Positions 1-64,000 of a stretch of 64,000 bases of DNA are shown piece after piece. Source of the stretch: Viridibacillus arenosi. GTDB taxonomy: Bacteria; Bacillota; Bacilli; Bacillales_A; Planococcaceae. How positions within the stretch are numbered: position 1 is the stretch's first letter; each line of letters starts with the position of its first letter. The translations under genes and the position numbers were made by a program. The stretch spans positions 248,001-312,000 of the forward strand of contig NZ_MSPW01000001.1 in the NCBI RefSeq assembly GCF_001955655.1. Reading direction: 5' to 3'. A model generated the notes under the pieces. It saw only the letters and a list, made by a program, of their open reading frames with translations. It did not search any database and had not been told where the DNA came from.

Positions 1-276
1 TAAAACTAATTCCCTCAATCCGATCAAGTTTGATGCGGATTTTAACTGCTTTTTCGAAGTGAAAATCGAGCGTGAATAGAGTGAGGGAGCGGAGACTCGC
101 TGCCAATCGAACCTTGGAATAACGGAGCCGTCCCCGGGGTCTTGTGGGGTTCCTTCGCCTGATTACAAGGAAAGGTCTAAATAGGAATCTGTGGAAAGGT
201 GTTCAAAGAAGAAAACGCGTGGGTTTCCATGATTTCCTTCGTTAAAACCCTTTCCTGTTTGTTGCATTTTTACTTT
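1..276. other. Left-edge stretch without an identifiable gene
   Basis: No convincing gene is visible. The minus strand has a frame that stays open from about 125 through the left edge and could be the start of a gene lying outside the window, but it has no clear Shine-Dalgarno sequence or recognisable motif. Bases 100-165 are noticeably richer in G and C than the surroundings. Confidence 0.3.
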
Positions 277-1182
277 TTAGTTAATATCTTGATCAGAAAA
301 AGTTTCAGATTTATGAAATTGATTCATGATGTTTATAAATTCTTTTGTAGCAGGTGTTACTTCATCAAATGAGTGTGCAATTATACCGACATCACGAGTT
401 ATCTTTGGATTAATATCCTTTACGAGTAAATTATGAGCTACAGAAGAAAGTGTAAAGTTTGAAGTAACACCTATACCTAAATTATTTTTGACCATAGTAA
501 TTAAAGTTTCGACATTTTGGACTGTTAGATTCTCTTTAAATTCAATATTATTTTTTTGAAACATGTTTGATATAGCGGTTTCATGTCCTCCTTTGCAAAA
601 AATAATTTCATTACAATATTTTACCAGATCAACGTTTTTTTCTTGACTTAATTGATGATTATGAGGAAGTATTGCGACCATATAATCATGGTAGAGTATT
701 TCAAATTCATATGGATCAAAGGGAGATATACTAATCCCTATATCAACAGTTCGATCCTTCACCCATTCTTTTATTTGATTTGAGGTTCCTTCTGCTAATT
801 CTATATTTACAAGTGGATATTTCGACATGAATAATGCGATGGGCTCAGGTAGAATATTTGTTGATGCAGCAGGAACAGAGCCAATCTTAACCTTACCACT
901 GAGAAGTTTATTTTCCCGATTAGCAACTTGATATATTTTATTCTCAATACCTTTCAATTGTCTCGCTAATATAAGAATTTCTTTTCCCACTTCAGTGAGC
1001 GTTAGTCCATTTTTCTTATCCCTATTAAACAATTTAATATTCAGGGATTCCTCTAAATTTTTTACCGCCTTACTGACTGCTGGCTGTGAAATAAATAACT
1101 CTTTAGACGCCTCTGTAATATTCATTTTTTCTGCGACTTTCAAAAATATTTGAAGGTTATTCAAATTTATATTCATAACCAA
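277..1182 (-). CDS. LysR-family transcriptional regulator
   Basis: The 301-aa protein has the standard LysR layout: an N-terminal winged helix-turn-helix (about residues 5-65, with the typical ISQPAVSKAVKNLE recognition helix) followed by a periplasmic-binding-like effector domain. Family members usually control a divergent gene in response to a small ligand. Here the upstream side holds no intact divergent gene within the window, so the target is unknown. A TTG start is chosen because GGAGG lies 9 bases ahead of it, whereas the in-frame ATG two codons later would be too far from that site. The family is certain; the ligand cannot be read from the sequence. Confidence 0.9.
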   Translation of the reverse strand: MVMNINLNNLQIFLKVAEKMNITEASKELFISQPAVSKAVKNLEESLNIKLFNRDKKNGLTLTEVGKEILILARQLKGIENKIYQVANRENKLLSGKVKIGSVPAASTNILPEPIALFMSKYPLVNIELAEGTSNQIKEWVKDRTVDIGISISPFDPYEFEILYHDYMVAILPHNHQLSQEKNVDLVKYCNEIIFCKGGHETAISNMFQKNNIEFKENLTVQNVETLITMVKNNLGIGVTSNFTLSSVAHNLLVKDINPKITRDVGIIAHSFDEVTPATKEFINIMNQFHKSETFSDQDIN

Positions 1183-1558
1183 TTAGTTATACCTCCTATG
1201 TTAAGAGAATATCCCTTTAAATAGATATATAATGGTGTTTATGTGTGGCTTGATTTAAATTGCTAAGGTATTTAATTTTTGCACACAATAATATCATGAG
1301 CATGTCCCGTAAAGGTACGCCCGCTGATAATGCCCCCAATTTGACGTCCAAAAAGACTTCTTCCTTGTCTTTTACAATAGCGAGTATTTATTATTTTTAG
1401 TAAGTGAATACGACGTCAAAAAATGATAGTTCGCACAGATTATGCACTCCACCTGATTTCAACTGGAGCTAGATGAAGATACCGAAGAAATGAAGCTTAC
1501 TTTGAATATGGATTTTCCTACCAAAATCCATATCCAATTCCACACCTCTACGTAGCGA
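1183..1558. other. Gene-poor gap with a perfect hairpin
   Basis: No intact gene is seen. A perfect 11-bp inverted repeat (ATATGGATTTT and its complement around six bases) lies at 1506-1533. On the minus strand about 1270-1400 an open stretch reads like a protein C-terminus (containing GRQIGGIISGRTFTGHAHD), but it has no start signal, so it may be a gene remnant. Confidence 0.35.
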
Positions 1559-1578
1559 AAGACTGCCTAAGCAGTCTT
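1559..1578 (-). terminator. Hairpin after mnmA
   Basis: AAGACTGC and its complement flank a four-base loop ten bases beyond the mnmA stop codon. The T-run on the minus strand is short, so it is a modest terminator at best. Confidence 0.5.
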
Positions 1579-1587
1579 CTCACAAGT

Positions 1588-3044
<1,457 letters not shown>

Positions 3045-3050
<6 letters not shown>

Positions 3051-3275
3051 TTCCCGTGAATCTATTTCCTTTTCTCTACGCAATTTATCCGGTGTTACAT
3101 CATTTCCTAGTGAATCGAGTACAGTCATTTTTGAAAAAGTTTCGCGAACTTGTCCGCGAATTTCGCGTAAGTAGTCTTTGCGTAATACTTGTTGCTCAAT
3201 CCGTTCAGCACTTGTCAAACCTTCTTCACGCTGTTTTTTCGCTAATTCATTAATACGCCCTAAGTTATTTATCAT
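3045..3275 (-). CDS. DUF896 (YnzC-like) small protein
   Basis: A 76-aa protein matching the YnzC/DUF896 family in size and pattern: an N-terminal INELAKKQREEGLTSAE helical hairpin and a C-terminal GNDVTPDKLRREK. Bacillus members are small helical-bundle proteins of uncertain function, some linked to the SOS response. The stop codon falls at the edge of the desulfurase remnant, so the final two or three residues may have been changed by that rearrangement. A weak purine-rich site precedes the ATG. Confidence 0.85.
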
Positions 3276-3478
3276 CTTATTTCATCTCTATTCTCTTCAT
3301 TAATTTTGCTTATAATTTATAGCATGAGTCACTTTTAAAGGTTTTGGTGCAAAAATATCTAAACAACAGCAATTGACCTCTAAAACATGGACATTATATT
3401 CTGTTCCTACTTTTTTACAATAAACAATAATAAAATGACATATTTCCTGTACTCAACAGAAAATATGTCACTTACCCT

Positions 3479-4126
3479 TTATATGCTGAGTCTTTTCTTC
3501 TCATCACCTACAGTTGTTTTACCACTATGACCATTATATAAAACAACGTCATCTGGCAATGATAGAATCAAATTTAAACTTCGTATCAGGTCCTGTTCAT
3601 TTCCACCTTCATATTGAGTGGATCCAATACTACCTTTAAAGATGGTATCACCAACAAACGCTATTTTATCCTGTGCATTATAATACATAACTTGATCCAT
3701 TGAATGACCGGGAGTATGTGTCATCGTTACTTTAAAATTCGAATTAGCTGACAGTTCAAACGTTTCACCTGATTGTACATAGCGCACATCATCAACTATG
3801 ATATGTCTATTGCATAAAGCTGATAAGTTCATTCTCGCATTTTGCACATATTCCCGCCCGAGTTCGTGCATATAAACAGGGATATTTAATTTATTTCTAA
3901 TTTTATCGACTGCACCTATGTGATCAAAATGTCCATGTGTTAATAATATTTTTTCGATATGATAACCATTGGATTCTATCACATGTAATATTTTCTCTGC
4001 TTCTGCACCGGGATCAAATAAAAACCCATGTTTCGTATCCTGATCAATATATAAAAATGCATTTGCATAAAATACATCTTTTACTGTTAATTGATGTACA
4101 ACGCTTCGATTATTAATTACATCCAT
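3479..4126 (-). CDS. Metallo-beta-lactamase-fold hydrolase (glyoxalase II-like)
   Basis: The protein (about 215 aa) carries the zinc-binding signature THGHFDHIG (HxHxDH), a downstream HTPGHS histidine, the FVGDTIF aspartate and a C-terminal YNGHSG histidine, i.e. a complete two-metal site. Family members hydrolyse thioesters such as S-lactoylglutathione or bacillithiol conjugates, or act as persulfide dioxygenases. The ATG at 4126 is chosen because AGGAATGAG sits 11 bases upstream. The gene overlaps the end of the DsbA-family gene by 14 bases and so is probably translationally coupled to it. With the ArsR gene this forms a thiol- or redox-themed operon. The exact substrate is not readable. 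Confidence 0.88.
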   Translation of the reverse strand: MDVINNRSVVHQLTVKDVFYANAFLYIDQDTKHGFLFDPGAEAEKILHVIESNGYHIEKILLTHGHFDHIGAVDKIRNKLNIPVYMHELGREYVQNARMNLSALCNRHIIVDDVRYVQSGETFELSANSNFKVTMTHTPGHSMDQVMYYNAQDKIAFVGDTIFKGSIGSTQYEGGNEQDLIRSLNLILSLPDDVVLYNGHSGKTTVGDEKKRLSI

Positions 4127-4796
4127 CAATACCACAGCTCATTCCTGATAAATCATTATTCTGACTATCATCCTGCATTGCTTGTTTTAACGCCGTTTTA
4201 AATGTTTCGACATTCTGAGCACCACTCAAATTGATTTCTCCATTAATCAAGAAGTAAGGTACACCTCGGACTCCCATTGAATATGCCTGCGTTTCATCTT
4301 TACGTACATCACTTTCAAATTCATTAGAATTCAAAACTTTTTCTACTTCATTTTCACCTAGTCCATTTTTCACAGCAATTTCTTTTAGTACATTTTTATC
4401 GCTCAACTCTAAATTATCAGTGAAATAGGCTTTGAATAAATCTTTTGCAATCGTTTTGTTTCCCTGTTTTGCTGCATAGTGTGTTAAGCGATGAGCATCC
4501 ATTGTGTTTGTATATCGTGTAGTATAATATTTGAAATCAATACCTTCGTTTTTACCATACTGCTCTATTTGTCTAATTCTTTCTGCCGCCATACTATTAG
4601 ATAGACCATATTTTTTTGCGAAACGATCTTCTGTATTGGATACGACTTCGTAACTAGTGTTAGGATCTAATTCGAAACTTCTCATTTCAATATTTACTTG
4701 ATCTTTAATTCCTAGCTCATTCATTGCTTTTTCCAATCTTGCTTCTCCAATATAACAGAAGGGACATGCATAATCTGACCATATTTCAATTTTCAT
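4113..4796 (-). CDS. DsbA-family (FrnE-like) thiol oxidoreductase
   Basis: A 227-aa cytoplasmic thioredoxin-fold protein without signal peptide. The active-site CPFC lies at residues 11-14, the inserted helical domain occupies roughly 60-170, and the cis-proline loop reads GVRGVPYF. This matches the FrnE/YwbO branch of DsbA-like oxidoreductases, which act on cytoplasmic disulfides under oxidative stress. The C-terminus has two further cysteines (SCGIDGC), a possible extra redox or metal pair. It lies 41 bases downstream of the ArsR regulator, which probably controls it, and overlaps the following hydrolase gene. Confidence 0.92.
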   Translation of the reverse strand: MKIEIWSDYACPFCYIGEARLEKAMNELGIKDQVNIEMRSFELDPNTSYEVVSNTEDRFAKKYGLSNSMAAERIRQIEQYGKNEGIDFKYYTTRYTNTMDAHRLTHYAAKQGNKTIAKDLFKAYFTDNLELSDKNVLKEIAVKNGLGENEVEKVLNSNEFESDVRKDETQAYSMGVRGVPYFLINGEINLSGAQNVETFKTALKQAMQDDSQNNDLSGMSCGIDGCN

Positions 4797-4837
4797 TTTT
4801 ATTACCTCTTTTCAAATTTTGAGATTTTTTCTAAATC

Positions 4838-5161
4838 CTATAGATTCGTTTCTATAAAGTTTGCTAACTCATGTATCAGTTGCTCATTGCGTTTATAGTA
4901 TGTCCACTTTCCGATGCGTCTTGCTTCGACCAGACCTGCACGCTGTAAAGTTGATAAATATTGAGATGTAGTAGACTGATTCATCTCAAGCTTATCTCTA
5001 ATCAGGCTTACACAGACCCCTACTTCATCCATTTCCTCTATCGCTTGTCGCTTTGTATCAAAATGCGTTGTAGGATCTTTTAACCAGTATAATATCTTCA
5101 GTCTCGCTTCATTAGATAATGCTTTAAATAAATCAACCTGATCAAATTGATTTTTCGTCAT
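4838..5161 (-). CDS. ArsR-family transcriptional regulator
   Basis: A 107-aa winged-helix protein with the ArsR pattern: FKALSNEARLKILYWL at the N-terminus, recognition helix NQSTTSQYLSTLQRAGLV and wing RRIGKWTYYKR. A single cysteine (GVCVSLI) could sense oxidants or metals, but the classical ELCVCDL metal site is absent. It heads the operon with the DsbA-like and metallo-hydrolase genes and likely represses it. Its first ~40 codons and promoter are duplicated, in diverged form, at 6616-6813. Confidence 0.92.
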   Translation of the reverse strand: MTKNQFDQVDLFKALSNEARLKILYWLKDPTTHFDTKRQAIEEMDEVGVCVSLIRDKLEMNQSTTSQYLSTLQRAGLVEARRIGKWTYYKRNEQLIHELANFIETNL

Positions 5162-5238
5162 GAATTCACCTCACTGTTTCTTTATACATATCATTATATC
5201 ACAATATATCGATATATAAACATGTGAGCTCGTAGTTT
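5044..5238. repeat. Direct repeat copy 1 (arsR 5' end and promoter)
   Basis: This segment covers the first ~40 codons of arsR and its upstream AT-rich promoter. It matches 6616-6813 in the same orientation with scattered substitutions, from CTTGTCGCTTTG at one end to the GCTC–GTTTTTT/GATTTTTT stretch at the other. The two copies bracket the broken antiporter gene. Confidence 0.9.
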
Positions 5239-6459
5239 TTTCTTCCTTTAATACCTCAGGTTTTGGTTTTTCCTTTAGATCTTCAAACTTAAATACTTTA
5301 TTAAGTCCACGATAGATATGTTTAGATTCTTTCGTAAGCAGAGGTCCCAAAATAGCCAGAATCAAGACGTAAACAGCAGCGAAAGGCTGGATAATCATCA
5401 TGAGTCCGCCAGCTTGAGCCATGTTAGCTAGAATAATGGAAAATTCACCTCGGGAGACGATGGTAAGACCGATATTAGAAGAGGCTTTCGTCGAAAGTCC
5501 CGCACTTCGTCCGGCAAGCATTCCGGCTATAAAGTTACCTATGAGAGTAACGACTACGGCAATTAGGGCTAGCCAAACGGCTTCTCCACCGAGCGCCAAA
5601 GGATCAATAGATAATCCGAAGCTGAAAAAGAATATGGCACCAAAGAAATCTTTGAATGGCATAATTAAATGCTCGATTCGATTCGCGTGAGTTGTTTCTG
5701 CAAGAACCAGTCCGCGAGAAGTGCACCGATTGCTTCAGCAACGTGAATCGTTTCAGAGAACCCTGCTACGAGGAACAAAGAACCAAAAATAACGAGGCCA
5801 AACAACTCATTGTTACGAATGTTAAGCAATTTATTGAGCAAAGGTACCAGTTTGCGTCCTACAATAATCACAACGAGCATATAACCAAGTGCAATCAGTG
5901 CACTTACAATGACACCGCCAACCGAAGAGGAATCACTGAGAACAAATCCTGAAAGAATCGAAATGTATACAGCGAGGAATACATCTTCAAACATAATAAT
6001 TCCAAGAATCATTTCCGTTTCAGGATTAGCGGTTCTTTTCAGATCAACCAATACTTTCGCTACAATGGCACTAGACGAAATGGTAGTAATTCCCGCAATA
6101 ATTAGTGCTTCTGTGACCGGGAAATCTGACATAAAACCCAACAAGAGTCCAAGCGTAAAGTTAATACCTAAATAAATACTTCCACCAACCACAATAGATT
6201 TTCCTGATTTAATCAACCTTCCGACTGAAAATTCAAGCCTAGATAGAAGAGAAGGAAAAGTACACCTATGCGACCAAGGAATGAGATAAAGGGGTCGCTC
6301 TCAATAAAACGAAAATCGAAATGCCATATCTGGCGGTCCTACCGCCATACCAATCAAAATATAGAAAGGGATGACGGAAAACCGCAGTTTAGAGGAAATC
6401 AATCCGGCTGCCGCGATAAGTACAATTGCCAAACCGACTTCAAGTACTAAATGATCCAT
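5171..6459 (-). pseudogene. CPA2 monovalent cation/proton antiporter (KhtU/KefB-like), frameshifted
   Basis: The recovered protein begins MDHLVLEVGLAIVL at 6459 and continues through LRFSVIPFYILIGM, LIKSGKSIVVGG, many transmembrane helices, RGLVLAETTHANRIEHLIM and KDFFGAIFFFSFGLSID. At least three frame changes break it: around 6300-6320, near 6220-6240 and near 5700. The C-terminus is fused to the arsR-promoter repeat and ends in unrelated residues next to the ArsR start. Intact relatives are ~390-aa K+ or Na+/H+ antiporters, often paired with a TrkA_C regulatory protein. The ~100 bases upstream (6470-6560) have a minus-strand frame that could be the tail of such a partner, though this is weak. 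The gene cannot make a full transporter. Confidence 0.88.
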
Positions 6460-6615
6460 CGTTCACCTACTTCCAACCTATTAGATTTGTTTTCATTTTT
6501 GTTGCTAATCTCGATGATTTTATCATCGAATGGTGTAAAACTTGACGCGATTTACAGTTGTGTTAGTAAACCCATTGGTGAACCGGATATCCGTTATAAC
6601 TCAGGCGCTACAACC

Positions 6616-6813
6616 CTTGTCGCTTTGTATCAAAATGCTTTGTAGGTTCTTTTAAGCAGTATAATATCTTCAGTCTCGCTTCATTAGATAATGCATTAAA
6701 TAAATCAACCTGATTAAATTGAATTTTCGTCACGACTTCACCTCACTATCATTTTTATATACATCATCATATCACAATATTACGATATGTAAATATATAA
6801 GCTCACGATTTTT
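6616..6813. repeat. Direct repeat copy 2 (diverged arsR 5' end and promoter)
   Basis: This is a second copy of 5044-5238 in the same orientation. It preserves the start region of arsR (minus strand, ACG in place of the ATG) and most of the promoter but no complete gene. Beyond it, to 7082, I see only a promoterless open stretch (6880-7013) coding for a short hydrophobic tail, plus AT-rich DNA. Confidence 0.9.
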
Positions 6814-7082
6814 TGCATGGTGTTATCAAAAAAAAAATAGGCTAAAGAAATAATAAATGAGGTAAAAAAATAAAGCATTAACAATTGATCAGAAAGACTT
6901 CAGTATTAAAACCATTCAAAAACACCCCTCGATCTCTCGAGAGGTATTTTTGAATTTACTGCTTGTTGGAGCTATTTTGATAGCAGCTCTTTATGTCGGT
7001 TTAAATCAAAGTTGAACTGTTTTGAAAAAGTCGCACCATTTTGAAGAAAGTTTAACCGTTTTAAGCCTATCAAAAATAGAGA

Positions 7083-7964
7083 TTATCTTGGTTCTCTCAA
7101 TTTTTCAAAGGCAAAATCAATACAGGCAACCTCTAAACAAATGGAGGGATCAATACTTAAAATATCTTTAGCTGTTCTCTTTCCATTCTTGTGAAATAGC
7201 TCTACTAACGTAGAAAACTCTTCTTCGCTTAGTCCGTGGCGAAAAGATGCAATTTCTATAAGTGCATTGTTCTTATAGACAGCACCATGAAAAAAGCCAT
7301 TATGCTTATTAAATTTGGTCAGTATGATGGTAACGTATTTATAGTTTTTGATTTTCACCCAATTTGACGATCGTGTATCACTCTTCCACGGACTTTGTTT
7401 CTTCTTCGCAACGATACCCTCACCGTTATAATCCTTAACTAAGTTCCATATTTTTCGACTGTCATCAAAAACCTCTATTATTTGCTAGCGGCTTTTATCG
7501 AGATAATTTAAAGTAAGTGGAAAGTTTAATCGTTTAAAGAGTTCACTTAGTTTTTGTTTTCTTTCGGTGTATTGTATGTTAGAGATATTCTCTCCTTTTT
7601 CAGTCATGTAATCAAAAACTACATTATGACAAGGGAATGAATTTGCATGCTGTACAATCGTATTTTGACTCCTCATTCGGCCCCTGGTCTGAACGACAGA
7701 AAAAATACTTTGAAAGTTATTCGTTAGATATACTAACTCCCCGTCTAAACTAAGAGGTAAAAACGGTTTGATGCGTTCTCTTATATCATTACAAAAGCTA
7801 ATGATCTCCGGAAATTTAGAATTTAGAATGTTTCCGTGCCGGCTCTTTAATATAGGTTCGTCCACCCACTCCAATCCGCACCTAAAACCATCATATTTCG
7901 TTTCATATAACCATTCAGTCGATGTTGGTATTTCTTCTGCAGCTGTTAGTAGCATAGGCTTCAA
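7083..7964 (-). pseudogene. ligD: NHEJ DNA ligase LigD, in-frame stop and 3' truncation
   Basis: The frame encodes the ATP-dependent ligase domain of Bacillus-type LigD. The adenylation lysine is in KYDGFR (residue 23), LSLDGELVYL and GEGIVAKKK (ligase motif IV) follow, then NWVKIKNYKYV (motif V). A TAG at 7485-7487 interrupts the same frame between LDKSR and QIIEVFDDS with no shift, so a single base change would reopen it. The gene then stops after LREPR, just where family members continue into the ~300-aa polymerase/primase domain, which is absent. It is divergent from intact ku with 113 bases between the starts. Confidence 0.9.
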
Positions 7965-8077
7965 ATTATTACCAACCTACTTTCGATTCTATTCGTTTTT
8001 ATCTTTTGACTTTTTGGTTTATTGATACATAAATGTAGTTGAAATATTACATAGTAGAAAAAAAAGAAGGTGAAATC

Positions 8078-8899
8078 ATGCATACAGTTTGGAAAGGTAG
8101 TATTAGTTTTGGTTTAGTTAATATACCGGTTAAACTCCATACGGCCACTGAAAACAAAGATATTAAGCTTAGACAGCTTCATAAAGACTGTAATACACCA
8201 ATCAGTTATAAGAAAGTTTGCGAAGGATGCAATAAAGAAGTGAAAGATGAGGATATAGTAAAGGCTTACGAATATGCAAAAAATAAGTTTGTAGTTTTAG
8301 ATGCTGAAGAATTAGAAAACTTAAGAAAAGAAAATGAAGATAAAGCGGTTGAAATAATTGATTTCGTGAAAATAGAAGAGATTGATCCAATTTATTTTGA
8401 CCGTTCATATTTTTTGTCTCCTGATGCAACTGGTAGCAAGGCTTATTCACTATTAAGAAAGACTTTAGAGGAATCTGGAAAAATAGGTGTAGCAAAAATT
8501 GTTATTAGATCAAAAGAACAGTTAGCGATTGTACGTGTTTATAAAGATTCTCTGGTAATGGAAACAATTCTTTTTCCAGATGAAGTACGAAATGTTGTCG
8601 ATGTACCGAACATACCAAGCGAACAAACAGTAGTTAAAAAAGAATTGGATACTGCTCTATTGCTGGTTAAACAATTAACAACCGTATTTGAACCCACAAA
8701 ATACACAGACGAGTATCGAACTTCATTGATGGAATTGATTGAAGAAAAGAAAAATAGTAGTACCGTAACTGCAAGTGATAGACAAAACCCAATGCCCGAT
8801 AATGTTATGGATTTAATGACTGCTTTACAAGCCTCACTGGATAAAACTAAGAAGAAACCAACTCGAAAAAAGAAAACTGCAAAAGCAAAAACCTCTTAA
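8078..8899 (+). CDS. ku: Ku homodimer DNA end-binding protein
   Basis: The 273-aa protein matches bacterial Ku from its first residues (MHTVWKGSISFGLVNIPVKL) through the ring core to a lysine-rich tail (KKKPTRKKKTAKAKTS), which in relatives aids DNA binding and LigD recruitment. It binds double-strand ends and delivers the NHEJ ligase, typically in spores or stationary cells. The ATG at 8078 follows AGAAGGTGA closely; an upstream in-frame ATG lacks such a site. The partner ligD next door is broken, so Ku must work with another ligase, or the pathway is being lost. Confidence 0.96.
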   Translation: MHTVWKGSISFGLVNIPVKLHTATENKDIKLRQLHKDCNTPISYKKVCEGCNKEVKDEDIVKAYEYAKNKFVVLDAEELENLRKENEDKAVEIIDFVKIEEIDPIYFDRSYFLSPDATGSKAYSLLRKTLEESGKIGVAKIVIRSKEQLAIVRVYKDSLVMETILFPDEVRNVVDVPNIPSEQTVVKKELDTALLLVKQLTTVFEPTKYTDEYRTSLMELIEEKKNSSTVTASDRQNPMPDNVMDLMTALQASLDKTKKKPTRKKKTAKAKTS

Positions 8900-8908
8900 T
8901 AAAAAAAA

Positions 8909-8946
8909 CGAATCACTCGACTTAGTTGAGTGGTTCGCTTTTTTTT
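8909..8946 (+). terminator. ku terminator
   Basis: CGAATCACTC pairs with GAGTGGTTCG around a nine-base loop, followed by a run of eight T residues. Confidence 0.85.
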
Positions 8947-9007
8947 CTATTTTCCTGTTACTTAATAGCACTGATGCTTAGGTTATTTTCCTTAATAGAG
9001 TCAATAC

Positions 9008-9628
9008 TTATTTTGCGGTAATTGTAGCAATTACTCTTAATTTAGACGAACTTTTTATTTCGCTAGGAAGTATTAAACTATTAATACTGGAAACTAAAGA
9101 GACATTTGAACCATGATAAAATGCTTGAGTAACAAACTTTGAACAATAATTTGATCCTATGTTATCGATGTTATGACTCAAAAGATTATACGATTGAGCA
9201 CTACTAATATTTTTTGTTGCCCAGGTTGCAGCACCACTAGCACCACTAGTTGGTCTTAGAACTGTTATTGTATTACCTGTAGGATGTCTATCAAAAAATT
9301 CTTTAGTAATTGTTGATCTACCTGCTGGAGTTCCAGTTAGAACTTCCTTAACCTTGAAATCAGTACCAATTATTACAGTATGACCAACTAAGCCGGTTGA
9401 CCATCCTTTGGAAGTATATAAAACATCACCTGGGTACATTTCTAAGGTAGAATTAGGATAAAGAGGATTCCCAACACTAAGAGGTTCTTTTTCTTTTTCT
9501 TGTTCAGATTCAATTTCATTTTCTACATTTTGGGTTTCGTGTTCTGCTGCCTGAACTGAATTTGATAACCCCGAAAAAACAATAAAAAAGACAAATAATG
9601 CAGAAATTAGTAATAATATTTTTCTCAT
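9008..9628 (-). CDS. Secreted YiiX/YebB-like permuted papain-fold hydrolase
   Basis: The 206-aa protein has a Sec signal peptide (about residues 1-28, ending VQAA), an acidic linker and a permuted NlpC/P60-type domain. The order His (GLVGHTVIIG, H83) before Cys (NYCSKFVTQAFY, C162) and the PGDVLYT entry are characteristic of the YiiX-like amidase/peptidase clan, whose members cut amide bonds in cell wall or lipids. It is a single-gene unit facing the DUF3139 gene across a 115-bp divergent promoter. The target is unknown; the catalytic pair looks intact. Confidence 0.8.
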   Translation of the reverse strand: MRKILLLISALFVFFIVFSGLSNSVQAAEHETQNVENEIESEQEKEKEPLSVGNPLYPNSTLEMYPGDVLYTSKGWSTGLVGHTVIIGTDFKVKEVLTGTPAGRSTITKEFFDRHPTGNTITVLRPTSGASGAATWATKNISSAQSYNLLSHNIDNIGSNYCSKFVTQAFYHGSNVSLVSSINSLILPSEIKSSSKLRVIATITAK

Positions 9629-9743
9629 AAAGTAGCCCCCTAGTTATTTTTTATCTATTACCATATAATAGCATATATTAACCGCATTACAAATATATTA
9701 TAAAATTGGATATTATTTACTTTTTTATAAGGAGGTGACACAT

Positions 9744-10091
9744 TTGCGTAAAATAAAAAAAATTATAGCGATTGTTCTACTTGTACTTATCCTTGTTTCT
9801 GCTTTAAAAATCCAAAATATTAGAACTACTTACGAAGAGAGAGTGAATAGTTATCTCTTGAATGAACAGGGCTATGAAAAGAAAGAAATTAAATCTATTA
9901 AAACAAAATATAACTTTAAAATGCCTCCATTCTATACAATAGTAATTTTTGAAGATGAGCCTTTTGTTAAATATTGCTATTTCGCTCACAACGAAGGCAG
10001 AGTAAAGCAATTCGATTATATTCTTACAGAAGAGGCGAAAAAAATAGATATTGATGAATCTAAATTAAAGCATTATGTACCTTATGAGTAA
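9744..10091 (+). CDS. DUF3139-like membrane-anchored small protein
   Basis: A 115-aa protein with one N-terminal transmembrane helix (about residues 5-25, IIAIVLLVLILVSAL) and a soluble part containing LNEQGYEKKEIKSIKTKY, a pattern seen in DUF3139 proteins of Firmicutes. No catalytic motif is visible. TTG at 9744 is taken as start because GGAGGTGA precedes it by five bases; an in-frame GTG lies inside that site and cannot be used. A strong terminator follows. Function unknown. Confidence 0.7.
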   Translation: MRKIKKIIAIVLLVLILVSALKIQNIRTTYEERVNSYLLNEQGYEKKEIKSIKTKYNFKMPPFYTIVIFEDEPFVKYCYFAHNEGRVKQFDYILTEEAKKIDIDESKLKHYVPYE

Positions 10092-10161
10092 CATCCATTG
10101 CTGTTCCAAATAAGAAAACGGGTTATCAATGTGACAAGGATTATGCAAAAACCTCGTAACT

Positions 10162-10207
10162 AAAAAAGCGTTTACTCTAATTATTGTTTTTGAGTAAACG
10201 CTTTTTT
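10162..10207 (+). terminator. Bidirectional-looking terminator
   Basis: AAAAAAGCGTTTACTC pairs perfectly with GAGTAAACGCTTTTTT around a 14-base loop. Confidence 0.88.
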
Positions 10208-10330
10208 GCTATTTTTCTTATTTTGTTGTAAGTGTTTAGAAAGGTAGAATATAGTTTGTAAAAGCATAGAATGTAGTGACCATAAATAATAATCACCTAC
10301 TATCAATTGCTTACAAATTGGCCAAGGTTT

Positions 10331-10537
10331 CTAGATCTGCTCACCTGTTAAAATCCAATCCACAGCAACATCAAAGTATATTGCAAGCAGTTTGATTGCT
10401 TCAATTTGTGGTAGAATTTGATCAGTTTCCCATGCTTTGATTTGAATATCAGGATAATTAATATCTCTAGCTAATACGTCTAACGATAATTCAGCGTTTT
10501 CACGTAATATTCTTAACCTATTTGCTATACTTTTCAA
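10331..10537 (-). CDS. XRE-family helix-turn-helix protein
   Basis: This 68-aa protein consists almost entirely of a Cro/C1-type HTH (IANRLRILRENAELSLDVLARDINYPDIQIKAWE, then LPQIEAIKLLAIYFDVAVDWILTGE). Stand-alone HTH proteins of this size are common in phage, toxin-antitoxin and accessory regions. The C-terminal 'DWILTGE' is typical of phage-type repressors. It lies just downstream of the gene at 10570 on the same strand and may be co-transcribed. Confidence 0.8.
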   Translation of the reverse strand: MKSIANRLRILRENAELSLDVLARDINYPDIQIKAWETDQILPQIEAIKLLAIYFDVAVDWILTGEQI

Positions 10538-10569
10538 TTTACTCCCTCTTTTTAATCAAAAATATTTAT

Positions 10570-10986
10570 CTATCTCCATATTTTCATCTGATTGATTGCA
10601 GCCATACTAAATAAGAAAATAATGGCAATAAAAAAAGCTTTGTTATAATAGAGAGCAGGATGTAACAACAAAATACCCAACATTAATGAGGTTCCCCCAT
10701 TAGTAAGACCTTGTATTCTTCTATATATATGCCCTTCTCGATTATTGGTTGTTTTACTTTTTAAAAATTTGTTGTTTCCTTCTAATAGCGTTTTATCGAT
10801 TCTAATTCTTATACCCAGGAATCTAATCCAATATAAATAAGAGATAAAGAATAATATAAATGATAATAACTTGGTTAATATTAATGTAGTTGGCTGCTGA
10901 AAACAATTGATGGTGAAAAGCGATAGTGCTAGACCAAAAAGGTTTAATAGAACTTGTTCAAAATGAAAATAGTTTTTTAATTGCAT
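10570..10986 (-). CDS. Small multi-pass membrane protein of unknown family
   Basis: A 138-aa protein with about four hydrophobic segments (residues ~12-30, 34-56, ~95-112 and 113-133) and a basic cytoplasmic loop in the middle. I do not recognise the family. Its start is followed at once by LKNYFHFEQVLLNLFG. It sits 32 bases upstream of the XRE gene, which suggests one transcript. Confidence 0.6.
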   Translation of the reverse strand: MQLKNYFHFEQVLLNLFGLALSLFTINCFQQPTTLILTKLLSFILFFISYLYWIRFLGIRIRIDKTLLEGNNKFLKSKTTNNREGHIYRRIQGLTNGGTSLMLGILLLHPALYYNKAFFIAIIFLFSMAAINQMKIWR

Positions 10987-11051
10987 GCTTTCTCCTAAAC
11001 ATATTAATTATTAGATAATCTATTTAACTTCGTTTAATATATCAAGTGTTA

Positions 11052-11387
11052 TTAGCATCTTAGAATTTCATTTTTCATATCATCAAGCTGATTAAAATAA
11101 ATCTTATCAAAAGCTTTCTCTTCTATAATTCTTTTTCGATTTTCTCTCAATAGTTCTTGTACATCTGATATGTTCTGAATCATTTTCAACATTTCATTTT
11201 TGATTTCTACCGGTATATCATAGGCTTTATGTAAGGTCATAGTAGCCCAGGCCATTTGATGTGCTGCGTTTCCCATATAAGCTAGTGTTTGAAAAATATA
11301 ATCTTCATCTAACCCCATTTCTTTCAATTGAACTTGATCAAATTGATTAAAACATTTCGTTTTCGTTTTAGTTATAGCCATTTCCAT
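11052..11387 (-). CDS. Hypothetical helical cytoplasmic protein
   Basis: A 111-aa, predominantly helical protein without signal peptide or recognised motif (EDYIFQTLAYMGNAAHQMAWATMTLHKAYDIP in the centre). It has a purine-rich ribosome site (AAAGGGGTAATGG) before the start and lies among other small unknown genes on the same strand. Function unknown; it could belong to the same mobile or accessory unit as its neighbours. Confidence 0.6.
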   Translation of the reverse strand: MEMAITKTKTKCFNQFDQVQLKEMGLDEDYIFQTLAYMGNAAHQMAWATMTLHKAYDIPVEIKNEMLKMIQNISDVQELLRENRKRIIEEKAFDKIYFNQLDDMKNEILRC

Positions 11388-11450
11388 TACCCCTTTGGAT
11401 AGTTTGTATTTTTAGATAACACTATTTTAATTCAAGAATATTAAACCAAC

Positions 11451-11488
11451 AAAAAAGCACGCATTATCCCTTAGGATAGTGCGTGCTT
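11451..11488 (-). terminator. Terminator after the 80-aa hypothetical gene
   Basis: GCACGCA-TTATCC pairs with GGATAG-TGCGTGC around CTTA; on the minus strand it is followed by TTTTTT. Confidence 0.88.
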
Positions 11489-11508
11489 CGCAATATAGTA
11501 GTATTGTA

Positions 11509-11748
11509 TCACGTTTTAGTTTGAAAAACCGATTTTTCTTCAATAAAATACTGCCTTTTTATACTATAGTATCGATAATATAGCTGGAGAATAATGAACA
11601 ACTTGTAAGATCTTTGAGTTAAGACTGCTTTAGCTAATGAGATTGCTGCTTCTTCCCTCCCTATTCTTATCCAATGTGTCTTTTGTAAATGTTCATGATA
11701 ATTAAGTTCTTCTATTAATTGATTTGCTCTAGGGTATTTTTCAAACAT
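11509..11748 (-). CDS. Hypothetical small protein
   Basis: A 79-aa protein beginning MFEKYPRANQLIEELNYHEHL. AAAGG lies nine bases before the chosen ATG; an in-frame TTG three codons earlier touches that site and is unlikely. No family is recognised. A strong terminator follows, so it is probably a single-gene unit just downstream of the PlcR-like regulator, though a separate promoter is possible. Confidence 0.5.
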   Translation of the reverse strand: MFEKYPRANQLIEELNYHEHLQKTHWIRIGREEAAISLAKAVLTQRSYKLFIILQLYYRYYSIKRQYFIEEKSVFQTKT

Positions 11749-11888
11749 AATAAACAACCTTTCATATGTATTGTTAAATTCATTTTATTTGAAATTTGTA
11801 AAAATGAATAATTTTATTGAATTTTTAAAAAGGTGTGGCTAAATAAAAGTCGCAATAATTTGAACTAATCAAAAGGCTAAGTAAATCA

Positions 11889-12761
11889 TTAGTGGTCTTT
11901 GAGAAGAACATTTAGATAAGATAAATCTAATTTTGCTCTATTTAAATTTGTTTCATTTTTATTTAATGTGAATATTATTATGGCATTATTGAATGCTTCT
12001 TTGGATTCGGTATAATTTCCTTTTTTCTTTGAGAGCATTCCTATCATATGATAAATTTCACCTAGCGAATATATCAATTGATTAGACTCAATGTAGTAAA
12101 GAATTTCTTGGCATACTTTTAATGATTCATCATATAATTTTAATCTATACATACAATTTGCAAGGTTATATCCTACTCTAGGAAGTAGAGTAGGATCTTC
12201 TAAAAAATGTTGAGTTTTAATTTTTCTGTATATAACTTTATAAATATTATAGGCGTCATCCACATTGTTATACGATAAATATATTAGTCCAGTAGAATTC
12301 AATATATTAATATCTAGTTCAGATGTACAGTTCTCTAAGTTTACAAGGCTTTTTAATATATTCAATGCATCATCTAGTTTATTCTCTTTTTTATGCAGAA
12401 GTATAGATTTATGCCAGTCTATATGCTTTTTAAACTCTTTTTTACTAAATGTACTACTAAGTTCTTCTTTCACCTTGTTACATTCCTCTAGTACTAATTC
12501 TAATGCCAAATAGTCTTCTGTATAAGTGAATTCTCTGCAAAGTTTTTTTAGTTTTTGCACTTCTGCATTAAAAGGAAATAGAGCTTTTAACGGAATTTCT
12601 AATTTCATACAGATGTCATTTAAGATTTCAATTCTTGGTAATTGTTTTCCTTTTTCCAGTCTATATATCGTGGAATCATCACATATATTTTCAGCTAACT
12701 CCTTTATTGTGAGTCCTTTAGATCTTCTAAAATATGACACTTTTTCCCCTAATTTATCCAC
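11889..12761 (-). CDS. PlcR-like RRNPP quorum-sensing regulator (HTH + TPR)
   Basis: The 290-aa protein combines an N-terminal XRE-type HTH (residues ~4-60; SKGLTIKELAENICDDSTIYRLEKG, LPRIEILNDIC) with a C-terminal array of TPR-like helical repeats. The pattern RVGYNLANCMYRLKLYDESL and later repeats aligns in spacing with PlcR of the Bacillus cereus group, which has the same size. RRNPP regulators bind re-imported signalling peptides in the TPR groove and then switch DNA binding. A GTG start is used because GGAGG lies eight bases upstream. The divergent gene 109 bases away encodes a secreted propeptide with a PapR-like tail, the expected cognate signal. The shared operator lies only 17 bases from this start, so autoregulation is likely. 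Peptide pairing is inferred from context. Confidence 0.88.
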   Translation of the reverse strand: MDKLGEKVSYFRRSKGLTIKELAENICDDSTIYRLEKGKQLPRIEILNDICMKLEIPLKALFPFNAEVQKLKKLCREFTYTEDYLALELVLEECNKVKEELSSTFSKKEFKKHIDWHKSILLHKKENKLDDALNILKSLVNLENCTSELDINILNSTGLIYLSYNNVDDAYNIYKVIYRKIKTQHFLEDPTLLPRVGYNLANCMYRLKLYDESLKVCQEILYYIESNQLIYSLGEIYHMIGMLSKKKGNYTESKEAFNNAIIIFTLNKNETNLNRAKLDLSYLNVLLKDH

Positions 12762-12778
12762 TATCTATTCCTCCTTAA

Positions 12779-12832
12779 TGACACAATTATGCAAAACATC
12801 CTATTTCTTATAAGTTTATATTACATTATTAT
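12779..12832 (+). promoter_or_regulatory. Operator and promoter of the signal-peptide gene (copy 1)
   Basis: A 28-bp core at 12779-12806 reads TGACACAATT, A, then TGCAAAACATCCTATTT. Twenty bases later comes a -10-like TATTAT (12827-12832), with no good -35 box. The same core, with one difference, and the same 20-base gap occur at 13765-13818. Within it, TATGCAAAACATCCTA agrees with 8 of the 10 fixed positions of the published PlcR box. A weak promoter for the regulator (TTCATA, 17 bases, TATAAG on the minus strand) overlaps it. This suggests activation of the peptide gene and feedback on the regulator. Confidence 0.75.
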
Positions 12833-12870
12833 GAAGTTAGTCGTACATAAAAAGGAGGGGAAACAAAAAA

Positions 12871-13017
12871 ATGAAAATAAGGAAAGTAATAGTATCACTC
12901 CTACTTACATTTGGTTTAATTGTTAATTTCTCAAGTAACTTTAATATTCACAATCCCTCGTCTACTAATACTAATATTATTAAATCAGATGATTTACCGA
13001 TTGACGGGAAACACTAA
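12871..13017 (+). CDS. PapR-like secreted signalling propeptide (48 aa)
   Basis: The short gene has a strong ribosome site (AAAGGAGGGG, ten bases before the ATG) and ends in two stop codons. Residues 1-22 form a Sec signal peptide (MKIRKVIVSLLLTFGLIVNF); the rest is a short polar pro-region ending SDDLPIDGKH. PapR, the signal of PlcR, is likewise a 48-aa exported peptide whose C-terminal DLPFE-type heptapeptide is processed and re-imported. The DLP core and terminal position match. It is divergent from a PlcR-like regulator, carries the shared operator upstream, and ends at a strong terminator. The gene order differs from B. cereus, where papR follows plcR. Processing sites are inferred. Confidence 0.8.
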   Translation: MKIRKVIVSLLLTFGLIVNFSSNFNIHNPSSTNTNIIKSDDLPIDGKH

Positions 13018-13040
13018 TAACAACATAAGAATTTGACAAT

Positions 13041-13078
13041 AAAAAAGCATGTCCCAAATTATAAAGGGACATGCTTTT
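13041..13078. terminator. Shared bidirectional terminator
   Basis: AAAAGCATGTCCC pairs perfectly with GGGACATGCTTTT around a ten-base loop, with an A-run on one side and a T-run on the other. It separates the convergent peptide gene and secreted-protein gene. Confidence 0.92.
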
Positions 13079-13085
13079 AAGGATG

Positions 13086-13709
13086 TTATGAAACTACACC
13101 ACTTGAACTGCAAAGAAAGTCTGTATTTAAAGTGTGAGAACTAACAAGACCTACATAAGTCAATTGACCACCAATAGTGAATGTGTAAGTTCTACCTCCA
13201 TCAATGATTCGTGCATCGACTCCAGTTGTTTTCCAAGTACCAGATGAAGCACTTACGCCAAGACCAGAGTAGTTAGTAAATACCTGGCGACCATTGGATA
13301 ATGTTGTAGTAAATGTAGCTTTTACTGTCATAGAGACACTAGATGAACCATGACTAATATTTATCTTATGTGAAGCTGAAGATGTAGAGAATGGTGTAAT
13401 ACCAGAGTTTGGGACTCCTACAGCATTAGCTTGTGTAGCATCAACTGCCCGTTGTTTAAATACTTCTGGCGAAACCCATTCATCTTCCTTAAATTCACCA
13501 ATTGGAGCAACTTCGATCCCTACAAGGCTGTTTCCCCATTCAACAGTAGATTTTACTTCATTTAAAATCTCTACATATTGTTCATGTAACGCCTCTTTTT
13601 GCCCTTGAGTTAAAGCTTCAGCTGCTGATGCTTTATTATTTGCGATAATGAAAATACAAGCAAAAGCAAATAAAGCACTAAGGACCTTTGAAAATCTTTT
13701 CGATACCAT
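13086..13709 (-). CDS. Secreted beta-rich protein, likely output of the peptide system
   Basis: The 207-aa protein starts MVSKRFSKVLSALFAFACIF with GGAG seven bases upstream; its signal peptide ends near NKASA. A helical segment (residues ~35-95) follows, then a Ser/Thr/Gly-rich part with alternating hydrophobics (KINISHGSSSVSMTVKATFT and TYTFTIGGQLTYVGLV), suggesting a beta-sandwich. The C-terminal stretch holds one cysteine (DFLCSSSG). I do not recognise the family; a toxin, bacteriocin or surface adhesin are possibilities, none supported by a motif. The promoter carries the 28-bp element shared with the signal-peptide gene, so expression should follow population density. Confidence 0.8.
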   Translation of the reverse strand: MVSKRFSKVLSALFAFACIFIIANNKASAAEALTQGQKEALHEQYVEILNEVKSTVEWGNSLVGIEVAPIGEFKEDEWVSPEVFKQRAVDATQANAVGVPNSGITPFSTSSASHKINISHGSSSVSMTVKATFTTTLSNGRQVFTNYSGLGVSASSGTWKTTGVDARIIDGGRTYTFTIGGQLTYVGLVSSHTLNTDFLCSSSGVVS

Positions 13710-13764
13710 TTTTTCATCTCCTAACCAATGTATTTTAGGCCTGATTCTTTCTTGGCTTACTCTT

Positions 13765-13818
13765 AATATAAGTGAATATAACCCTGAAATAAATAGGATG
13801 TTTTGCAAAATTGTGTCA
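13765..13818 (-). promoter_or_regulatory. Operator and promoter of the secreted-protein gene (copy 2)
   Basis: On the minus strand the core at 13818-13791 reads TGACACAATT, T, then TGCAAAACATCCTATTT. Exactly 20 bases further is a -10-like TATATT (13770-13765), again with only a weak -35 (TTTATT) abutting the core. The centre TTTTGCAAAA is a perfect palindrome. The identical geometry with copy 1 marks it as a common activator site for the PlcR-like regulator. Confidence 0.75.
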
Positions 13819-13913
13819 ATTGAATTGGCATAATGAAGAATCCTGGTAGTATTTAATTCAAGATATCTAATTATATTTCGAAAATAGGTGATTTTATACA
13901 AATAAAAAAACCT

Positions 13914-14306
13914 TCACCCTTTAATGGAAGTATTGGAATATTGCCATACTGTATCATTGCCAGATACCAAAACGGGATGTTCTTTCCCTTCTTTGTCAGT
14001 TCCAACTACTTTAAAATCACCACTGATACTATCTTTGTCTCCCCAAAAATGCCACATATCCTTATTTACTTTATTAGCAATAATCTTTTCTTCTACTGCT
14101 TCACCTTTTTTACCCGAGCCAACCAAGAAACCAACTTTCCCTTCTTCACCAATCAACAAAAACTCACCTTTTGTCCCATCGCCAAAAGTAACGGGTAATG
14201 AAAAAGTAGGACTAACCTCCCGCGTTTCGTTCGTATCAGTATTGTTACAACCGACAAGTGTCATTAAGAATAGCAAAGAAATCAACATAATCATTTTGTT
14301 CCTCAT
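13914..14306 (-). CDS. Lipoprotein resembling DUF4871/YhfM
   Basis: A 130-aa lipoprotein starting MRNKMIMLISLLFLMTL with lipobox LVGC (cysteine about residue 20) and GGGGGAG six bases before the ATG. The soluble part (SPTFSLPVTFGDGTKGEFLLIG, GKVGFLVGSG, MWHFWGDKD, SGDFKVVGTDKEGKEHPVL) resembles the small DUF4871 lipoproteins of Bacillus, whose role is unknown. It is transcribed in the same direction as the secreted-protein gene, with 205 bases between them. Confidence 0.72.
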   Translation of the reverse strand: MRNKMIMLISLLFLMTLVGCNNTDTNETREVSPTFSLPVTFGDGTKGEFLLIGEEGKVGFLVGSGKKGEAVEEKIIANKVNKDMWHFWGDKDSISGDFKVVGTDKEGKEHPVLVSGNDTVWQYSNTSIKG

Positions 14307-14420
14307 ATTGCTCCCCCTTATCAACTAGACATTTTCTGTCATTAAATAATTTAGTTAAACTCTTCTTAGATGAACGATATCCTATACACTACTTCAACAT
14401 TCTTATAAATATCCCTTCTT

Positions 14421-14530
14421 ATTCAACTAACCTTCCCCGTTAGTTCAATAAAGAAAAAAGAGCTGCATTTGCAATTCAATGATCTTCAAGAAAAGCACCC
14501 GTTAGTTTAAGTGCATTATTTCACAAACTC
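14421..14530. repeat. Dispersed intergenic repeat, copy A (full)
   Basis: A ~110-bp unit containing TTCAACTAA, CCCCGTTAGTTCAATAAAG, AAAAAAGAGCTGC, CAATGATCTTCAAG, AAGCACCCGTTAGTTTAA and TTTCACAAACTC. A partial extra piece follows at 14550-14580. The rest of 14307-14770 shows no gene. Confidence 0.85.
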
Positions 14531-14770
14531 TAGATATCCTTTCAGATATTACAGGAATGCTGCCTTGTTAGTTCAATAAGTTTAAGAAAACAAGCATCAA
14601 TTTTTCTTGAATCTTAGGTGGACGCTTTTAGTACCATGCGTGTACATATAGGGGAGTATTTTAAGTCAAGTACATGTTTTGGATATGACCCATCATTTTG
14701 TTGGCTTAAGCCTTGGCATTATTTCATCAACTAAAAGTATATTAGAGATTAACCATTCAAGCGGAAAAGA

Positions 14771-15439
14771 TTAATCAACAAATTCGAGGTTTATATTACC
14801 ATTATTAGTGCTGACGTTTAATGTCTTATCTCCTCTACTTTTATTTGCAGGCAAATTACTCTCTCCTTTTTTTGCCTCGCTTAATATAGCGAAATCCTCA
14901 TAAGAACCTACAATTGAGCCACTAATATCGCCATTTTTTGTTTCTAAAGTTACTGTAGTACCTGCGTTCAACTTGTCCAGTTGGATATTACCGTTGTTTA
15001 TCTTAATATTCACATCACCAGCAAATGAAAGTGGGGGCAATTCAATCTCTTCGTTTGATGTTTTTAAAATCAGATTTTCTATAGACGCATCAGGTATCCA
15101 TACCTGAATAGTCCTGTTTTCTTGAGCAGATTTCCCACCAATATAATCGTCCCAATCTTTATGACTTGCATACACCATGGATAATTCTTTTCCGTCAGAT
15201 AAATCAATTTTATAAAACTCTTTTTCACTTTCATTATAAGAAATATGAATTTTTTCATCTTCAGACTGAAAAATTTCTATTTTTCTATCTTTAACGTCAA
15301 TTGTAATAGTATCAACTTCTGCAGCTGAAGTGACATAACTTTTTTCCTCATATGTTATAGGTTCAGAGGAACAGCCAGCTAGTATTACTGAGAATGTAAT
15401 TAGTACACTCATAGCAAGTTTTTTTATAGCATTTATCAT
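14771..15439 (-). CDS. DUF4097-type lipoprotein
   Basis: The 222-aa protein has a lipoprotein signal (lipobox ILAGC, cysteine at about residue 22) followed by a right-handed beta-repeat domain: repeated short units such as KINNGNIQLDKL, ETKNGDISGSI and STNNGNINLEF. This is the signature of DUF4097, found in many Firmicutes envelope operons next to ABC-2 transporters or DUF1700-type membrane proteins. The gene directly upstream on the same strand is only the tail of such a permease (15457-15558). AGGAG lies eight bases before the ATG. Function unknown, probably cell-envelope associated. Confidence 0.85.
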   Translation of the reverse strand: MINAIKKLAMSVLITFSVILAGCSSEPITYEEKSYVTSAAEVDTITIDVKDRKIEIFQSEDEKIHISYNESEKEFYKIDLSDGKELSMVYASHKDWDDYIGGKSAQENRTIQVWIPDASIENLILKTSNEEIELPPLSFAGDVNIKINNGNIQLDKLNAGTTVTLETKNGDISGSIVGSYEDFAILSEAKKGESNLPANKSRGDKTLNVSTNNGNINLEFVD

Positions 15440-15456
15440 TTTTAAACTCTCCTATT

Positions 15457-15558
15457 TTAAATCGATCTTCTTTTTAATACAGCTAACCCTACAAGCGCCA
15501 ATACCATACTGATGGAAAGACAAACACTGATGTGCAACAAAGCGTTTCCATTAAACAT
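15457..15558 (-). pseudogene. C-terminal scrap of an ABC-2-type permease
   Basis: The frame encodes 33 residues: one hydrophobic helix and a basic end (VLALVGLAVLKRRSI) typical of the last transmembrane segment of ABC-2 exporter permeases. It stops 17 bases before the DUF4097 lipoprotein gene, where such permeases are often found. Everything upstream is replaced by the MerR gene, which marks a deletion or insertion joint at about 15558-15563. Confidence 0.55.
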
Positions 15559-15563
15559 AATTT

Positions 15564-16346
15564 ATGGCTATTTTATACACAATTAAACAAGCAGCAGAAA
15601 AAGTAAGCATGACTAGTGAAACCTTGAGGCATTATGATCGAATAGGTTTAGTAAAGCCATGTCATAAAGATGAACAAACTGGATATCGGTACTATTCTGA
15701 TCAGGAGCTCGTACAACTTCAAACAATTGAACTGCTCAAAACAATGGATTTAAATTTGATGGAGATAAAAGACATTTTGCAGCAGAATGAACTCCTCAGA
15801 ATTATTGCACTTTTAAAACAGGCAGAAAAAAAGGCAGATGAGAAAATCGCTCGCCTGCAATACGCAAAATCAAGAATTAAACGTGCCTATACAAATTATG
15901 AAAATAAGTTAAACAGCGTAGATAACCAAAATGGGGAATTCTTTGTCAAACATCTATCAGAAAGGGTAATCATGCTTTCTGATAAATTGGAATACCCTAC
16001 GATAAAAAATTTATGGAATTATCACAATCATTTTTATAAGCAAATTGAAGAAGAGTTGCAACCACAATTTTTGTTCGAAGATATGGCAGGAATGTTTACA
16101 ACACCAGAAAAAACGCGGTTGTTTACCATTTGCTTAAAATATCCTTCAATAGAGGGGTTAACAATACTACCAGAGGGTAATTATTTATGTGCCAATTGCA
16201 CCGAAGAGAATAAGGATATGGTATTGCAGAAATTACTTCAAAAGGCAAAGACAGAATTTGGTGTGTGCCCAGATGTCGTTCTTCACTGCATCGTGATAGT
16301 TGGGGTTTTGCAATGGAATTATCAGATACAACTGCTCATACAGTGA
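15564..16346 (+). CDS. MerR-family regulator with effector-binding domain
   Basis: A 260-aa protein with a MerR HTH (YTIKQAAEKVSMTSETLRHYDRIGLV), a long dimerisation helix (residues ~75-120) and a C-terminal GyrI-like effector domain ending IVGVLQWNYQIQ. BltR/BmrR-type members activate multidrug exporters on binding drugs. No Shine-Dalgarno sequence precedes the ATG, and the upstream DNA is the scrap of a permease gene on the other strand. The native promoter and leader therefore seem to have been lost in the rearrangement, and expression is doubtful. Confidence 0.82.
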   Translation: MAILYTIKQAAEKVSMTSETLRHYDRIGLVKPCHKDEQTGYRYYSDQELVQLQTIELLKTMDLNLMEIKDILQQNELLRIIALLKQAEKKADEKIARLQYAKSRIKRAYTNYENKLNSVDNQNGEFFVKHLSERVIMLSDKLEYPTIKNLWNYHNHFYKQIEEELQPQFLFEDMAGMFTTPEKTRLFTICLKYPSIEGLTILPEGNYLCANCTEENKDMVLQKLLQKAKTEFGVCPDVVLHCIVIVGVLQWNYQIQLLIQ

Positions 16347-16447
16347 GGCATATTCATGCACATAGTGCAAAATAAGTAAATGCAACAATTATCATAAGGT
16401 ATTCTTTTATGGATGCTTGGTGTAGCTAGTTATCTTAATAGTTATAC

Positions 16448-16489
16448 AAAAAATCGGAAGATCACAACTAGTGATACATCCGATTTTTT
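16448..16489 (+). terminator. Terminator after the MerR gene
   Basis: AAAAAATCGGA pairs with TCCGATTTTTT around a loop that itself contains a small palindrome (ACTAGT). Confidence 0.82.
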
Positions 16490-16559
16490 GTTTTATATGT
16501 ATAGCGATAATAAAGTTGTTTTCTTCTTAATAGAACTAACACCCCTGTAGTGCAACAAA

Positions 16560-16710
16560 AATCTCTATAATGCAAGTAACTTTGAAAGAAAATTACAGCT
16601 TGTACATCGTCTGGTACAACTTCTCATTCGCTAATGCTTAGTGTTGAATTACTAGAGTTACAAGCTGTTAAAATAATTGATGTGAATAACATTAATACTG
16701 TTTTTCTCAA
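16560..16710 (-). pseudogene. Lipoprotein leader remnant
   Basis: On the minus strand AAGGGGCGG precedes a TTG start at 16710. The frame gives a lipoprotein signal peptide (RKTVLMLFTSIILTAC) with a lipobox, then stops after 28 codons at 16624. Beyond the stop the same region still reads EVVPDDVQAVIF in a neighbouring frame. It looks like a truncated lipoprotein gene whose leader survives. Confidence 0.5.
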
Positions 16711-16772
16711 ACTTTTTTCTTCCGCCCCTTAAATTAATGAAGACACCTTACCTTATTTTTCATTAATACCTT

Positions 16773-16875
16773 CTTCAACTAAACTGCTCCGTTAGTTCAA
16801 TAAAGAAAAAAGAGCTGCATATGCAACTCAATGATCTTCAAGTAAAGCACCCGTTAGTTGAATAGCATCATTTTG
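16773..16875. repeat. Dispersed intergenic repeat, copy B (full)
   Basis: Nearly identical to copy A over ~95 bp (TTCAACTAAACTGCTCCGTT, AAAAAAGAGCTGCATATGCA, CAATGATCTTCAAGTAAAGC, CCGTTAGTTGAATAGCAT). Confidence 0.85.
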
Positions 16876-16915
16876 AGGAAACTCCTCATAAAAAAAGACT
16901 CCTATAATTAGGTGT

Positions 16916-17203
16916 CTAATTTTGTTTATTTTTTTGTTTTAGAAACGGTACTACTACGATAGAAACCGCTAATGACATTAGTGGGAAAATAATATTCCAA
17001 GATGTAAAACAAGATGTGAAACTGATTTCTAATTCAGGATAATAGTGTTTCATATACCAAATTTCGTATAGAGCATTCAGGAACAATGTTATTAAAGGTG
17101 CAATAAAAACCTTTTTAGCAAGAGCAGATGCTATAACACCTAATCCAATGACTATCAAGGGAACAATAAACAACTGCATCAGAAAAGGGTCTATCAATCT
17201 CAT
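16916..17203 (-). CDS. Small membrane protein resembling DUF2651
   Basis: A 95-aa protein with three hydrophobic stretches (LFIVPLIVIGLGVIASALA; VFIAPLITLFLNALYEIWYM; the C-terminal IIFPLMSLAVSIVVVPFL) and a basic tail. Size and pattern resemble the DUF2651 proteins that occur in clusters in Bacillus accessory regions; function unknown. AAAGGAGG eight bases before the ATG at 17203 decides the start. Confidence 0.65.
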   Translation of the reverse strand: MRLIDPFLMQLFIVPLIVIGLGVIASALAKKVFIAPLITLFLNALYEIWYMKHYYPELEISFTSCFTSWNIIFPLMSLAVSIVVVPFLKQKNKQN

Positions 17204-17304
17204 AATATCCCTCCTTTTAATCAAATCGATTAACTAAGTATTACTTGTTGAAGTAAACTTCTTCGATAGTTGAATAGCAACAGTCTTTTCGAAAACAGCC
17301 TAAG

Positions 17305-17350
17305 GAAAAACACCTTATTGTGTAATTTTACACTATAAGGTGTTTTTCTT
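17305..17350. terminator. Long bidirectional hairpin
   Basis: GAAAAACACCTTAT and ATAAGGTGTTTTTC flank an inner GTGTAA–TTTTACAC stem. No gene ends immediately at either side. Confidence 0.8.
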
Positions 17351-17439
17351 CAATATTCTGTAGTTTTATTATTTGATTAATAATCTCCTGCCAAAGAGGA
17401 TTCGAACAAATAGGTGACGATTATTATTTCTGATTCTTA

Positions 17440-17490
17440 TTTAACTAAACTGCCCCGTTAGTTGAAGAACAAACATCCTTGAGAAAACAT
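17440..17490. repeat. Dispersed intergenic repeat, copy C (short)
   Basis: Contains TTAACTAAACTGCCCCGTTA and GTTGAAGAACAAACATCC, the left part of the family unit. Confidence 0.7.
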
Positions 17491-17496
17491 CCTTAA

Positions 17497-17738
17497 ATAA
17501 TGGTAATCACGAGAAATATTTAAGTAAAGATATATCAACAAGAGCCTACCTTAACGATTTTAAAAACTGGACTGGTATAACAGCATACAATTTCCGTAAG
17601 GCATTAGTTTCAGATATGCATGAGCGTTTAGCTGATTTTGCTACAATAGCAAAGCAAACATGACATAAGTCGATAAAGACAATAAATGACCACTATCTGA
17701 AAGTCTCGAATCGTACCGTAGATAAATTTTCACCTTAA
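17497..17738 (+). pseudogene. Tyrosine recombinase C-terminal remnant
   Basis: The frame reads NHEKYLSKDISTRAY, TAYNFRKALVSDMHERLADF, then AKQT, a TGA, and HKSIKTINDHYLKVSN. The last part matches the end of phage-type integrases (T-G-H-x-S-I-K-T then the active tyrosine in HY). The TGA stands where the conserved glycine codon of TGHKS is expected, so one base change explains the stop. No start and no N-terminal or core catalytic half is present. Confidence 0.65.
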
Positions 17739-17824
17739 ATCAAAAAGAATGATTAATTAGATGAATATCACCTGTCCTTTCTATAACAATACATATTATA
17801 GGTTTAGAAAGGAGGGAATTTATT

Positions 17825-17950
17825 ATGGGATATCAAAATTATGGTAACAACTATGGTAATAACTATGGTAACCGTAACAATTCATCATTCGTTTTAATCG
17901 TTGTCCTATTCATTCTTCTAATTATTGTCGGCGCTAGCTTCCTGCATTAA
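17825..17950 (+). CDS. YjcZ-family sporulation peptide
   Basis: A 41-aa peptide: an Asn/Gly/Tyr-rich N-terminal repeat (NYGNNYGNNYGN) followed by a single hydrophobic helix (FVLIVVLFILLIIVGASF). This is the YjcZ/CotW-like small-protein family expressed in sporulating Bacillus cells and associated with the spore. AGGAGGG lies eight to nine bases before the ATG and a terminator follows at 18037. It supports a spore-forming host. Confidence 0.9.
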   Translation: MGYQNYGNNYGNNYGNRNNSSFVLIVVLFILLIIVGASFLH

Positions 17951-18036
17951 TCTACAGCCTTTTTTTGTAGCTAGCCCATAATAATAATTGTAATGTTAAG
18001 GTATTTTAGCCTTACACATCTCTTTTCTCTCACCGA

Positions 18037-18065
18037 GGGTCACTTGCCAACGAGTGACCCTTTTT
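18037..18065 (+). terminator. Terminator after the YjcZ-family gene
   Basis: GGGTCACT pairs with AGTGACCC around eight bases, followed by TTTTT. Confidence 0.85.
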
Positions 18066-18167
18066 ATAGTCTCTTTCCTCATTTACAGCACATTTACTGT
18101 TGATAAATTTCTAACTTTAATCAAATAAAGAAAGTGAGGAATAGATCAACTCCCTCACTCTCTTTAC

Positions 18168-18256
18168 GTTAGTTGAATAAAAAAAGAGCTGTCTAAACAG
18201 CTCTACGCACTTCAACTAAAGCACCCTTTAGTTGAAGTACATTTTTTCACAAACTC
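18168..18256. repeat. Dispersed intergenic repeat, copy D (variant)
   Basis: GTTAGTTGAATAAAAAAAG, AGAGCTGTCTAAACAGCTCT, CTTCAACTAAAGCACCCTTT, AGTTGAAGTACAT and TTTTCACAAACTC. Its inner part is a perfect hairpin (GAGCTGT–ACAGCTC), unlike copies A and B. Confidence 0.8.
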
Positions 18257-18270
18257 ATATTAGTTCGCAA

Positions 18271-18816
18271 CTAAGAGTTAAGAACATAATTGATAAATTC
18301 TGCTTTTGCTCTAGTGTACGCTTCACGATCATTGTTATATTTTTTTGCTAAATTTCTTTTAAGAATAGCGTATTCATCAATAAACTGCCGATTAGTCCGT
18401 AATAAATCACGAAAAAGTAGCTGATTATCCCACCGTTCTTCTCCCTCAAGTAAAATATGTAAATGTACTACTCTTTTATCGTTAATTACTTTCACAAAAA
18501 ATCTTTGCCAAGGTCGATTGTCTAAGTTAGGTGGTACATAATGCCAGTCGTGATTAGCTAACCATGAAGATATTTCTTTAATTTTTTGAAATGAATCAAT
18601 TTTAGCCATTAAATCAATGATTGGTTTAGCTGGTAAATTAGGAATTGATGTACTTCCATAATGTTGAATTTCCGTTATGCCGAAAGTTGAAAGCAGATTA
18701 AGAAGAAGTGCTTTTTCCTGAGTACCTTTTTCTATCCACTTGGGATTTGGTTCGACAATGTCTATTCTCTCATTAGCCCAAACCGGCCATGTGCTTTCAT
18801 CATGAATATCTTTCAT
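18271..18816 (-). CDS. GrpB (UPF0157) nucleotidyltransferase-fold protein
   Basis: The 181-aa protein has the GrpB core: the HYGSTSIPNLPAKPIIDLM motif (GST plus the paired acid D of the nucleotidyltransferase fold), RPWQRFFVK and VHLHILLEGEE. Family members are widespread in Bacillales; some occur fused to CoaE, but their reaction is undefined. GGGGGAG six bases before the ATG at 18816 fixes the start. It stands alone between two repeat elements. Confidence 0.88.
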   Translation of the reverse strand: MKDIHDESTWPVWANERIDIVEPNPKWIEKGTQEKALLLNLLSTFGITEIQHYGSTSIPNLPAKPIIDLMAKIDSFQKIKEISSWLANHDWHYVPPNLDNRPWQRFFVKVINDKRVVHLHILLEGEERWDNQLLFRDLLRTNRQFIDEYAILKRNLAKKYNNDREAYTRAKAEFINYVLNS

Positions 18817-18871
18817 TTTACTCCCCCTCAAGATTTTATTTTTTCAGTTTCAGTAAAATCCTTGTACCTGC

Positions 18872-18915
18872 ATTTTTTTACAAACCTGCCCCGTTAGTTA
18901 AGTATATTTCTTCAC
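18872..18915. repeat. Dispersed intergenic repeat, copy E (short)
   Basis: Contains CTGCCCCGTTAGTTAAG and TTCTTCACAATC, a shortened unit upstream of grpB. Confidence 0.65.
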
Positions 18916-19398
18916 AATCTTTATAGTGTTATTAACATACATATCCAATAAAAAATCACCTCTAAGAGAAAAACTACACCAAAGTAAATGAACAAAATTT
19001 TGATATAATTTAATTGTGTTGATCTCCAAGAAAAAGAATTCTAAAAGTCATGTTTTATAGTAAATGAAAAGTTGAAAAGAAAGCATATTTAAAAAATACT
19101 TTTTTTAGTAATTTAGGATACAGTTTTTTCAAAAACTTTGATTATTCTTTAGCAGCTCTTCTTATAGGTTTAAAATAAAGTTTGACCAAAAACACCTCGC
19201 AAACCCACATTTTACGACAAATAAAAAGAATCCATTCTGAAAAAAGATTGATCAAGAATGGAATCATTCCTCGTGAATTATTATACAATTTTTGTAAAAA
19301 GTTTGTTCATTTTCTACATGTATGTCTCCTCAATTGCGCCCTTTTCTTAAATAAACAAGAAGTCGAAAACGCTAAAAAACTCTCAATAAATTGTTATC
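18916..19398. other. AT-rich gap, no supported gene
   Basis: No convincing gene. A short frame at 19104-19178 (plus strand) ends in LAALLIGLK and weakly resembles the hydrophobic tail at 6955-7013 (LIAALYVGLNQS), but neither has a start signal. A plus-strand frame from 19182 runs into the next gene and lacks coding character. Confidence 0.35.
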
Positions 19399-20043
19399 TT
19401 AATACGAACCTCTTCTTCTTATCCATTGCGTCGCAACCCATTTTTCACCTTTGATAACAGGTTCACTACCATGTAGAGTGAGCTCATTTAATGATGCATC
19501 CTGATAAAAATATTCGAAATATACCGCCATTCCTCTTTTCGGCGATACAGAAAGGTTGAGTTTTGGAAAGAAAGTCTCTCCTCCTTCTTCTACATCATTT
19601 AGGTACATGACAAGGGTACTAATACGATTATTATTTGCTGCTTCACTGTTTTCTGCAAAAAAATCATAATGTGCTTTATATTCTTGGCCGACTGTATACT
19701 TTAAAATATGTAACCCTTCTCCATGTTCAACAGGAACATTCATGATTGAAGCGATTCGTCTTTCGATTCTAGTAAGGGCCTCACTTTCTTCTAAAAACGT
19801 ACCACTACTTGTCCGAATGTTATTTATTTTGCGCGAAACTCCAATTTTAGAACGCTTCATTTTATTTTCAGATATTTCAATCAGCTCTTCACATTCTTCA
19901 TTACTTAATACATTTGCTAACACGACAATAAGAGGCTCTTCTAATCTTGAAATAATTTGGATTTCTCTATCTTCTGTTACAATTGTGTTTCCAATGTGTT
20001 GAAAAATCGTTAGTTCCTTATGTTTAATTGTTTGATCTCCCAT
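19399..20043 (-). CDS. Prolyl 4-hydroxylase-like 2-oxoglutarate/Fe(II) oxygenase
   Basis: The 214-aa enzyme is closely similar to the Bacillus anthracis-type collagen-like prolyl 4-hydroxylase. Iron ligands are HYD in YKAHYDFF and the distal His in LTLHGSEP; the 2-oxoglutarate lysine is in VIKGEKWVATQW. DVEEGGETFFPKLNLSVSPK is a hallmark of the fold. It would hydroxylate proline in Gly-X-Pro repeats of secreted or exosporium collagen-like proteins, or in EF-Tu-like targets. The ATG at 20043 is chosen because GGGGA lies eight bases before it. No collagen-like substrate gene is in the window. Confidence 0.92.
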   Translation of the reverse strand: MGDQTIKHKELTIFQHIGNTIVTEDREIQIISRLEEPLIVVLANVLSNEECEELIEISENKMKRSKIGVSRKINNIRTSSGTFLEESEALTRIERRIASIMNVPVEHGEGLHILKYTVGQEYKAHYDFFAENSEAANNNRISTLVMYLNDVEEGGETFFPKLNLSVSPKRGMAVYFEYFYQDASLNELTLHGSEPVIKGEKWVATQWIRRRGSY

Positions 20044-20209
20044 TTTTCTTTTCCCCATCTCTGATTGGATACCATAAATATATCATATTTTTCTTTATAT
20101 TCAGTTTTTTCAAAAAAAAAAAAAAAGCGAGGATGTTCCGTTTTATTTAAACATTATCATAAAAAATCCTCGATTAAATTTTGAAGAAAAATTATTAAGG
20201 GGCAAATTT

Positions 20210-20287
20210 ATGATGGAAAATTGGTGGTATTGGTTGTTTAGTGCGTTATTTTTCGGATTCATCATTTTTTTTCGCCCAAAGGGGTAA
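20210..20287 (+). CDS. 25-aa hydrophobic peptide
   Basis: A very short frame, beginning MMENWWYWLFSALFFGFIIF and ending RPKG, with AAGGGG seven bases before the ATG. It is one tryptophan/phenylalanine-rich membrane segment with a basic end. A dyad (CGAGGAT at 20137 with ATCCTCG at 20166) lies just upstream. The composition and ribosome site suggest a real small membrane peptide; it has no known relatives that I can name. Confidence 0.4.
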   Translation: MMENWWYWLFSALFFGFIIFFRPKG

Positions 20288-20353
20288 AAACTTACCGCTT
20301 GGCTTTAGCTACTTCTGCTGCCAACTCCATTCATCCACCTACTTTTTCTATAA

Positions 20354-20384
20354 AATAAAAAACACAACCAATTGGATGTGCCTT
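20354..20384 (-). terminator. Terminator downstream of the coiled-coil remnant
   Basis: On the minus strand CACATCC, AATT, GGTTGTG (one mismatch) is followed by TTTTTT. Confidence 0.65.
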
Positions 20385-20398
20385 AGTATTTAATACAA

Positions 20399-20611
20399 TT
20401 ATTCGATTTCATTTTCTATTTTCTTGTGCGATTGTTTTGCACCATTTTCCGATAAATTTTCTTCGATAGCTCGCAATACTTCAATGTGATCAGTTAGTTG
20501 CTTAGTTTTCCCTTGTAAATTTCCTAATTTAGTAATAAATTAGCTAATTAAATCTCGACAATAAACCAATTCCTGTTCTATAGCCTCAAGTGATAGATTT
20601 ATTTGTTCCAA
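20399..20611 (-). pseudogene. Small coiled-coil protein gene with an in-frame stop
   Basis: AGGAGG precedes a TTG start at 20611, and a 70-codon frame ends at 20399 next to a terminator. A single TAA at 20540-20542 interrupts it between CRDLIS and FITKLGNLQGK. Both halves have coiled-coil heptads (LSLEAIEQEL; KQLTDHIEVLRAIEENL). The intact signals and one clean stop suggest a recently broken gene, or a 23-residue product. Confidence 0.55.
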
Positions 20612-20732
20612 TTCAATCAACCTCCTACGACAATTATACAAATCGTAAGAAGTGGAATAATTAATAATTCCCTGCTTTTTTATAAACATAACAGTATAAA
20701 TTACAATTCGTCACGGCGCTTTATGAGCGAAA

Positions 20733-21077
20733 CTAGTACTTTTTCCCCTCACTTTTTATATCTTCTTTTATTTCATCATATAAATAATCTTCTTCAGTTA
20801 CTTCCCCAAATTCGATTAATTTTCTCTTTTCTTCTTTCCACTCTTCCTCGGTATATTTATAATATGTTTTTCTTGCATCATCACAGCTTTTTCCATCAAC
20901 ACCTTGCCAAAATGCATAGGCATTTTCACATTTAGAGATAAATTCGCCCGCTTTTTCCTCATTAATTCTCTGCATATCTTCAGCACAACTCTTTAGGACA
21001 AAGATTAACAATACAATTAAAAATATGAAACAGAAATATTTAAAAACATATCGCCCTATTTTTCTTTTCTTTTTCAT
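20733..21077 (-). CDS. Membrane-anchored hypothetical protein
   Basis: A 114-aa protein with a basic N-terminus, one transmembrane helix (residues ~12-29, FKYFCFIFLIVLLIFVL) and a charged extracellular part with two cysteines (KCENAYAF; GKSCDDARK) that could form a disulfide. No family is recognised. AGGTGA lies seven bases before the ATG. Confidence 0.6.
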   Translation of the reverse strand: MKKKRKIGRYVFKYFCFIFLIVLLIFVLKSCAEDMQRINEEKAGEFISKCENAYAFWQGVDGKSCDDARKTYYKYTEEEWKEEKRKLIEFGEVTEEDYLYDEIKEDIKSEGKKY

Positions 21078-21280
21078 TTCACATCACCTATTTATATTAG
21101 ATATTTATTGATACAGGGTTTAAAAGTAGAATATTATTATATTACACTAATATTTTCTACTTTAAAATAGGCTTTATTATTCCTGTAATTAGCGGTGTGG
21201 GTGGAGGCGAGCTTTTCTTCGCCACAATCAGTCAGCTCTTTTATAATAACTCCAACTGGATGTGAATCTACTTCGGTTGT

Positions 21281-21571
21281 TTAATTTCCTTCTTCATCTG
21301 TTCCGTCCTTTTGCATCTTTTCTTCTACGTCCTTAGCATCAACGAATAACTCACAGCGATTATATCCTTCGCCACTATCGCCAATTTTAATAACACGACG
21401 GTCAACCTGCAAGTCGACGCTATTTGTATCGTTTACGGTGTACAATTGTGTAATTGGGGCTACTTTTTGACCTAGGTTGATCACATGCTCTAATACCTTG
21501 CCGAACCGTGAAAACTTTGGTTTTTGTTGAGATTGTACGTCTCCGACAATTTCAAATGTGATTTTGTTCAA
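21281..21571 (-). CDS. Hypothetical protein
   Basis: A 96-aa protein starting with TTG (GGGGGAAG six bases upstream): NKITFEIVGDVQSQQKPKF and a later VDRRVIKIGDSGEGYNRCELFVDAKD. It has no signal peptide or recognised fold and ends with an acidic tail. It faces away from the cysteine-rich gene at 21783 across ~210 bases. Function unknown. Confidence 0.6.
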   Translation of the reverse strand: MNKITFEIVGDVQSQQKPKFSRFGKVLEHVINLGQKVAPITQLYTVNDTNSVDLQVDRRVIKIGDSGEGYNRCELFVDAKDVEEKMQKDGTDEEGN

Positions 21572-21782
21572 TCCACTTCCCCCACTGTTCGGTTATATTC
21601 CTCTGTCAAAGGCTCATCACAAAAGTTTTTTGTAAACACCAAGAGGATACTTTCCTAAAAAATCAAGAGTATTAACCTTAAAATTAAATTTTTCTTTTAT
21701 TGGACAAATTGCACAACTTCTTTTCATTTTAAACCATATGTTATCAATGTAAGGCATTCAAATTGGAAAGGAGGTCTTGAAA

Positions 21783-22064
21783 ATGAGTAATATGAGAGAT
21801 GTTTGTAAGTGTGATAATCAACATCACCATGAGAAAGAAGAACATCGTTGTAACGGTTGTGTATGTGATCAATTAAGACGATTACAAACGGCGACTGAAG
21901 TAGATGTTTTCTTAAGAGGTGGTACAGTATTAGAAGATGTCGTTTTTATTAGCTTAGACCGGAAAAATTGTTGCGCAATCTTTACTGATCCAACAACTGA
22001 ACCTGGTTCAACACTAATCGTAGACTGCGAAGAAATTCAAGCTATTCGAATTGAAGCAGCTTAA
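21783..22064 (+). CDS. Cysteine- and histidine-rich small protein, possibly spore-associated
   Basis: A 93-aa protein with a Cys/His-rich N-terminus (VCKCDNQHHHEKEEHRCNGCV), which could bind zinc or crosslink. A small beta domain follows (DVFLRGGTVLEDVVFISLDRKNCCAIF, then STLIVDCEEIQAIRIE), giving eight cysteines in total. Cysteine-rich proteins of this type occur in spore coats and exosporia of Bacillales, but I cannot place it in a named family. GGAGGTC precedes the ATG at 21783; an in-frame TTG two codons earlier is too close to that site. Confidence 0.7.
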   Translation: MSNMRDVCKCDNQHHHEKEEHRCNGCVCDQLRRLQTATEVDVFLRGGTVLEDVVFISLDRKNCCAIFTDPTTEPGSTLIVDCEEIQAIRIEAA

Positions 22065-22076
22065 TAAGTAATAAGT

Positions 22077-22105
22077 GGTCTCTTTCTTTATGAAAGAGGC
22101 CTTTC
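22077..22105 (+). terminator. Terminator after the Cys/His-rich gene
   Basis: GGTCTCTTTC pairs with GAAAGAGGCC (one mismatch) around five bases, followed by TTTCT. Confidence 0.75.
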
Positions 22106-22261
22106 TAATTAGCCAGAGAATCATCGGAATTTATTTTAGCGTAGGCTATCAACCGTACATAAAAAAGTATTTGCCATTGTATAATCGTAAAAACTTAAAC
22201 GTAAAGTGTTTTGTTTTATTCCAGTTAGTTTGTAGCGATTTAGGAATAATTCATACGGATT

Positions 22262-22912
22262 CAACAGAATTCGCAAGAATTAGAAAATGAAGTTGTAGCA
22301 TATGATTATTTCGAGAAAGACGAGTTAAGAGGATTTTTGGATGCTTCATTACCTTTTGGAAAAGCTGAAAATCGCTTCATTTTCAACTTGCTTACATGTA
22401 CTGGAATGCGTTAATGTGAGTTATTAGTTTTAAAATGGTCCGATATCGATTATAATAATGCTACAATAAGTATTGCGAAAACTCTGTATAATCCGAACGG
22501 AAATACTCTTAAGTATGAAATTACGACACCAATATACGAGTTATCGACATTGAGCAAGAACTTATTGTGTTACTTAATTAGTATTATGAAGTGCAAATAC
22601 CTTGATATCGACAATTGGGGATAATTACTACGAATTAGTTTTTTTGGTCACTAGGATAGATCCACCATACTTTAGTTATCCTTATCATTTGAAAACCGTG
22701 AATACTAGAAATCAATACTTAGAAAAATGAATACGATTGAAAAGCATTTAACAACACATTCTTTTAGACATACTTGCTCTTCTTTATTAGCTGAGGGAAA
22801 TGTTCCACTCGAACTAATAATGGCTCGATTAGGGCATGAATCTGTTGAAACTACAAAGAAAGTGGCTTCAAAAAAATTCAATGAATTGATGAGAAATCTA
22901 GAAACTTCATAA
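22262..22912 (+). pseudogene. Tyrosine recombinase (phage-type integrase), degenerate
   Basis: The region reads as an integrase catalytic domain. YFEKDELRGFLDASL is followed by FNLLTCTGMR (the first catalytic arginine) and then directly by a TAA, then CELLVLKWSDIDYNNATISI. More stops follow (about 22619 and 22727), and the C-terminal HSFRHTCSSLLAEGNVP with LGHES and a degenerate tail (where the Tyr nucleophile should be, TTKKVAS) completes it. Several stops and frame changes make it inactive. With the fragment at 17497 it shows that mobile elements once used this region. Confidence 0.82.
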
Positions 22913-23069
22913 TAATTTTTATTTTAGGCATCATGATGGCATCAATACTTTAGTAATATTCTTAAAAACCTTGTCATATCAGGGTTTAATGAATACTCTT
23001 CCATCATTCCGCATATAATATGTGATGGATTTCATGCTTGACATTCTGTTTCATTTGGGAGGAACCTAC

Positions 23070-23270
23070 ATGCAACAAGGAAAAGTAAAATGGTTCAATA
23101 ACGAAAAAGGTTATGGTTTTATTGAGTACAATGATGGTGAAGATGTATTCGTCCATTTCACAGGCATCCAAGAGGAAGGTTTCCGCACCTTAGAAGAGGG
23201 ACAAGATGTTAGCTTCGAAATTATTGAAGGTAATCGAGGTCCACAAGCAGCAAACGTAAATAAAATATAG
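23070..23270 (+). CDS. Cold-shock protein (CspA/CspD-like)
   Basis: The 66-aa OB-fold protein has RNP1 (KGYGFIEY) and RNP2 (VFVHFTGI) and the usual [11 protein letters not shown] start. It binds single-stranded RNA/DNA and melts mRNA structure at low temperature. GGGAGGAA precedes the ATG at 23070; the upstream in-frame ATGs have no ribosome site. A terminator follows immediately. Confidence 0.96.
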
Positions 23271-23277
23271 TGATTAC

Positions 23278-23315
23278 AGCTATTCTACAAGTTTAACTTG
23301 AGAATAGCTTTTTTT
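23278..23315 (+). terminator. Terminator after the cold-shock gene
   Basis: AGCTATTCT…AAG pairs with CTT…AGAATAGCT, followed by TTTTTT. Confidence 0.88.
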
Positions 23316-23514
23316 ATTGTGTGTAATTTAAGAACATCTTTTATAGCATTCATAAAGTTTGAATTTAATATTTATTTCATCAAAATTTTTTTGCCAGTTT
23401 TATATAAAATAGAATAATAAATTGATTGTAATTTCAAAACTAATCTAAATATCAACATTGTTCTTTAAAAATGTGAAAACCAAATGCTATATTAAAGTAT
23501 AATCTGTAGGAAAA

Positions 23515-23559
23515 ATAAAAAGGCGTATCAAAGTCTAAAAAAACTTTAGAAACGCCTTC
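23515..23559 (-). terminator. Terminator of the CNNM-type gene
   Basis: AAGGCGT and ACGCCTT with an inner AAAGT–ACTTT pairing; T-rich on the minus-strand 3' side. Confidence 0.8.
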
Positions 23560-23562
23560 AAA

Positions 23563-24870
23563 TTATAAAGCTACTTTTTTCACTTCGAGTCTTACAATTT
23601 GATGCATATTGGTGTCTTGAATGGTAAATTCATAACCTTCAGCTTCATGCTTCTCACCCTTCAAGATGCGATCATGATTTGTCATGAACCAGCCTCCAAT
23701 TGTATCGATATCTTCGTCATTAATATCGATATTTAAGAGTGCCTCTACTTCTTCCAGTCTCAGCTTTGCATCAAGATTATAATGATTTTCTGCTATTTTC
23801 TGCACTTCAGGTAACTCATCATAGTCAAATTCATCCTTGATATCACCGACAATTTCTTCAATTATATCTTCAATTGTTACAAGGCCAGATGTACCACCAT
23901 ACTCATCCATAAGAATTGCCATATGAATGCGCTTTAATTGAAATTTAAGTAATAAATCACTAATCGGAACCGTTTCAATAATACGAATAACAGGTTGCAT
24001 AAAGTGTGTTATCTGTTTTAAAGCATTTTTTTCATCTAAAATAAAAGCTGTTAACAGCTGTTTCATATTAACAATACCAACAATATGATCCTTATCCCCG
24101 TCGACGACAGGATAACGCGTATATTGTTCTACATTAATCACATCAAATACTTCCTTAAGCGTTAAATGTTGATCAAGGCTAACAATTTCCGTTCTAGGAA
24201 CCATAATTTCTTTTGCAATACGATCATCGAATTCAAAAATACGGTTCACAAAACTATATTCAGAGCGATTAATCTCACCACTTTTATAACTATCTGACAA
24301 AATCATCCGCAACTCTTCTTCACTATGAGCAACTTCCGATTCTGACTGCATTTTCAAACCAAATAATGCGGTCAAGCCTCTTGCAGAACCATTTAAAAGT
24401 TTAATGACTGGATACATAATATTGTGGAATAAAATAAGTGATCCAGCTGTTTGCAGTGTAACGGTTTCAGCCTGTTGAATTGCTAATGTTTTTGGTGCAA
24501 GCTCTCCGACTACAACATGCAAAAAAGTTACGATTGAGAACGCAATAATAAATGACACCACGGAAGAAATACGAGCATCTAAGCTGAATATCTCAAACAA
24601 TGGTTTCAGTATAGCTTCAATAGTAGGTTTCCCCAACCATCCAAGCCCTAATGCCGTAATCGTAATGCCAAGCTGGCAAGCTGATAAATATTCATCTAAA
24701 TTATTCGTGACCTTTTTTGCTCTTAAAGCCTTTTTATTCCCTTCAAGGACAAGCTGGTCAATTCTAGTTGATCTCACCTTTACTATCGCAAATTCCGCTG
24801 CTACGAAAAACGCAGTAAGTGCAATTAGTATTACGAAAACAACTAACTTAATGGCTATATCATTGTCCAA
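23563..24870 (-). CDS. CNNM/CorC-type membrane protein with CBS domains (hemolysin C family)
   Basis: The 435-aa protein has a DUF21 (CNNM) transmembrane domain (residues ~1-190, including GELAPKTLAIQ), a CBS pair (~205-335, MVPRTEIVSLDQ and ILMDEYGGTSGLVTIEDI) and a CorC_HlyC domain at the end. Relatives such as B. subtilis YhdP/MpfA export Mg2+. The start appears to be TTG at 24870, because a stop codon lies directly upstream in frame and no ATG is available; the ribosome site is poor. AGGAGGTG at ~24926 belongs to a seven-codon mini-frame or to a longer leader. Confidence 0.9.
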   Translation of the reverse strand: MDNDIAIKLVVFVILIALTAFFVAAEFAIVKVRSTRIDQLVLEGNKKALRAKKVTNNLDEYLSACQLGITITALGLGWLGKPTIEAILKPLFEIFSLDARISSVVSFIIAFSIVTFLHVVVGELAPKTLAIQQAETVTLQTAGSLILFHNIMYPVIKLLNGSARGLTALFGLKMQSESEVAHSEEELRMILSDSYKSGEINRSEYSFVNRIFEFDDRIAKEIMVPRTEIVSLDQHLTLKEVFDVINVEQYTRYPVVDGDKDHIVGIVNMKQLLTAFILDEKNALKQITHFMQPVIRIIETVPISDLLLKFQLKRIHMAILMDEYGGTSGLVTIEDIIEEIVGDIKDEFDYDELPEVQKIAENHYNLDAKLRLEEVEALLNIDINDEDIDTIGGWFMTNHDRILKGEKHEAEGYEFTIQDTNMHQIVRLEVKKVAL

Positions 24871-25246
24871 TCATGTTCTTTATATCTGATCTGATCCTTA
24901 TTTCAGATTCAGAATAAAGAATTCACCTCCTGTAAAATAAGTTACTATTACTAATCTATATGAAAGTATATGTAAATTGCAATTAAGAAGATGATTATTT
25001 TTAAAATTTTTTCATTTATCTGAACTTTTTTTATTTATTTTTTTAAAAATTACAGAATTTTTTTCATCTGGTAAACTCAAAACTTTCATTATTATCTTAA
25101 AATATTTAATTTATCATAGTCTTTTAAAAAAATCATTCTATCGTACTGATATGATATCGGATTATCCTTTTCTTTAAATATTTTATTGAGAAGATGCTGT
25201 TTACCTAGGGCGTAAAGTTATTTGAATGTTTTTAAGTCATAATGTA
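24871..25246. other. AT-rich intergenic stretch
   Basis: No gene seen. It contains AGGAGGTG near 24926 on the minus strand followed by only a tiny frame, and long T- and A-tracts at 25000-25130. No riboswitch could be recognised by eye. Confidence 0.4.
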
Positions 25247-25291
25247 AAAAAAAGAGCTCCTTTAAATCGTTTGATCGACTTAAAGGCGCTA
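25247..25291 (-). terminator. Aspartate kinase terminator
   Basis: CTCCTTTAA…TCG pairs with CGA…TTAAAGG on the minus strand, followed by TTTTTTTT. Confidence 0.82.
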
Positions 25292-25304
25292 CTTCAATTA
25301 ATTA

Positions 25305-26678
25305 TCATTTTAAGTTTGTTGCTGATAATGCGAAAAATTCATTGTATAATGCTTGTAAAATTTTGTTTTCAAATTCTTTACGAACACCAAATACAAGGCT
25401 GACTTCTGATGACCCTTGATTGATCATTTCAATATTTGCTCCTGTTTTTGAAATGGCTGTTGCCGCACGCGCTGCTAGACCTGTATTGTTATTCATGCCT
25501 TCTCCAACGATTACAATCATTGAAAAATCATGGCGGAAATGCACGTCGTCTGCCTGCAATTCTGTTTCAACACGTTTTACGATACGATCTTCTTTTTCAG
25601 AAGTTAACTGGTGACTTCGAATAATAACAGAAATATCATCTAAACCTGATGGTGTATGCTCATATGATATATTCTCATCTTCTAATATTTGAAGTAATTT
25701 ACGACCAAAACCAATTTCCCGGTTCATCAAATATTTACTAACGTATAAAATCGAGAATCCACTATCAGCTGAAATACCAGTTACTGGGCTATGATTTGAT
25801 TCACGAACAGACACTATTCTCGTTCCCGGTGCTGATGGATTATTTGTATTTTTGATACAAACTGGAATACCAATTTTATACACCGGCATTAGTGCTTCAT
25901 CATGGAAAACCGAGAAACCCGCATATGATAATTCACGCATTTCACGATATGTAATCTCTTGTATTTCAACTGGACAATTTACGACTTTAGGATTTGCACA
26001 GAATACGGAATCGACATCAGTAAAGTTTTCATATAACTCAGCTTTTACCGCTGCGGCTAAAATTGACCCTGTAATATCAGAACCTCCACGTTCAAATGTA
26101 CGTAGTACGCCCTCTTCTGTATAACCAAAGAATCCAGGGAACACGACGATTTCTTGAGAATCTTTTAAGACACTCAAATTATCGTATGCTTTTGGCAACG
26201 CCTGTGCTCGAGCAGGCAGATCATTTACGATTAAGCCAGCTTCAAGGGGACTCATGTATTTTGCTTTTAGTCCAATACTATCGAAGTAAGCTGCAATCAT
26301 TTTCGCATTATTGTCTTCTCCACTCGCCTTTAAGCTATCCATCAACTGTTCATCCGCAACCGAACCTGCTTCTGCAATACGTTTTCGTAAGTCTGACTCA
26401 ATGACTTCACAAATGACATGATCTAAACCCAGTCCATTTGCATTGCTTTCATAGCGCTTTATAACATTTTTTAGTTTTTCTTCTACCGCATCTTGTTGCA
26501 ATGCAGCATTCGCCAACTCAATTAATAAATCTGTTACTTTTATGTCATCATTAAACCGTTTACCCGGTGCTGAAACGACAATCAGACGTCTTGTAGGATC
26601 TGATTGTACGATTGCCGCTACCTTTTTGATTTGTTCTGCACTTGCAACAGATGTTCCACCAAATTTACATACTTTCAT
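25305..26678 (-). CDS. Aspartate kinase (aspartokinase III/YclM type)
   Basis: The 457-aa enzyme phosphorylates aspartate, the first step towards lysine, threonine, methionine and diaminopimelate. The kinase domain shows KFGGTSVAS at residues 5-13, the FERGGSDITG loop and FTDVDSVFCANP. Two C-terminal ACT domains (SADSGFSILYVSKYL; MIVIVGEGMNNNTGLAARA) mediate feedback. Its length fits the monofunctional aspartokinase III class. It is a single-gene unit with its own terminator. I see no lysine riboswitch in the 250-base upstream region, so allosteric control is likely the main regulation. Confidence 0.95.
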   Translation of the reverse strand: MKVCKFGGTSVASAEQIKKVAAIVQSDPTRRLIVVSAPGKRFNDDIKVTDLLIELANAALQQDAVEEKLKNVIKRYESNANGLGLDHVICEVIESDLRKRIAEAGSVADEQLMDSLKASGEDNNAKMIAAYFDSIGLKAKYMSPLEAGLIVNDLPARAQALPKAYDNLSVLKDSQEIVVFPGFFGYTEEGVLRTFERGGSDITGSILAAAVKAELYENFTDVDSVFCANPKVVNCPVEIQEITYREMRELSYAGFSVFHDEALMPVYKIGIPVCIKNTNNPSAPGTRIVSVRESNHSPVTGISADSGFSILYVSKYLMNREIGFGRKLLQILEDENISYEHTPSGLDDISVIIRSHQLTSEKEDRIVKRVETELQADDVHFRHDFSMIVIVGEGMNNNTGLAARAATAISKTGANIEMINQGSSEVSLVFGVRKEFENKILQALYNEFFALSATNLK

Positions 26679-26881
26679 TTAATCATATCCTTACATTGTT
26701 TATTTACTCATTTGTATTCTCAATAAAAACATTTGTATATTCACAGTGTACAAACACTAACTGAAGTAGTCAATAAATTTTTACAACTCTATACAAAGAA
26801 TTGTTGCAATTGAACAATTATTATCATTATTCAGTTATTGTTATCAACATGTTACTAGCATCCGTCTGTTATTTCAACAAT

Positions 26882-26916
26882 AAAAAACACCAAGAGACTA
26901 ATCTCAAGGTGTTTTA
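26882..26916 (-). terminator. Terminator of the zinc-finger gene
   Basis: AAAACACC, AGAG and complementary CTC, GGTGTTTT form a long stem; T-run on the minus strand. Confidence 0.85.
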
Positions 26917-26929
26917 ACATTGAAGTAGG

Positions 26930-27121
26930 TTATTTTGTATAAACTTTTAAAAGTTCTTCGCCTAAAAAGTGTAATTGCTCCCCAATCGTACATGACTCGA
27001 TACAAAATCGGTGGGCACCAGACTTCCCTCGGTCTTTACGAAGTTGATTTTTAACGAAGCAACCTTCACAATAATTTTCCATCATTTCGTCAATTTCTTT
27101 TATGACGGTTACTTTGTTCAT
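26930..27121 (-). CDS. Small zinc-finger protein
   Basis: A 63-aa protein with two CxxC-type pairs (YCEGCFVKNQL and RFCIESCTIGEQL), presumably one zinc site, and a helical remainder. It belongs to the small 'zinc-finger domain-containing' proteins common in Bacillales next to RNase H-like genes; its role is unknown. AGAGGTGAA lies before the ATG at 27121. It is divergent from the RNase H-like gene with ~190 bases between them. Confidence 0.85.
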   Translation of the reverse strand: MNKVTVIKEIDEMMENYCEGCFVKNQLRKDRGKSGAHRFCIESCTIGEQLHFLGEELLKVYTK

Positions 27122-27312
27122 CAAATCGATTCACCTCTAAATTTCAATAATTTTTATTTTACTACTTGGAGCATTTAGTTACAATTATTAGCTTTCTACA
27201 ATTGCTTTTTAGTTTACGCTATCCAAACTAGTCCTATTCCTTTTCTGCACCTTTTCATATTTCTCTACATCAAATATACTTAAGTAATAAATATGATGTA
27301 GCAGGTGACTAA

Positions 27313-27717
27313 ATGATTGAATTATATATTGATGCAGCAACTGCTGGAAACCCTGGTCCTAGCGCAATAGGAATATTCATTAAAGGTGAAGGTCAATTAA
27401 TTAAAATTGGTGAATCTATAGGGGAAAATGATAATCACACTACAGAATTCATCGCACTTGTTCGCGGATTAACAGAAGCGTTAAAATTATCTACGGGTAT
27501 GATCTCTGTTCGTTCTGATTCTAAAATAGTTGTCGCATCTATTGAAAAGGAATATGTAAAAAATGAAGCATATAAACCATATTTAGAAGAAGCGCTTGAG
27601 CTTTCAAAAAAATTCGATTTATTTTTCATTAAATGGATTCCTAGTTCTGAAAATCGTGCAGCAGATACACTTGCAAGAGAAGCATTGCGTTCATATCAAA
27701 AAAAGCAAACTCGTTAA
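27313..27717 (+). CDS. RNase HI-like protein (YpdQ type)
   Basis: The 134-aa protein keeps the RNase H acidic quartet: D7 (LYIDAATAGNPG), E45 (TTEFIALVRGL), D69 (RSDSKIV) and D117 (ENRAADTLAREA). It lacks the basic handle of E. coli RnhA, as does B. subtilis YpdQ, for which RNase H activity on hybrids is weak or absent. GGTGACTAA before the ATG serves as the ribosome site. The last codons are inside the terminator hairpin. Confidence 0.9.
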   Translation: MIELYIDAATAGNPGPSAIGIFIKGEGQLIKIGESIGENDNHTTEFIALVRGLTEALKLSTGMISVRSDSKIVVASIEKEYVKNEAYKPYLEEALELSKKFDLFFIKWIPSSENRAADTLAREALRSYQKKQTR

Positions 27718-27732
27718 TGGAGTTTGCTTTTT
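27698..27732. terminator. Bidirectional terminator
   Basis: AAAAAGCAAACT and AGTTTGCTTTTT form the stem. It starts inside the RNase H-like gene and serves the convergent MFS gene as well. Confidence 0.88.
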
Positions 27733-27733
27733 G

Positions 27734-28912
27734 CTATTTCACTTCAGTTAATTGCTTTTTCAATTGCGTCAACATAAATGCTATTGCTCCAATCGCAACA
27801 ACAAATGCTGCAGCAAGATAAACTTCTACATAACCATAATGTGTGGCGATAATACCAAGAAGCCATGACCCTAAGGCAATCCCTACATCAAATAGTGTAA
27901 AGAATGTAGCAGTAGCATAGCCAGTACGTCTAGGATCGGTGGATTGAATCGTCATTGATTGGAAACTTGGTACAAGTGCTCCGTAACCAAGTCCAATTAA
28001 TACTCCCGCGAGCATGAATAACACTGGCCCATTGACATAAGCTAGCGTAATTAATCCTAGTATAAAAAGGATAAAACCTGGAATAATAACAAATTTAGGT
28101 CCTTTTTGATCATACAGGCGTCCTGTAAGTGGACGGGTTAACAGCATGGCTGCTGCGTAAACTGCATAAAATAAACTAGCAACTTCCATCAAACCCTTTT
28201 GTTTTGCGTAAACAGATAAGAAAGATAATACACTAGCATAAGCAATTGCAACAAAACATGCTAAAGCAGCTGTAGGTAATGCCTTCTTCTCGAATAAATC
28301 TGAAAAGGCTATCGAAAATTTTTGTTGTTTAGTGCCCTGTGGAATATCATCTAATTTAATCGATAGCGCTGCAATACCTCCTATTAAAATAACTGCACTC
28401 ATAATAATGAACAAAATTTCGAAATTTAAATACTGAATGACCAAAAGACCAACAAAAGGTCCAAGTACTACCGCTAAGTTTAGTGACATTGTAAAATATC
28501 CAAGTCCCGCACCCTTACGAGATGGTGGAACGATATCTGCAGCTATAGAATTATTTGCTGTCGTTAATATGCTAAAGAAAATCCCTTGTATAAAGCGCAG
28601 TAATAATAAAAGTGCAAACGGCTTAAAGAATAAGTATAGTACGGTACATACAAAGTAACCGATTAAACTAATATAAAGCAGTTTACGCTTTCCAAAATGC
28701 TCTAAAACTTTCCCCGTAAATGGGCGTGTAATAATTGCAGATAGTAGGAAGATAGATAATAATAAACCGGCATCACTATCAGAACGGTTTAAATCTTCAG
28801 TTGCATAAAGTGGTAACACGGAAACTAATCCGTAAAAAACAAAAAACACGGCCATATTCGTACAGAAAAGACTAATAAACCGTTTCGTCCAAATTTTTTC
28901 TAACTTTTCCAA
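27734..28912 (-). CDS. MFS multidrug-type transporter
   Basis: A 392-aa, 12-helix major facilitator protein. The motif-A-like loop GKVLEHFGKRKLLY lies between helices 2 and 3 and a second copy, GRLYDQKGPKFV, in the C-terminal half. SxxG-type motif C (LNLAVVLGPFVGL) in helix 5 suggests a drug/proton antiporter. Its start overlaps the end of the MarR gene by 13 bases, so the two are co-transcribed and the regulator likely represses export until a ligand appears. Confidence 0.92.
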   Translation of the reverse strand: MEKLEKIWTKRFISLFCTNMAVFFVFYGLVSVLPLYATEDLNRSDSDAGLLLSIFLLSAIITRPFTGKVLEHFGKRKLLYISLIGYFVCTVLYLFFKPFALLLLLRFIQGIFFSILTTANNSIAADIVPPSRKGAGLGYFTMSLNLAVVLGPFVGLLVIQYLNFEILFIIMSAVILIGGIAALSIKLDDIPQGTKQQKFSIAFSDLFEKKALPTAALACFVAIAYASVLSFLSVYAKQKGLMEVASLFYAVYAAAMLLTRPLTGRLYDQKGPKFVIIPGFILFILGLITLAYVNGPVLFMLAGVLIGLGYGALVPSFQSMTIQSTDPRRTGYATATFFTLFDVGIALGSWLLGIIATHYGYVEVYLAAAFVVAIGAIAFMLTQLKKQLTEVK

Positions 28913-29319
28913 TGATTCGCTCTTCCTTTCAACTTACATATCAGCTCTAGCAGCTGCTGTTGTTCCTCATCATTAAACGTTTCTATCAAACCCTCCTCAA
29001 ATTGCAATACTGAAGCTAAAACATCAGGGAATTTTTTCTTACCTTCTTCGGAAAAGGATACTATTTTTTCTCGACGATCTTCCCCTTCTGTTCGCACAAT
29101 CCAATCAAGCTGCTCTAGTCTTGCAACAGTTCGTGTCACAGTAGGTGCCTCAACCTTTAAGTACTTCCAGATGTCTGTTAATGACATCGGTCCATTTTTA
29201 TTAATCGTATAGAGAATCGTCCACTGACTGCTATAAAGGTCATGCTCTTTTAAACAACTGTTTAATTTATTTGTAATATCTCGAGTAGTTTGAAAGATTT
29301 CATGAAATAAAGGATTCAT
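28900..29319 (-). CDS. MarR-family repressor
   Basis: The 139-aa winged-helix protein has the MarR core (SLTDIWKYLKVEAPTVTRTVARLEQLDWIVR) and the wing DRREKIVSFSEEGKK. It precedes and overlaps the MFS gene. A near-perfect palindrome in its promoter (29339-29354) is the likely operator, giving autorepression of the two-gene operon. The signal is unknown. Confidence 0.92.
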   Translation of the reverse strand: MNPLFHEIFQTTRDITNKLNSCLKEHDLYSSQWTILYTINKNGPMSLTDIWKYLKVEAPTVTRTVARLEQLDWIVRTEGEDRREKIVSFSEEGKKKFPDVLASVLQFEEGLIETFNDEEQQQLLELICKLKGRANHWKS

Positions 29320-29338
29320 TTGTATACCTCCACATTTT

Positions 29339-29354
29339 ATTTACCTAAGTAAAT
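29339..29354. promoter_or_regulatory. Palindromic MarR operator
   Basis: ATTTACCTAAGTAAAT is a palindrome with a single mismatched pair, about 20 bases upstream of the MarR start, in the promoter region. Confidence 0.7.
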
Positions 29355-29555
29355 AATAATTTAATTTTATTCCTACTAATATCGTTTGTAAAGAGGGATT
29401 TATATTCATAATTAAAAAAGAGGCTACTCTTATGTTGATTTCCCAACGCAGAATTGCCCCTCATATTATTAAAATTATTAATTTAATCCAATACCCATTC
29501 TATAATGTGATGAAGTAAAGAGAAAGTTAAATGATTCCCCGATTCCATCCATTTC

Positions 29556-29720
29556 TTATACTTTTTCTTTTCTTGAAAACAACAGGAGACTTAAAACAAT
29601 AAGTAAAACAAACCCAGCAATAGTAGAAGGAATAAACCCAATCCTATCATCTAAATATAAACAGGTGAATAGAGGTAAACTTATCAATAAGAACATTTTT
29701 ATAAAATACTTTTTAGACAT
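29556..29720 (-). CDS. 54-aa small membrane protein
   Basis: The frame begins MSKKYFIKMFLLISL with AAAGGAGG seven bases upstream. It has two hydrophobic helices (residues ~7-22 and ~30-49) joined by LDDRIGF, and a basic end (SRKEKV). The strong ribosome site and two clean helices argue that it is real. Family unknown. The rest of 29355-29828 shows only a weak hairpin near 29410-29460 that could end this transcript. Confidence 0.65.
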   Translation of the reverse strand: MSKKYFIKMFLLISLPLFTCLYLDDRIGFIPSTIAGFVLLIVLSLLLFSRKEKV

Positions 29721-29828
29721 TTAATACCTCCTTTATTAGCCTATCTTTATAATACCTTTAATTTCCACTTTACCCAAATAATTAATAAAAATCACTTTAT
29801 ATCAAACATATTAATCACTACTTCAACA

Positions 29829-29862
29829 AAAAACCGTAAGAGCAATTTCACTCTTACGGTTT
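29829..29862 (-). terminator. coaW terminator
   Basis: AAACCGTAAGAG pairs perfectly with CTCTTACGGTTT around eight bases; T-run on the minus strand. Confidence 0.9.
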
Positions 29863-29923
29863 ACTATAGATAACTTAATTTTCAAATTTAAGTTTTTGTC
29901 TAACAAATTAACTCTAAGTTTTT

Positions 29924-30760
29924 TCAGCTCTTTTGATTGACTGTTATATTTAAAAAGGCGCCTATTGCACCACTAAAACCATGGTCTTCTAAGAAGATAG
30001 GCGTTTTCTTTTTTAAAATTGTGTAGTTGGCGATAACTTTTTTTAATGCTTCGTTTTCGTTTAGAGTTGTACCAATATATATAATATGTTCGACTTGATT
30101 TTGTTCTGCTAGCTGGATACTTAATGTTGTGATGACTTCCCCTACTAGGCCTTGCACTGTTGCTAAAATATTTTCAATAGGGTGATTCTTCGTTTCATCA
30201 ATTCCCATTTTACCAAAGTTACTTGCCGTTAAAGTACCTGCAATCGGAGTATCCATCCCTTGATAAATATCTTGTACTAGAAGATCAATTTCTTGTCTTT
30301 CACCATACTGTGCCTTTTTAATAATTTCATGATAGTCGTATATTCCTGTCGTTAATGCTGCCAGTCCGACTAGTGTTCCTCCACCAATACCAGTACCACC
30401 AACACGATTATGTGTTTCACCATCCATAAAATGAATGGATGTACCTGTACCAACATTTGTAATGATGCTGCGGTCAAATTGATGACCATGCTGAATTAGT
30501 TGATATCGAACCCCTTTTAATGTAGCTTCAAATTCAACTATGTAATGGATGGATTTTACTTCTTTTAGTAAATGTTTAACTTGCTCTGCTCTTCCGCCTG
30601 TTAAGCCAATCTCTTCTATTTCAGGGTGATTGCTAATCCAGTCCGTTACAGCTTGTAAGTGATTCGAAGGGAAATGCTCTAACACTAGCTCGCCAAATTC
30701 ATTTTCATAAGCTAATTTTGTTAGTGTACCCCCTGCGTCTATTCCAATTGCCTTAGTCAT
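29924..30760 (-). CDS. coaW: Type II pantothenate kinase
   Basis: The 278-aa kinase catalyses the first step of coenzyme A synthesis and is of the staphylococcal/eukaryote-like type II, which is not feedback-inhibited by CoA. The ASKHA fold is evident: GIDAGGTLTKLAYE (phosphate 1), ITNVGTGTSIH, GGTGIGGGTLVGL (adenosine loop) and HIIYIGTTL. Its length is normal for CoaW. It lies ~100 bases downstream of the amidohydrolase gene on the same strand, possibly with its own promoter. Confidence 0.93.
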   Translation of the reverse strand: MTKAIGIDAGGTLTKLAYENEFGELVLEHFPSNHLQAVTDWISNHPEIEEIGLTGGRAEQVKHLLKEVKSIHYIVEFEATLKGVRYQLIQHGHQFDRSIITNVGTGTSIHFMDGETHNRVGGTGIGGGTLVGLAALTTGIYDYHEIIKKAQYGERQEIDLLVQDIYQGMDTPIAGTLTASNFGKMGIDETKNHPIENILATVQGLVGEVITTLSIQLAEQNQVEHIIYIGTTLNENEALKKVIANYTILKKKTPIFLEDHGFSGAIGAFLNITVNQKS

Positions 30761-30862
30761 ACCATTCTCCTTTGTGATCGCCCAATCTAAACTTTACTGC
30801 TATGTGCAGTTTTGTGCAATGATTTCCTACGATGTTATCATTTTTTCTAAAATTCTAATCAC

Positions 30863-32431
30863 TTATTTTGAAAAAACTATATTCCCTGCAACAACTGTCT
30901 TAAGTGCAATAGCGTTTGGAATTTCATCTAATTCGCAAACAAATAAGTCTTTGTCGAAAATAGAAAAGTCCGCATCATATCCCGGTTGAATGGTACCCCT
31001 TACCTGTTCCTTGCTAATTACCTTGGCGCTACCAGTTGTATAGAGGGAAATTGCCTCAAAACGTGTAAGTTTTTCTGTTGGGATATATCCTTCATGGCTT
31101 TCCTCATGCTTTTTGCGAGCGATTGCAGCATGAATACCAAGCAAAGGATTCGCATCTTCAATCGGTGCATCGGAACCTCCTGCACATATCAATCCTTTAT
31201 CTAAAAAACGTTTAAATGGATAGGTCAATTCAGCTCGCTTTGGACCGATTTTATCAACAACCCATGGGAAATCAGAAAGGATAAATTGTGGTTGAATATC
31301 TAAAATAACGGGCAATTTACTCATTCGTTCAATCAGTAAGTCATTAACAACACTGCAATGAATAAGCCTATCTTTTTTTCCATTCGTTATAGGATTAGCT
31401 TCGATTGCTGTCAATACTTGTTCAAGAGCGGCATCACCAATTATATGGACTGCCACAGCTTCACCATAAGAACGTGCCAATTTTACAAGTTGATCAAGTT
31501 GTTTAGAGGTATGGATGAATAACCCTTTATTTTGTGGCTGATTTTCATATGGTTCAAGTAATGCAGCTGTTGCACCACCAAGTGCACCATCAGAGAAAAT
31601 CTTCATCGCACCGGGTTCTACAAATGGCTCAGTAAAAGTTGCGTTTGAGGTCATCATTTGTTCGAACGCAAGATGATGCCTTAATAAATGTGCTCTAAAA
31701 TTTTTCCTTTTACCTATAATTTCATTAAAAGCATTCAGCGGATTGGAAAAATGCCCATAATAACTCATATCTTCAGTATGTCCACCAGTTAAACCAAGTG
31801 ACAGCAAATGATTTACGGCTAACTCTAATGTATTTGTTAAAGAATATTCTTGCTCTACAGGTATTTGATCTAATACTTTGTAAAGCGCTTGATCATATAA
31901 TAGTCCCGTTAATAATCCATTTTCATCTCGACCAATTTCACCACCTTCTGGATTTGGCGTTTCTTGAGTAATATTACCAGCAGCCATTGCTGAAGTATTC
32001 GCAAGAACGACATGTCTGCATATACGTTTTAGGACGATCGGTTCTTGACGAATAGCATCCAATTCTTGAACAGTTGGAATGCGAATATCATTAAATTGAT
32101 TTTCATCCCAACCTTCAGCGATTAACCATTCTTCACTAGAACAATTAGCAGCTGCTTGTTTAATAACATCTAGCAACTCATCAGAAGATTTCACATTTGT
32201 TAAATCCAGTCGCAACAGTTTTTCTCCATAGCCAATCATATGTAAATGACTATCAACAAACCCTGGATACATCACGGCTCCTTGCAAATCAATATCCTCT
32301 TCTGCTTGGGTTTTTAGCTCTTCGTACGTTCCTACTTTTTTAACCTTACCACTCTCAACAAGTACCGCTTCGACTGTATCCCCATCATGTTGCATCGTGT
32401 AAATTGTACCACCAAACCATAATTGTCCCAT
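30863..32431 (-). CDS. YtcJ-like metal-dependent amidohydrolase
   Basis: The 522-aa enzyme is of the amidohydrolase_3 group. Metal ligands are visible in FVDSHLHMIG (H62, H64), the HLLRHH region, AVHIIGDAALEQ, LIHCSVV and GGSDAPIEDANP (the terminal aspartate). YtcJ-type enzymes act on N-substituted formamides or cyclic ureas; the substrate here is unknown. There is no signal peptide, so it is cytoplasmic. It probably starts with GGGGAAATGGG. Confidence 0.9.
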   Translation of the reverse strand: MGQLWFGGTIYTMQHDGDTVEAVLVESGKVKKVGTYEELKTQAEEDIDLQGAVMYPGFVDSHLHMIGYGEKLLRLDLTNVKSSDELLDVIKQAAANCSSEEWLIAEGWDENQFNDIRIPTVQELDAIRQEPIVLKRICRHVVLANTSAMAAGNITQETPNPEGGEIGRDENGLLTGLLYDQALYKVLDQIPVEQEYSLTNTLELAVNHLLSLGLTGGHTEDMSYYGHFSNPLNAFNEIIGKRKNFRAHLLRHHLAFEQMMTSNATFTEPFVEPGAMKIFSDGALGGATAALLEPYENQPQNKGLFIHTSKQLDQLVKLARSYGEAVAVHIIGDAALEQVLTAIEANPITNGKKDRLIHCSVVNDLLIERMSKLPVILDIQPQFILSDFPWVVDKIGPKRAELTYPFKRFLDKGLICAGGSDAPIEDANPLLGIHAAIARKKHEESHEGYIPTEKLTRFEAISLYTTGSAKVISKEQVRGTIQPGYDADFSIFDKDLFVCELDEIPNAIALKTVVAGNIVFSK

Positions 32432-32705
32432 TTCCCCTGTCCTTCCTCTAAATAAGTTTTTCGAAATATTCTTATTATATCATTTTGAACAAAAAGGACG
32501 CATTGATAAGGTAGGTAATCTAGACGTCAATTCTCATTATTATTTAATAAAACTTAATTGACTGATTGTATTTTCTTTTACTAAACTCCACTTTCTATTA
32601 AATGTATAAAAATAAACACGACTCTTTCCCCAAGTAATCTCTACAAAGTTTATAAAAGATATAATAAAGGGAAAATTCGTAATTTATGCTTAGGTTTTTA
32701 TTACA
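32432..32705. other. Intergenic stretch
   Basis: No gene or recognisable regulatory element is seen apart from the terminator that follows. Confidence 0.4.
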
Positions 32706-32740
32706 CAAAAAAAGAAGGACGAACAAAGTTCGCCCTTCTT
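32706..32740 (-). terminator. Terminator of the SDR–MarR unit
   Basis: AAGAAGG…CGAAC pairs with GTTCG…CCTTCTT around AAA; T-run on the minus strand. Confidence 0.88.
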
Positions 32741-32758
32741 ACCACAATTCAACATTAA

Positions 32759-33184
32759 TTATTGACTTGTTAATTTTGTATATATTGAGAAAAGTTTTTG
32801 GATTTCATCTTCTGAAAGAATTTTGAAATATTCTTGTCGCATTTCAGCACCTAACAAACTAGCTTCCTCTAAGATTTCTAACCCTAGTGGTGTAATTTGA
32901 ATATAAGAAATTCTTCTATCATATGAATCCTGACATCGAACACAATATTGATTGTGAATTAGTTTTTCTGCTAAATGTGTTAAAGAAGGCGGTGCAAACT
33001 CAAGGTATTTTGCAATATCCGAAGGTTTACTTTTACCATGTTCTTTTAAATAGCTCAATACTAATATATGTGATATCCCTATATTAACTTTAAATAACTT
33101 TTTCCAAGCTAAAATCATGTTCTCATTTGCTTTATCAAGTACATGGACAAGGTCAAATAGGGTAGGATTATTTTTCAATGGCAT
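32759..33184 (-). CDS. MarR-family regulator
   Basis: A 141-aa winged-helix protein: KPSDIAKYLEFAPPSLTHLAEKLI is the recognition region and CQDSYDRRISYIQITPLG the wing. Two cysteines (CVRC) sit just before the wing, a feature of redox- or electrophile-sensing members. It follows the SDR gene by 18 bases in the same operon. Two operator-like sites upstream of that gene fit control by this protein. Confidence 0.9.
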   Translation of the reverse strand: MPLKNNPTLFDLVHVLDKANENMILAWKKLFKVNIGISHILVLSYLKEHGKSKPSDIAKYLEFAPPSLTHLAEKLIHNQYCVRCQDSYDRRISYIQITPLGLEILEEASLLGAEMRQEYFKILSEDEIQKLFSIYTKLTSQ

Positions 33185-33202
33185 CCAACTCCATATACAA
33201 AA

Positions 33203-33937
33203 TTATTGTGCTGAGAATCCACCATCGATTACAAGTTCAGAACCAGTAATAAATGAAGCTTCATCAGATGCTAAAAAGATTGCAGCGTTTGCAATATCAG
33301 CTGGTTGTCCAAGACGAGAAAGTGGAGTCGCTTTAACCATAGATTCTACGTATGCAGCAGAATCTTTTAATACAGCAGTCATTGGTGTTTCGATAATTCC
33401 TGGGAATACTGCGTTTACACGTACGCCAAATTTACCGAATGCAGTTGCAGCAGCTTTAGAAATAGCACGAACAGAACCTTTAGAAGCAGAGTATGCATTT
33501 AAGCCCATGCCAATTTGAGCTGTGAATGAAGAAATGTTAACGATTGAACCCTTTCCATTTTCTTTCATTACTGCAGAAACGTGTTTCATACCTAAGAAAG
33601 GTCCGAATGCGTTAATATTGTGCATTAATGACCAGTCATCAACTGTAATAGCATCCATTGGTTTTTCTGATGAAATTCCAGCGTTATTAACAAGGATATC
33701 AATTTTACCAAATTTTTCAACGATATTTTCAACTAGCTCTTTCCAGTTTGCATCATCCATAACATTTAATTTCATTCCGAAAATGTTTTTTCCGTTGTCG
33801 ATTGCAGCGATTGCAGCATCGTTAATATCAGCTGCAATAACAATTGCGCCTTCTTGAGCAAATAATTCTACCATTTTTGCTCCAATACCTGATGCTCCAC
33901 CTGTTATGATTGTTACTTTATTATCTAATCTACCCAT
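33203..33937 (-). CDS. Short-chain dehydrogenase/reductase
   Basis: The 244-aa Rossmann enzyme has TGGASGIG (residues 12-19), NNAG (84-87), the catalytic Ser in NISSFTA and Tyr149–Lys153 in YSASK, and the PGIIETPM loop. D37 (AADIND) after the second strand suggests NAD(H) rather than NADP(H). The substrate is not readable; the close MarR partner suggests detoxification of a xenobiotic or quinone. It is the first gene of a two-gene unit. Confidence 0.93.
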   Translation of the reverse strand: MGRLDNKVTIITGGASGIGAKMVELFAQEGAIVIAADINDAAIAAIDNGKNIFGMKLNVMDDANWKELVENIVEKFGKIDILVNNAGISSEKPMDAITVDDWSLMHNINAFGPFLGMKHVSAVMKENGKGSIVNISSFTAQIGMGLNAYSASKGSVRAISKAAATAFGKFGVRVNAVFPGIIETPMTAVLKDSAAYVESMVKATPLSRLGQPADIANAAIFLASDEASFITGSELVIDGGFSAQ

Positions 33938-33960
33938 TATAAAAACTCCTTTTATAGAAA

Positions 33961-34015
33961 ATATTTAGATGTCTAAGGATTTATGTGAAACTAAATTTAT
34001 TAGACAACTAAATAT
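33961..34015. promoter_or_regulatory. Paired inverted MarR-type operators
   Basis: ATATTTAGATGTCTAA (33961-33976) and, inverted, TTAGACAACTAAATAT (34000-34015) are the same 16-bp site with one difference, their centres 39 bp apart. Each contains the dyad TTAG–N4–CTAA. They flank the likely promoter of the SDR–MarR unit and lie between it and the divergent gene at 34156. Confidence 0.72.
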
Positions 34016-34155
34016 TATCACGTTTAAATATTTAACACAAAACATTTATTTTATTTCTATAAGATTTATTTGTTTATACGGATTTAGTTGTATCTTTTTC
34101 ACTATTTGATATACGATAGTATGGAAGATTTTTTGATTGAACGGAGGAAGACAAA

Positions 34156-34977
34156 ATGTCAGAACAAAAAGCACTCTATAAAGAAGCGATGAGCGTTTTA
34201 AAAGCAACAAGTCGCACTTTTTTTATTCCTATTACATTTTTGCAAAAAGAATTGAAAACAACTGTTGCAACAGCATATTTATGCATGCGAGCTATTGATG
34301 AAATTGAAGACCATGAGGATTTAGATATCGCCGTTAAAAGCGATCTTTTACGCCAAGTAAGTACTATGTTATTAAAACCATTTGATAATGAAGCTTACTT
34401 ATTATTACTTAAACCATATGAAAATATACTGCCTGAAGTAACAATCCGACTTGGTGATTGGCTGGCACTATGTCCTGAAGATATTCGCGAGACAATCGCT
34501 GCTTCTACAAGTGAAATGGCTGAAGGTATGGCTAAGTGGGCAGACAAAAATTGGGTTGTTAAAACAAGAGAAGATTTAGACGACTACACATACTACGTAG
34601 CAGGTCTTGTTGGGACGATGCTATCTGATATTTGGCGCTGGGGTGCTGGCATCGAAACAGACCGTGAATTAGCAATCGGTTACGGACGTGGTTTACAAGC
34701 GGTGAACATTTTACGTAACCAAGAAGAGGACGATGAACGTGGTGTAAGCTTCATGCCAGATGGTTGGACACGCGATGATCTATTCAAATACGCTGAGGAA
34801 AACTTGGCTAAAGGTGATTTGTATAATAAAAGCATTAAAAAACGTAGCATCTTAATGTTCTGTAAAATTCCTTTGGCACTTGCACATAAAACATTACAAG
34901 CTATGCTTAACGGTCATGAGAAAATGACACGTCAAGAGGTTGAACAAACTGTTGAGGAAGTAACGAAGGCAGATTAA
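34156..34977 (+). CDS. Squalene/phytoene synthase-fold protein (YisP-like)
   Basis: The 273-aa all-helical protein has the first aspartate-rich motif DEIED (residues 48-52) and a second motif region RNQEEDDERG (187-196), where head-to-head synthases normally have RDVxED. Loss of the first aspartate (N188) is consistent with a YisP-like role: B. subtilis YisP is a farnesyl diphosphate phosphatase in this fold that supports functional membrane microdomains. No carotenoid genes are nearby, arguing against phytoene synthesis. GGAGGAAG precedes the ATG. Activity is inferred. Confidence 0.85.
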   Translation: MSEQKALYKEAMSVLKATSRTFFIPITFLQKELKTTVATAYLCMRAIDEIEDHEDLDIAVKSDLLRQVSTMLLKPFDNEAYLLLLKPYENILPEVTIRLGDWLALCPEDIRETIAASTSEMAEGMAKWADKNWVVKTREDLDDYTYYVAGLVGTMLSDIWRWGAGIETDRELAIGYGRGLQAVNILRNQEEDDERGVSFMPDGWTRDDLFKYAEENLAKGDLYNKSIKKRSILMFCKIPLALAHKTLQAMLNGHEKMTRQEVEQTVEEVTKAD

Positions 34978-35011
34978 CCTATAATATTATACTAAAAGAA
35001 ATACACAATAC

Positions 35012-35056
35012 AAAAAAATTGGCCGAGTAGAAAAATTAATCTACTTCGGCTTTTCT
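35012..35056. terminator. Bidirectional terminator
   Basis: GCCGAGTAGA pairs with TCTACTTCGGC around AAAATTAA, with A-run and T-run flanks, between convergent genes. Confidence 0.88.
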
Positions 35057-35068
35057 ATTACAAAATAT

Positions 35069-36100
35069 TTAAGAATTAGATAAAGCAAGTACTTCCTCAA
35101 TCCCTGAAATCATATCATACGCGCCTTTAGAAGTATTTACACAGACGACAATTTTGAGATCTCGCTTAGGGTAAAATGCAGCATGGAAATTAACTCCTGG
35201 ATCATAACCCATTAACAAATACTTAGATACTTCTTCATCGTTTTTTTCAATCCAAATTCCGTAACCATATGATAGCCCTTCAACTTCATGAGCATGAGGC
35301 GTTAACATTTGTTTGGTTATGCTTTCACTCAAAAGTTTATAGTTTGTTAACGATTCCCATAGCTTCATCATATCTGGTGCAGTAACATAAGCTCCGCCAT
35401 CAGACCCTCCCTTTACAGGTAGAGAGTATATATTCGTTTTCCATGTACCATCAGAAAAATCAATATATCCAATCGCTGTTTTTGCAGGCAAAGCATCCAT
35501 TTCAAAATATCCAGAGTCAAGCATTCCTGCTCGTTGGAAAATATTCGTTTCAACATATTCGCTAAAGCTCATACCAGTTATTTGTTCGATAATTAAACCA
35601 AGCAAAATATATCCCGAATTATTATATTGAAATTTTGCACCTGCAGGATATTTCATTTCCTCATTTTTAAACAATGGTAAGAAATCTTGTAAGTTTCTTA
35701 TATGGTACATAGGTGTCTTAATCCATAGTTCTTCAAAATCATTCATTACTTCTTCATCAAAATAATCCGGAATACCAGAAGTATGCGTAAGCAAATGGTG
35801 AACTGTAATATTTTCATCAAAATGCGGAAATTCAAATGGTAAACAATTTTGTAATTTCGAATCAAAGGAGAGCTCTCCTTTTTCGATAAGCTGACAAATG
35901 GCGATAGCTGTGAAAACTTTACAACCAGAGGCGATGCCGTATTTTGTATTTACTTCATTTTCAATTTTTTCACTTCGATTTGAGTAGCCGAAACTTATAC
36001 TAGCTAGTGAATCAGTTCCCTGCTTCGTAAAAATGGTACCTGAAAATTGAATCTTTTGTTGAACAGACTCTATCTTCCTTAACAGATTTTCTAGTTTCAT
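35069..36100 (-). CDS. Serine beta-lactamase-fold hydrolase (penicillin-binding-like esterase)
   Basis: The 343-aa protein has the class C/DD-peptidase fold: SxxK as S58-G-C-K61, the YxN as YNNSGYILLG and the LLTHTSGIPDYF stretch. No signal peptide is visible, so it is cytoplasmic, as are many such esterases and D-aminopeptidases in Bacillus. True beta-lactamase activity is not implied. It is a single-gene unit. Confidence 0.88.
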   Translation of the reverse strand: MKLENLLRKIESVQQKIQFSGTIFTKQGTDSLASISFGYSNRSEKIENEVNTKYGIASGCKVFTAIAICQLIEKGELSFDSKLQNCLPFEFPHFDENITVHHLLTHTSGIPDYFDEEVMNDFEELWIKTPMYHIRNLQDFLPLFKNEEMKYPAGAKFQYNNSGYILLGLIIEQITGMSFSEYVETNIFQRAGMLDSGYFEMDALPAKTAIGYIDFSDGTWKTNIYSLPVKGGSDGGAYVTAPDMMKLWESLTNYKLLSESITKQMLTPHAHEVEGLSYGYGIWIEKNDEEVSKYLLMGYDPGVNFHAAFYPKRDLKIVVCVNTSKGAYDMISGIEEVLALSNS

Positions 36101-36258
36101 ATGTGATTCCCCCTGCGCAGCAGAATTAGTCTATTAAAATCTTCTCACTTCAAACTACCATAAATAGAAATATTTTGGTATTATTTTCTATTTAATTATC
36201 TATTTTAATTTACTTTTTTAAATAATCTCTTCTTAACTCTTCAGGCACCATGTTAACA

Positions 36259-36973
36259 CTAGTGGCCTAAATAATATGCATTGTATTTGCCATTCGTGAT
36301 AGCTAAGCTATAATCCGATTCATAATCTACAACTTCTACGCCTTTTTCTCTTCGTAACTTCTTTTTCCAGTCTTTTGTATCTGCAGACATATGTACAGTT
36401 ACTTGAAAGCCAAGTTTTGCACTCATTATTCCAAATTCAACCCTAAATTGTTCGTTGATCCAAAGGAAATAGAATATTTTGAAAACAGAGTATGTACCTC
36501 TTTAGAAGCAAGGAATTCATATGAATCTACTATCGTCAGTAAATCGTCTTCTAATGCTATTTTTCTACATGTTTTAGAACTTCCTAAATGCCACGACGCG
36601 CTTTAATCGAGCCTGAGACAGGCAATGTATTATCGCATTTTAATAAGTGTTTCCCTCTCATCAGTTACTTGGTAATAACTATTTAAAAGGCTCTTTATTT
36701 CAGCTATTTTTACAATCTTCGATTCAATAATTCCCTTTGAACTAGTTGTTTCAGGAAAAGCATTTTCTATAAAACGAGCAAAACGCAGCAGTCTCTCTAC
36801 TGCGTTATCAATAGCTTCTCGCCCTATTTCATTATTAGTATTACTCAACTCAGAATATGGGCTGAATTTTTCGTTTAACCAAAGTATTTCTTTAGGAGTT
36901 TTACCCTCTTTAATTGTGGAAAAGCATTAACCAAATTATTAAAATCAATTGAAATCAAAGTTATTTCATCCAA
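36259..36973 (-). pseudogene. dsdA: D-serine dehydratase, N-terminal half, multiply disrupted
   Basis: In order along the minus strand the DNA encodes KEILWLNEKFSPYSELS, AVERLLRFARFIENAFPET, KGIIESKIVKIAEIKSLL, the PLP-lysine motif [47 protein letters not shown], then [35 protein letters not shown] and a premature end after YYLGH. Frame changes and stops separate the blocks and the C-terminal half (~220 aa) is missing. It begins three bases after the YaiI-family gene stop, so both once formed an operon. Degradation of D-serine through this gene has been lost. Confidence 0.88.
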
Positions 36974-36975
36974 GT

Positions 36976-37425
36976 TCACGATTTCGTCAAAATTTCTTTG
37001 CATAAACGGCGGAAAGCTTCGGCAAATTCAAAATTAGCCTCTTTTGAACGTTTTTTTGGCCCCTTCGTTCTACCACCAGCTTGCCTTATTTTCTGACCTA
37101 GATGTCTTGTAAAAAGTAATTGTTCTATATTATCCGATGTGTAATTTCTTCCGTTTTGATCAATAGCATAACCAGATTTAGCCAATACCATAGCTGCCAA
37201 ACCATAATCTTGAGTAACTACTATGTCACCCTTTTGTAAGCGGTTAACTAGTACAAAATCAACAGCATCGCTCCCTTTTGAAACCATAACCGTATCCGCA
37301 CCTTCGCGCTCAATTTGATGGGCAGTATCACAAAAAATGGTTACTTTCAATTGGAATTCCTGAGCTATTTTTATTATTAAATCAACAACAGGACAGCCAT
37401 CTGCATCTATCAAAATTTCAGTCAT
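36976..37425 (-). CDS. YaiI/YqxD family (UPF0178) PIN-like protein
   Basis: The 149-aa protein matches UPF0178: ILIDADGCPVVDLI at the N-terminus, VMVSKGSDAVDFVLVNRLQKGDIVVTQDYGLA with the conserved acidic residues of a PIN-like nuclease fold, and a basic GRTKGPKKRSKEANFEF segment. The function is unknown, with an RNA-processing nuclease expected from the fold. It is followed directly by the wrecked dsdA gene. Confidence 0.92.
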   Translation of the reverse strand: MTEILIDADGCPVVDLIIKIAQEFQLKVTIFCDTAHQIEREGADTVMVSKGSDAVDFVLVNRLQKGDIVVTQDYGLAAMVLAKSGYAIDQNGRNYTSDNIEQLLFTRHLGQKIRQAGGRTKGPKKRSKEANFEFAEAFRRLCKEILTKS

Positions 37426-37619
37426 ATTTATAACCTCATTTACATTTTATTTACTTATCATTTACACTTGTATGATATTTCAAAATCATTACTTTTGACA
37501 CCGTTATCGTGCATATATATTCATTTTAATTGTATATTCATAAATATTACAATATTGAATTATTGGAAAAAGAGCGCTACTATGTTCTAATAGGTCAAAT
37601 ATTACTGGGGGTATTCACA

Positions 37620-38993
37620 ATGGTCACAATTACAACAGAATCAAAGCAAATTGCAACACAGTATATCGATGATGTGTTTAACAATTTGAAAAAACACCAC
37701 TCACATGAGCCTGAGTTTTTACAAGCTGTTAAAGAAATCATTTATTCATTAACTCCTGTTTTTGCTAAACGTCCTGAATTAATGGATGCAAGTTTATTAG
37801 AACGCATCATCGAACCAGAACGTGTAGTAAAATTCCGTGTTTCATGGGTAGACGATAGTGGTAAGGTACAAGTTAACCGTGGTTATCGTGTACAATACAG
37901 CAGTGCAATTGGACCTTACAAAGGCGGACTTCGTTTCCATCCATCGGTAAACGAAAGTATTATTAAATTCCTAGGTTTTGAACAAATTTTCAAAAACTCG
38001 TTAACTGGCCAACCTATCGGGGGTGCAAAAGGTGGTTCAGACTTCGACCCTAAAGGGAAATCAGATGCTGAAATCATGCGCTTCTGTCAAGCTTTTATGA
38101 CAGAATTACACAAATATATTGGACCAGATGTTGATGTACCTGCTGGTGATATCGGCGTAGGAGCCCGTGAAATCGGCTTCCTTTTTGGTCAGTACAACCG
38201 CATTCGTGGTGCTTATGAAGCAGGTGTTATTACGGGTAAATTGCCACGCTTTGGTGGTAGTTTAGCACGTAAAGAAGCAACTGGCTATGGTACAGTTTAT
38301 TTCGTTCAAGAAATGCTAAAAGAAATTGATACTACATTCCAAGATGCAACAGTTGTAGTTTCTGGTTCTGGTAATGTTTCAGTATACGCTATTGAGAAAG
38401 CACAACAACTAGGTGCAAAAGTTGTAGCATGTAGCGACTCAAACGGCTATATCTTTGATCCAAATGGTATTAACTTAGATACTGTTAAACAAATTAAAGA
38501 AGTTGAACAAGGCCGCATTAAGGAATATGTGGAACGTCATCCTGAGGCTACTTTTAGTGAAGGTTGTTCTGGTATTTGGACTATTCCATGTGACATTGCT
38601 CTACCGTGCGCTACTCAAAATGAAATTGATGAAGAATCCGCTAAAACACTCGTTACAAACGGAGTAAAAGCAATCGGTGAAGGTGCGAACATGCCTTCAA
38701 CTCTGAAAGCAATTCAAATTTATCTAGAAAACAAAGTTCTTTTTGCACCTGCTAAAGCAGCAAATGCAGGCGGTGTTGCGGTTTCAGCACTTGAAATGGC
38801 TCAAAATAGCATGCGTATATTCTGGACTTTTGAAGAAGTCGACGAAAAATTACATGATATTATGAAGTCAATTTATAGTAACAGCGTAGATGCTGCAAAA
38901 GAATATGGTTATGAAGGTAATTTACTAATTGGTGCGAATATCGCAGGTTTCTTAAAAGTAGCAGATGCAATGATTGCTCAAGGTGTTATTTAA
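37620..38993 (+). CDS. gdhA: NADP-specific glutamate dehydrogenase
   Basis: The 457-aa enzyme makes glutamate from 2-oxoglutarate and ammonia. It is of the ~450-aa hexameric GdhA class: YKGGLRFHPSVN, GGAKGGSDFDPKGKSD (catalytic region), VPAGDIGVGAREIG, SGSGNVSVYAIEKA (nucleotide-binding GxGxxx) and the KAANAGGVAVS end motif. CTGGGGG about nine bases before the ATG at 37620 sets the start; a longer in-frame extension to 37530 has no relatives. It ends at a strong terminator. The B. subtilis RocG/GudB enzymes are the shorter NAD class, so this is an assimilatory enzyme. Confidence 0.95.
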   Translation: MVTITTESKQIATQYIDDVFNNLKKHHSHEPEFLQAVKEIIYSLTPVFAKRPELMDASLLERIIEPERVVKFRVSWVDDSGKVQVNRGYRVQYSSAIGPYKGGLRFHPSVNESIIKFLGFEQIFKNSLTGQPIGGAKGGSDFDPKGKSDAEIMRFCQAFMTELHKYIGPDVDVPAGDIGVGAREIGFLFGQYNRIRGAYEAGVITGKLPRFGGSLARKEATGYGTVYFVQEMLKEIDTTFQDATVVVSGSGNVSVYAIEKAQQLGAKVVACSDSNGYIFDPNGINLDTVKQIKEVEQGRIKEYVERHPEATFSEGCSGIWTIPCDIALPCATQNEIDEESAKTLVTNGVKAIGEGANMPSTLKAIQIYLENKVLFAPAKAANAGGVAVSALEMAQNSMRIFWTFEEVDEKLHDIMKSIYSNSVDAAKEYGYEGNLLIGANIAGFLKVADAMIAQGVI

Positions 38994-39020
38994 TTTTAAC
39001 ACTTCCTATAGTTAATCTTC

Positions 39021-39054
39021 AAAGCAGTAAATCCGAATGGGTTTACTGCTTTTT
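39021..39054 (+). terminator. gdhA terminator
   Basis: AAAGCAGTAAA and TTTACTGCTTT around TCCGAATGGG. Confidence 0.88.
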
Positions 39055-39158
39055 AGATAAATATTCGTCTTTTTTACATAGATTCCCCTTTATTATGAAA
39101 AAAACTATCATTTATACTCTAAATAACTTACAATAACTATGAAACGGAGGCTGAATGT

Positions 39159-39845
39159 ATGGAACTTAAATATCAAGGGAAAACTAAAGATGTGTATCAA
39201 TTAGAGGATGGTCCTCTATTATTAAAATTCAAAGATGATGTAACTGGTGAAAACGGTGTGTTTGATCCGGGTGCGAATACTGTTGGCTTAACAATTGATG
39301 GTGCAGGTCGTGCAGGTTTAAGTCTCACTACATTCTTTTATAAAAAGTTAAATGCAATTGAAGTCCCTACTCATTTCATTTCTTCTGATATAGAAAATGC
39401 GACAATGACTGTAAAGCCAGCAACTGTCTTTGGTAAAGGACTTGAAGTTATTTGCCGATTCCGTGCTGTTGGTAGCTTTTTACGACGCTACGGCGCTTAT
39501 GTAGAAGAAGGACAAAAACTAGAGTCTTTCGTTGAAGTTACGATTAAAGATGATGATCGTTTAGATCCACCTATCTCGGCTGATGCATTAGCTGAACTTC
39601 AAATTCTTTCTCTTGAAGAATATGAAACTTTAAAACAACGTACTGTAGAAATTTCAAACTTCGTTAAAGCGGAACTAGCTAAAAAAGGTTTGGAACTTTA
39701 TGATATAAAATTAGAATTTGGTCGCGATGCTAAAACTGGCGAAATTTTATTAATCGATGAAATTTCTGGTGGAAATATGCGCGCTTACAAAGGTTCAGAC
39801 TATATTGAACCACTTGAACTTGAAAAAATTATGCTTTCAAAATAA
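39159..39845 (+). CDS. PurC-like (SAICAR synthetase) protein, stand-alone
   Basis: The 228-aa protein shows the SAICAR synthetase fold: YQGKTKDVYQLEDG (the KTK ATP-binding start), FVEVTIKDDDRLDPPIS, IKLEFGRDAKTGEILLIDEISGGNMR. The canonical family opening KGKAK is close to this and the length agrees with the ~235-aa bacterial enzyme. It is outside a purine operon, and several usually invariant stretches differ (SFLRRYGAYVEEGQKL where SLAKR is typical). It may be a paralogue with altered substrate or a back-up PurC. GGAGG precedes the ATG. Confidence 0.8.
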   Translation: MELKYQGKTKDVYQLEDGPLLLKFKDDVTGENGVFDPGANTVGLTIDGAGRAGLSLTTFFYKKLNAIEVPTHFISSDIENATMTVKPATVFGKGLEVICRFRAVGSFLRRYGAYVEEGQKLESFVEVTIKDDDRLDPPISADALAELQILSLEEYETLKQRTVEISNFVKAELAKKGLELYDIKLEFGRDAKTGEILLIDEISGGNMRAYKGSDYIEPLELEKIMLSK

Positions 39846-39855
39846 GCAGTCCTCA

Positions 39856-39888
39856 AAGCTAGCCGATATATTGGCTAGCTTTTTTTTA
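39856..39888 (+). terminator. Terminator after the PurC-like gene
   Basis: AAGCTAGCC pairs with GGCTAGCTT around GATATATT, followed by a T-run. Confidence 0.9.
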
Positions 39889-39988
39889 CAGGGAATAAAC
39901 TATTTATAGTGAATTATTTTACTTTACTAAATATTTTCAATATAATGAAGATAATTCGAGATTCGTAATTTTAAAGGAGAGATTAATA

Positions 39989-41812
39989 ATGAAAAAGAGT
40001 TTTGCACCACGTAATTTAATACCTGTTGAACAAACTTGGGACTTATCACCTCTTATTGATTCTATTGAGACATACAATGCTGGAATTGCTCAAATTGAAA
40101 AAGACGCACTTTTATTTAATCAAAAATACACTGGTAATATTATTGATTCTTCATCTGTCGTACAAGTATTGACAGACTATGAGAAACTAAATGAACAATT
40201 CGTTCCTTTTGGTGCTTATGCTAGCCTTTCATTAGAAGTAGATCAAACGAATGATGATGCACAGATGCGTGCAAGTAAGTTTGGATCAATAGCTTCAAAA
40301 ATCGGTAGTCAATTATCATTCGTACATAGTGATCTTTCAGCGCTATCTACTGAAATTTTAGAAGAAGCTGCTACAATTGCTCCACAATTTGAAAATTATC
40401 TCAAACAGATAATCAAGAAAAAAGCATATCAGTTACACCCTGAAGTCGAAAAAACATTAGCAGCACTTAGCTCTTCTTTAGATGCCCCATATGAGCTATA
40501 TAACACGACAAAACTTGTTGATATGAAATTCGACAACTTTACAGCGAATGGAGAATCTTTCCCATTAAACTACAGCTTATTTGAAGGAGACTGGGAATTA
40601 GAATCTGACGTTAATATTCGTCGTGCAGCTTTTGAAGCTTTTTCAAAAAAACTTCGCGAGTATCAACATACAACTGCCAAAACGTATAATACGCATGTCA
40701 CGACTGAAAAAACCCTTTCGGATTTGCGAGGATATGAATCTGTAACAGATTACTTACTATTTGATCAAGAGGTCGACCGTACATTATATAACCGACAAAT
40801 TGATTTAATTACTACAGAATTAGCACCTCATATGCGCCGTTATGCAAAGCTGTTACAAAAAGTTCATGGTTTAGAAAAAATGACGTTTGCTGATTTGAAA
40901 ATTCCATTAGATCCAGAATTTGAGCCTATGATTACAGTGGAAGAATCAAAGAATTATATTGAAAATGCTCTTCAAATTATGGGTGATGAGTATATGGAAA
41001 TGGTTGAGAAGTCATACAGTGAACGCTGGATTGACTTTGCCCAAAATGAAGGGAAATCAACAGGAGCATTTTGCTCAAGTCCTTATGGTTTCCATCCTTA
41101 TATTTTAATCTCTTGGACTAGTCGTATGAACGAAGTATTTGTTTTAGCTCATGAACTTGGCCATGCAGGACACTTTGTCAATGCACATAAGAAGCAATCA
41201 TTATTCAACAGTCGTCCGTCAACTTATTTTATCGAGGCTCCTTCTACGATGAATGAGATGTTGATGGCAAATTACTTATTGAAAACAGCAGAAGATACTC
41301 GATTTAAACGTTGGGTCACTGCATCAATTATCTCACGTACTTATTACCATAATTTTGTTACACATTTATTAGAAGCTGCATATCAACGTAAAGTGTATGA
41401 CAAAGTTGACGCAGGTGAAAGTGTAAATGCAAATGTATTAAATCGATTAAAACGTGAAGTATTGGAAGATTTCTGGGGTGATGCAGTCGAAATCACTGAA
41501 GGAGCAGAACTAACTTGGATGCGCCAACCTCACTATTATATGGGCTTATATCCATATACTTATAGTGCAGGATTAACTATCTCTACACAGGTATCTCAAC
41601 GTATTTTAAATGAAGGTCAACCTGCTGTTGAAGACTGGTTAAAAGTATTACAAGCTGGTGGAACGAAGACGCCTGTAGAGCTTGCTCAAATGGCCGGAGT
41701 GGATATTACGACTGATGAACCACTTTTAAATACCATTGCTTATATCGGTGGTTTAATCGACCAATTAGAAGTACTAACGGAGGAACTAAACGCAACAGTT
41801 ATAGATAAATAA
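39989..41812 (+). CDS. M3-family oligoendopeptidase (PepF type)
   Basis: The 607-aa zinc metallopeptidase degrades short peptides in the cytoplasm. The HELGH zinc site lies near residue 387 (FVLAHELGHAGHF), followed by the third ligand in YFIEAPSTMNEML. The N-terminal helical PepF domain (WDLSPL…) is complete. In Bacillus, PepF-type enzymes also affect sporulation by cutting signalling peptides such as PhrA, which makes it relevant to the peptide system at 12.8 kb, although no link is shown. GGAGAG precedes the ATG. Confidence 0.95.
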   Translation: MKKSFAPRNLIPVEQTWDLSPLIDSIETYNAGIAQIEKDALLFNQKYTGNIIDSSSVVQVLTDYEKLNEQFVPFGAYASLSLEVDQTNDDAQMRASKFGSIASKIGSQLSFVHSDLSALSTEILEEAATIAPQFENYLKQIIKKKAYQLHPEVEKTLAALSSSLDAPYELYNTTKLVDMKFDNFTANGESFPLNYSLFEGDWELESDVNIRRAAFEAFSKKLREYQHTTAKTYNTHVTTEKTLSDLRGYESVTDYLLFDQEVDRTLYNRQIDLITTELAPHMRRYAKLLQKVHGLEKMTFADLKIPLDPEFEPMITVEESKNYIENALQIMGDEYMEMVEKSYSERWIDFAQNEGKSTGAFCSSPYGFHPYILISWTSRMNEVFVLAHELGHAGHFVNAHKKQSLFNSRPSTYFIEAPSTMNEMLMANYLLKTAEDTRFKRWVTASIISRTYYHNFVTHLLEAAYQRKVYDKVDAGESVNANVLNRLKREVLEDFWGDAVEITEGAELTWMRQPHYYMGLYPYTYSAGLTISTQVSQRILNEGQPAVEDWLKVLQAGGTKTPVELAQMAGVDITTDEPLLNTIAYIGGLIDQLEVLTEELNATVIDK

Positions 41813-41825
41813 TCTCTTCACCATT

Positions 41826-41869
41826 CAACTTCTGATTGGCAGTAAAAACTGTCTTTCGGAAGTTTTTTT
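41826..41869 (+). terminator. Terminator after pepF
   Basis: AACTTC/GAAGTT outer stem with inner GGCAGT–ACTGTC, then TTTTTTT. Confidence 0.8.
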
Positions 41870-41995
41870 ATCCTAATATTCTAATTTATTTGCAGGATTA
41901 TTACATAATATGTCGAATATAAAATTGAAGATGGTTACTCATAAATAGATATTTACATAGCTTGTTCTTTAGCTTTTTTAAGGAGGAGTTCCTAA

Positions 41996-42103
41996 ATGCC
42001 GTTTCAAAAAAACTATGAAACTGTAGATAATCTAGTCAACACAAACTTTTGGTCGTTGCAAAGGGCACTTTCAAAACTTGACACTGTCTATTTCGGAGGA
42101 TAA
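41996..42103 (+). CDS. Possible 35-aa peptide, followed by a second tiny frame
   Basis: A short frame (MPFQKNYETVDNLVNTNF…) has a strong AAGGAGGAG site upstream. Its last codons (GGAGGA) form the ribosome site of an adjoining 24-aa frame at 42104-42178 (MSILVNLRGYRG…). Neither resembles a known family. The signals are good but the sequences have little character, so this could be a decayed gene leader. Confidence 0.35.
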   Translation: MPFQKNYETVDNLVNTNFWSLQRALSKLDTVYFGG

Positions 42104-42175
42104 ATGAGCATTCTTGTGAACTTGAGAGGATATAGGGGAAGAGAAATTGAAATTTCCAGAGGATATTTCTGCAAA

Positions 42176-42216
42176 TAAAAACGCGACTTAATAATAAAAA
42201 TTATAAAGTCACGTCT
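42176..42216 (-). terminator. Terminator of the TerC-family gene
   Basis: On the minus strand CGTGACTT…AAT pairs with ATT…AAGTCGCG, followed by TTTTTATTT. Confidence 0.8.
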
Positions 42217-42247
42217 ATTGCCTATGTAATTATTTTATTATACAGGC

Positions 42248-42922
42248 TTATCTAGAAATATATTTTGTTTGTCGATTTTTTACCCAAACACCCAATACCA
42301 CCAATAGAATCATACTAACAGCAGGAATGACATAAGCCATTTGTGGGAATGTTTGTTCAACAAATCGCTCTCCGTACTTGTCTGCTACAATCATATGCCC
42401 CGCTGTATAAGCAATCATTAAAGCACCTATCCAAATAAGAATCGGGAATTTTTCCATTAATTTAATGATTAACTGACTACCAAATACAATGAGTGGAATA
42501 CTTACAGCAAGTCCAAGTATAACTAGGCCCATATGTCCATCTGCAACTCCAGCTACTGCTAGTACATTATCTAAACTCATAACGAAGTCAGCTATGATAA
42601 TCGTACGGATAGCTGCAAATAGTGAACTACTGCTTTTCAAATCAGGGTCTTCACCGTCAGATTTTAATAAATCAAATGCAATATAGAATAATAATAAACC
42701 ACCAACTAATTTAACTAATGGAATTTGTAATAACCAGACTGCAACGAATGTAAGTAACACGCGTAAAATAATGGCTCCTGCAGTACCGATGAATATGGCT
42801 TTTTTCCGTTGTCTTTTTGGTAAGTTACGACATGCTAGCGCTATGACTACAGCATTATCTCCACTTAATACAATGTCTAGTAAAATAATGGATAAGATCT
42901 TTGTTATAAAGGCTGCATCCAT
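42248..42922 (-). CDS. TerC-family membrane protein (YjbE-like)
   Basis: A 224-aa protein with seven predicted helices. The TerC signature acids lie in helices 1 and 4: LDIVLSGDNAVVIALAC and IIADFVMSLDNVLAVAG, forming the presumed metal path. Bacterial TerC proteins such as B. subtilis MeeF/MeeY and E. coli Alx export manganese and help metalate secreted enzymes. It is a single-gene unit. A yybP-ykoY Mn riboswitch is often found before such genes, but the ~120 bases upstream look too short and show no match by eye. Confidence 0.9.
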   Translation of the reverse strand: MDAAFITKILSIILLDIVLSGDNAVVIALACRNLPKRQRKKAIFIGTAGAIILRVLLTFVAVWLLQIPLVKLVGGLLLFYIAFDLLKSDGEDPDLKSSSSLFAAIRTIIIADFVMSLDNVLAVAGVADGHMGLVILGLAVSIPLIVFGSQLIIKLMEKFPILIWIGALMIAYTAGHMIVADKYGERFVEQTFPQMAYVIPAVSMILLVVLGVWVKNRQTKYISR

Positions 42923-43047
42923 TTAATCTCCTTCTTTCTAGTTAGATATCCTTTACTATTCTACTCTTATATAAATAAATGGAAAGTAAAAACTCTGGAC
43001 AGACTCTATTTTATGTGAAAATGGCGATAATTATGTTATGAATGCGC

Positions 43048-43085
43048 AAAAAAGCGAGCAAAATCATAACTTTGCTCGCTTTTTT
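43048..43085. terminator. Bidirectional-looking terminator
   Basis: AAAAAAGCGAGCAAA pairs perfectly with TTTGCTCGCTTTTTT. Confidence 0.92.
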
Positions 43086-43113
43086 AGTTCTATTTTGCTT
43101 TCAATTGAATCAA

Positions 43114-43935
43114 TTATTTCTTTGAAGATCCTTTTTCAGGTGCATACGCTGTAATCCAATCACTATAACTACCTGTGTACAGTTGTACATTTGAATATCC
43201 TTCTTCTTTTAAAATAGCGAATAATGGTGATGCTGTTACACCACTACCGCAATAAACTACTATTTGCTCATCTTGTCGAACAACATCACGCAATTTTTGA
43301 TTTGTTGTTAAAACTCCATCTGACTTTAATTGCTCCCAATCAAAATTTCGTGCTCCTGGAATATGACCTGCCACCTTATCTAGCGGCTCTATTTCCCCTA
43401 AATATCTCGCTTCAGCACGCGCATCTAGTAGCACTTTTTTTACTTTCCCATCAACTATCTCTTTGACACCTGTACGATTTACATAAAGATCGTCTTGCCA
43501 TCTTGGTTTAAGAGCAGTATTTGTCACTGATTGTTCTCCTGATTGAACAGCAATACCCGCTTCCTTTATGGCACTGTAGCCCTCTTTTACTATTTTGGCA
43601 TTTTTAAAACCACCATATTGTAGCATCCACCATGCACGTGTTGCAAAGGGTGAAGCACCTTGATCGTAGACAGCAATTGTTTTGTCCGTATCATAATGTA
43701 AACCACTTCTTTCAAACAACGCCTGTAATTGATCTTTGTCGGGCATTGGATGACGTCCCTCATCTTTTGTCATATCTGAAAGGTCTTTTTCTAAATCCCA
43801 GTATACTGCTCCTTTAAAATGTTCCTGATTATAAAGGTTTCGTCCTTCTTCTGCATTTTGCAGATTATAACGCGCATCAATCCAGATAGTATTATTCACG
43901 TCTAAATCTTTGATTGAAATAAATACGTTCACCAT
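43114..43935 (-). CDS. Rhodanese-type sulfurtransferase (two domains)
   Basis: The 273-aa protein has tandem rhodanese domains. The active cysteine is in YCGSGVTA (C229), a loop (CGSGVTA) seen in 3-mercaptopyruvate or thiosulfate sulfurtransferases; the N-terminal domain is inactive (YDQGASPFATR in place of the Cys loop). HIPGARNFDW is the domain-2 entry motif. Its ATG shares one base with the stop codon of dynA, so it is translationally coupled to that gene. It might supply sulfane sulfur in the cytoplasm. Confidence 0.9.
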   Translation of the reverse strand: MVNVFISIKDLDVNNTIWIDARYNLQNAEEGRNLYNQEHFKGAVYWDLEKDLSDMTKDEGRHPMPDKDQLQALFERSGLHYDTDKTIAVYDQGASPFATRAWWMLQYGGFKNAKIVKEGYSAIKEAGIAVQSGEQSVTNTALKPRWQDDLYVNRTGVKEIVDGKVKKVLLDARAEARYLGEIEPLDKVAGHIPGARNFDWEQLKSDGVLTTNQKLRDVVRQDEQIVVYCGSGVTASPLFAILKEEGYSNVQLYTGSYSDWITAYAPEKGSSKK

Positions 43936-46900
43936 TACTTCACAACTCCTTCAAATAAAGATGAGTAGATTTTTTTCCATTCAACAAGCTTGCTTTCTTC
44001 TTGTAAAAGCTCACGTTCTGTTGCAATTTGCTCTGTTGCTTGGGCACTTAGATGATGACGTAAACTTTCTGCTTCAGTATTAATAAGCGATTCAGACCAA
44101 TTGTTTAAACGTTTTGCTTCCGTGTTCAAATACTGTTGTGCGTCTGGTTTTGTCAATTGTTCTAATGCTTCTCTTAATTTTAAGCGATCGCCTTTTTCAA
44201 AAAATGCTTTATTATTTTTAAAATGAGATTTAACAGATTCATACGGTGCAGTTTGTTCAAATGGCCCTACAAATTCTAGTATTGCTGGCTCTTCTGTTTC
44301 AAATGGCGTGAATGAGAAACTATCATTTACATCTTTTAATTTTCTTACATCTTCAATATAACGCTCAGTCATCTTTTTATGGATAAACTTCGCAATACGG
44401 AAGTTTGTAACACGCATTTCTTGTTCTAAATCAAAACTTAAGCTTTGTAATAATTCTTTTAATGCTAATTGTAATGCCGTTGTTGATGATTTACCTGCAA
44501 ATGTTGCTGGATTATACGCTTCATTATAAAAATCTGCAAAACGATAGTAAACTCGCTGTAAAACATAGTACATTAGCTCTGATAATTCCTGCTCAACATC
44601 TTTTTTAATAACAGCTGCACCTGATTTTTCAAAACGAGTATGAATAAATTGCTCAAGTTTCGTCAGTTCCACTAGGCGTTCATCTTTACGTAGCATATTG
44701 TCCTCAGTTTGCTTAATAAGTGAAGCGAGACGGTTTTGGGTTTTATCCGTTTCTTCTACTAAAGCTTGAACTGCTAAAGAGCTCAACTCTTCAGATAGGA
44801 AATGGTGGAATGCATCTTCAAACGGCTGCATTCCTGATTCGAAATTACTTTTTTCTACTTTTTCTTTTAATGCGAGTAAACTAGAGACACCAAATAATCG
44901 AGGTTTTCGAATACCGAAACGTTGCAATTCTTGCTGTACATAGGTTTTAACTTCTCCCTCTTCTTCCTTATTTGATGCAAGATCAATAGCATTTACGATG
45001 AAGAACATCTTATCAAGCTCAAAGGCATCTTTTACACGACCTAATTGAATCAAGAATTCACGATCTGCTCGAGCGAATGCATGATTATAATAAGTAATAA
45101 ATAGAATCGCATCAGCATTTCTAATGTAATCAAATGCAACACCTGTATGACGGGCGTTAATAGAGTCTGCTCCCGGGGTATCTACTAATGTGACACCCAT
45201 TCTTGTTAATTCACAATCAAAATAGAAATCAATGGAATCGACAAAACAACTACGTTTTTCTTCGGCGACAAATTTTTCGAAATCCTCTCGATTTGTGCGT
45301 AAAGTCGTTCCTAACTGCTCTTTAAATTCTTCATATCCTTGTGCGAAGGCACGGATGAAAGACTTATGGACATGTAATCTCTCATCTACTAATTCCATTT
45401 GCAATCCTTCAGCAGCTTTATTGAATGCTTCTTCTAAAGTTGTCACATGCATACCAATCGCCTCATAAGACGAGATGATGTCATCTTGTAATTGGTCAGT
45501 TGTTTTTAATCGAACATCAGCCGTTTCATGAGGATGTTCTGGTGAGACAGGTCGAATTTTGTTAATTGCTGCTGTCGTTGGATTTGGTGAAACAGGTAAA
45601 ACTTGTTGACCCATTAGCGCATTAGAAAATGATGATTTACCAGCACTAAATGCTCCAAACAACGCAATTGTGAAATCCTTTTTCTGAAGACGTTCTACTT
45701 TATTTTTGAGATAAGTTGATACCTCTTTAAATCCTTGTACATTCGCTACAGCATTAGCTGTATGTAATGCTTGCTTGACTGCGATAGCAGTTTGTATAGT
45801 CTCCACATCTTCAGCATTTTCGGTAGGTTTTTCTTCTATTAGAATATCTTCCTCTTGTTGTAACATCGTAGGGTCGAATAATCGTATTTGCTCAAAAGCT
45901 TCTGCATGCTCTTTTGTCCACATTGCAACATAATTATCTGCATCCTTATTTAATACTGTTGTAGCAGCTGCTGCTTTTTTCGCATAAAACTGCTCCTGTT
46001 CTTCAACATGCTCGATTTCTTTAATAACTGATACTTTTTCAGAAAGTACTTCTTGTTTTTTCTTCAACGGTTCAACAGAACCAAAAGATAATTGCTCTAC
46101 AAAAGATGCCTTGTCGTCTTTCCATTCATCAGTTGTTCTAATAAACCAACGCTTTGTTGCTTCTGATACACGGTTAGCAAAATTCAACAACCCATCACCA
46201 GTCGCCAAAGCATCTTTTTTCACTTGATCTTGAATTGTCTCAAAAGGTACCTTGAATTCAATTGTATCAATTTCAAGAGATACATCATCAGTTAGTGCAC
46301 CAACATCCTTCAATGAATTTTTCATCAATGACAGCATATGACCTGATATTTGTGATGTAATAATCGACTGATAAAGTTTGTAAAGCTCTTCTTTACGTAA
46401 TTCTTTTTCAGCAGCAGTTTTCTTTGCGGAGAAGAACATCCCTACCTTAAAGTCTTCTTGCATACTTTCTAAGTAAAGTTTTAGCTTATCACGTAGCTCA
46501 TAAGGCATAATACCAGCATTATTTAGTAACTCTTCACGTTGTTGTTCAAAGGATTTTTTCCATTTTTCAACAGAGTAAAGCTCTAATTGACGCTGGATAT
46601 TGGCGTATTGATCTTTTAACTCTTGGCGATTTTCCCAATCTGAAAATGGTAGAATTTCTTCATTTGTATCGAAAATTTCTTGTTTTGTCGCTTTTAAATA
46701 TTCTTCATGCTCTTTATTCAATTGTTGTAAAGTTTTTTTAGCTGTCTCAACTAACTGATCTTGCCACCCATCCATGCTACTCATGACAATTTCCTTGACT
46801 GTTTGGAAATCATTATGTGGATGCTCTAGTTCACGTAGAGAAGTAAAGAAGATACCTTTTGGAACAACTCCCCAATTTGCAAATGAAGTATGAACAGACT

Positions 46901-47555
46901 GCTCAAATTCAGTAAAATCAAGTTCATTATCTTTGTGTTTATCAATTTGATTGACGATTAGATAAACATTTGGATTAAATTTCATTAATTGTTTTGTAAA
47001 TTGAAAATTCAACTCAGATTGAACATGATTATAATCCATGACGTAAAATACAATATCCGCTAAATGAAGTGCTGATTCAGTTGACATGCGATGAGCATCA
47101 TCCGTCGAGTCTACTCCTGGAGTATCCATTACTGTTACGCCATCAGGTAGCACTGATTTTGAATGACCGATTTCAATTTGCGATACGAGCGCTCCGTTTT
47201 TAGCGAAGGCCTTGACTGTTTTAATATCATAATCACCAGTGAATTTCACTGGATCTTGTCCTGTTAAATAGGCAATTGCGTAATCGCTTTCAGATTTATG
47301 TACTTTAACAACGTTTGCACTCGTAGGTATTGGACTAGAGGGTAATAGCTGATCACCAGTTAATGCGTTAATCATGCTCGATTTCCCTGCAGAGAAATGG
47401 CCAGCAAAGCCAATCATATATTCCTTATTTAATAGTTTATTGGCAAAAAGAGTCGTTTTTTGCAAACGCTCCTCATCTGCGTTATCTTTGTAAATCAAAT
47501 ATTGCATTGCTGTTTGCTTTAATAATTGTTGAAGTTGCTGATCAAATACTGTCAT
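43935..47555 (-). CDS. dynA: Two-GTPase bacterial dynamin
   Basis: At 1206 aa this matches B. subtilis DynA (YpbR), a fused double dynamin that tethers and repairs membranes and protects against phage and pore-formers. Each half has a full GTPase: GHFSAGKSSMINAL (~52-65), DTPGVDST and NQID in the first; GAFSAGKSSFSNAL (~635), DTPGADSI and NAIDL in the second. Helical stalk segments follow each, with hydrophobic membrane-insertion patches. It is the first gene of a two-gene unit with the rhodanese gene. Its start is plain (ATG, weak GGAG). Confidence 0.96.
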   Translation of the reverse strand: MTVFDQQLQQLLKQTAMQYLIYKDNADEERLQKTTLFANKLLNKEYMIGFAGHFSAGKSSMINALTGDQLLPSSPIPTSANVVKVHKSESDYAIAYLTGQDPVKFTGDYDIKTVKAFAKNGALVSQIEIGHSKSVLPDGVTVMDTPGVDSTDDAHRMSTESALHLADIVFYVMDYNHVQSELNFQFTKQLMKFNPNVYLIVNQIDKHKDNELDFTEFEQSVHTSFANWGVVPKGIFFTSLRELEHPHNDFQTVKEIVMSSMDGWQDQLVETAKKTLQQLNKEHEEYLKATKQEIFDTNEEILPFSDWENRQELKDQYANIQRQLELYSVEKWKKSFEQQREELLNNAGIMPYELRDKLKLYLESMQEDFKVGMFFSAKKTAAEKELRKEELYKLYQSIITSQISGHMLSLMKNSLKDVGALTDDVSLEIDTIEFKVPFETIQDQVKKDALATGDGLLNFANRVSEATKRWFIRTTDEWKDDKASFVEQLSFGSVEPLKKKQEVLSEKVSVIKEIEHVEEQEQFYAKKAAAATTVLNKDADNYVAMWTKEHAEAFEQIRLFDPTMLQQEEDILIEEKPTENAEDVETIQTAIAVKQALHTANAVANVQGFKEVSTYLKNKVERLQKKDFTIALFGAFSAGKSSFSNALMGQQVLPVSPNPTTAAINKIRPVSPEHPHETADVRLKTTDQLQDDIISSYEAIGMHVTTLEEAFNKAAEGLQMELVDERLHVHKSFIRAFAQGYEEFKEQLGTTLRTNREDFEKFVAEEKRSCFVDSIDFYFDCELTRMGVTLVDTPGADSINARHTGVAFDYIRNADAILFITYYNHAFARADREFLIQLGRVKDAFELDKMFFIVNAIDLASNKEEEGEVKTYVQQELQRFGIRKPRLFGVSSLLALKEKVEKSNFESGMQPFEDAFHHFLSEELSSLAVQALVEETDKTQNRLASLIKQTEDNMLRKDERLVELTKLEQFIHTRFEKSGAAVIKKDVEQELSELMYYVLQRVYYRFADFYNEAYNPATFAGKSSTTALQLALKELLQSLSFDLEQEMRVTNFRIAKFIHKKMTERYIEDVRKLKDVNDSFSFTPFETEEPAILEFVGPFEQTAPYESVKSHFKNNKAFFEKGDRLKLREALEQLTKPDAQQYLNTEAKRLNNWSESLINTEAESLRHHLSAQATEQIATERELLQEESKLVEWKKIYSSLFEGVVK

Positions 47556-47620
47556 GAAAGGCTTTAACTCCTTTTATATGTAATAAACTCATTCTAACAT
47601 GTAGAAGGAAAACGACAAAC

Positions 47621-47651
47621 AAAAAAATCCTCCCAATTTCAGGAGGATTTT
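47621..47651 (-). terminator. Terminator of the 29-aa peptide transcript
   Basis: On the minus strand AATCCTCC, TGAAATT, GGAGGATT, then TTTTTT. It separates the small transcript from dynA. Confidence 0.9.
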
Positions 47652-47655
47652 GTCG

Positions 47656-47745
47656 TTATTTTAAATGTGCGGTTGTTTGAGTGAACACATATTTACTAAC
47701 TGCACCGTAGATTAATACTGTAGCTCCAATAAATGCAAAAATCAC
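47656..47745 (-). CDS. 29-aa membrane peptide under Fur-type control
   Basis: A GTG start with AAAGGGAG nine bases upstream opens a 29-codon frame: one hydrophobic helix (MIFAFIGATVLIYGAVSKYV) and a polar end (TTAHLK). The stop lies inside or next to the terminator, so the whole transcript is ~185 nt. A promoter with TTGACG, 17 bases, TATCAT is overlaid by a Fur box. Iron-starvation regulons of Bacillus include the small RNA FsrA and very small proteins FbpA-C, so a small iron-sparing peptide or a dual-function RNA is plausible. I do not recognise a homologue. Confidence 0.6.
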   Translation of the reverse strand: MIFAFIGATVLIYGAVSKYVFTQTTAHLK

Positions 47746-47786
47746 TTTGACCGCTCCCTTTTATTTGATCGTTAAGTATATGTAAT

Positions 47787-47844
47787 GAATATGAAAATCA
47801 TTCTCATCTACCTTAATGATAATGAAAATCATCCTCTTCGTCAA
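47787..47844 (-). promoter_or_regulatory. Tandem Fur boxes over a sigma-A promoter
   Basis: GATAATGAAAATCATCCTC (47818-47836) matches the classical 19-bp Fur consensus at 16 positions, and GAATATGAAAATCATTCTC (47787-47805) at 15; their starts are 31 bases apart, three helical turns. On the minus strand the -35 TTGACG (47844-47839) and -10 TATCAT (47821-47816), 17 bases apart, enclose the first box. Control of the 29-aa peptide gene follows; the divergent CheX gene could also be affected. Confidence 0.75.
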
Positions 47845-47911
47845 GTATTAATTCAATTTTTTAAACTCGCATGTTATTATAGAAATAAAGTCACGTATCG
47901 GGAGTGTTTAA

Positions 47912-48370
47912 ATGAGTACTTCTATTCAAATACAAGCCGTCTTGAACGGTACTATAAACGCACTAAAATCAGTTATTCCATATGATATTCAAGTATCACC
48001 TCCAACTATTACATCAGACCCTTATGAACAAAATGAAATCGGTGTGCTAATTGGCATGGTTGGCGATTTGAAAGGGCGGATCATTATTGATTCAACACCT
48101 GATACGTTTAGTGCAATCGGTGCAGGTATGTATGGCATGACATTAGAAGGAGCCATGTTAGAATCCTTTACAGGTGAATTCGGTAATATGATTGCTGGAA
48201 ACCTATGTACCTTTGCTGCAGAAAAAGAATTGGATTTAGATATTACACCCCCAACTGTAATGGTCGGGCATACAAAATTATACGGTTTCCAACATGCTTT
48301 TAAACTACCTGTAACAATTGATAACACTGGTAAACTAATCATCTTATTAACTATAGATACAAATGAATAG
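47912..48370 (+). CDS. CheX-family chemotaxis phosphatase
   Basis: The 152-aa protein has the CheC/CheX/FliY fold with the single active helix ESFTGEFGNMIAGNL (the E–x–x–N phosphatase signature), then DITPPTVMVG and the GKLIILLTID strand. CheX dephosphorylates CheY-type regulators. No other chemotaxis gene adjoins it, but CheR and a hybrid kinase lie 4-8 kb away. GGGAG precedes the ATG. Confidence 0.9.
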   Translation: MSTSIQIQAVLNGTINALKSVIPYDIQVSPPTITSDPYEQNEIGVLIGMVGDLKGRIIIDSTPDTFSAIGAGMYGMTLEGAMLESFTGEFGNMIAGNLCTFAAEKELDLDITPPTVMVGHTKLYGFQHAFKLPVTIDNTGKLIILLTIDTNE

Positions 48371-48375
48371 TATTT

Positions 48376-48416
48376 GAGTGTCTTGTTCAATGTATTGAGC
48401 TAGACGCTTTTTTTTG
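48376..48416 (+). terminator. Terminator after the CheX gene
   Basis: Imperfect AGTGTCT…TCAAT and ATTGA…AGACGCT stem followed by eight T residues. Confidence 0.7.
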
Positions 48417-48597
48417 CCCCAATATATTAGCATACCCATTTTCCCTTCAAAATTTCCACAAAATTTTATGTCTTTTCACACTTCATTCACATTTCATGTG
48501 CTTTAGTGTGATATTTATCACATCCCACTAAAGCTTATTTTTATATGATGAACACACGGAATTAAAGATTTACTCAATTAATAAGGGAGGGTTCAAT

Positions 48598-48720
48598 ATG
48601 GCTAACAAAAATCATTCCGACGGCGACTTAAAAGGAACTTTTTACTTAGTTATGGCATTAGGGGTCTTTATAGTTGTAGTTTGGGGTCTTTGTTTTGGAC
48701 TATTTCTTGATCGCTTTTAA
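48598..48720 (+). CDS. Cytochrome c oxidase subunit IIa (CbaD-like)
   Basis: This 40-aa peptide (MANKNHSDGDLKGTFYLVMA… then one helix, ending FGLFLDRF) precedes the subunit II gene by 23 bases and has a GGGAGGG ribosome site. The single-helix LKGTFYLVxxLGxFI pattern is that of subunit IIa of ba3-type oxidases, which completes the missing helix of subunit II. It is the first gene of the operon. Confidence 0.88.
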   Translation: MANKNHSDGDLKGTFYLVMALGVFIVVVWGLCFGLFLDRF

Positions 48721-48743
48721 ACTGAAAGAAGGAAGGGAAAATT

Positions 48744-49226
48744 ATGCATCTTCATAAATACGAAAAGTATTGGCTTGCATTCGGTGTTGGCTCACTTATA
48801 GTATTCTTATTAATTACTGGTATCATGGCCTTTCATAACGGTAGCCACCCACCAAGTGCTAAAAATACGATTAACTACGAAAAAGTGGATGAAATCACTC
48901 CATTCAATAAACCTGGTGTCCATAAAGTGGAAGGAAAAGACTGGGATTATGAAGCCGTTGTAGTTGCTTCTGCATTTTACTATGATCCTCCCACTTTAGA
49001 AGTACCTGTAGGTGCTAAAGTTAAATTCATCGCAACTTCAAAAGATGTTGTTCATGGTTTCGAGGTTGCTGGTACAAATATTAATATGATGTTAGAACCT
49101 GGATACATTTCAGAATATGTAACAACAGTTGATAAAGTTGGCGAATATTTAATCGTTTGTAATGAGTATTGTGGTGTAGGTCATGCTCAAATGCATTCTA
49201 TGCTTAAGGTGGTGGAACCAAAATGA
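48744..49226 (+). CDS. cbaB: ba3-type cytochrome c oxidase subunit II
   Basis: A 160-aa protein with one N-terminal helix (residues ~11-30) and an outward cupredoxin domain. The CuA ligands are complete: His in DVVHGFEV and C139, C143, H147, M150 in CNEYCGVGHAQMH. It receives electrons from cytochrome c and passes them to subunit I. GAAGGAAGGG precedes the ATG, and its end overlaps the subunit I gene by four bases (ATGA). Confidence 0.95.
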   Translation: MHLHKYEKYWLAFGVGSLIVFLLITGIMAFHNGSHPPSAKNTINYEKVDEITPFNKPGVHKVEGKDWDYEAVVVASAFYYDPPTLEVPVGAKVKFIATSKDVVHGFEVAGTNINMMLEPGYISEYVTTVDKVGEYLIVCNEYCGVGHAQMHSMLKVVEPK

Positions 49227-50944
49227 GTCAAGCATTAGCTAATAAATCTAAAGTAGATGGAAATAAACAAAACATTGTTGGGAAGGTTTCCAATAAAGTT
49301 AATGATTTAATGCAAGTAGATCGTAAAGATTCTAAAGTAGCGATGGCTCATATTTATGTAGCTATGATTGCCCTTTTATTAGGTGGAACTGCGGGTCTTT
49401 TACAAGTACTTGTTCGTTCTGGCGAATTTAAATTGCCATGGGGCATTGGTTATTACCAAGTTCTAACTGTCCACGGTGTTTTATTGGGCTTAATATTAAC
49501 GACATTCTTCATTTATGGATTCCAAATTGCTGCAGTTAGTCGTACTTCAGGTGCATTATCAGCAAAACAACGTCTACTTTGCTGGATTGGCTTCTGGACT
49601 ATGACTGCTGGTACTGCAATGGCATCCGCTATGGTGTTATTAAATGAGGCATCCGTTCTTTATACGTTCTATGCTCCGTTGCAAGCTCACTGGATTTTCT
49701 ATTTAGGCTTAACATTAGTAGTTGTTGGTTCTTGGATTGGTGGTTTGGGCCAAGCACTACGATGGATGCAATGGAGAAAAGAAAATAAAGGTCAAACTTC
49801 TCCTTTACTATCATTTATGGTCGTTTGTAATAATCTAATGTGGTTCGTGGCAACAATTGGTGTAGCTTCAGAAGTACTATTCCAACTACTTCCATGGTCA
49901 TTAGGTTTAGTAGAACGTGTTGATATTCTCTTATCTCGCACTCTATTCTGGTCATTTGGTCACGCACTCGTTTACTTCTGGTTATTACCAGCCTATATGA
50001 TTTGGTATGTAGTAGTTCCTAAAGTAATTGGTGGTAAAATCTTCTCTGATGCATTATCTCGATTGTCATTTATTATGTTCGTATTGTTCTCAGTTCCTGT
50101 AGGTCTTCATCACCAATTAACGGAACCTGGTGTTGACGGATCATGGAAATTCTTACAGGTTATTTTAACTATGATGGTTGTCATCCCTTCTCTATTAACT
50201 GCTTTTTCTCTATTCGCTACATTTGAAATTCGTGGTAGATCTTTAGGCGGTAAAGGCGTATTCGGTTGGTTAAAACAATTACCTTGGGGAGATGCGCGAT
50301 TCTTTGTACCTTTCCTAGGTATGTTAGTATTCATCCCAGGTGGAGCAGGTGGTATCGTTAATGCTTCTTACCAGATGAACCAGTTAATCCACAATACAAT
50401 TTGGGTAACAGGTCACTTCCATTTAACAGTTGCTACAGCCGTCGTATTAACCTTCTTTGGCGCTTGTTATTGGTTAGTACCTCACTTAACGGGTCGTACA
50501 TTAACTAAAGAAATGAATAAGTTAGGTATTATTCAAGCAATCGTTTGGGTAATTGGTATGGGTATCATGTCAAGTGCAATGCACGTAGCTGGTTTACTTG
50601 GCGCACCACGACGTTCTGCATTCTCTGATTATGGCGGTGCTGAAATTGCTAGCACATGGGTTTCTTATCAAATTGCACAAGCTGTTGGTGGCACTCTTCT
50701 ATTCATCGGTATTCTGTTATTCCTTTATATTTTTGTGAAGCTTTGCTGGTTCGCACCAAAAGGTCAAGAAGAATTCCCGATAGCAGAGGTTGCTCCTAAC
50801 GCAGAAAAAACACCTGCAATTTTAGAAAACTTCAAACTTTGGATTGTGATTCTTGTTGCACTAGTATTAATCGCATACACCTTCCCAATCTTTGATATTA
50901 TTACAAATGCTCCGTTGGGGTCTAAGGGATATAAGCTTTGGTAA
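49223..50944 (+). CDS. cbaA: ba3-type cytochrome c oxidase subunit I
   Basis: The 573-aa, ~13-helix membrane protein holds low-spin heme ligand HGVLLGLIL, the CuB/high-spin region FGHALVYFWLLPAYMIWY (with the crosslinked His/Tyr pattern of B-family oxidases), HHQ in VGLHHQLTEPG and the heme ligand pair VTGHFHLTVAT. It lacks the A-family D-channel residues and is typical of the B-family (ba3/b(o/a)3) enzymes of Bacillus and Thermus, which work at low oxygen. Translationally coupled to cbaB. Confidence 0.95.
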   Translation: MSQALANKSKVDGNKQNIVGKVSNKVNDLMQVDRKDSKVAMAHIYVAMIALLLGGTAGLLQVLVRSGEFKLPWGIGYYQVLTVHGVLLGLILTTFFIYGFQIAAVSRTSGALSAKQRLLCWIGFWTMTAGTAMASAMVLLNEASVLYTFYAPLQAHWIFYLGLTLVVVGSWIGGLGQALRWMQWRKENKGQTSPLLSFMVVCNNLMWFVATIGVASEVLFQLLPWSLGLVERVDILLSRTLFWSFGHALVYFWLLPAYMIWYVVVPKVIGGKIFSDALSRLSFIMFVLFSVPVGLHHQLTEPGVDGSWKFLQVILTMMVVIPSLLTAFSLFATFEIRGRSLGGKGVFGWLKQLPWGDARFFVPFLGMLVFIPGGAGGIVNASYQMNQLIHNTIWVTGHFHLTVATAVVLTFFGACYWLVPHLTGRTLTKEMNKLGIIQAIVWVIGMGIMSSAMHVAGLLGAPRRSAFSDYGGAEIASTWVSYQIAQAVGGTLLFIGILLFLYIFVKLCWFAPKGQEEFPIAEVAPNAEKTPAILENFKLWIVILVALVLIAYTFPIFDIITNAPLGSKGYKLW

Positions 50945-50981
50945 ATATATAAATCCCAAGACCCACTCTGAAGATAAAAAA

Positions 50982-51023
50982 TACCCCCGTAAAGTGAACC
51001 CTTTTAGTCCACTTTACGGGGGT
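50982..51023 (+). terminator. Terminator of the ba3 oxidase operon
   Basis: ACCCCCGTAAAGTG pairs perfectly with CACTTTACGGGGGT; T-rich tail. Confidence 0.92.
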
Positions 51024-51146
51024 CTCTATTTTCTTATCAACAAATAAACAAATAGATCTTATATATTGTGCATCCATAAAATCAGCGTTATACAAATCTA
51101 ATTTTACTTAGTAAAGTAATAAATATCAATTTTTTCTACAACCAAT

Positions 51147-52301
51147 TTAACATAACGGACAACCTGCCTGAACTAAAACAACACACATATCATCAGGTTG
51201 GTCATGTTGTAATGCTTGAGGCATTACGATATCAATAGGTTCTATTACCTCACAATCTACCCAGCGCTCCGAAATGGCTTCTTTTATTGCATCCAACCCG
51301 TCAGTCTCTTCATTATCAAGAGATTCCATCACACCATCCGTAAAAATCAGAAGCTGAATTCTCTCATTGTAATGAACAATGTCTTTACTTATTTTCATTT
51401 CATTAAAAAAACCAACTGGACAAGATCCTTTCGAAAGGGATACGACTTTTTCATCATCAACATAGGCAAAACCAGGTGGGTGTCCTGCGTTAACGTACTC
51501 TACTGTTTTTCTCTTCGTGTCAATAATCATATAAATGGCAGTAAAATAATAATGTACAGGATTTTCTTTTTTATTTAGTATGTTCATCCACCTGTTTAAC
51601 TCAACGATAATTGCTTCTGGATCAGTATTCTTCCGAATGGCATCTCGCAATACAGAAGAAATATACATACATACTAGAGAAGCTGAGATACCGTGTCCCA
51701 TCATATCTAAAATAATTACCCCGTATCGATTTTCATCTATGCGTTGCCAATAATACATATCACCTGCTAGTTTGTTTGCGGGAAAATATGAAGCCTTTAT
51801 CATTAGTTGTTCATTGATGATGGGCTCACTTAATAAACTACTTTGTACTTGCATCGATAAATCTAGTTCGTCTCTGAGCTTTTTATCTTGTTCTTTATGC
51901 CAATCTTTTTCATACTTTAAACGTAGACCTACTCGAATTCTAGCAAGTAAATCTATTTTATTGATGGGCTTCATTATGTAATCTATTCCACCTACATCAA
52001 GTGCCTCAGCTACCTTATTCGAGTCTTCCAATGCCGTCACAAAAATCACAGGGATGTCCTTCAAATGGGGAATATTCTGCAAGCGTCGGCATGCTTCAAT
52101 ACCATCCATTTCCGGCATCATAATATCAAGAAGTATAATGTCTACATTGGTTTCTTTTGGATATTCTTGACCAGCCCCTAAATAGTCAAACATTTCATGG
52201 GCTGATGAAAGTGAATGGAAATCGTTATACCCTGCGCGTTTTAGTATATTTTCAACTAAGAAAAGGTTTATTTGGTTATCATCTACGATTAAAATCGTCA
52301 T
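51147..52301 (-). CDS. Response regulator–PP2C (SpoIIE/RsbU-type) phosphatase
   Basis: The 384-aa protein has an N-terminal receiver (DD at 7-8, phospho-acceptor D59 in LLDIMMPEMDG, then FVTAL and the KPI lysine), a linker helix (~120-160) and a C-terminal SpoIIE phosphatase domain with GDMYYWQ, LDMMGHGISAS, NAGHPP and FTDGVMES. Such RsbP/RsbU-like proteins dephosphorylate an anti-anti-sigma factor and so activate a general stress or partner-switching sigma factor. The phosphate donor is probably the hybrid kinase at 53379. Confidence 0.93.
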   Translation of the reverse strand: MTILIVDDNQINLFLVENILKRAGYNDFHSLSSAHEMFDYLGAGQEYPKETNVDIILLDIMMPEMDGIEACRRLQNIPHLKDIPVIFVTALEDSNKVAEALDVGGIDYIMKPINKIDLLARIRVGLRLKYEKDWHKEQDKKLRDELDLSMQVQSSLLSEPIINEQLMIKASYFPANKLAGDMYYWQRIDENRYGVIILDMMGHGISASLVCMYISSVLRDAIRKNTDPEAIIVELNRWMNILNKKENPVHYYFTAIYMIIDTKRKTVEYVNAGHPPGFAYVDDEKVVSLSKGSCPVGFFNEMKISKDIVHYNERIQLLIFTDGVMESLDNEETDGLDAIKEAISERWVDCEVIEPIDIVMPQALQHDQPDDMCVVLVQAGCPLC

Positions 52302-52489
52302 ACTTTTAGTCCCCTTTAGCTTATGAATCCTACTCCGCCAATAAGTACTTAAAAATTCATGATATATATTAATCTAAATCTTGCTATTGTTTGGGGGAGC
52401 TTCTATTTTTGTGTACTTATAATCAGTTGTTTTAATTATACTATCCATTACCTTTTATACGGCTCCGCTAAACATTTTCTAAACAAACA

Positions 52490-52509
52490 AGGGCCGCTTA
52501 TGCGACCCT
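52490..52509 (-). terminator. cheR-side terminator
   Basis: On the minus strand AGGGTCGC, ATAA, GCGGCCCT, then TTGTTTGTTT; one mismatch in the stem. Confidence 0.78.
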
Positions 52510-52515
52510 GAGTTG

Positions 52516-53349
52516 TTATATTTTTCGATAAATATTCTCTTGACTTGCAATCTCCTTATATTTTTCAGAGAAAACAGATGAACGTAATGTTTCTTTACTA
52601 CCTATACCGATAATACCATCGTGACAAAGGCTATCATAGAACAACTGATTTACACTATTTTGTAATTCACCTGTAAAATAAATCATGACGTTACGGCAAA
52701 TAATAACATGAAACTCATTAAATGAGCCGTCTGTCACCAAATTATGTTGAAAGAATACAATATTTTTCAATAAAGCTGCATCTAAGTAGGCATTTTGATA
52801 ATCAGTCGAATAATACTCTGAAAACTCTTGTTTACCACCTGCAGCCAAATAATTTTTGGTATATGATTGCATCTGATTTAATGGTAAAATACCTTCTTTA
52901 GCTTGTAATAGTACTTTTTCATTTATGTCTGTTGCATATATTTTCGTCTGATCATAAAGCCCTTCCTCTTTTAGTAATATGGCCATGGAAAAAACTTCTT
53001 CACCAGTTGAACAACCTGCATGCCATATACGTATTGTAGGAAATTCTTTAAGCAGTGGCACAACTTTTAATCGGAAAGCCTTGAAAAATTCTGGATCACG
53101 AAACATTTCCGTAACATGTATGGAAAAGTCATCTATTAACTTTTCGACAAACCCTTTTTCATATAAAACTTTTTCTATCAAAGAGCTAATTTTCTCCATC
53201 TTCTCTTGTCTCATTCGATTAATAATTCTTCTTTTAATCGAAGAACGCATATACTTTTGAAAGTCAAAGCCCGAAACACTATAAACAGCTTGAAGTAACA
53301 AATCAATTTCAATATTCTCTTTTTCTTCATTAGTTAATAAGTCTTTCAC
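52516..53349 (-). CDS. CheR-type protein glutamate methyltransferase
   Basis: The 277-aa enzyme has the N-terminal helical CheR_N domain and a SAM-binding Rossmann domain: IWHAGCSTGEEVFSMA, YATDINEKVL and VIICRNVMIYF. It methylates glutamates on MCPs or MCP-like coiled coils. No CheB or MCP gene adjoins it. It lies 29 bases downstream of the hybrid kinase gene, whose long glutamine/glutamate-rich coiled coil could be its substrate. It is transcribed with that gene. Confidence 0.9.
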   Translation of the reverse strand: MKDLLTNEEKENIEIDLLLQAVYSVSGFDFQKYMRSSIKRRIINRMRQEKMEKISSLIEKVLYEKGFVEKLIDDFSIHVTEMFRDPEFFKAFRLKVVPLLKEFPTIRIWHAGCSTGEEVFSMAILLKEEGLYDQTKIYATDINEKVLLQAKEGILPLNQMQSYTKNYLAAGGKQEFSEYYSTDYQNAYLDAALLKNIVFFQHNLVTDGSFNEFHVIICRNVMIYFTGELQNSVNQLFYDSLCHDGIIGIGSKETLRSSVFSEKYKEIASQENIYRKI

Positions 53350-53378
53350 AATAATCCCCTTCTAGCCTGCTCGATTAA

Positions 53379-56177
53379 TTACTTAGCCAACCATACACGA
53401 AGAACTGATAATAACTGATCAATTTTTAATGGCTTACTGATGTAATCTGATGCGCCGGCTTTTAAGCATTTTTCCCTATCGCCTTTCATCGCTTTTGCAG
53501 TAAGAGCGATGATTGGAAGCTCTTGATAAATTTCTTGGCTACGAATATTGCGCATCGTTTCATAACCATCCATAACAGGCATCATTATATCCATTAATAC
53601 AGCATCTACAGAATTATTTTCTTTAAGAATTTCTAAACATTCAAATCCATTTTCAGCTGAAATAATCTCCATCCCTTGAGATTCTAAAGCATTTCTTAGT
53701 GCAAAAATATTTCGGTGATCATCATCCACAATAAGTACCGTCTTATTTGATAACATATTCTTGTTCGCTTGTGTTAGTTGCTGTTTTTCCGGATTTATTT
53801 GATCTGGTTCTATTTTTTCTGTAATAACATTATCATTTGTTGCTACAGTTAACACTGATGAATCCACTTCTTCATCATAAGGTACGTCAATACCACTAGG
53901 TAGGTTTGGTAATAATAAAGTAAAGACACTTCCTTTGCCTTCTTCACTATCGACAAAAACCCATCCTCCAAGTAATTTAGCGAATTCCTGACTGATAGAT
54001 AAGCCTAAGCCAGTCCCGCCATATTTTCTCTCGGTTGCTCCATCACCTTGTTGAAATGCTTCAAAAATTATTTTTTGTTTTTCATTAGTAATACCTATTC
54101 CAGTATCTTTTACACTAATTTCAACCCATTCGTCCGTAATTTCGGTATGTGCCAACTTCGTAATATTTTCTTTTTCAGCATTTTTAATTTGAACTGAAAT
54201 AGCACCTTCATGCGTAAATTTAAAGGCATTGGATAATAAGTTTTTCAAAATCTGTTGAAAACGTTGTTGGTCAGTAAAGAATATATTTGGTACATTTCCA
54301 TCCTTTTCTACAGTAAAATTCAAACCCTTTTTGAGTGCTACATGATCAAAATTCTGATGTAATAATTCTGGAACTTCACTCATATTCATTTCATCAAATT
54401 GGACTTTTAATTTTCCTACTTCAACTTTTGATAAATCCAATATATCATTGATTAACTTCAATAGGTCTTGTCCTGATGAGTGAATGATTCTAGCAAACTC
54501 TTGTTGTTCTTCAGCCAAGCCATTTTCATCTGGGGTTTCTAACATCTCAGATAAAATTAAAATACTATTTAATGGCGTTCTTAACTCATGCGACATATTA
54601 GCCATGAATTCTGATTTGTATTTTGAACTTTTTCTTAGTTCTTCAGCATGTTCCTCTAGGTTGATTTTTGCTTCTTCAAGTTCCCGTGATTTTTCTTCAG
54701 CATCGTGAGTTCTCTCAGATAACTGTTCATTAATCATTCGCAATTCTTCTGCTTGAGATTGCAATTCTTCTGATTGTGCTTGTAACTCTTCTGACTGCGA
54801 TTGTAATTCTTCTGACTGTGCTTGAAGCTCCTCTGTTTGAGCTTGTGATTCTTTTAATAATCGCTCAATTTCCATTCGACCTTGCACACTATTGATAGTA
54901 ATACCTAGTGTCTCTAAAACACGTTGTAAGAAGTTTTGCTGTAGGTTAGTGAATGGTTCTAGACTTGCCATTTCCAATATACCTACGACTTCATCTTCAA
55001 AAATGACTGGCGTTATAATAATACTTTTAGGATTCACATTACCTAATCCAGTTGTAATAAATTGATAATTATCCGGTATATCAGTGATAATCTGTGATTT
55101 TTTTCCTATAGCACATTGTCCAATTAAACCTTCACCAATTTGAAACTCGCTTCTACCAGCATCATTGCCTTCACCAGCGAAGGAAGCAGTTTTAACAAAA
55201 CGTGTATCTTCTCCTTGACCACGGCGGATATAAAATACACCAAAGGATGCGCCGACCATAGGTGCTAGTCTTGTAATTAATCGTTTACCTAACTCTTCTA
55301 TGTCCACTATACGTTGATACATCGTTGCAATTTCTGCAAGACCCGTTTGCATCCAGTTCTGTTCACTAATTTTTTGAGTGAAATCTTTTTCTTTCTGATT
55401 ATACTCTTCTAATGATCCGGCCATTTCGTTGAAAGAACTGGCAATTTCTCCAATTTCATCTTTCGTCTGAATCGTGATTCTTGGAATAGAAGATAAATTT
55501 TTAAAATTTATCTTTTGAATTACTTTTGTAATAGATTGAAGTTCCTTGGATGTGCTTCTAATCATCCAACTAAGTATAGTAGAAATTATTAAAATACTAA
55601 AAAATACAGCAAATATAGTAAATTTAATCATATCATTGTACGTTTGTTGAGAACTTTTCAAAGTATCATTCATAATACCCTCTTGATATTCCTTAAAATC
55701 ATCAAGTGTAGATAACACTTCTAATCTCTTAGTTCTTTGTTCTTCCATCAATTCATTTAAATCTGCACTCGAACCGTTTGCCTTAATCAGTTGAATGATT
55801 TTAGACTCTGTATCGGTATAGGATGTATATTGCTTATCTAATTTTTTTAATAGTTGTTGTGACTGTGTTTGATTTGCACTAGTAGACAATTTAATAATAT
55901 TTTCTGAAATAGAAGCATGATTGTCATTAATCGTTTGTAAACTTGTCTTAATATCCTTATTATCAGCATCGATTGCTGCATATAAAATTTCTCTGTCAGA
56001 CCGTGAAAATAACTGACGGATATCCATCACAGTTTGCACTTTATAATAGCGATCCTCTACAATTTCAGTCATATTTGCTTTTAATTTATTTAAAGTAAAT
56101 ACCATTATTGATAATAAAACAATTAAAAAAAGCAATATTAAACCAAAACCTATAATTTGCCTTTTCTTAAAACTCAT
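53379..56177 (-). CDS. Hybrid sensor histidine kinase with GAF and receiver domains
   Basis: The 932-aa membrane protein runs: TM1 (~8-28), an extracytoplasmic four-helix sensor (~30-180), TM2 (~182-203), HAMP (~205-260), GAF (~275-430) and a heptad-repeat coiled coil rich in EELQAQSEELQSQ units (~440-520). HisKA follows (MANMSHELRTPLNS, H ~530), then HATPase (NAFKFTHEG, DTGIGI, GGTGLGLSIS) and a C-terminal receiver (VDDDHRN; MDIMMPVMDG; TAKAM; SKPL). The fused receiver suggests a phosphorelay. CheR and the receiver–phosphatase gene lie directly downstream, so the three form one signalling unit. Confidence 0.94.
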   Translation of the reverse strand: MSFKKRQIIGFGLILLFLIVLLSIMVFTLNKLKANMTEIVEDRYYKVQTVMDIRQLFSRSDREILYAAIDADNKDIKTSLQTINDNHASISENIIKLSTSANQTQSQQLLKKLDKQYTSYTDTESKIIQLIKANGSSADLNELMEEQRTKRLEVLSTLDDFKEYQEGIMNDTLKSSQQTYNDMIKFTIFAVFFSILIISTILSWMIRSTSKELQSITKVIQKINFKNLSSIPRITIQTKDEIGEIASSFNEMAGSLEEYNQKEKDFTQKISEQNWMQTGLAEIATMYQRIVDIEELGKRLITRLAPMVGASFGVFYIRRGQGEDTRFVKTASFAGEGNDAGRSEFQIGEGLIGQCAIGKKSQIITDIPDNYQFITTGLGNVNPKSIIITPVIFEDEVVGILEMASLEPFTNLQQNFLQRVLETLGITINSVQGRMEIERLLKESQAQTEELQAQSEELQSQSEELQAQSEELQSQAEELRMINEQLSERTHDAEEKSRELEEAKINLEEHAEELRKSSKYKSEFMANMSHELRTPLNSILILSEMLETPDENGLAEEQQEFARIIHSSGQDLLKLINDILDLSKVEVGKLKVQFDEMNMSEVPELLHQNFDHVALKKGLNFTVEKDGNVPNIFFTDQQRFQQILKNLLSNAFKFTHEGAISVQIKNAEKENITKLAHTEITDEWVEISVKDTGIGITNEKQKIIFEAFQQGDGATERKYGGTGLGLSISQEFAKLLGGWVFVDSEEGKGSVFTLLLPNLPSGIDVPYDEEVDSSVLTVATNDNVITEKIEPDQINPEKQQLTQANKNMLSNKTVLIVDDDHRNIFALRNALESQGMEIISAENGFECLEILKENNSVDAVLMDIMMPVMDGYETMRNIRSQEIYQELPIIALTAKAMKGDREKCLKAGASDYISKPLKIDQLLSVLRVWLAK

Positions 56178-56586
56178 ATTCTCTTCCCCCTTTTATTCAA
56201 ATTAAGGAAGCTGGAAGCTACTGAAAAAATAGCTGTCGAATTCTAGCATAGTCCTCAAAATATCTCTATTATTATTTTATCATTTTTTTAGTTCATAGAT
56301 AGATTAAAAGTCTATTACAATAGTTTTAAAAATTTCCTTCTAATATTTTCTAATTTAATTGAATGTTAATGCATATAATGCCAAATATCTACTTTCTTGG
56401 TTTGATTATAACTTATATCACAAATACTTTTTTGCCAGAAAGTATAAGTCTTAAACAATAAAACTTTCGATTATACATTTTTATGAATATTATTAAATTG
56501 TTTAGGTCTTTTATTTCAGTCAAAAAAGTTGTAATGTTATGAATATGAATTAATTGATTTTTCCAACAAATAAAAGGAGTGTTATT
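56178..56586. other. AT-rich divergent promoter region
   Basis: No gene is visible; poly-T/A tracts dominate. Promoters for the kinase operon and for the gene at 56587 are expected here, but no clear boxes stand out. Confidence 0.4.
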
Positions 56587-57180
56587 ATGATGTCAAAATA
56601 TACAGAACAACTCTCATATTTACAAAAACCTGATGAAAAGAATATTCCAGTTGAATTGCAATTAGAGTTTGACAAACATGTAGATTTTCAACAAGAGAAT
56701 TGGGGCTTTATCAATAATTTATTCAAAATACTTCCATTAAACCCACTGCAATATAAAGGTTTTTTAGATTTCAAAAATACTATGTTTGATGAAAACACAT
56801 GCTATTTGAGTAATTTAGATAAGGAAATGATGGGCTTGGTTGTATCCTCTACTAATAGCTGCGCTTATTGTTTAACAACACACAGTGATGCATTACGGGG
56901 TTTAACAGGAGATGCTAATTGGGTTGATCAACTCACTTATAACTATCGATCTGCAATATTAACAAAGAAACAACGCGCACTATGCGATTATGCATATTAT
57001 GTTACTACTTATCCTCAAGAGACAACTCGACAACAAGTAGACCTGTTACGTTTAGCTGGCTTTAGCGACCATGAAATTTTGGAAGCTTCATTTATTGCTG
57101 GATTCTTTAATTTTACAAATCGTTGGGTAAGTACAATTGGTGCTGTACCAAATCCAGGGCATTATACTCATAATAGATAA
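56587..57180 (+). CDS. Carboxymuconolactone decarboxylase-like peroxidase-related protein
   Basis: A 197-aa all-helical protein with the AhpD-type redox motif SCAYCLTTHSDAL (C92, C95, H99). It belongs to the peroxidase-related/CMD proteins, in which the cysteine pair reduces peroxides or relays electrons. AAAGGAG before the ATG at 56587 is decisive; the longer in-frame start lacks a site. A single-gene unit with its own terminator. Confidence 0.88.
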   Translation: MMSKYTEQLSYLQKPDEKNIPVELQLEFDKHVDFQQENWGFINNLFKILPLNPLQYKGFLDFKNTMFDENTCYLSNLDKEMMGLVVSSTNSCAYCLTTHSDALRGLTGDANWVDQLTYNYRSAILTKKQRALCDYAYYVTTYPQETTRQQVDLLRLAGFSDHEILEASFIAGFFNFTNRWVSTIGAVPNPGHYTHNR

Positions 57181-57182
57181 TC

Positions 57183-57225
57183 AAAAAGCCAAAGAGCAGT
57201 TTATATAAGCGCTCTTTGGCTTTTG
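57183..57225. terminator. Bidirectional terminator
   Basis: AAAAAGCCAAAGAGC pairs with GCTCTTTGGCTTTT around ~14 bases, between convergent genes. Confidence 0.9.
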
Positions 57226-57257
57226 TTAATATTAAATTGATTGGTGTGTAGACCGTT

Positions 57258-58757
57258 TTATAAGTTATATATTCGCGTATATTTTTCTTTTAAATAATCG
57301 GCTAAATACTGGGCATTTAAACCTTCACCAGTAGCTCCTTTTAATAGTTCAAAAGGTTTTTTAAGTGCACCATATTGATGTACTTTTTCTGTTAACCATT
57401 CGCGAATTGGAGTGAGATTACCTTCTGCCAAAAGTTCATCAAAGTTTGGAATATCTTGATCCATCGCATGTTTAAATTGAGCTGCATACATAAAACCAAG
57501 TGCATAAGATGGGAAATATCCAAAACTACCACCAGACCAATGCATATCTTGTAAGATTCCTTCTGCATCATTTTCTGGTGCAATACCCAAATACTCTTCG
57601 TATTTTGCATTCCATACTTTTGGTAGGTCCTCAACTTGTAAGTTTCCATTGAATAATTCTTTTTCAATTTCATATCGAATCATAATATGAAGTGGATATG
57701 TTAATTCATCAGCTTCAATTCGAATTAAAGAAGGTTGCGCTGCGTTAATTGCACGTAAAAACATTTCTAATGAAACATTTTCAAATTGTTTCGGAGAGTG
57801 TTTTTTCAACATCTCAAAATTATGAGACCAAAAGTTTTTATTGCGTCCTACAAAATTTTCAAAAAACAATGACTGAGATTCATGAATGCCCATTGAAGTT
57901 CCTGTGCTTAGTGGTAAACCATCTAATTCTGGCATGATATTTTGTTCATATAAAGCGTGTCCACATTCATGCACTGTACCAAGAAGTGCAGATCGAAAAT
58001 CATGTTCATCATATTTTGTAGTTACGCGAATATCACCTCGGTTTAAACCAATCATAAACGGATGAACTGTTTCATCTAAACGACCTGCTTCAAAGTCGTA
58101 ATCAAGTTGTTGTAAAATTTCTAAACAAGCTGCCTTTTGCCCTTCTTTTGGAAAGAAGTCAAATATGAAACTCGTATCTGGTTGATTAGGTGATGCGACA
58201 ATTTTTTGAACTAATGGGAGAATAGTTTCCTTCAATTCTCCAAATACGCGGTCCAATATATCCGTTGTCATATCAGGTTCATATTGGTCCAATAATGTGT
58301 TGTATGGATTATTGTCCTTGATTCCCCAATAAGTAACGAACTTTTGTTGCGCTTCAATAATGCCTTTTAAATACGGTAAGAATAGACTGAAGTCTGATTT
58401 TTCTTTTGCTTGTTCCCAAACAGCTTCTGCTTTTGATTGGAGTACGACATATGCTTTATATTCATCTGCTGGGATTTTCTTATTTAAATCAAAAGCTTTT
58501 TGCGTTTCTTCATATGAACGACGGACAATTTCTGATAGTTCTTCTTTTTTTGTCGAAAGCTCTTGAAGTATTTCAGCTAATTCATCGGATGTTTGTAATC
58601 GGAATAGTTCTGACGAAATAGTACCTACAACTTCTGCTCGTTGCTCTAGCCCCTTTTTTGGTGCTCCAGTGCGCATATCCCAATAGATTACTGAAAGAGC
58701 TTCTTCATAATTATCGATTTTTTTTATGTAATTTAAAAAGCGTTGTTCTACTGACAT
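57258..58757 (-). CDS. ypwA: M32-family carboxypeptidase (YpwA/Taq type)
   Basis: The 499-aa zinc carboxypeptidase has the HEXXH site GTVHECGHALYEQN near residue 258, the downstream glutamate in GIHESQSLFFEN, and the family DPRV-less Bacillus pattern. The opening SVIYWDMRTGAPK is typical. It removes C-terminal residues from cytoplasmic peptides. The ypwA–ypvA order is shared with B. subtilis. Confidence 0.94.
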   Translation of the reverse strand: MSVEQRFLNYIKKIDNYEEALSVIYWDMRTGAPKKGLEQRAEVVGTISSELFRLQTSDELAEILQELSTKKEELSEIVRRSYEETQKAFDLNKKIPADEYKAYVVLQSKAEAVWEQAKEKSDFSLFLPYLKGIIEAQQKFVTYWGIKDNNPYNTLLDQYEPDMTTDILDRVFGELKETILPLVQKIVASPNQPDTSFIFDFFPKEGQKAACLEILQQLDYDFEAGRLDETVHPFMIGLNRGDIRVTTKYDEHDFRSALLGTVHECGHALYEQNIMPELDGLPLSTGTSMGIHESQSLFFENFVGRNKNFWSHNFEMLKKHSPKQFENVSLEMFLRAINAAQPSLIRIEADELTYPLHIMIRYEIEKELFNGNLQVEDLPKVWNAKYEEYLGIAPENDAEGILQDMHWSGGSFGYFPSYALGFMYAAQFKHAMDQDIPNFDELLAEGNLTPIREWLTEKVHQYGALKKPFELLKGATGEGLNAQYLADYLKEKYTRIYNL

Positions 58758-58890
58758 TTTATTACCCCCTTATGTTCCTTCTATTTTATCACGAAAACCG
58801 AAGTAAATCAGTTGAAAAATTCTGTTTGTTATTTAGCAGAATATTCACGTCATTACACCCTAAAAAGTGCTAATAATTCTTCTCACATTC

Positions 58891-58927
58891 AAAAAAGCCA
58901 GCTCATTATATTTTGAGCTGACTTTTT
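58891..58927. terminator. Terminator between the helicase and carboxypeptidase genes
   Basis: AAAAAGCCAGCTCA pairs with TGAGCTGACTTTTT (one mismatch). Confidence 0.88.
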
Positions 58928-58931
58928 CTTA

Positions 58932-60830
58932 TTAGACTTCTGTAGCTTCGACTGCGAAAATCGGTTGTATTTTCTCTTTATGTTTGTATTCTTCTTCATT
59001 CAATAAAATATGAATGTCTCCGTGGTCTTTTGAAGTACGGATTAATCGCCCCATACCCTGCTGTAGTCGTAACAGCATGAATGGTAAATCAACCTCTTCA
59101 AAAGCATCGGTAGCAAATGAACGCTTTGCATCAAATAATGGATCATTTGGTGGGAAAGGTAAATCGAAAATTATCACACGCGTTAATGATTCCTCGGGTA
59201 AGTCTAAGCCTTCCCATAAATGATATGAGCATAGTACTTTTACTTCGTCCGCTTGGAAATCACGGATAAGTGACGATAGTTCGCGATCCCCTTCAAACGC
59301 AACATCTGCACGTAGTTCCTCAGCCAATTGCCCTTTAAATTTCTGCATCGCTTGTTTTGATTTAAATAAGATTAATGTTTTTTCATCATCTTGTAATAAC
59401 TTTTCAACAGACGAAAGTTTCTCTTCTTGAGCTACTTTGTGCAATTGAATCTTCATAACTTCTTCATATTCAAATGGAGAAGAGACAGAGAATGATTGGA
59501 ATTTGTTAATCCCTAAACTGTTTGCGATATATGAGAAATCTTTATTGATTGATAGAGTTGCTGATGAGAATACATAAGGTATTTTTTTCGAGAACAATTT
59601 TTCCTCGAGTACTTCTGTAATAAGTCTAGGCATGATGACAAGTGTCTCTTCACCATCTGTTTCCTCTAACCAGTCTACAGCATCTCCTTGCGCGATAAAT
59701 ATACGCATTGCAGCTTCGTATTGCTCTAAGAACTCCTCTACCATACGTAGCTCATATTCAGGAATGACATACATTTCTGATTCGAAAACAAACTCTTCAA
59801 GTAAAGATTCTACTGTATCAATCACTTTTTGACCAAGCTTTAGAAGTAAAGGAGATTTATTAATTCGTTTACGATCTTCATCCGATTCAATGACATCATC
59901 ACGTAGTTGGTCAAAGAATAATTCATGACCATCTTGCAATTTTTCCATTGTATAAAGCGTTTTTTCTCGTAATCCATCAACCATTAACATATCTAGAAGC
60001 TTTACGATTGTATAATCTTGCACTTTGTAAGTCATCGCCTTTTGTGCAGCGTACTCAAGTAAGTGGCCTTCATCAAGTACAATCATGGATACTTCCGGTA
60101 GAAGTGCTAATTGTCCTTCACGTTCACGTGAATCTTTTGTAGCAATATGCTCCATCAAGAAATCTTGTGAACAGATGATTAAATCCGTTGCTTTACGGTA
60201 ATCTGCACGATGTAGCGTTTGCCCACAGCGGTTGCGAAGATCACAAACCGAACACTGTTGAATCGAGTTGTAGTTGACTTTTTGCCAATCAACATCGCTA
60301 ACATTTGGATAGTCACTACGTTGACCATATAAAGATAATGGTCCCTGGCCAAAGACGCCATCTGGTATCGTTTCTACGATATCATCTATATATTCACCGT
60401 CATGAAACTTTTCAGCCTCTTCAAAGCGTTTTAAACATAGGTATTGATCACGTGATTTTGCTAAACGCACATCAATATTTAAATCAAGATATTGCTGTAA
60501 TTTATGAATATCGCCACCATCTTTAACGAGCTGGTCGATTAAAGTTTCATCTGCACATGCAATCAATGCTGGACGTCCAGTATAACGCGCATAAGAAATA
60601 GCTGGTAATAAGTATGCAATTGTTTTCCCAGTACCTACACCTGCTTCAGCAAATAGCACTGATTTTTCACGTAAAACTTTTTCAATTTGATAAGCCATAA
60701 AGATTTGCTCATCACGACATTCTAGACCCTTTTCAGGTAATTCATCATAAAGCATATCGCCCATCCAATCACCCAACGAGTCGAAGAATGATTTTTCTTT
60801 TGATAGAGCAAATGGTATTGCTTGTCTCAT
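58932..60830 (-). CDS. ypvA: DinG/XPD-like ATP-dependent helicase (YpvA type)
   Basis: The 632-aa superfamily 2 helicase has Walker A in AEAGVGTGKTIAYLLPA (~60), the DEAH-like MIVLDEGHLLE, SSATLS (motif III region) and the QGMGRLIRT arginine-finger motif VI. Four cysteines (YLCLKRF, CSVCDLRNRC) could form the 4Fe-4S cluster of the DinG/XPD group. It unwinds D-loops, R-loops or forked DNA with 5'-3' polarity in relatives. Starts normally with GGGGGAAC upstream. Confidence 0.93.
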   Translation of the reverse strand: MRQAIPFALSKEKSFFDSLGDWMGDMLYDELPEKGLECRDEQIFMAYQIEKVLREKSVLFAEAGVGTGKTIAYLLPAISYARYTGRPALIACADETLIDQLVKDGGDIHKLQQYLDLNIDVRLAKSRDQYLCLKRFEEAEKFHDGEYIDDIVETIPDGVFGQGPLSLYGQRSDYPNVSDVDWQKVNYNSIQQCSVCDLRNRCGQTLHRADYRKATDLIICSQDFLMEHIATKDSREREGQLALLPEVSMIVLDEGHLLEYAAQKAMTYKVQDYTIVKLLDMLMVDGLREKTLYTMEKLQDGHELFFDQLRDDVIESDEDRKRINKSPLLLKLGQKVIDTVESLLEEFVFESEMYVIPEYELRMVEEFLEQYEAAMRIFIAQGDAVDWLEETDGEETLVIMPRLITEVLEEKLFSKKIPYVFSSATLSINKDFSYIANSLGINKFQSFSVSSPFEYEEVMKIQLHKVAQEEKLSSVEKLLQDDEKTLILFKSKQAMQKFKGQLAEELRADVAFEGDRELSSLIRDFQADEVKVLCSYHLWEGLDLPEESLTRVIIFDLPFPPNDPLFDAKRSFATDAFEEVDLPFMLLRLQQGMGRLIRTSKDHGDIHILLNEEEYKHKEKIQPIFAVEATEV

Positions 60831-61464
60831 CTTGTTCCCCCTCGTACGTCAACGAAAATAAAATTATATTCAACTAAACGGTAATTGAAACCTTTGTTAT
60901 TATAGCATTATTCTTAACTACCTTGTTAAATGCATGTATATGATTTAATTTTTTTTCAGTTTATGTGTTCAATTTGTGGTCATATCACGGTTATCATAGT
61001 GTTACCCAGAAAAAAGGAAATTAAACACCCGGAAATTGGTGCACCTAATATAATAGAAGAAACTCTGTTAAATTTATATGAAATTGGTTAACAAAACAGC
61101 CTTCTATTTTCAATAATATAAAGAATGAGACAATGTTCTTTATTTACTTAACAAAAAATTATATTGGTTATTGTTAGCAATTATTCTACAATTTAAAATT
61201 AAATACATATCATATAACTCTTAGGTATAGAAAGTGATCTTAATTTGGGGGCTAGAGAAAATATGTGGAAATGATGTGGCATCAACATTGCGAAGAAAAC
61301 GTTTTTCATTCTAACTCCATCTCTTTCCAATGGGATTTAGCATTATCTTATATTAGTAGTAAAAGTGTGAAATTATTCGGAGGGAAAAAGTGTGCAGTTC
61401 AAGCATTCTAGTTTTCGATTTACGTTTTTGTATAATTATTTAAGAAGATATAAATTCATGTTAT
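60831..61464. other. Long gap without a convincing gene
   Basis: A 42-codon frame at 60963-61091 lacks a ribosome site. At 61392-61466 GGAGGG precedes a 24-codon GTG frame (VQFKHSSFRFTFLYNYLRRY…), which resembles the very start of an ABC-exporter or membrane protein and could be a truncated gene leader. Otherwise AT-rich DNA. Confidence 0.35.
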
Positions 61465-61490
61465 AAAAAAACACCCGCTTAGAGGTGTCT
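61465..61490 (-). terminator. Terminator of the small membrane protein gene
   Basis: On the minus strand ACACC, TCTAAGCG, GGTGT, then TTTTTTT. Confidence 0.78.
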
Positions 61491-61534
61491 AATAACTTCA
61501 GCTAATTTAAACTCGATCTACAACATAAATAGCC

Positions 61535-61735
61535 TTAAATTACCCCTTTTTTGTTATCCATTTGCGAGGTTTTAGATTTTGCATATTGATTAAATTCTGC
61601 TAAGAATAAAGTTATTGCGAACATCAACAAAATAACTGGAAACATGAAATATTCCGATTCATAATTGGTAACACCCAAAAAAACAAATAACATAAACGAT
61701 ACACAAAGAGCTATAGTTCCAGATAAAAGCTTCAT
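61535..61735 (-). CDS. Small two-helix membrane protein
   Basis: A 66-aa protein with two transmembrane segments (LSGTIALCVSFMLFVFLGV and YFMFPVILLMFAITLFLA) and a basic tail (KSKTSQMDNKKG). The ATG at 61735 follows GGGGGAGG at ideal distance. Family not recognised. Confidence 0.65.
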   Translation of the reverse strand: MKLLSGTIALCVSFMLFVFLGVTNYESEYFMFPVILLMFAITLFLAEFNQYAKSKTSQMDNKKGVI

Positions 61736-61910
61736 GAATCCTCCCCCTTTTCTAAACATTATATTCCATATTAAACCATAAAATTTATTGCAACAAGAAG
61801 AATATTTATTTAAATTAGATTTTCATGGAATATTATTTAGTTATAACCGAATTGAGTTAATTACTGACATGCCCAGATACGAGTTTGCTTTTTTCCAAAA
61901 TCAAACCTAA

Positions 61911-61940
61911 AAAAACGGAATGGGATATCCCATTCCGTTT
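61911..61940 (-). terminator. Terminator of the methyltransferase gene
   Basis: AAACGGAATGGGATATCCCATTCCGTTT is described here as the 14-bp arm AAACGGAATGGGAT and its perfect complement; T-run on the minus strand. Confidence 0.92.
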
Positions 61941-61945
61941 AAAAT

Positions 61946-63082
61946 TTAGTTTCTCGGTGTACGTTGACCCCAGAATTGATAAAAATCAGTTCTGATAAAC
62001 CCGTTGAATAATTTGCGTTTTTTTGTCGCTTTTCTGCCATAAAGTGTTTCAAAGTTTTCCATTGATGATAGCATGTAGACTGACCAAGATGGATACTTCG
62101 CCATATTGTCACCCATCTCACGAATCATTTGTTCAACCATTTCTATATCACCAATACGTTCACCATAAGGCGGGTTACCAATCATTACGCCATCAGTTGA
62201 TAATGTAGTAAAGTCTTTTACTTGCATTTGTTTCCAAGTAATCAGGTCTGCAAAACCAGCTTCAACAGCATTACTTTTTGCAATTTGAACCATACGATGG
62301 TCAATGTCTGATCCAATAATTTCTAAAGGCTGATCGTAGTTTGCAACATCTTCTGCTTCCATACGAATATCATCCCAGATTTGTTGTTTCATCCAAGGCC
62401 ATGCTTCTGAAATGAACTCACGGTTGTAACCAGGAGCCATATTTTGCCCAATCATTGCAGCTTCAAGTGCAATTGTACCTGAACCACAGAAAGGATCTAC
62501 AAATGGACGATTTGGATTCCATTTAGAAATTTGAACAAGCGCTGCTGCTAACGTTTCTTTTAATGGTGCTTCACCTTGATCTAGTCTATACCCACGTTTG
62601 TGTAGGCCTGCTCCACTAGTATCAATTGTAAGTGTAGCCACATCTTTTAAAATTGAAATTTCAATTTTAAATTTCGGTCCAGTTTCTTCTAAGAAACCTA
62701 GACGTTTATAGTGGTATTTCATTCGTTCAACGATTGCTTTTTTTGTAATCGCTTGGCAATCAGGTACACTAAATAATTTAGATTTAACGGATTTACCTGT
62801 TACAGGGAATTCTGCATCTACCGGTAAAAATTTCTCCCAATTGATCGCTTTTACTCCCTCAAACAATTCATCAAATGTGCGAGCTGGAAACTCACCTGCA
62901 ATAATTTTCACTCGGTCCGCTACACGTAACCAAAGATTCGTTTTTGCGATTGCCTTCTCGTCACCTTCAAAGTAAACTTTCCCGTTTTCTGTTGTTGTTT
63001 CAAATCCTAGGTCCTGAAGCTCTTGTGCGACAATTCCTTCTAACCCCATTGCTGCGGTTGCTACTAATCGAAATGTTGTCAT
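61946..63082 (-). CDS. ypsC: THUMP-domain rRNA N2-guanine methyltransferase (YpsC/RlmL-like)
   Basis: The 378-aa enzyme has an N-terminal THUMP RNA-binding domain (~40-160) and a Rossmann methyltransferase domain with DPFCGSGTIALEAA (SAM site) and IGNPPYGERIG (the catalytic NPPY). It corresponds to B. subtilis YpsC and the N-terminal half of E. coli RlmL, methylating a guanine in 23S rRNA. AGAAGGG nine bases before the ATG at 63082 fixes the start. It begins two bases after the GGDEF–EAL gene stops, so co-transcription is likely. Confidence 0.93.
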   Translation of the reverse strand: MTTFRLVATAAMGLEGIVAQELQDLGFETTTENGKVYFEGDEKAIAKTNLWLRVADRVKIIAGEFPARTFDELFEGVKAINWEKFLPVDAEFPVTGKSVKSKLFSVPDCQAITKKAIVERMKYHYKRLGFLEETGPKFKIEISILKDVATLTIDTSGAGLHKRGYRLDQGEAPLKETLAAALVQISKWNPNRPFVDPFCGSGTIALEAAMIGQNMAPGYNREFISEAWPWMKQQIWDDIRMEAEDVANYDQPLEIIGSDIDHRMVQIAKSNAVEAGFADLITWKQMQVKDFTTLSTDGVMIGNPPYGERIGDIEMVEQMIREMGDNMAKYPSWSVYMLSSMENFETLYGRKATKKRKLFNGFIRTDFYQFWGQRTPRN

Positions 63083-63084
63083 TG

Positions 63085-64000
63085 TTATTTCCCTTCTAAC
63101 TGTTCTAATTCCCAAAATTCTAGGAATTCGATAAATTCATCTAAAGGTAATGGCTTTGAGTAATAGTATCCTTGAATCATATCACAGCCCATTTTACGTA
63201 ATAGCTGAACCTGTTCTCTTTGCTCTACTCCCTCAGCAATTACCTTCATATGTAAACGATGCGCCATCTGAATAATGGCATCTACTACTGCTTGTTTATC
63301 ATCTAACGAACATATATGTTGTATAAAACTACGATCAATTTTTAAATAATTTAATGGAAACTGCACTAAATAGCTAAGAGAAGAATAGCCTGTTCCAAAA
63401 TCATCTATTGACAGTTTAAAACCTAATTGCTTTAAGAGTACTAATTTTCGAATCGTTTCTTTTTCACTGTTCATAACCGTACGCTCAGTTAGCTCAATTT
63501 CAAAATAATGCGCAGGGCAATTATTTCTCTCTAATATTTGCATTATGGATTCAATGAAATTACTTTGATGAAAGTGAATACTCGATATATTCAATGCTAT
63601 TGGCATATTTTTTATATTTTTTGATTTTAGTTTTAGATAGTCCTGGCATGCACGATTAATAATACATTCACTAATCGGAATTATTAAACCTGTTTCCTCC
63701 GCATAAGGGATAAATTCACCTGGTGAGACGAAGCCTAATTTTTCATTTTGCCAGCGTACTAAAGCTTCCACTCCTACGATTGCACCAGTTGTAACGGAAA
63801 CTTTGGGTTGATAATGTAATTCGAAGCTGTCATTTTCTATAGCTTTTCGTAACTCGTTATCTAGGAGCAACACACGTTTGCTATCTGTTTGTAGTTCGTC
63901 AAAGTAAAAAGAAAATTGACCTCTGCCATTCTGCTTTGCAAAATACATTGCCTTATCAGCTTTGGTTAATAATACTTCCGTATCATCTCCATCATGCGGA
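63085..64000 (-). CDS. GGDEF–EAL protein, 3' part (cut by window edge)
   Basis: The frame is open to the right edge. It begins with the tail of a GGDEF domain (HDGDDTEVLLTKADKAMYFAKQNGRG) and continues with a complete EAL phosphodiesterase domain: GVEALVRWQ (EAL), NISSIHF, ELTERTVM, DDFGTGYSSL, KIDRSFI, DAIIQMAH and EGVEQREQ. All catalytic metal ligands appear present, so it should hydrolyse c-di-GMP. The state of its GGDEF motif and any sensor domain lies outside the window. Confidence 0.93.
   Translation of the reverse strand, partial: PHDGDDTEVLLTKADKAMYFAKQNGRGQFSFYFDELQTDSKRVLLLDNELRKAIENDSFELHYQPKVSVTTGAIVGVEALVRWQNEKLGFVSPGEFIPYAEETGLIIPISECIINRACQDYLKLKSKNIKNMPIALNISSIHFHQSNFIESIMQILERNNCPAHYFEIELTERTVMNSEKETIRKLVLLKQLGFKLSIDDFGTGYSSLSYLVQFPLNYLKIDRSFIQHICSLDDKQAVVDAIIQMAHRLHMKVIAEGVEQREQVQLLRKMGCDMIQGYYYSKPLPLDEFIEFLEFWELEQLEGK

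Follow-up and report, generated by a model that had tools for sequence, protein, structure and literature searches.

Organization of the locus

The window, i.e. the whole stretch of 64,000 nucleotides of Viridibacillus arenosi DNA that was analysed, contains a regulator gene and a small peptide gene placed head-to-head, followed by a gene for a secreted-type protein. The features considered are as follows.

11889..12761, minus strand: gene for a PlcR-like HTH–TPR regulator of 290 aa, putative pheromone receptor (assigned by Pfam, PDB match and branch support of 100/99)
12779..12806, plus strand: first copy (A) of the putative operator, TGACACAATTATGCAAAACATCCTATTT, between the regulator and peptide genes (a repeat; CACAATT-N0-4-GCA in 14/16 branch gaps)
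12827..12832, plus strand: −10-like TATTAT, 45 nt from CACAATT of copy A
12853..12860, plus strand: RBS-like AGGAGGGG of the peptide gene, read from sequence
12871..13017, plus strand: propeptide gene of secreted type, 48 codons (homologous peptide in locus L006; one copy in the genome)
12994..13014, plus strand: codons for LPIDGKH, likely mature signal (or DLPIDGKH), with predicted ends (xP[IF]xG[KN]H common to L006, L145 and L146)
13086..13709, minus strand: gene for a secreted-type protein of 207 aa, probable target (operator copy B upstream; relatives in 43/261 family genomes)
13765..13770, minus strand: −10-like TATATT, 45 nt from CACAATT of copy B
13791..13818, minus strand: second copy (B) of the putative operator, TGACACAATTTTGCAAAACATCCTATTT, near-identical to copy A and placed upstream of the gene for the secreted-type protein

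The regulator gene starts with GTG at 12761, and an RBS-like cctcctt lies at 12770-12776. The ORF is as described in the original prediction of a 290-aa HTH–TPR protein: RNPP_C reaches 42 bits (Pfam cut-off 26.5), and HTH_3 and TPR_2 are also above their cut-offs. PlcR is the best PDB match, with E 2.1e-13 for the single sequence and 4.7e-23 for the branch profile. Judged by these matches, the regulator is a relative of PlcR, and its architecture agrees with that of RRNPP/RRNPPA receptors (N-terminal HTH followed by TPR, about 250-500 aa). A viral home was rejected: in viral contigs no relative was confirmed, and two phage records gave a short, HTH-sized match.

The peptide gene opens with ATG at 12871 and is separated from the regulator by a gap of 109 bp (12762-12870). 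The predicted divergent, well-initiated 48-codon gene, with its RBS-like AGGAGGGG and a product ending in SDDLPIDGKH, is thereby confirmed. In the peptide, K/R residues at the N-terminus are followed by a hydrophobic core. These features fit the predicted Sec export, a claim that we narrow to “secreted type”, as secretion was judged by a single rule of charge and hydrophobicity. By this rule the locus has the adjacent small propeptide with a secretion signal that is typical of RRNPP systems. Searches of Pfam, NCBIfam and PHROGs gave no match for the peptide, and no second copy was found in its own genome, apart from one match at E 0.46. The 207-aa protein belongs to a family with five invariant residues in a 16-row alignment and no confident match in the libraries tried.

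Other observations concern the rest of the window. Two adjoining ORFs at 5171-6216 resemble a cation/proton antiporter in two pieces. A secreted-type protein of 206 aa (9008-9628) has a weak LnsA match (28 bits, cut-off 225), and a 41-aa peptide with a YGNN repeat is encoded at 17825-17950, the repeat stemming from a 12-base tandem repeat at 17840-17872. No known RNA element reached the gathering score between positions 9000 and 18000.

Peptide genes beside PlcR-like regulators

Relatives of the regulator were collected at several levels, always counting the window genome. As a single query, it matches 11/261 genomes of the family at 1e-15, and a profile built from 19 PlcR-like proteins matches 50/261 at 1e-25. 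In a class-wide draw of 398 genomes, 36 match at 1e-15. In addition, 12 plasmid loci were taken out of 17 matching plasmid records.

Flanks of 92 regulators, a set freed of 11 repeat loci and L017 in which some near-identical species pairs remain, were scanned for small ORFs by a rule blind to the peptide tail: 28-65 aa, an RBS match of at least 5 bases, a charged and hydrophobic N-terminus, and a position no more than 350 bp from the regulator ends. This disclosed 55 candidates for small ORFs of secreted type within 64.4 kb (0.85 per kb), compared with 8 in 202.4 kb (0.04 per kb) of background flanks of the same regulators, an enrichment of about 20-fold. The original prediction named a lack of peptide genes beside homologous regulators as evidence against a pair; at least one candidate, in any orientation, accompanies 51/92 regulators and none accompanies the other 41. 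Head-to-head pairs in relatives, to which the same prediction had looked for support, are the most numerous class, with 29 of the 55 candidates, followed by 18 downstream, 5 convergent and 3 upstream on the same strand. The dipeptide LP occurs in the last 10 residues of 39/55 candidates and of 26/29 head-to-head ones, versus 2/8 background ORFs. The window pair is therefore no isolated case, and no other arrangement is as frequent in the sample as head-to-head. It does differ from plcR–papR, as had been pointed out, but it is not unusual, being common among PlcR-like genes of Bacilli and having a precedent.

Several loci of the sample deserve mention in their own right. At L058 (G083), outside the B. 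cereus group, a convergent candidate propeptide beside a PlcR-like gene ends in LPFEF, identical to PapR5, and cross-talk with PlcR is possible there; in its relatives L045, L046 and L054 the endings are LPFEN and LPFEY. A 97-aa candidate propeptide downstream of the PlcR-like gene at L094 (G493) carries five copies of DLPSQH. At L012 and at L013, a single receptor gene is followed by a tandem pair of candidate propeptide genes whose tails differ slightly (DLPSRH and DLPSIH; DLPSRP and DLPSLP).

In a tree of 80 rows, the window gene groups with L006 (96), then with L082-L085 (96), and then with L089, L095 and L102 (98). A bootstrapped tree of 48 rows places it in a branch of 17 rows with support of 100/99, comprising the window, L006, L082-L085, L145, L146 and nine of the twelve genes of the genus g97. 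L145 (Macrococcus sp. 19Msa1099) and L146 (Macrococcoides canis) are plasmid genes. The gene is present in 12/12 genomes of g97, whose family gives 13/33 matching genomes; the thirteenth match, L159, falls outside the branch in the 48-row tree. In the window's genus a close copy exists in only 1/3 genomes; one of the other two carries two PlcR-like genes of distant kinship (24-28% identity), and in the other no gene reaches the search threshold.

A secreted-type peptide gene is found head-to-head in all 16 loci whose gap was examined (the window, L006, L145, L146 and L147-L158), the g97 peptides meeting only a looser RBS rule than that of the tail-blind scan. No head-to-head candidate was found at L082-L085, the nearest regulators outside the window's family, and upstream co-directional ORFs in L083 and L085 were discounted as peptide genes. 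In the family of L082-L084 the gene occurs in 3/39 genomes at 1e-28, and the ORF adjoining these three regulators resembles a threonine aldolase.

The closest relative, L006, has a regulator 56% identical to that of the window and, in the corresponding position, a gene for a homologous peptide. The two peptides are homologous over their full length (alignment score 72; none of 2000 shuffles reaches it, the best scoring 38). All four branch peptides outside g97 share the core xP[IF]xG[KN]H, as LPIDGKH, GPIGGNH, EPIIGNH and EPFDGNH. In L145 and L146 this core is not C-terminal, EPIIGNH and EPFDGNH being trailed by 2 and 11 residues, so that trimming at both ends would be required; PapRa7 is described as likewise internal in its propeptide (PMC3519770). 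Tails in g97 end in DGR[PL][RA]PI[DGN]VY in 12/12 cases, and the peptide genes of this genus are under purifying selection (pN < pS in 66/66 pairs). Random tail variation, which had been named as a further outcome unfavourable to a pair, is thus not what is seen: LP characterizes 26/29 head-to-head candidates and the core 4/4 branch peptides outside g97.

Alignment with PlcR in PDB equates its N201 with N199 of the window regulator and K204 with N202 (H in L006); the docking model of PlcRa, as described, has the matching residues contacting the peptide main chain (PMC3519770). PlcR Q237, which is described as contacting a glutamate of PapR (PMC6568020), corresponds to window residue 235. Covariation with this residue was assessed in 44 systems whose tail was read as [LIVMGY]P plus three residues, with L094 and L104 entered by hand and near-identical rows counted; the set leaves out the window, L006, L028, g97-type rows and other tails out of register. 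Between receptor residue 235 and the second residue after P, the pairings are E with N/Q (8/8), Q/R with E/D (19/19), T with K (3/3), I/V with Q (9/10), and 4 others. The suggested covariation of tail and TPR residues is therefore strong in raw counts, but it is not significant in an underpowered tree-aware test, in which only 2-3 comparisons are independent. In the window regulator, the lysine of LPIDGKH would lie opposite two acidic residues, E235 and E82. A natural charge switch was noted in one small branch (L016, L035, L038 and L062), where RP-ending tails go with D and EP-ending tails with N or Q at position 235.

The DNA element at the two promoters

A 28-bp element, TGACACAATTNTGCAAAACATCCTATTT, is present in the window in two near-identical copies, in the same direction relative to each gene, and no third copy was found there within 8 mismatches. 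A repeat finder aligned copies A and B over 51 nt at 82%. The 21-base core has two exact copies in the 4.4-Mb assembly, both in the window (reversed control 0). At 3 mismatches, three further genome copies appear, all inside coding frames and for that reason left out of the regulon. A long repeat or transposon was rejected as the source of the element, given only two exact core copies in the genome and an alignment of only 51 nt at 82%. The PlcR box TATGNANNNNTNCATA was likewise rejected as the operator: it occurs at 16 places in the genome, versus 15 for the reversed control, and the shared element differs from it.

The motif CACAATT-N0-4-GCA is found in 14/16 regulator–peptide gaps, being absent from L146 and L158, where simple shuffles give an expectation of 0.006, although the gaps are not independent because 12 of them belong to one genus. 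In 11/12 gaps of g97, the CACAATT element lies within a perfect inverted repeat, TTCACAATTTTTGCATATGTGAA. When 28 gaps of head-to-head loci were scanned for a shared element, the window was exceptional, with 1 mismatch in 22 where its five shuffles had 4-6; L088 was a borderline case (5 vs 7), and the remaining gaps were at shuffle level or one better. This shared element, which the original prediction had missed along with the probable secreted-protein target, strengthens the case for a signalling pair.

CACAATT and a −10-like hexamer are 45 nt apart in L006 as well as at the two window sites; the three g97 sequences tested have 46 nt and L145 has 42. This spacing is suggestive only, since the A+T-rich gaps hold other −10-like hexamers. 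Matches to the −35 box are weak at the window sites (3/6), and the element abuts the −35 region or reaches into it. It also lies about 20 bp from the start of the regulator gene itself, and may thus limit the level of the regulator as well. At 19 loci with relatives of the secreted-type protein, no element within 6 mismatches and no PlcR-like gene in the short flanks were found, which makes the link to the regulator specific to the window's genome in this sample.

Proposed signalling module and comparison with known systems

Across the branch, what appear to be a receptor gene and a propeptide gene are kept head-to-head, with a conserved core in the peptide and a conserved DNA element between the genes. 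The regulator and the peptide very likely form a peptide–receptor signalling pair, in line with the PlcR–PapR-like quorum sensing proposed originally; kinship with PlcR, the enrichment of about 20-fold in peptide ORFs, the L006 homologue and the conserved tail core all support it. A PlcR-type (RRNPP) quorum-sensing module is the best explanation of the locus, with a probability of roughly 0.8.

In such a module, the propeptide would be exported and its C-terminal 7-8 residues trimmed off as LPIDGKH or DLPIDGKH. An oligopeptide permease would re-import the peptide, and the TPR groove would bind it. The peptide-loaded regulator would then bind CACAATT..TGCA upstream of a promoter whose −35 box is weak and turn on both the peptide gene, as positive feedback, and the secreted-protein gene. 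We infer these biochemical steps from PlcR, PlcRa and TprA2.

If the two genes are a signalling pair, activation is probably the mode of action. A position 42-46 nt upstream of a −10-like box, combined with a weak −35 (3/6), is more usual for an activator, and PlcR and PlcRa with their peptides are described as DNA-binding activators (PMC6568020, PMC3519770). The opposite sign, in which the empty regulator on the element represses both promoters until the peptide releases it, is a less likely possibility, about a one-in-four matter in our view. It has a model in TprA2, a regulator of the PlcR family encoded on the strand opposite to phrA2 and described as a negative regulator whose effect the peptide lifts (PMC5436883), and an element that overlaps or adjoins the −35 region could serve a repressor too.

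It is improbable that the product of the small gene is secreted for a function of its own, such as that of an antimicrobial or surface peptide, under the control of a neighbouring regulator that senses another ligand. Peptide binding is here predicted from relatives, and in L082-L085 the regulator occurs with no such peptide beside it. However, what is conserved is a short C-terminal core, as long as the signals known from RRNPP systems, and such peptides widely flank PlcR-like genes. That the 48-codon ORF arose by chance beside an orphan regulator is hardly credible: A+T-rich sequence is rich in small ORFs, but the L006 homologue (0/2000 shuffles), the enrichment of about 20-fold and the purifying selection on g97 genes speak against it.

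As for the wider picture, we lean towards a separate, scattered PlcR-type branch with its own pheromone code, an operator whose distance to the promoter is nearly constant, and an unusually small regulon here. Its members would be found in the window's family, on Macrococcus-type plasmids and throughout a whole genus of another family. The code would read xP[IF]xG[KN]H or PI[DGN]VY, and the operator CACAATT..TGCA, as a perfect inverted repeat in g97. The small regulon, i.e. the peptide and one secreted protein, refers to the window's genome and is held with the same leaning, as part of this joint reading. If it is true, signal, receptor and DNA target of a PlcR-type branch can all be read from sequence, so that tests of peptide binding and of the promoters, along with synthesis of the peptides, could be planned straight away. 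With two exact core copies in the genome, the module may offer a simple natural example in which a private signal is coupled to a single secreted product. It also gives an entry point to a secreted protein family that is found in 43/261 related genomes and has no confident library match.

PlcR–PapR of the Bacillus cereus group resembles the window pair in its HTH and TPR receptor, small propeptide of secreted type, C-terminal signal containing LP, and secreted targets. It differs in that papR is described as lying downstream of plcR (PMC6753895), whereas the window pair is head-to-head; in its signal, of LPFEF type as opposed to the tail LPIDGKH; and in its recognition helix. The PlcR box is, moreover, not enriched in the window's genome.

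TprA2–PhrA2 of Streptococcus pneumoniae likewise pairs a regulator of the PlcR family with a gene on the other strand, phrA2, whose signal is a C-terminal heptapeptide, VDLGLAD (PMC5436883). TprA–PhrA and TprA2–PhrA2 are likened here by published description and not by sequence; unlike in the activation that we favour, TprA2 is described as a negative regulator, and the tail is another one. PlcRa–PapRa of Bacillus cereus has papRa upstream of plcRa, as is the peptide gene of the window, and the PlcRa paper, in the part compared, describes a synthetic heptapeptide as needed for DNA binding and no PlcR box as found (PMC3519770). It differs in that papRa codes for 93 aa with an internal CSIPYEY, and in its targets (PMC3519770).

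RRNPP_detector likewise yielded candidates in Bacillota in which receptor and propeptide genes adjoin; a PlcR cluster is among them, and gene orientation has its own figure column (PMC10075063). The text of that paper, which is the part compared here, describes neither the CACAATT operator nor the P[IF]xG[KN]H code (PMC10075063). A genomic survey states, in the portion considered, that Bacillales systems of the family encode the pheromone immediately downstream (PMC9765709), a generalisation from which the window branch and many relatives depart. At the level of titles and abstracts, we did not recognise the branch, its tail code or its operator in the literature, and they may be listed in a published table. 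The apparent novelty lies in the branch together with its tail code and operator, whereas the head-to-head order and each general feature have precedents.
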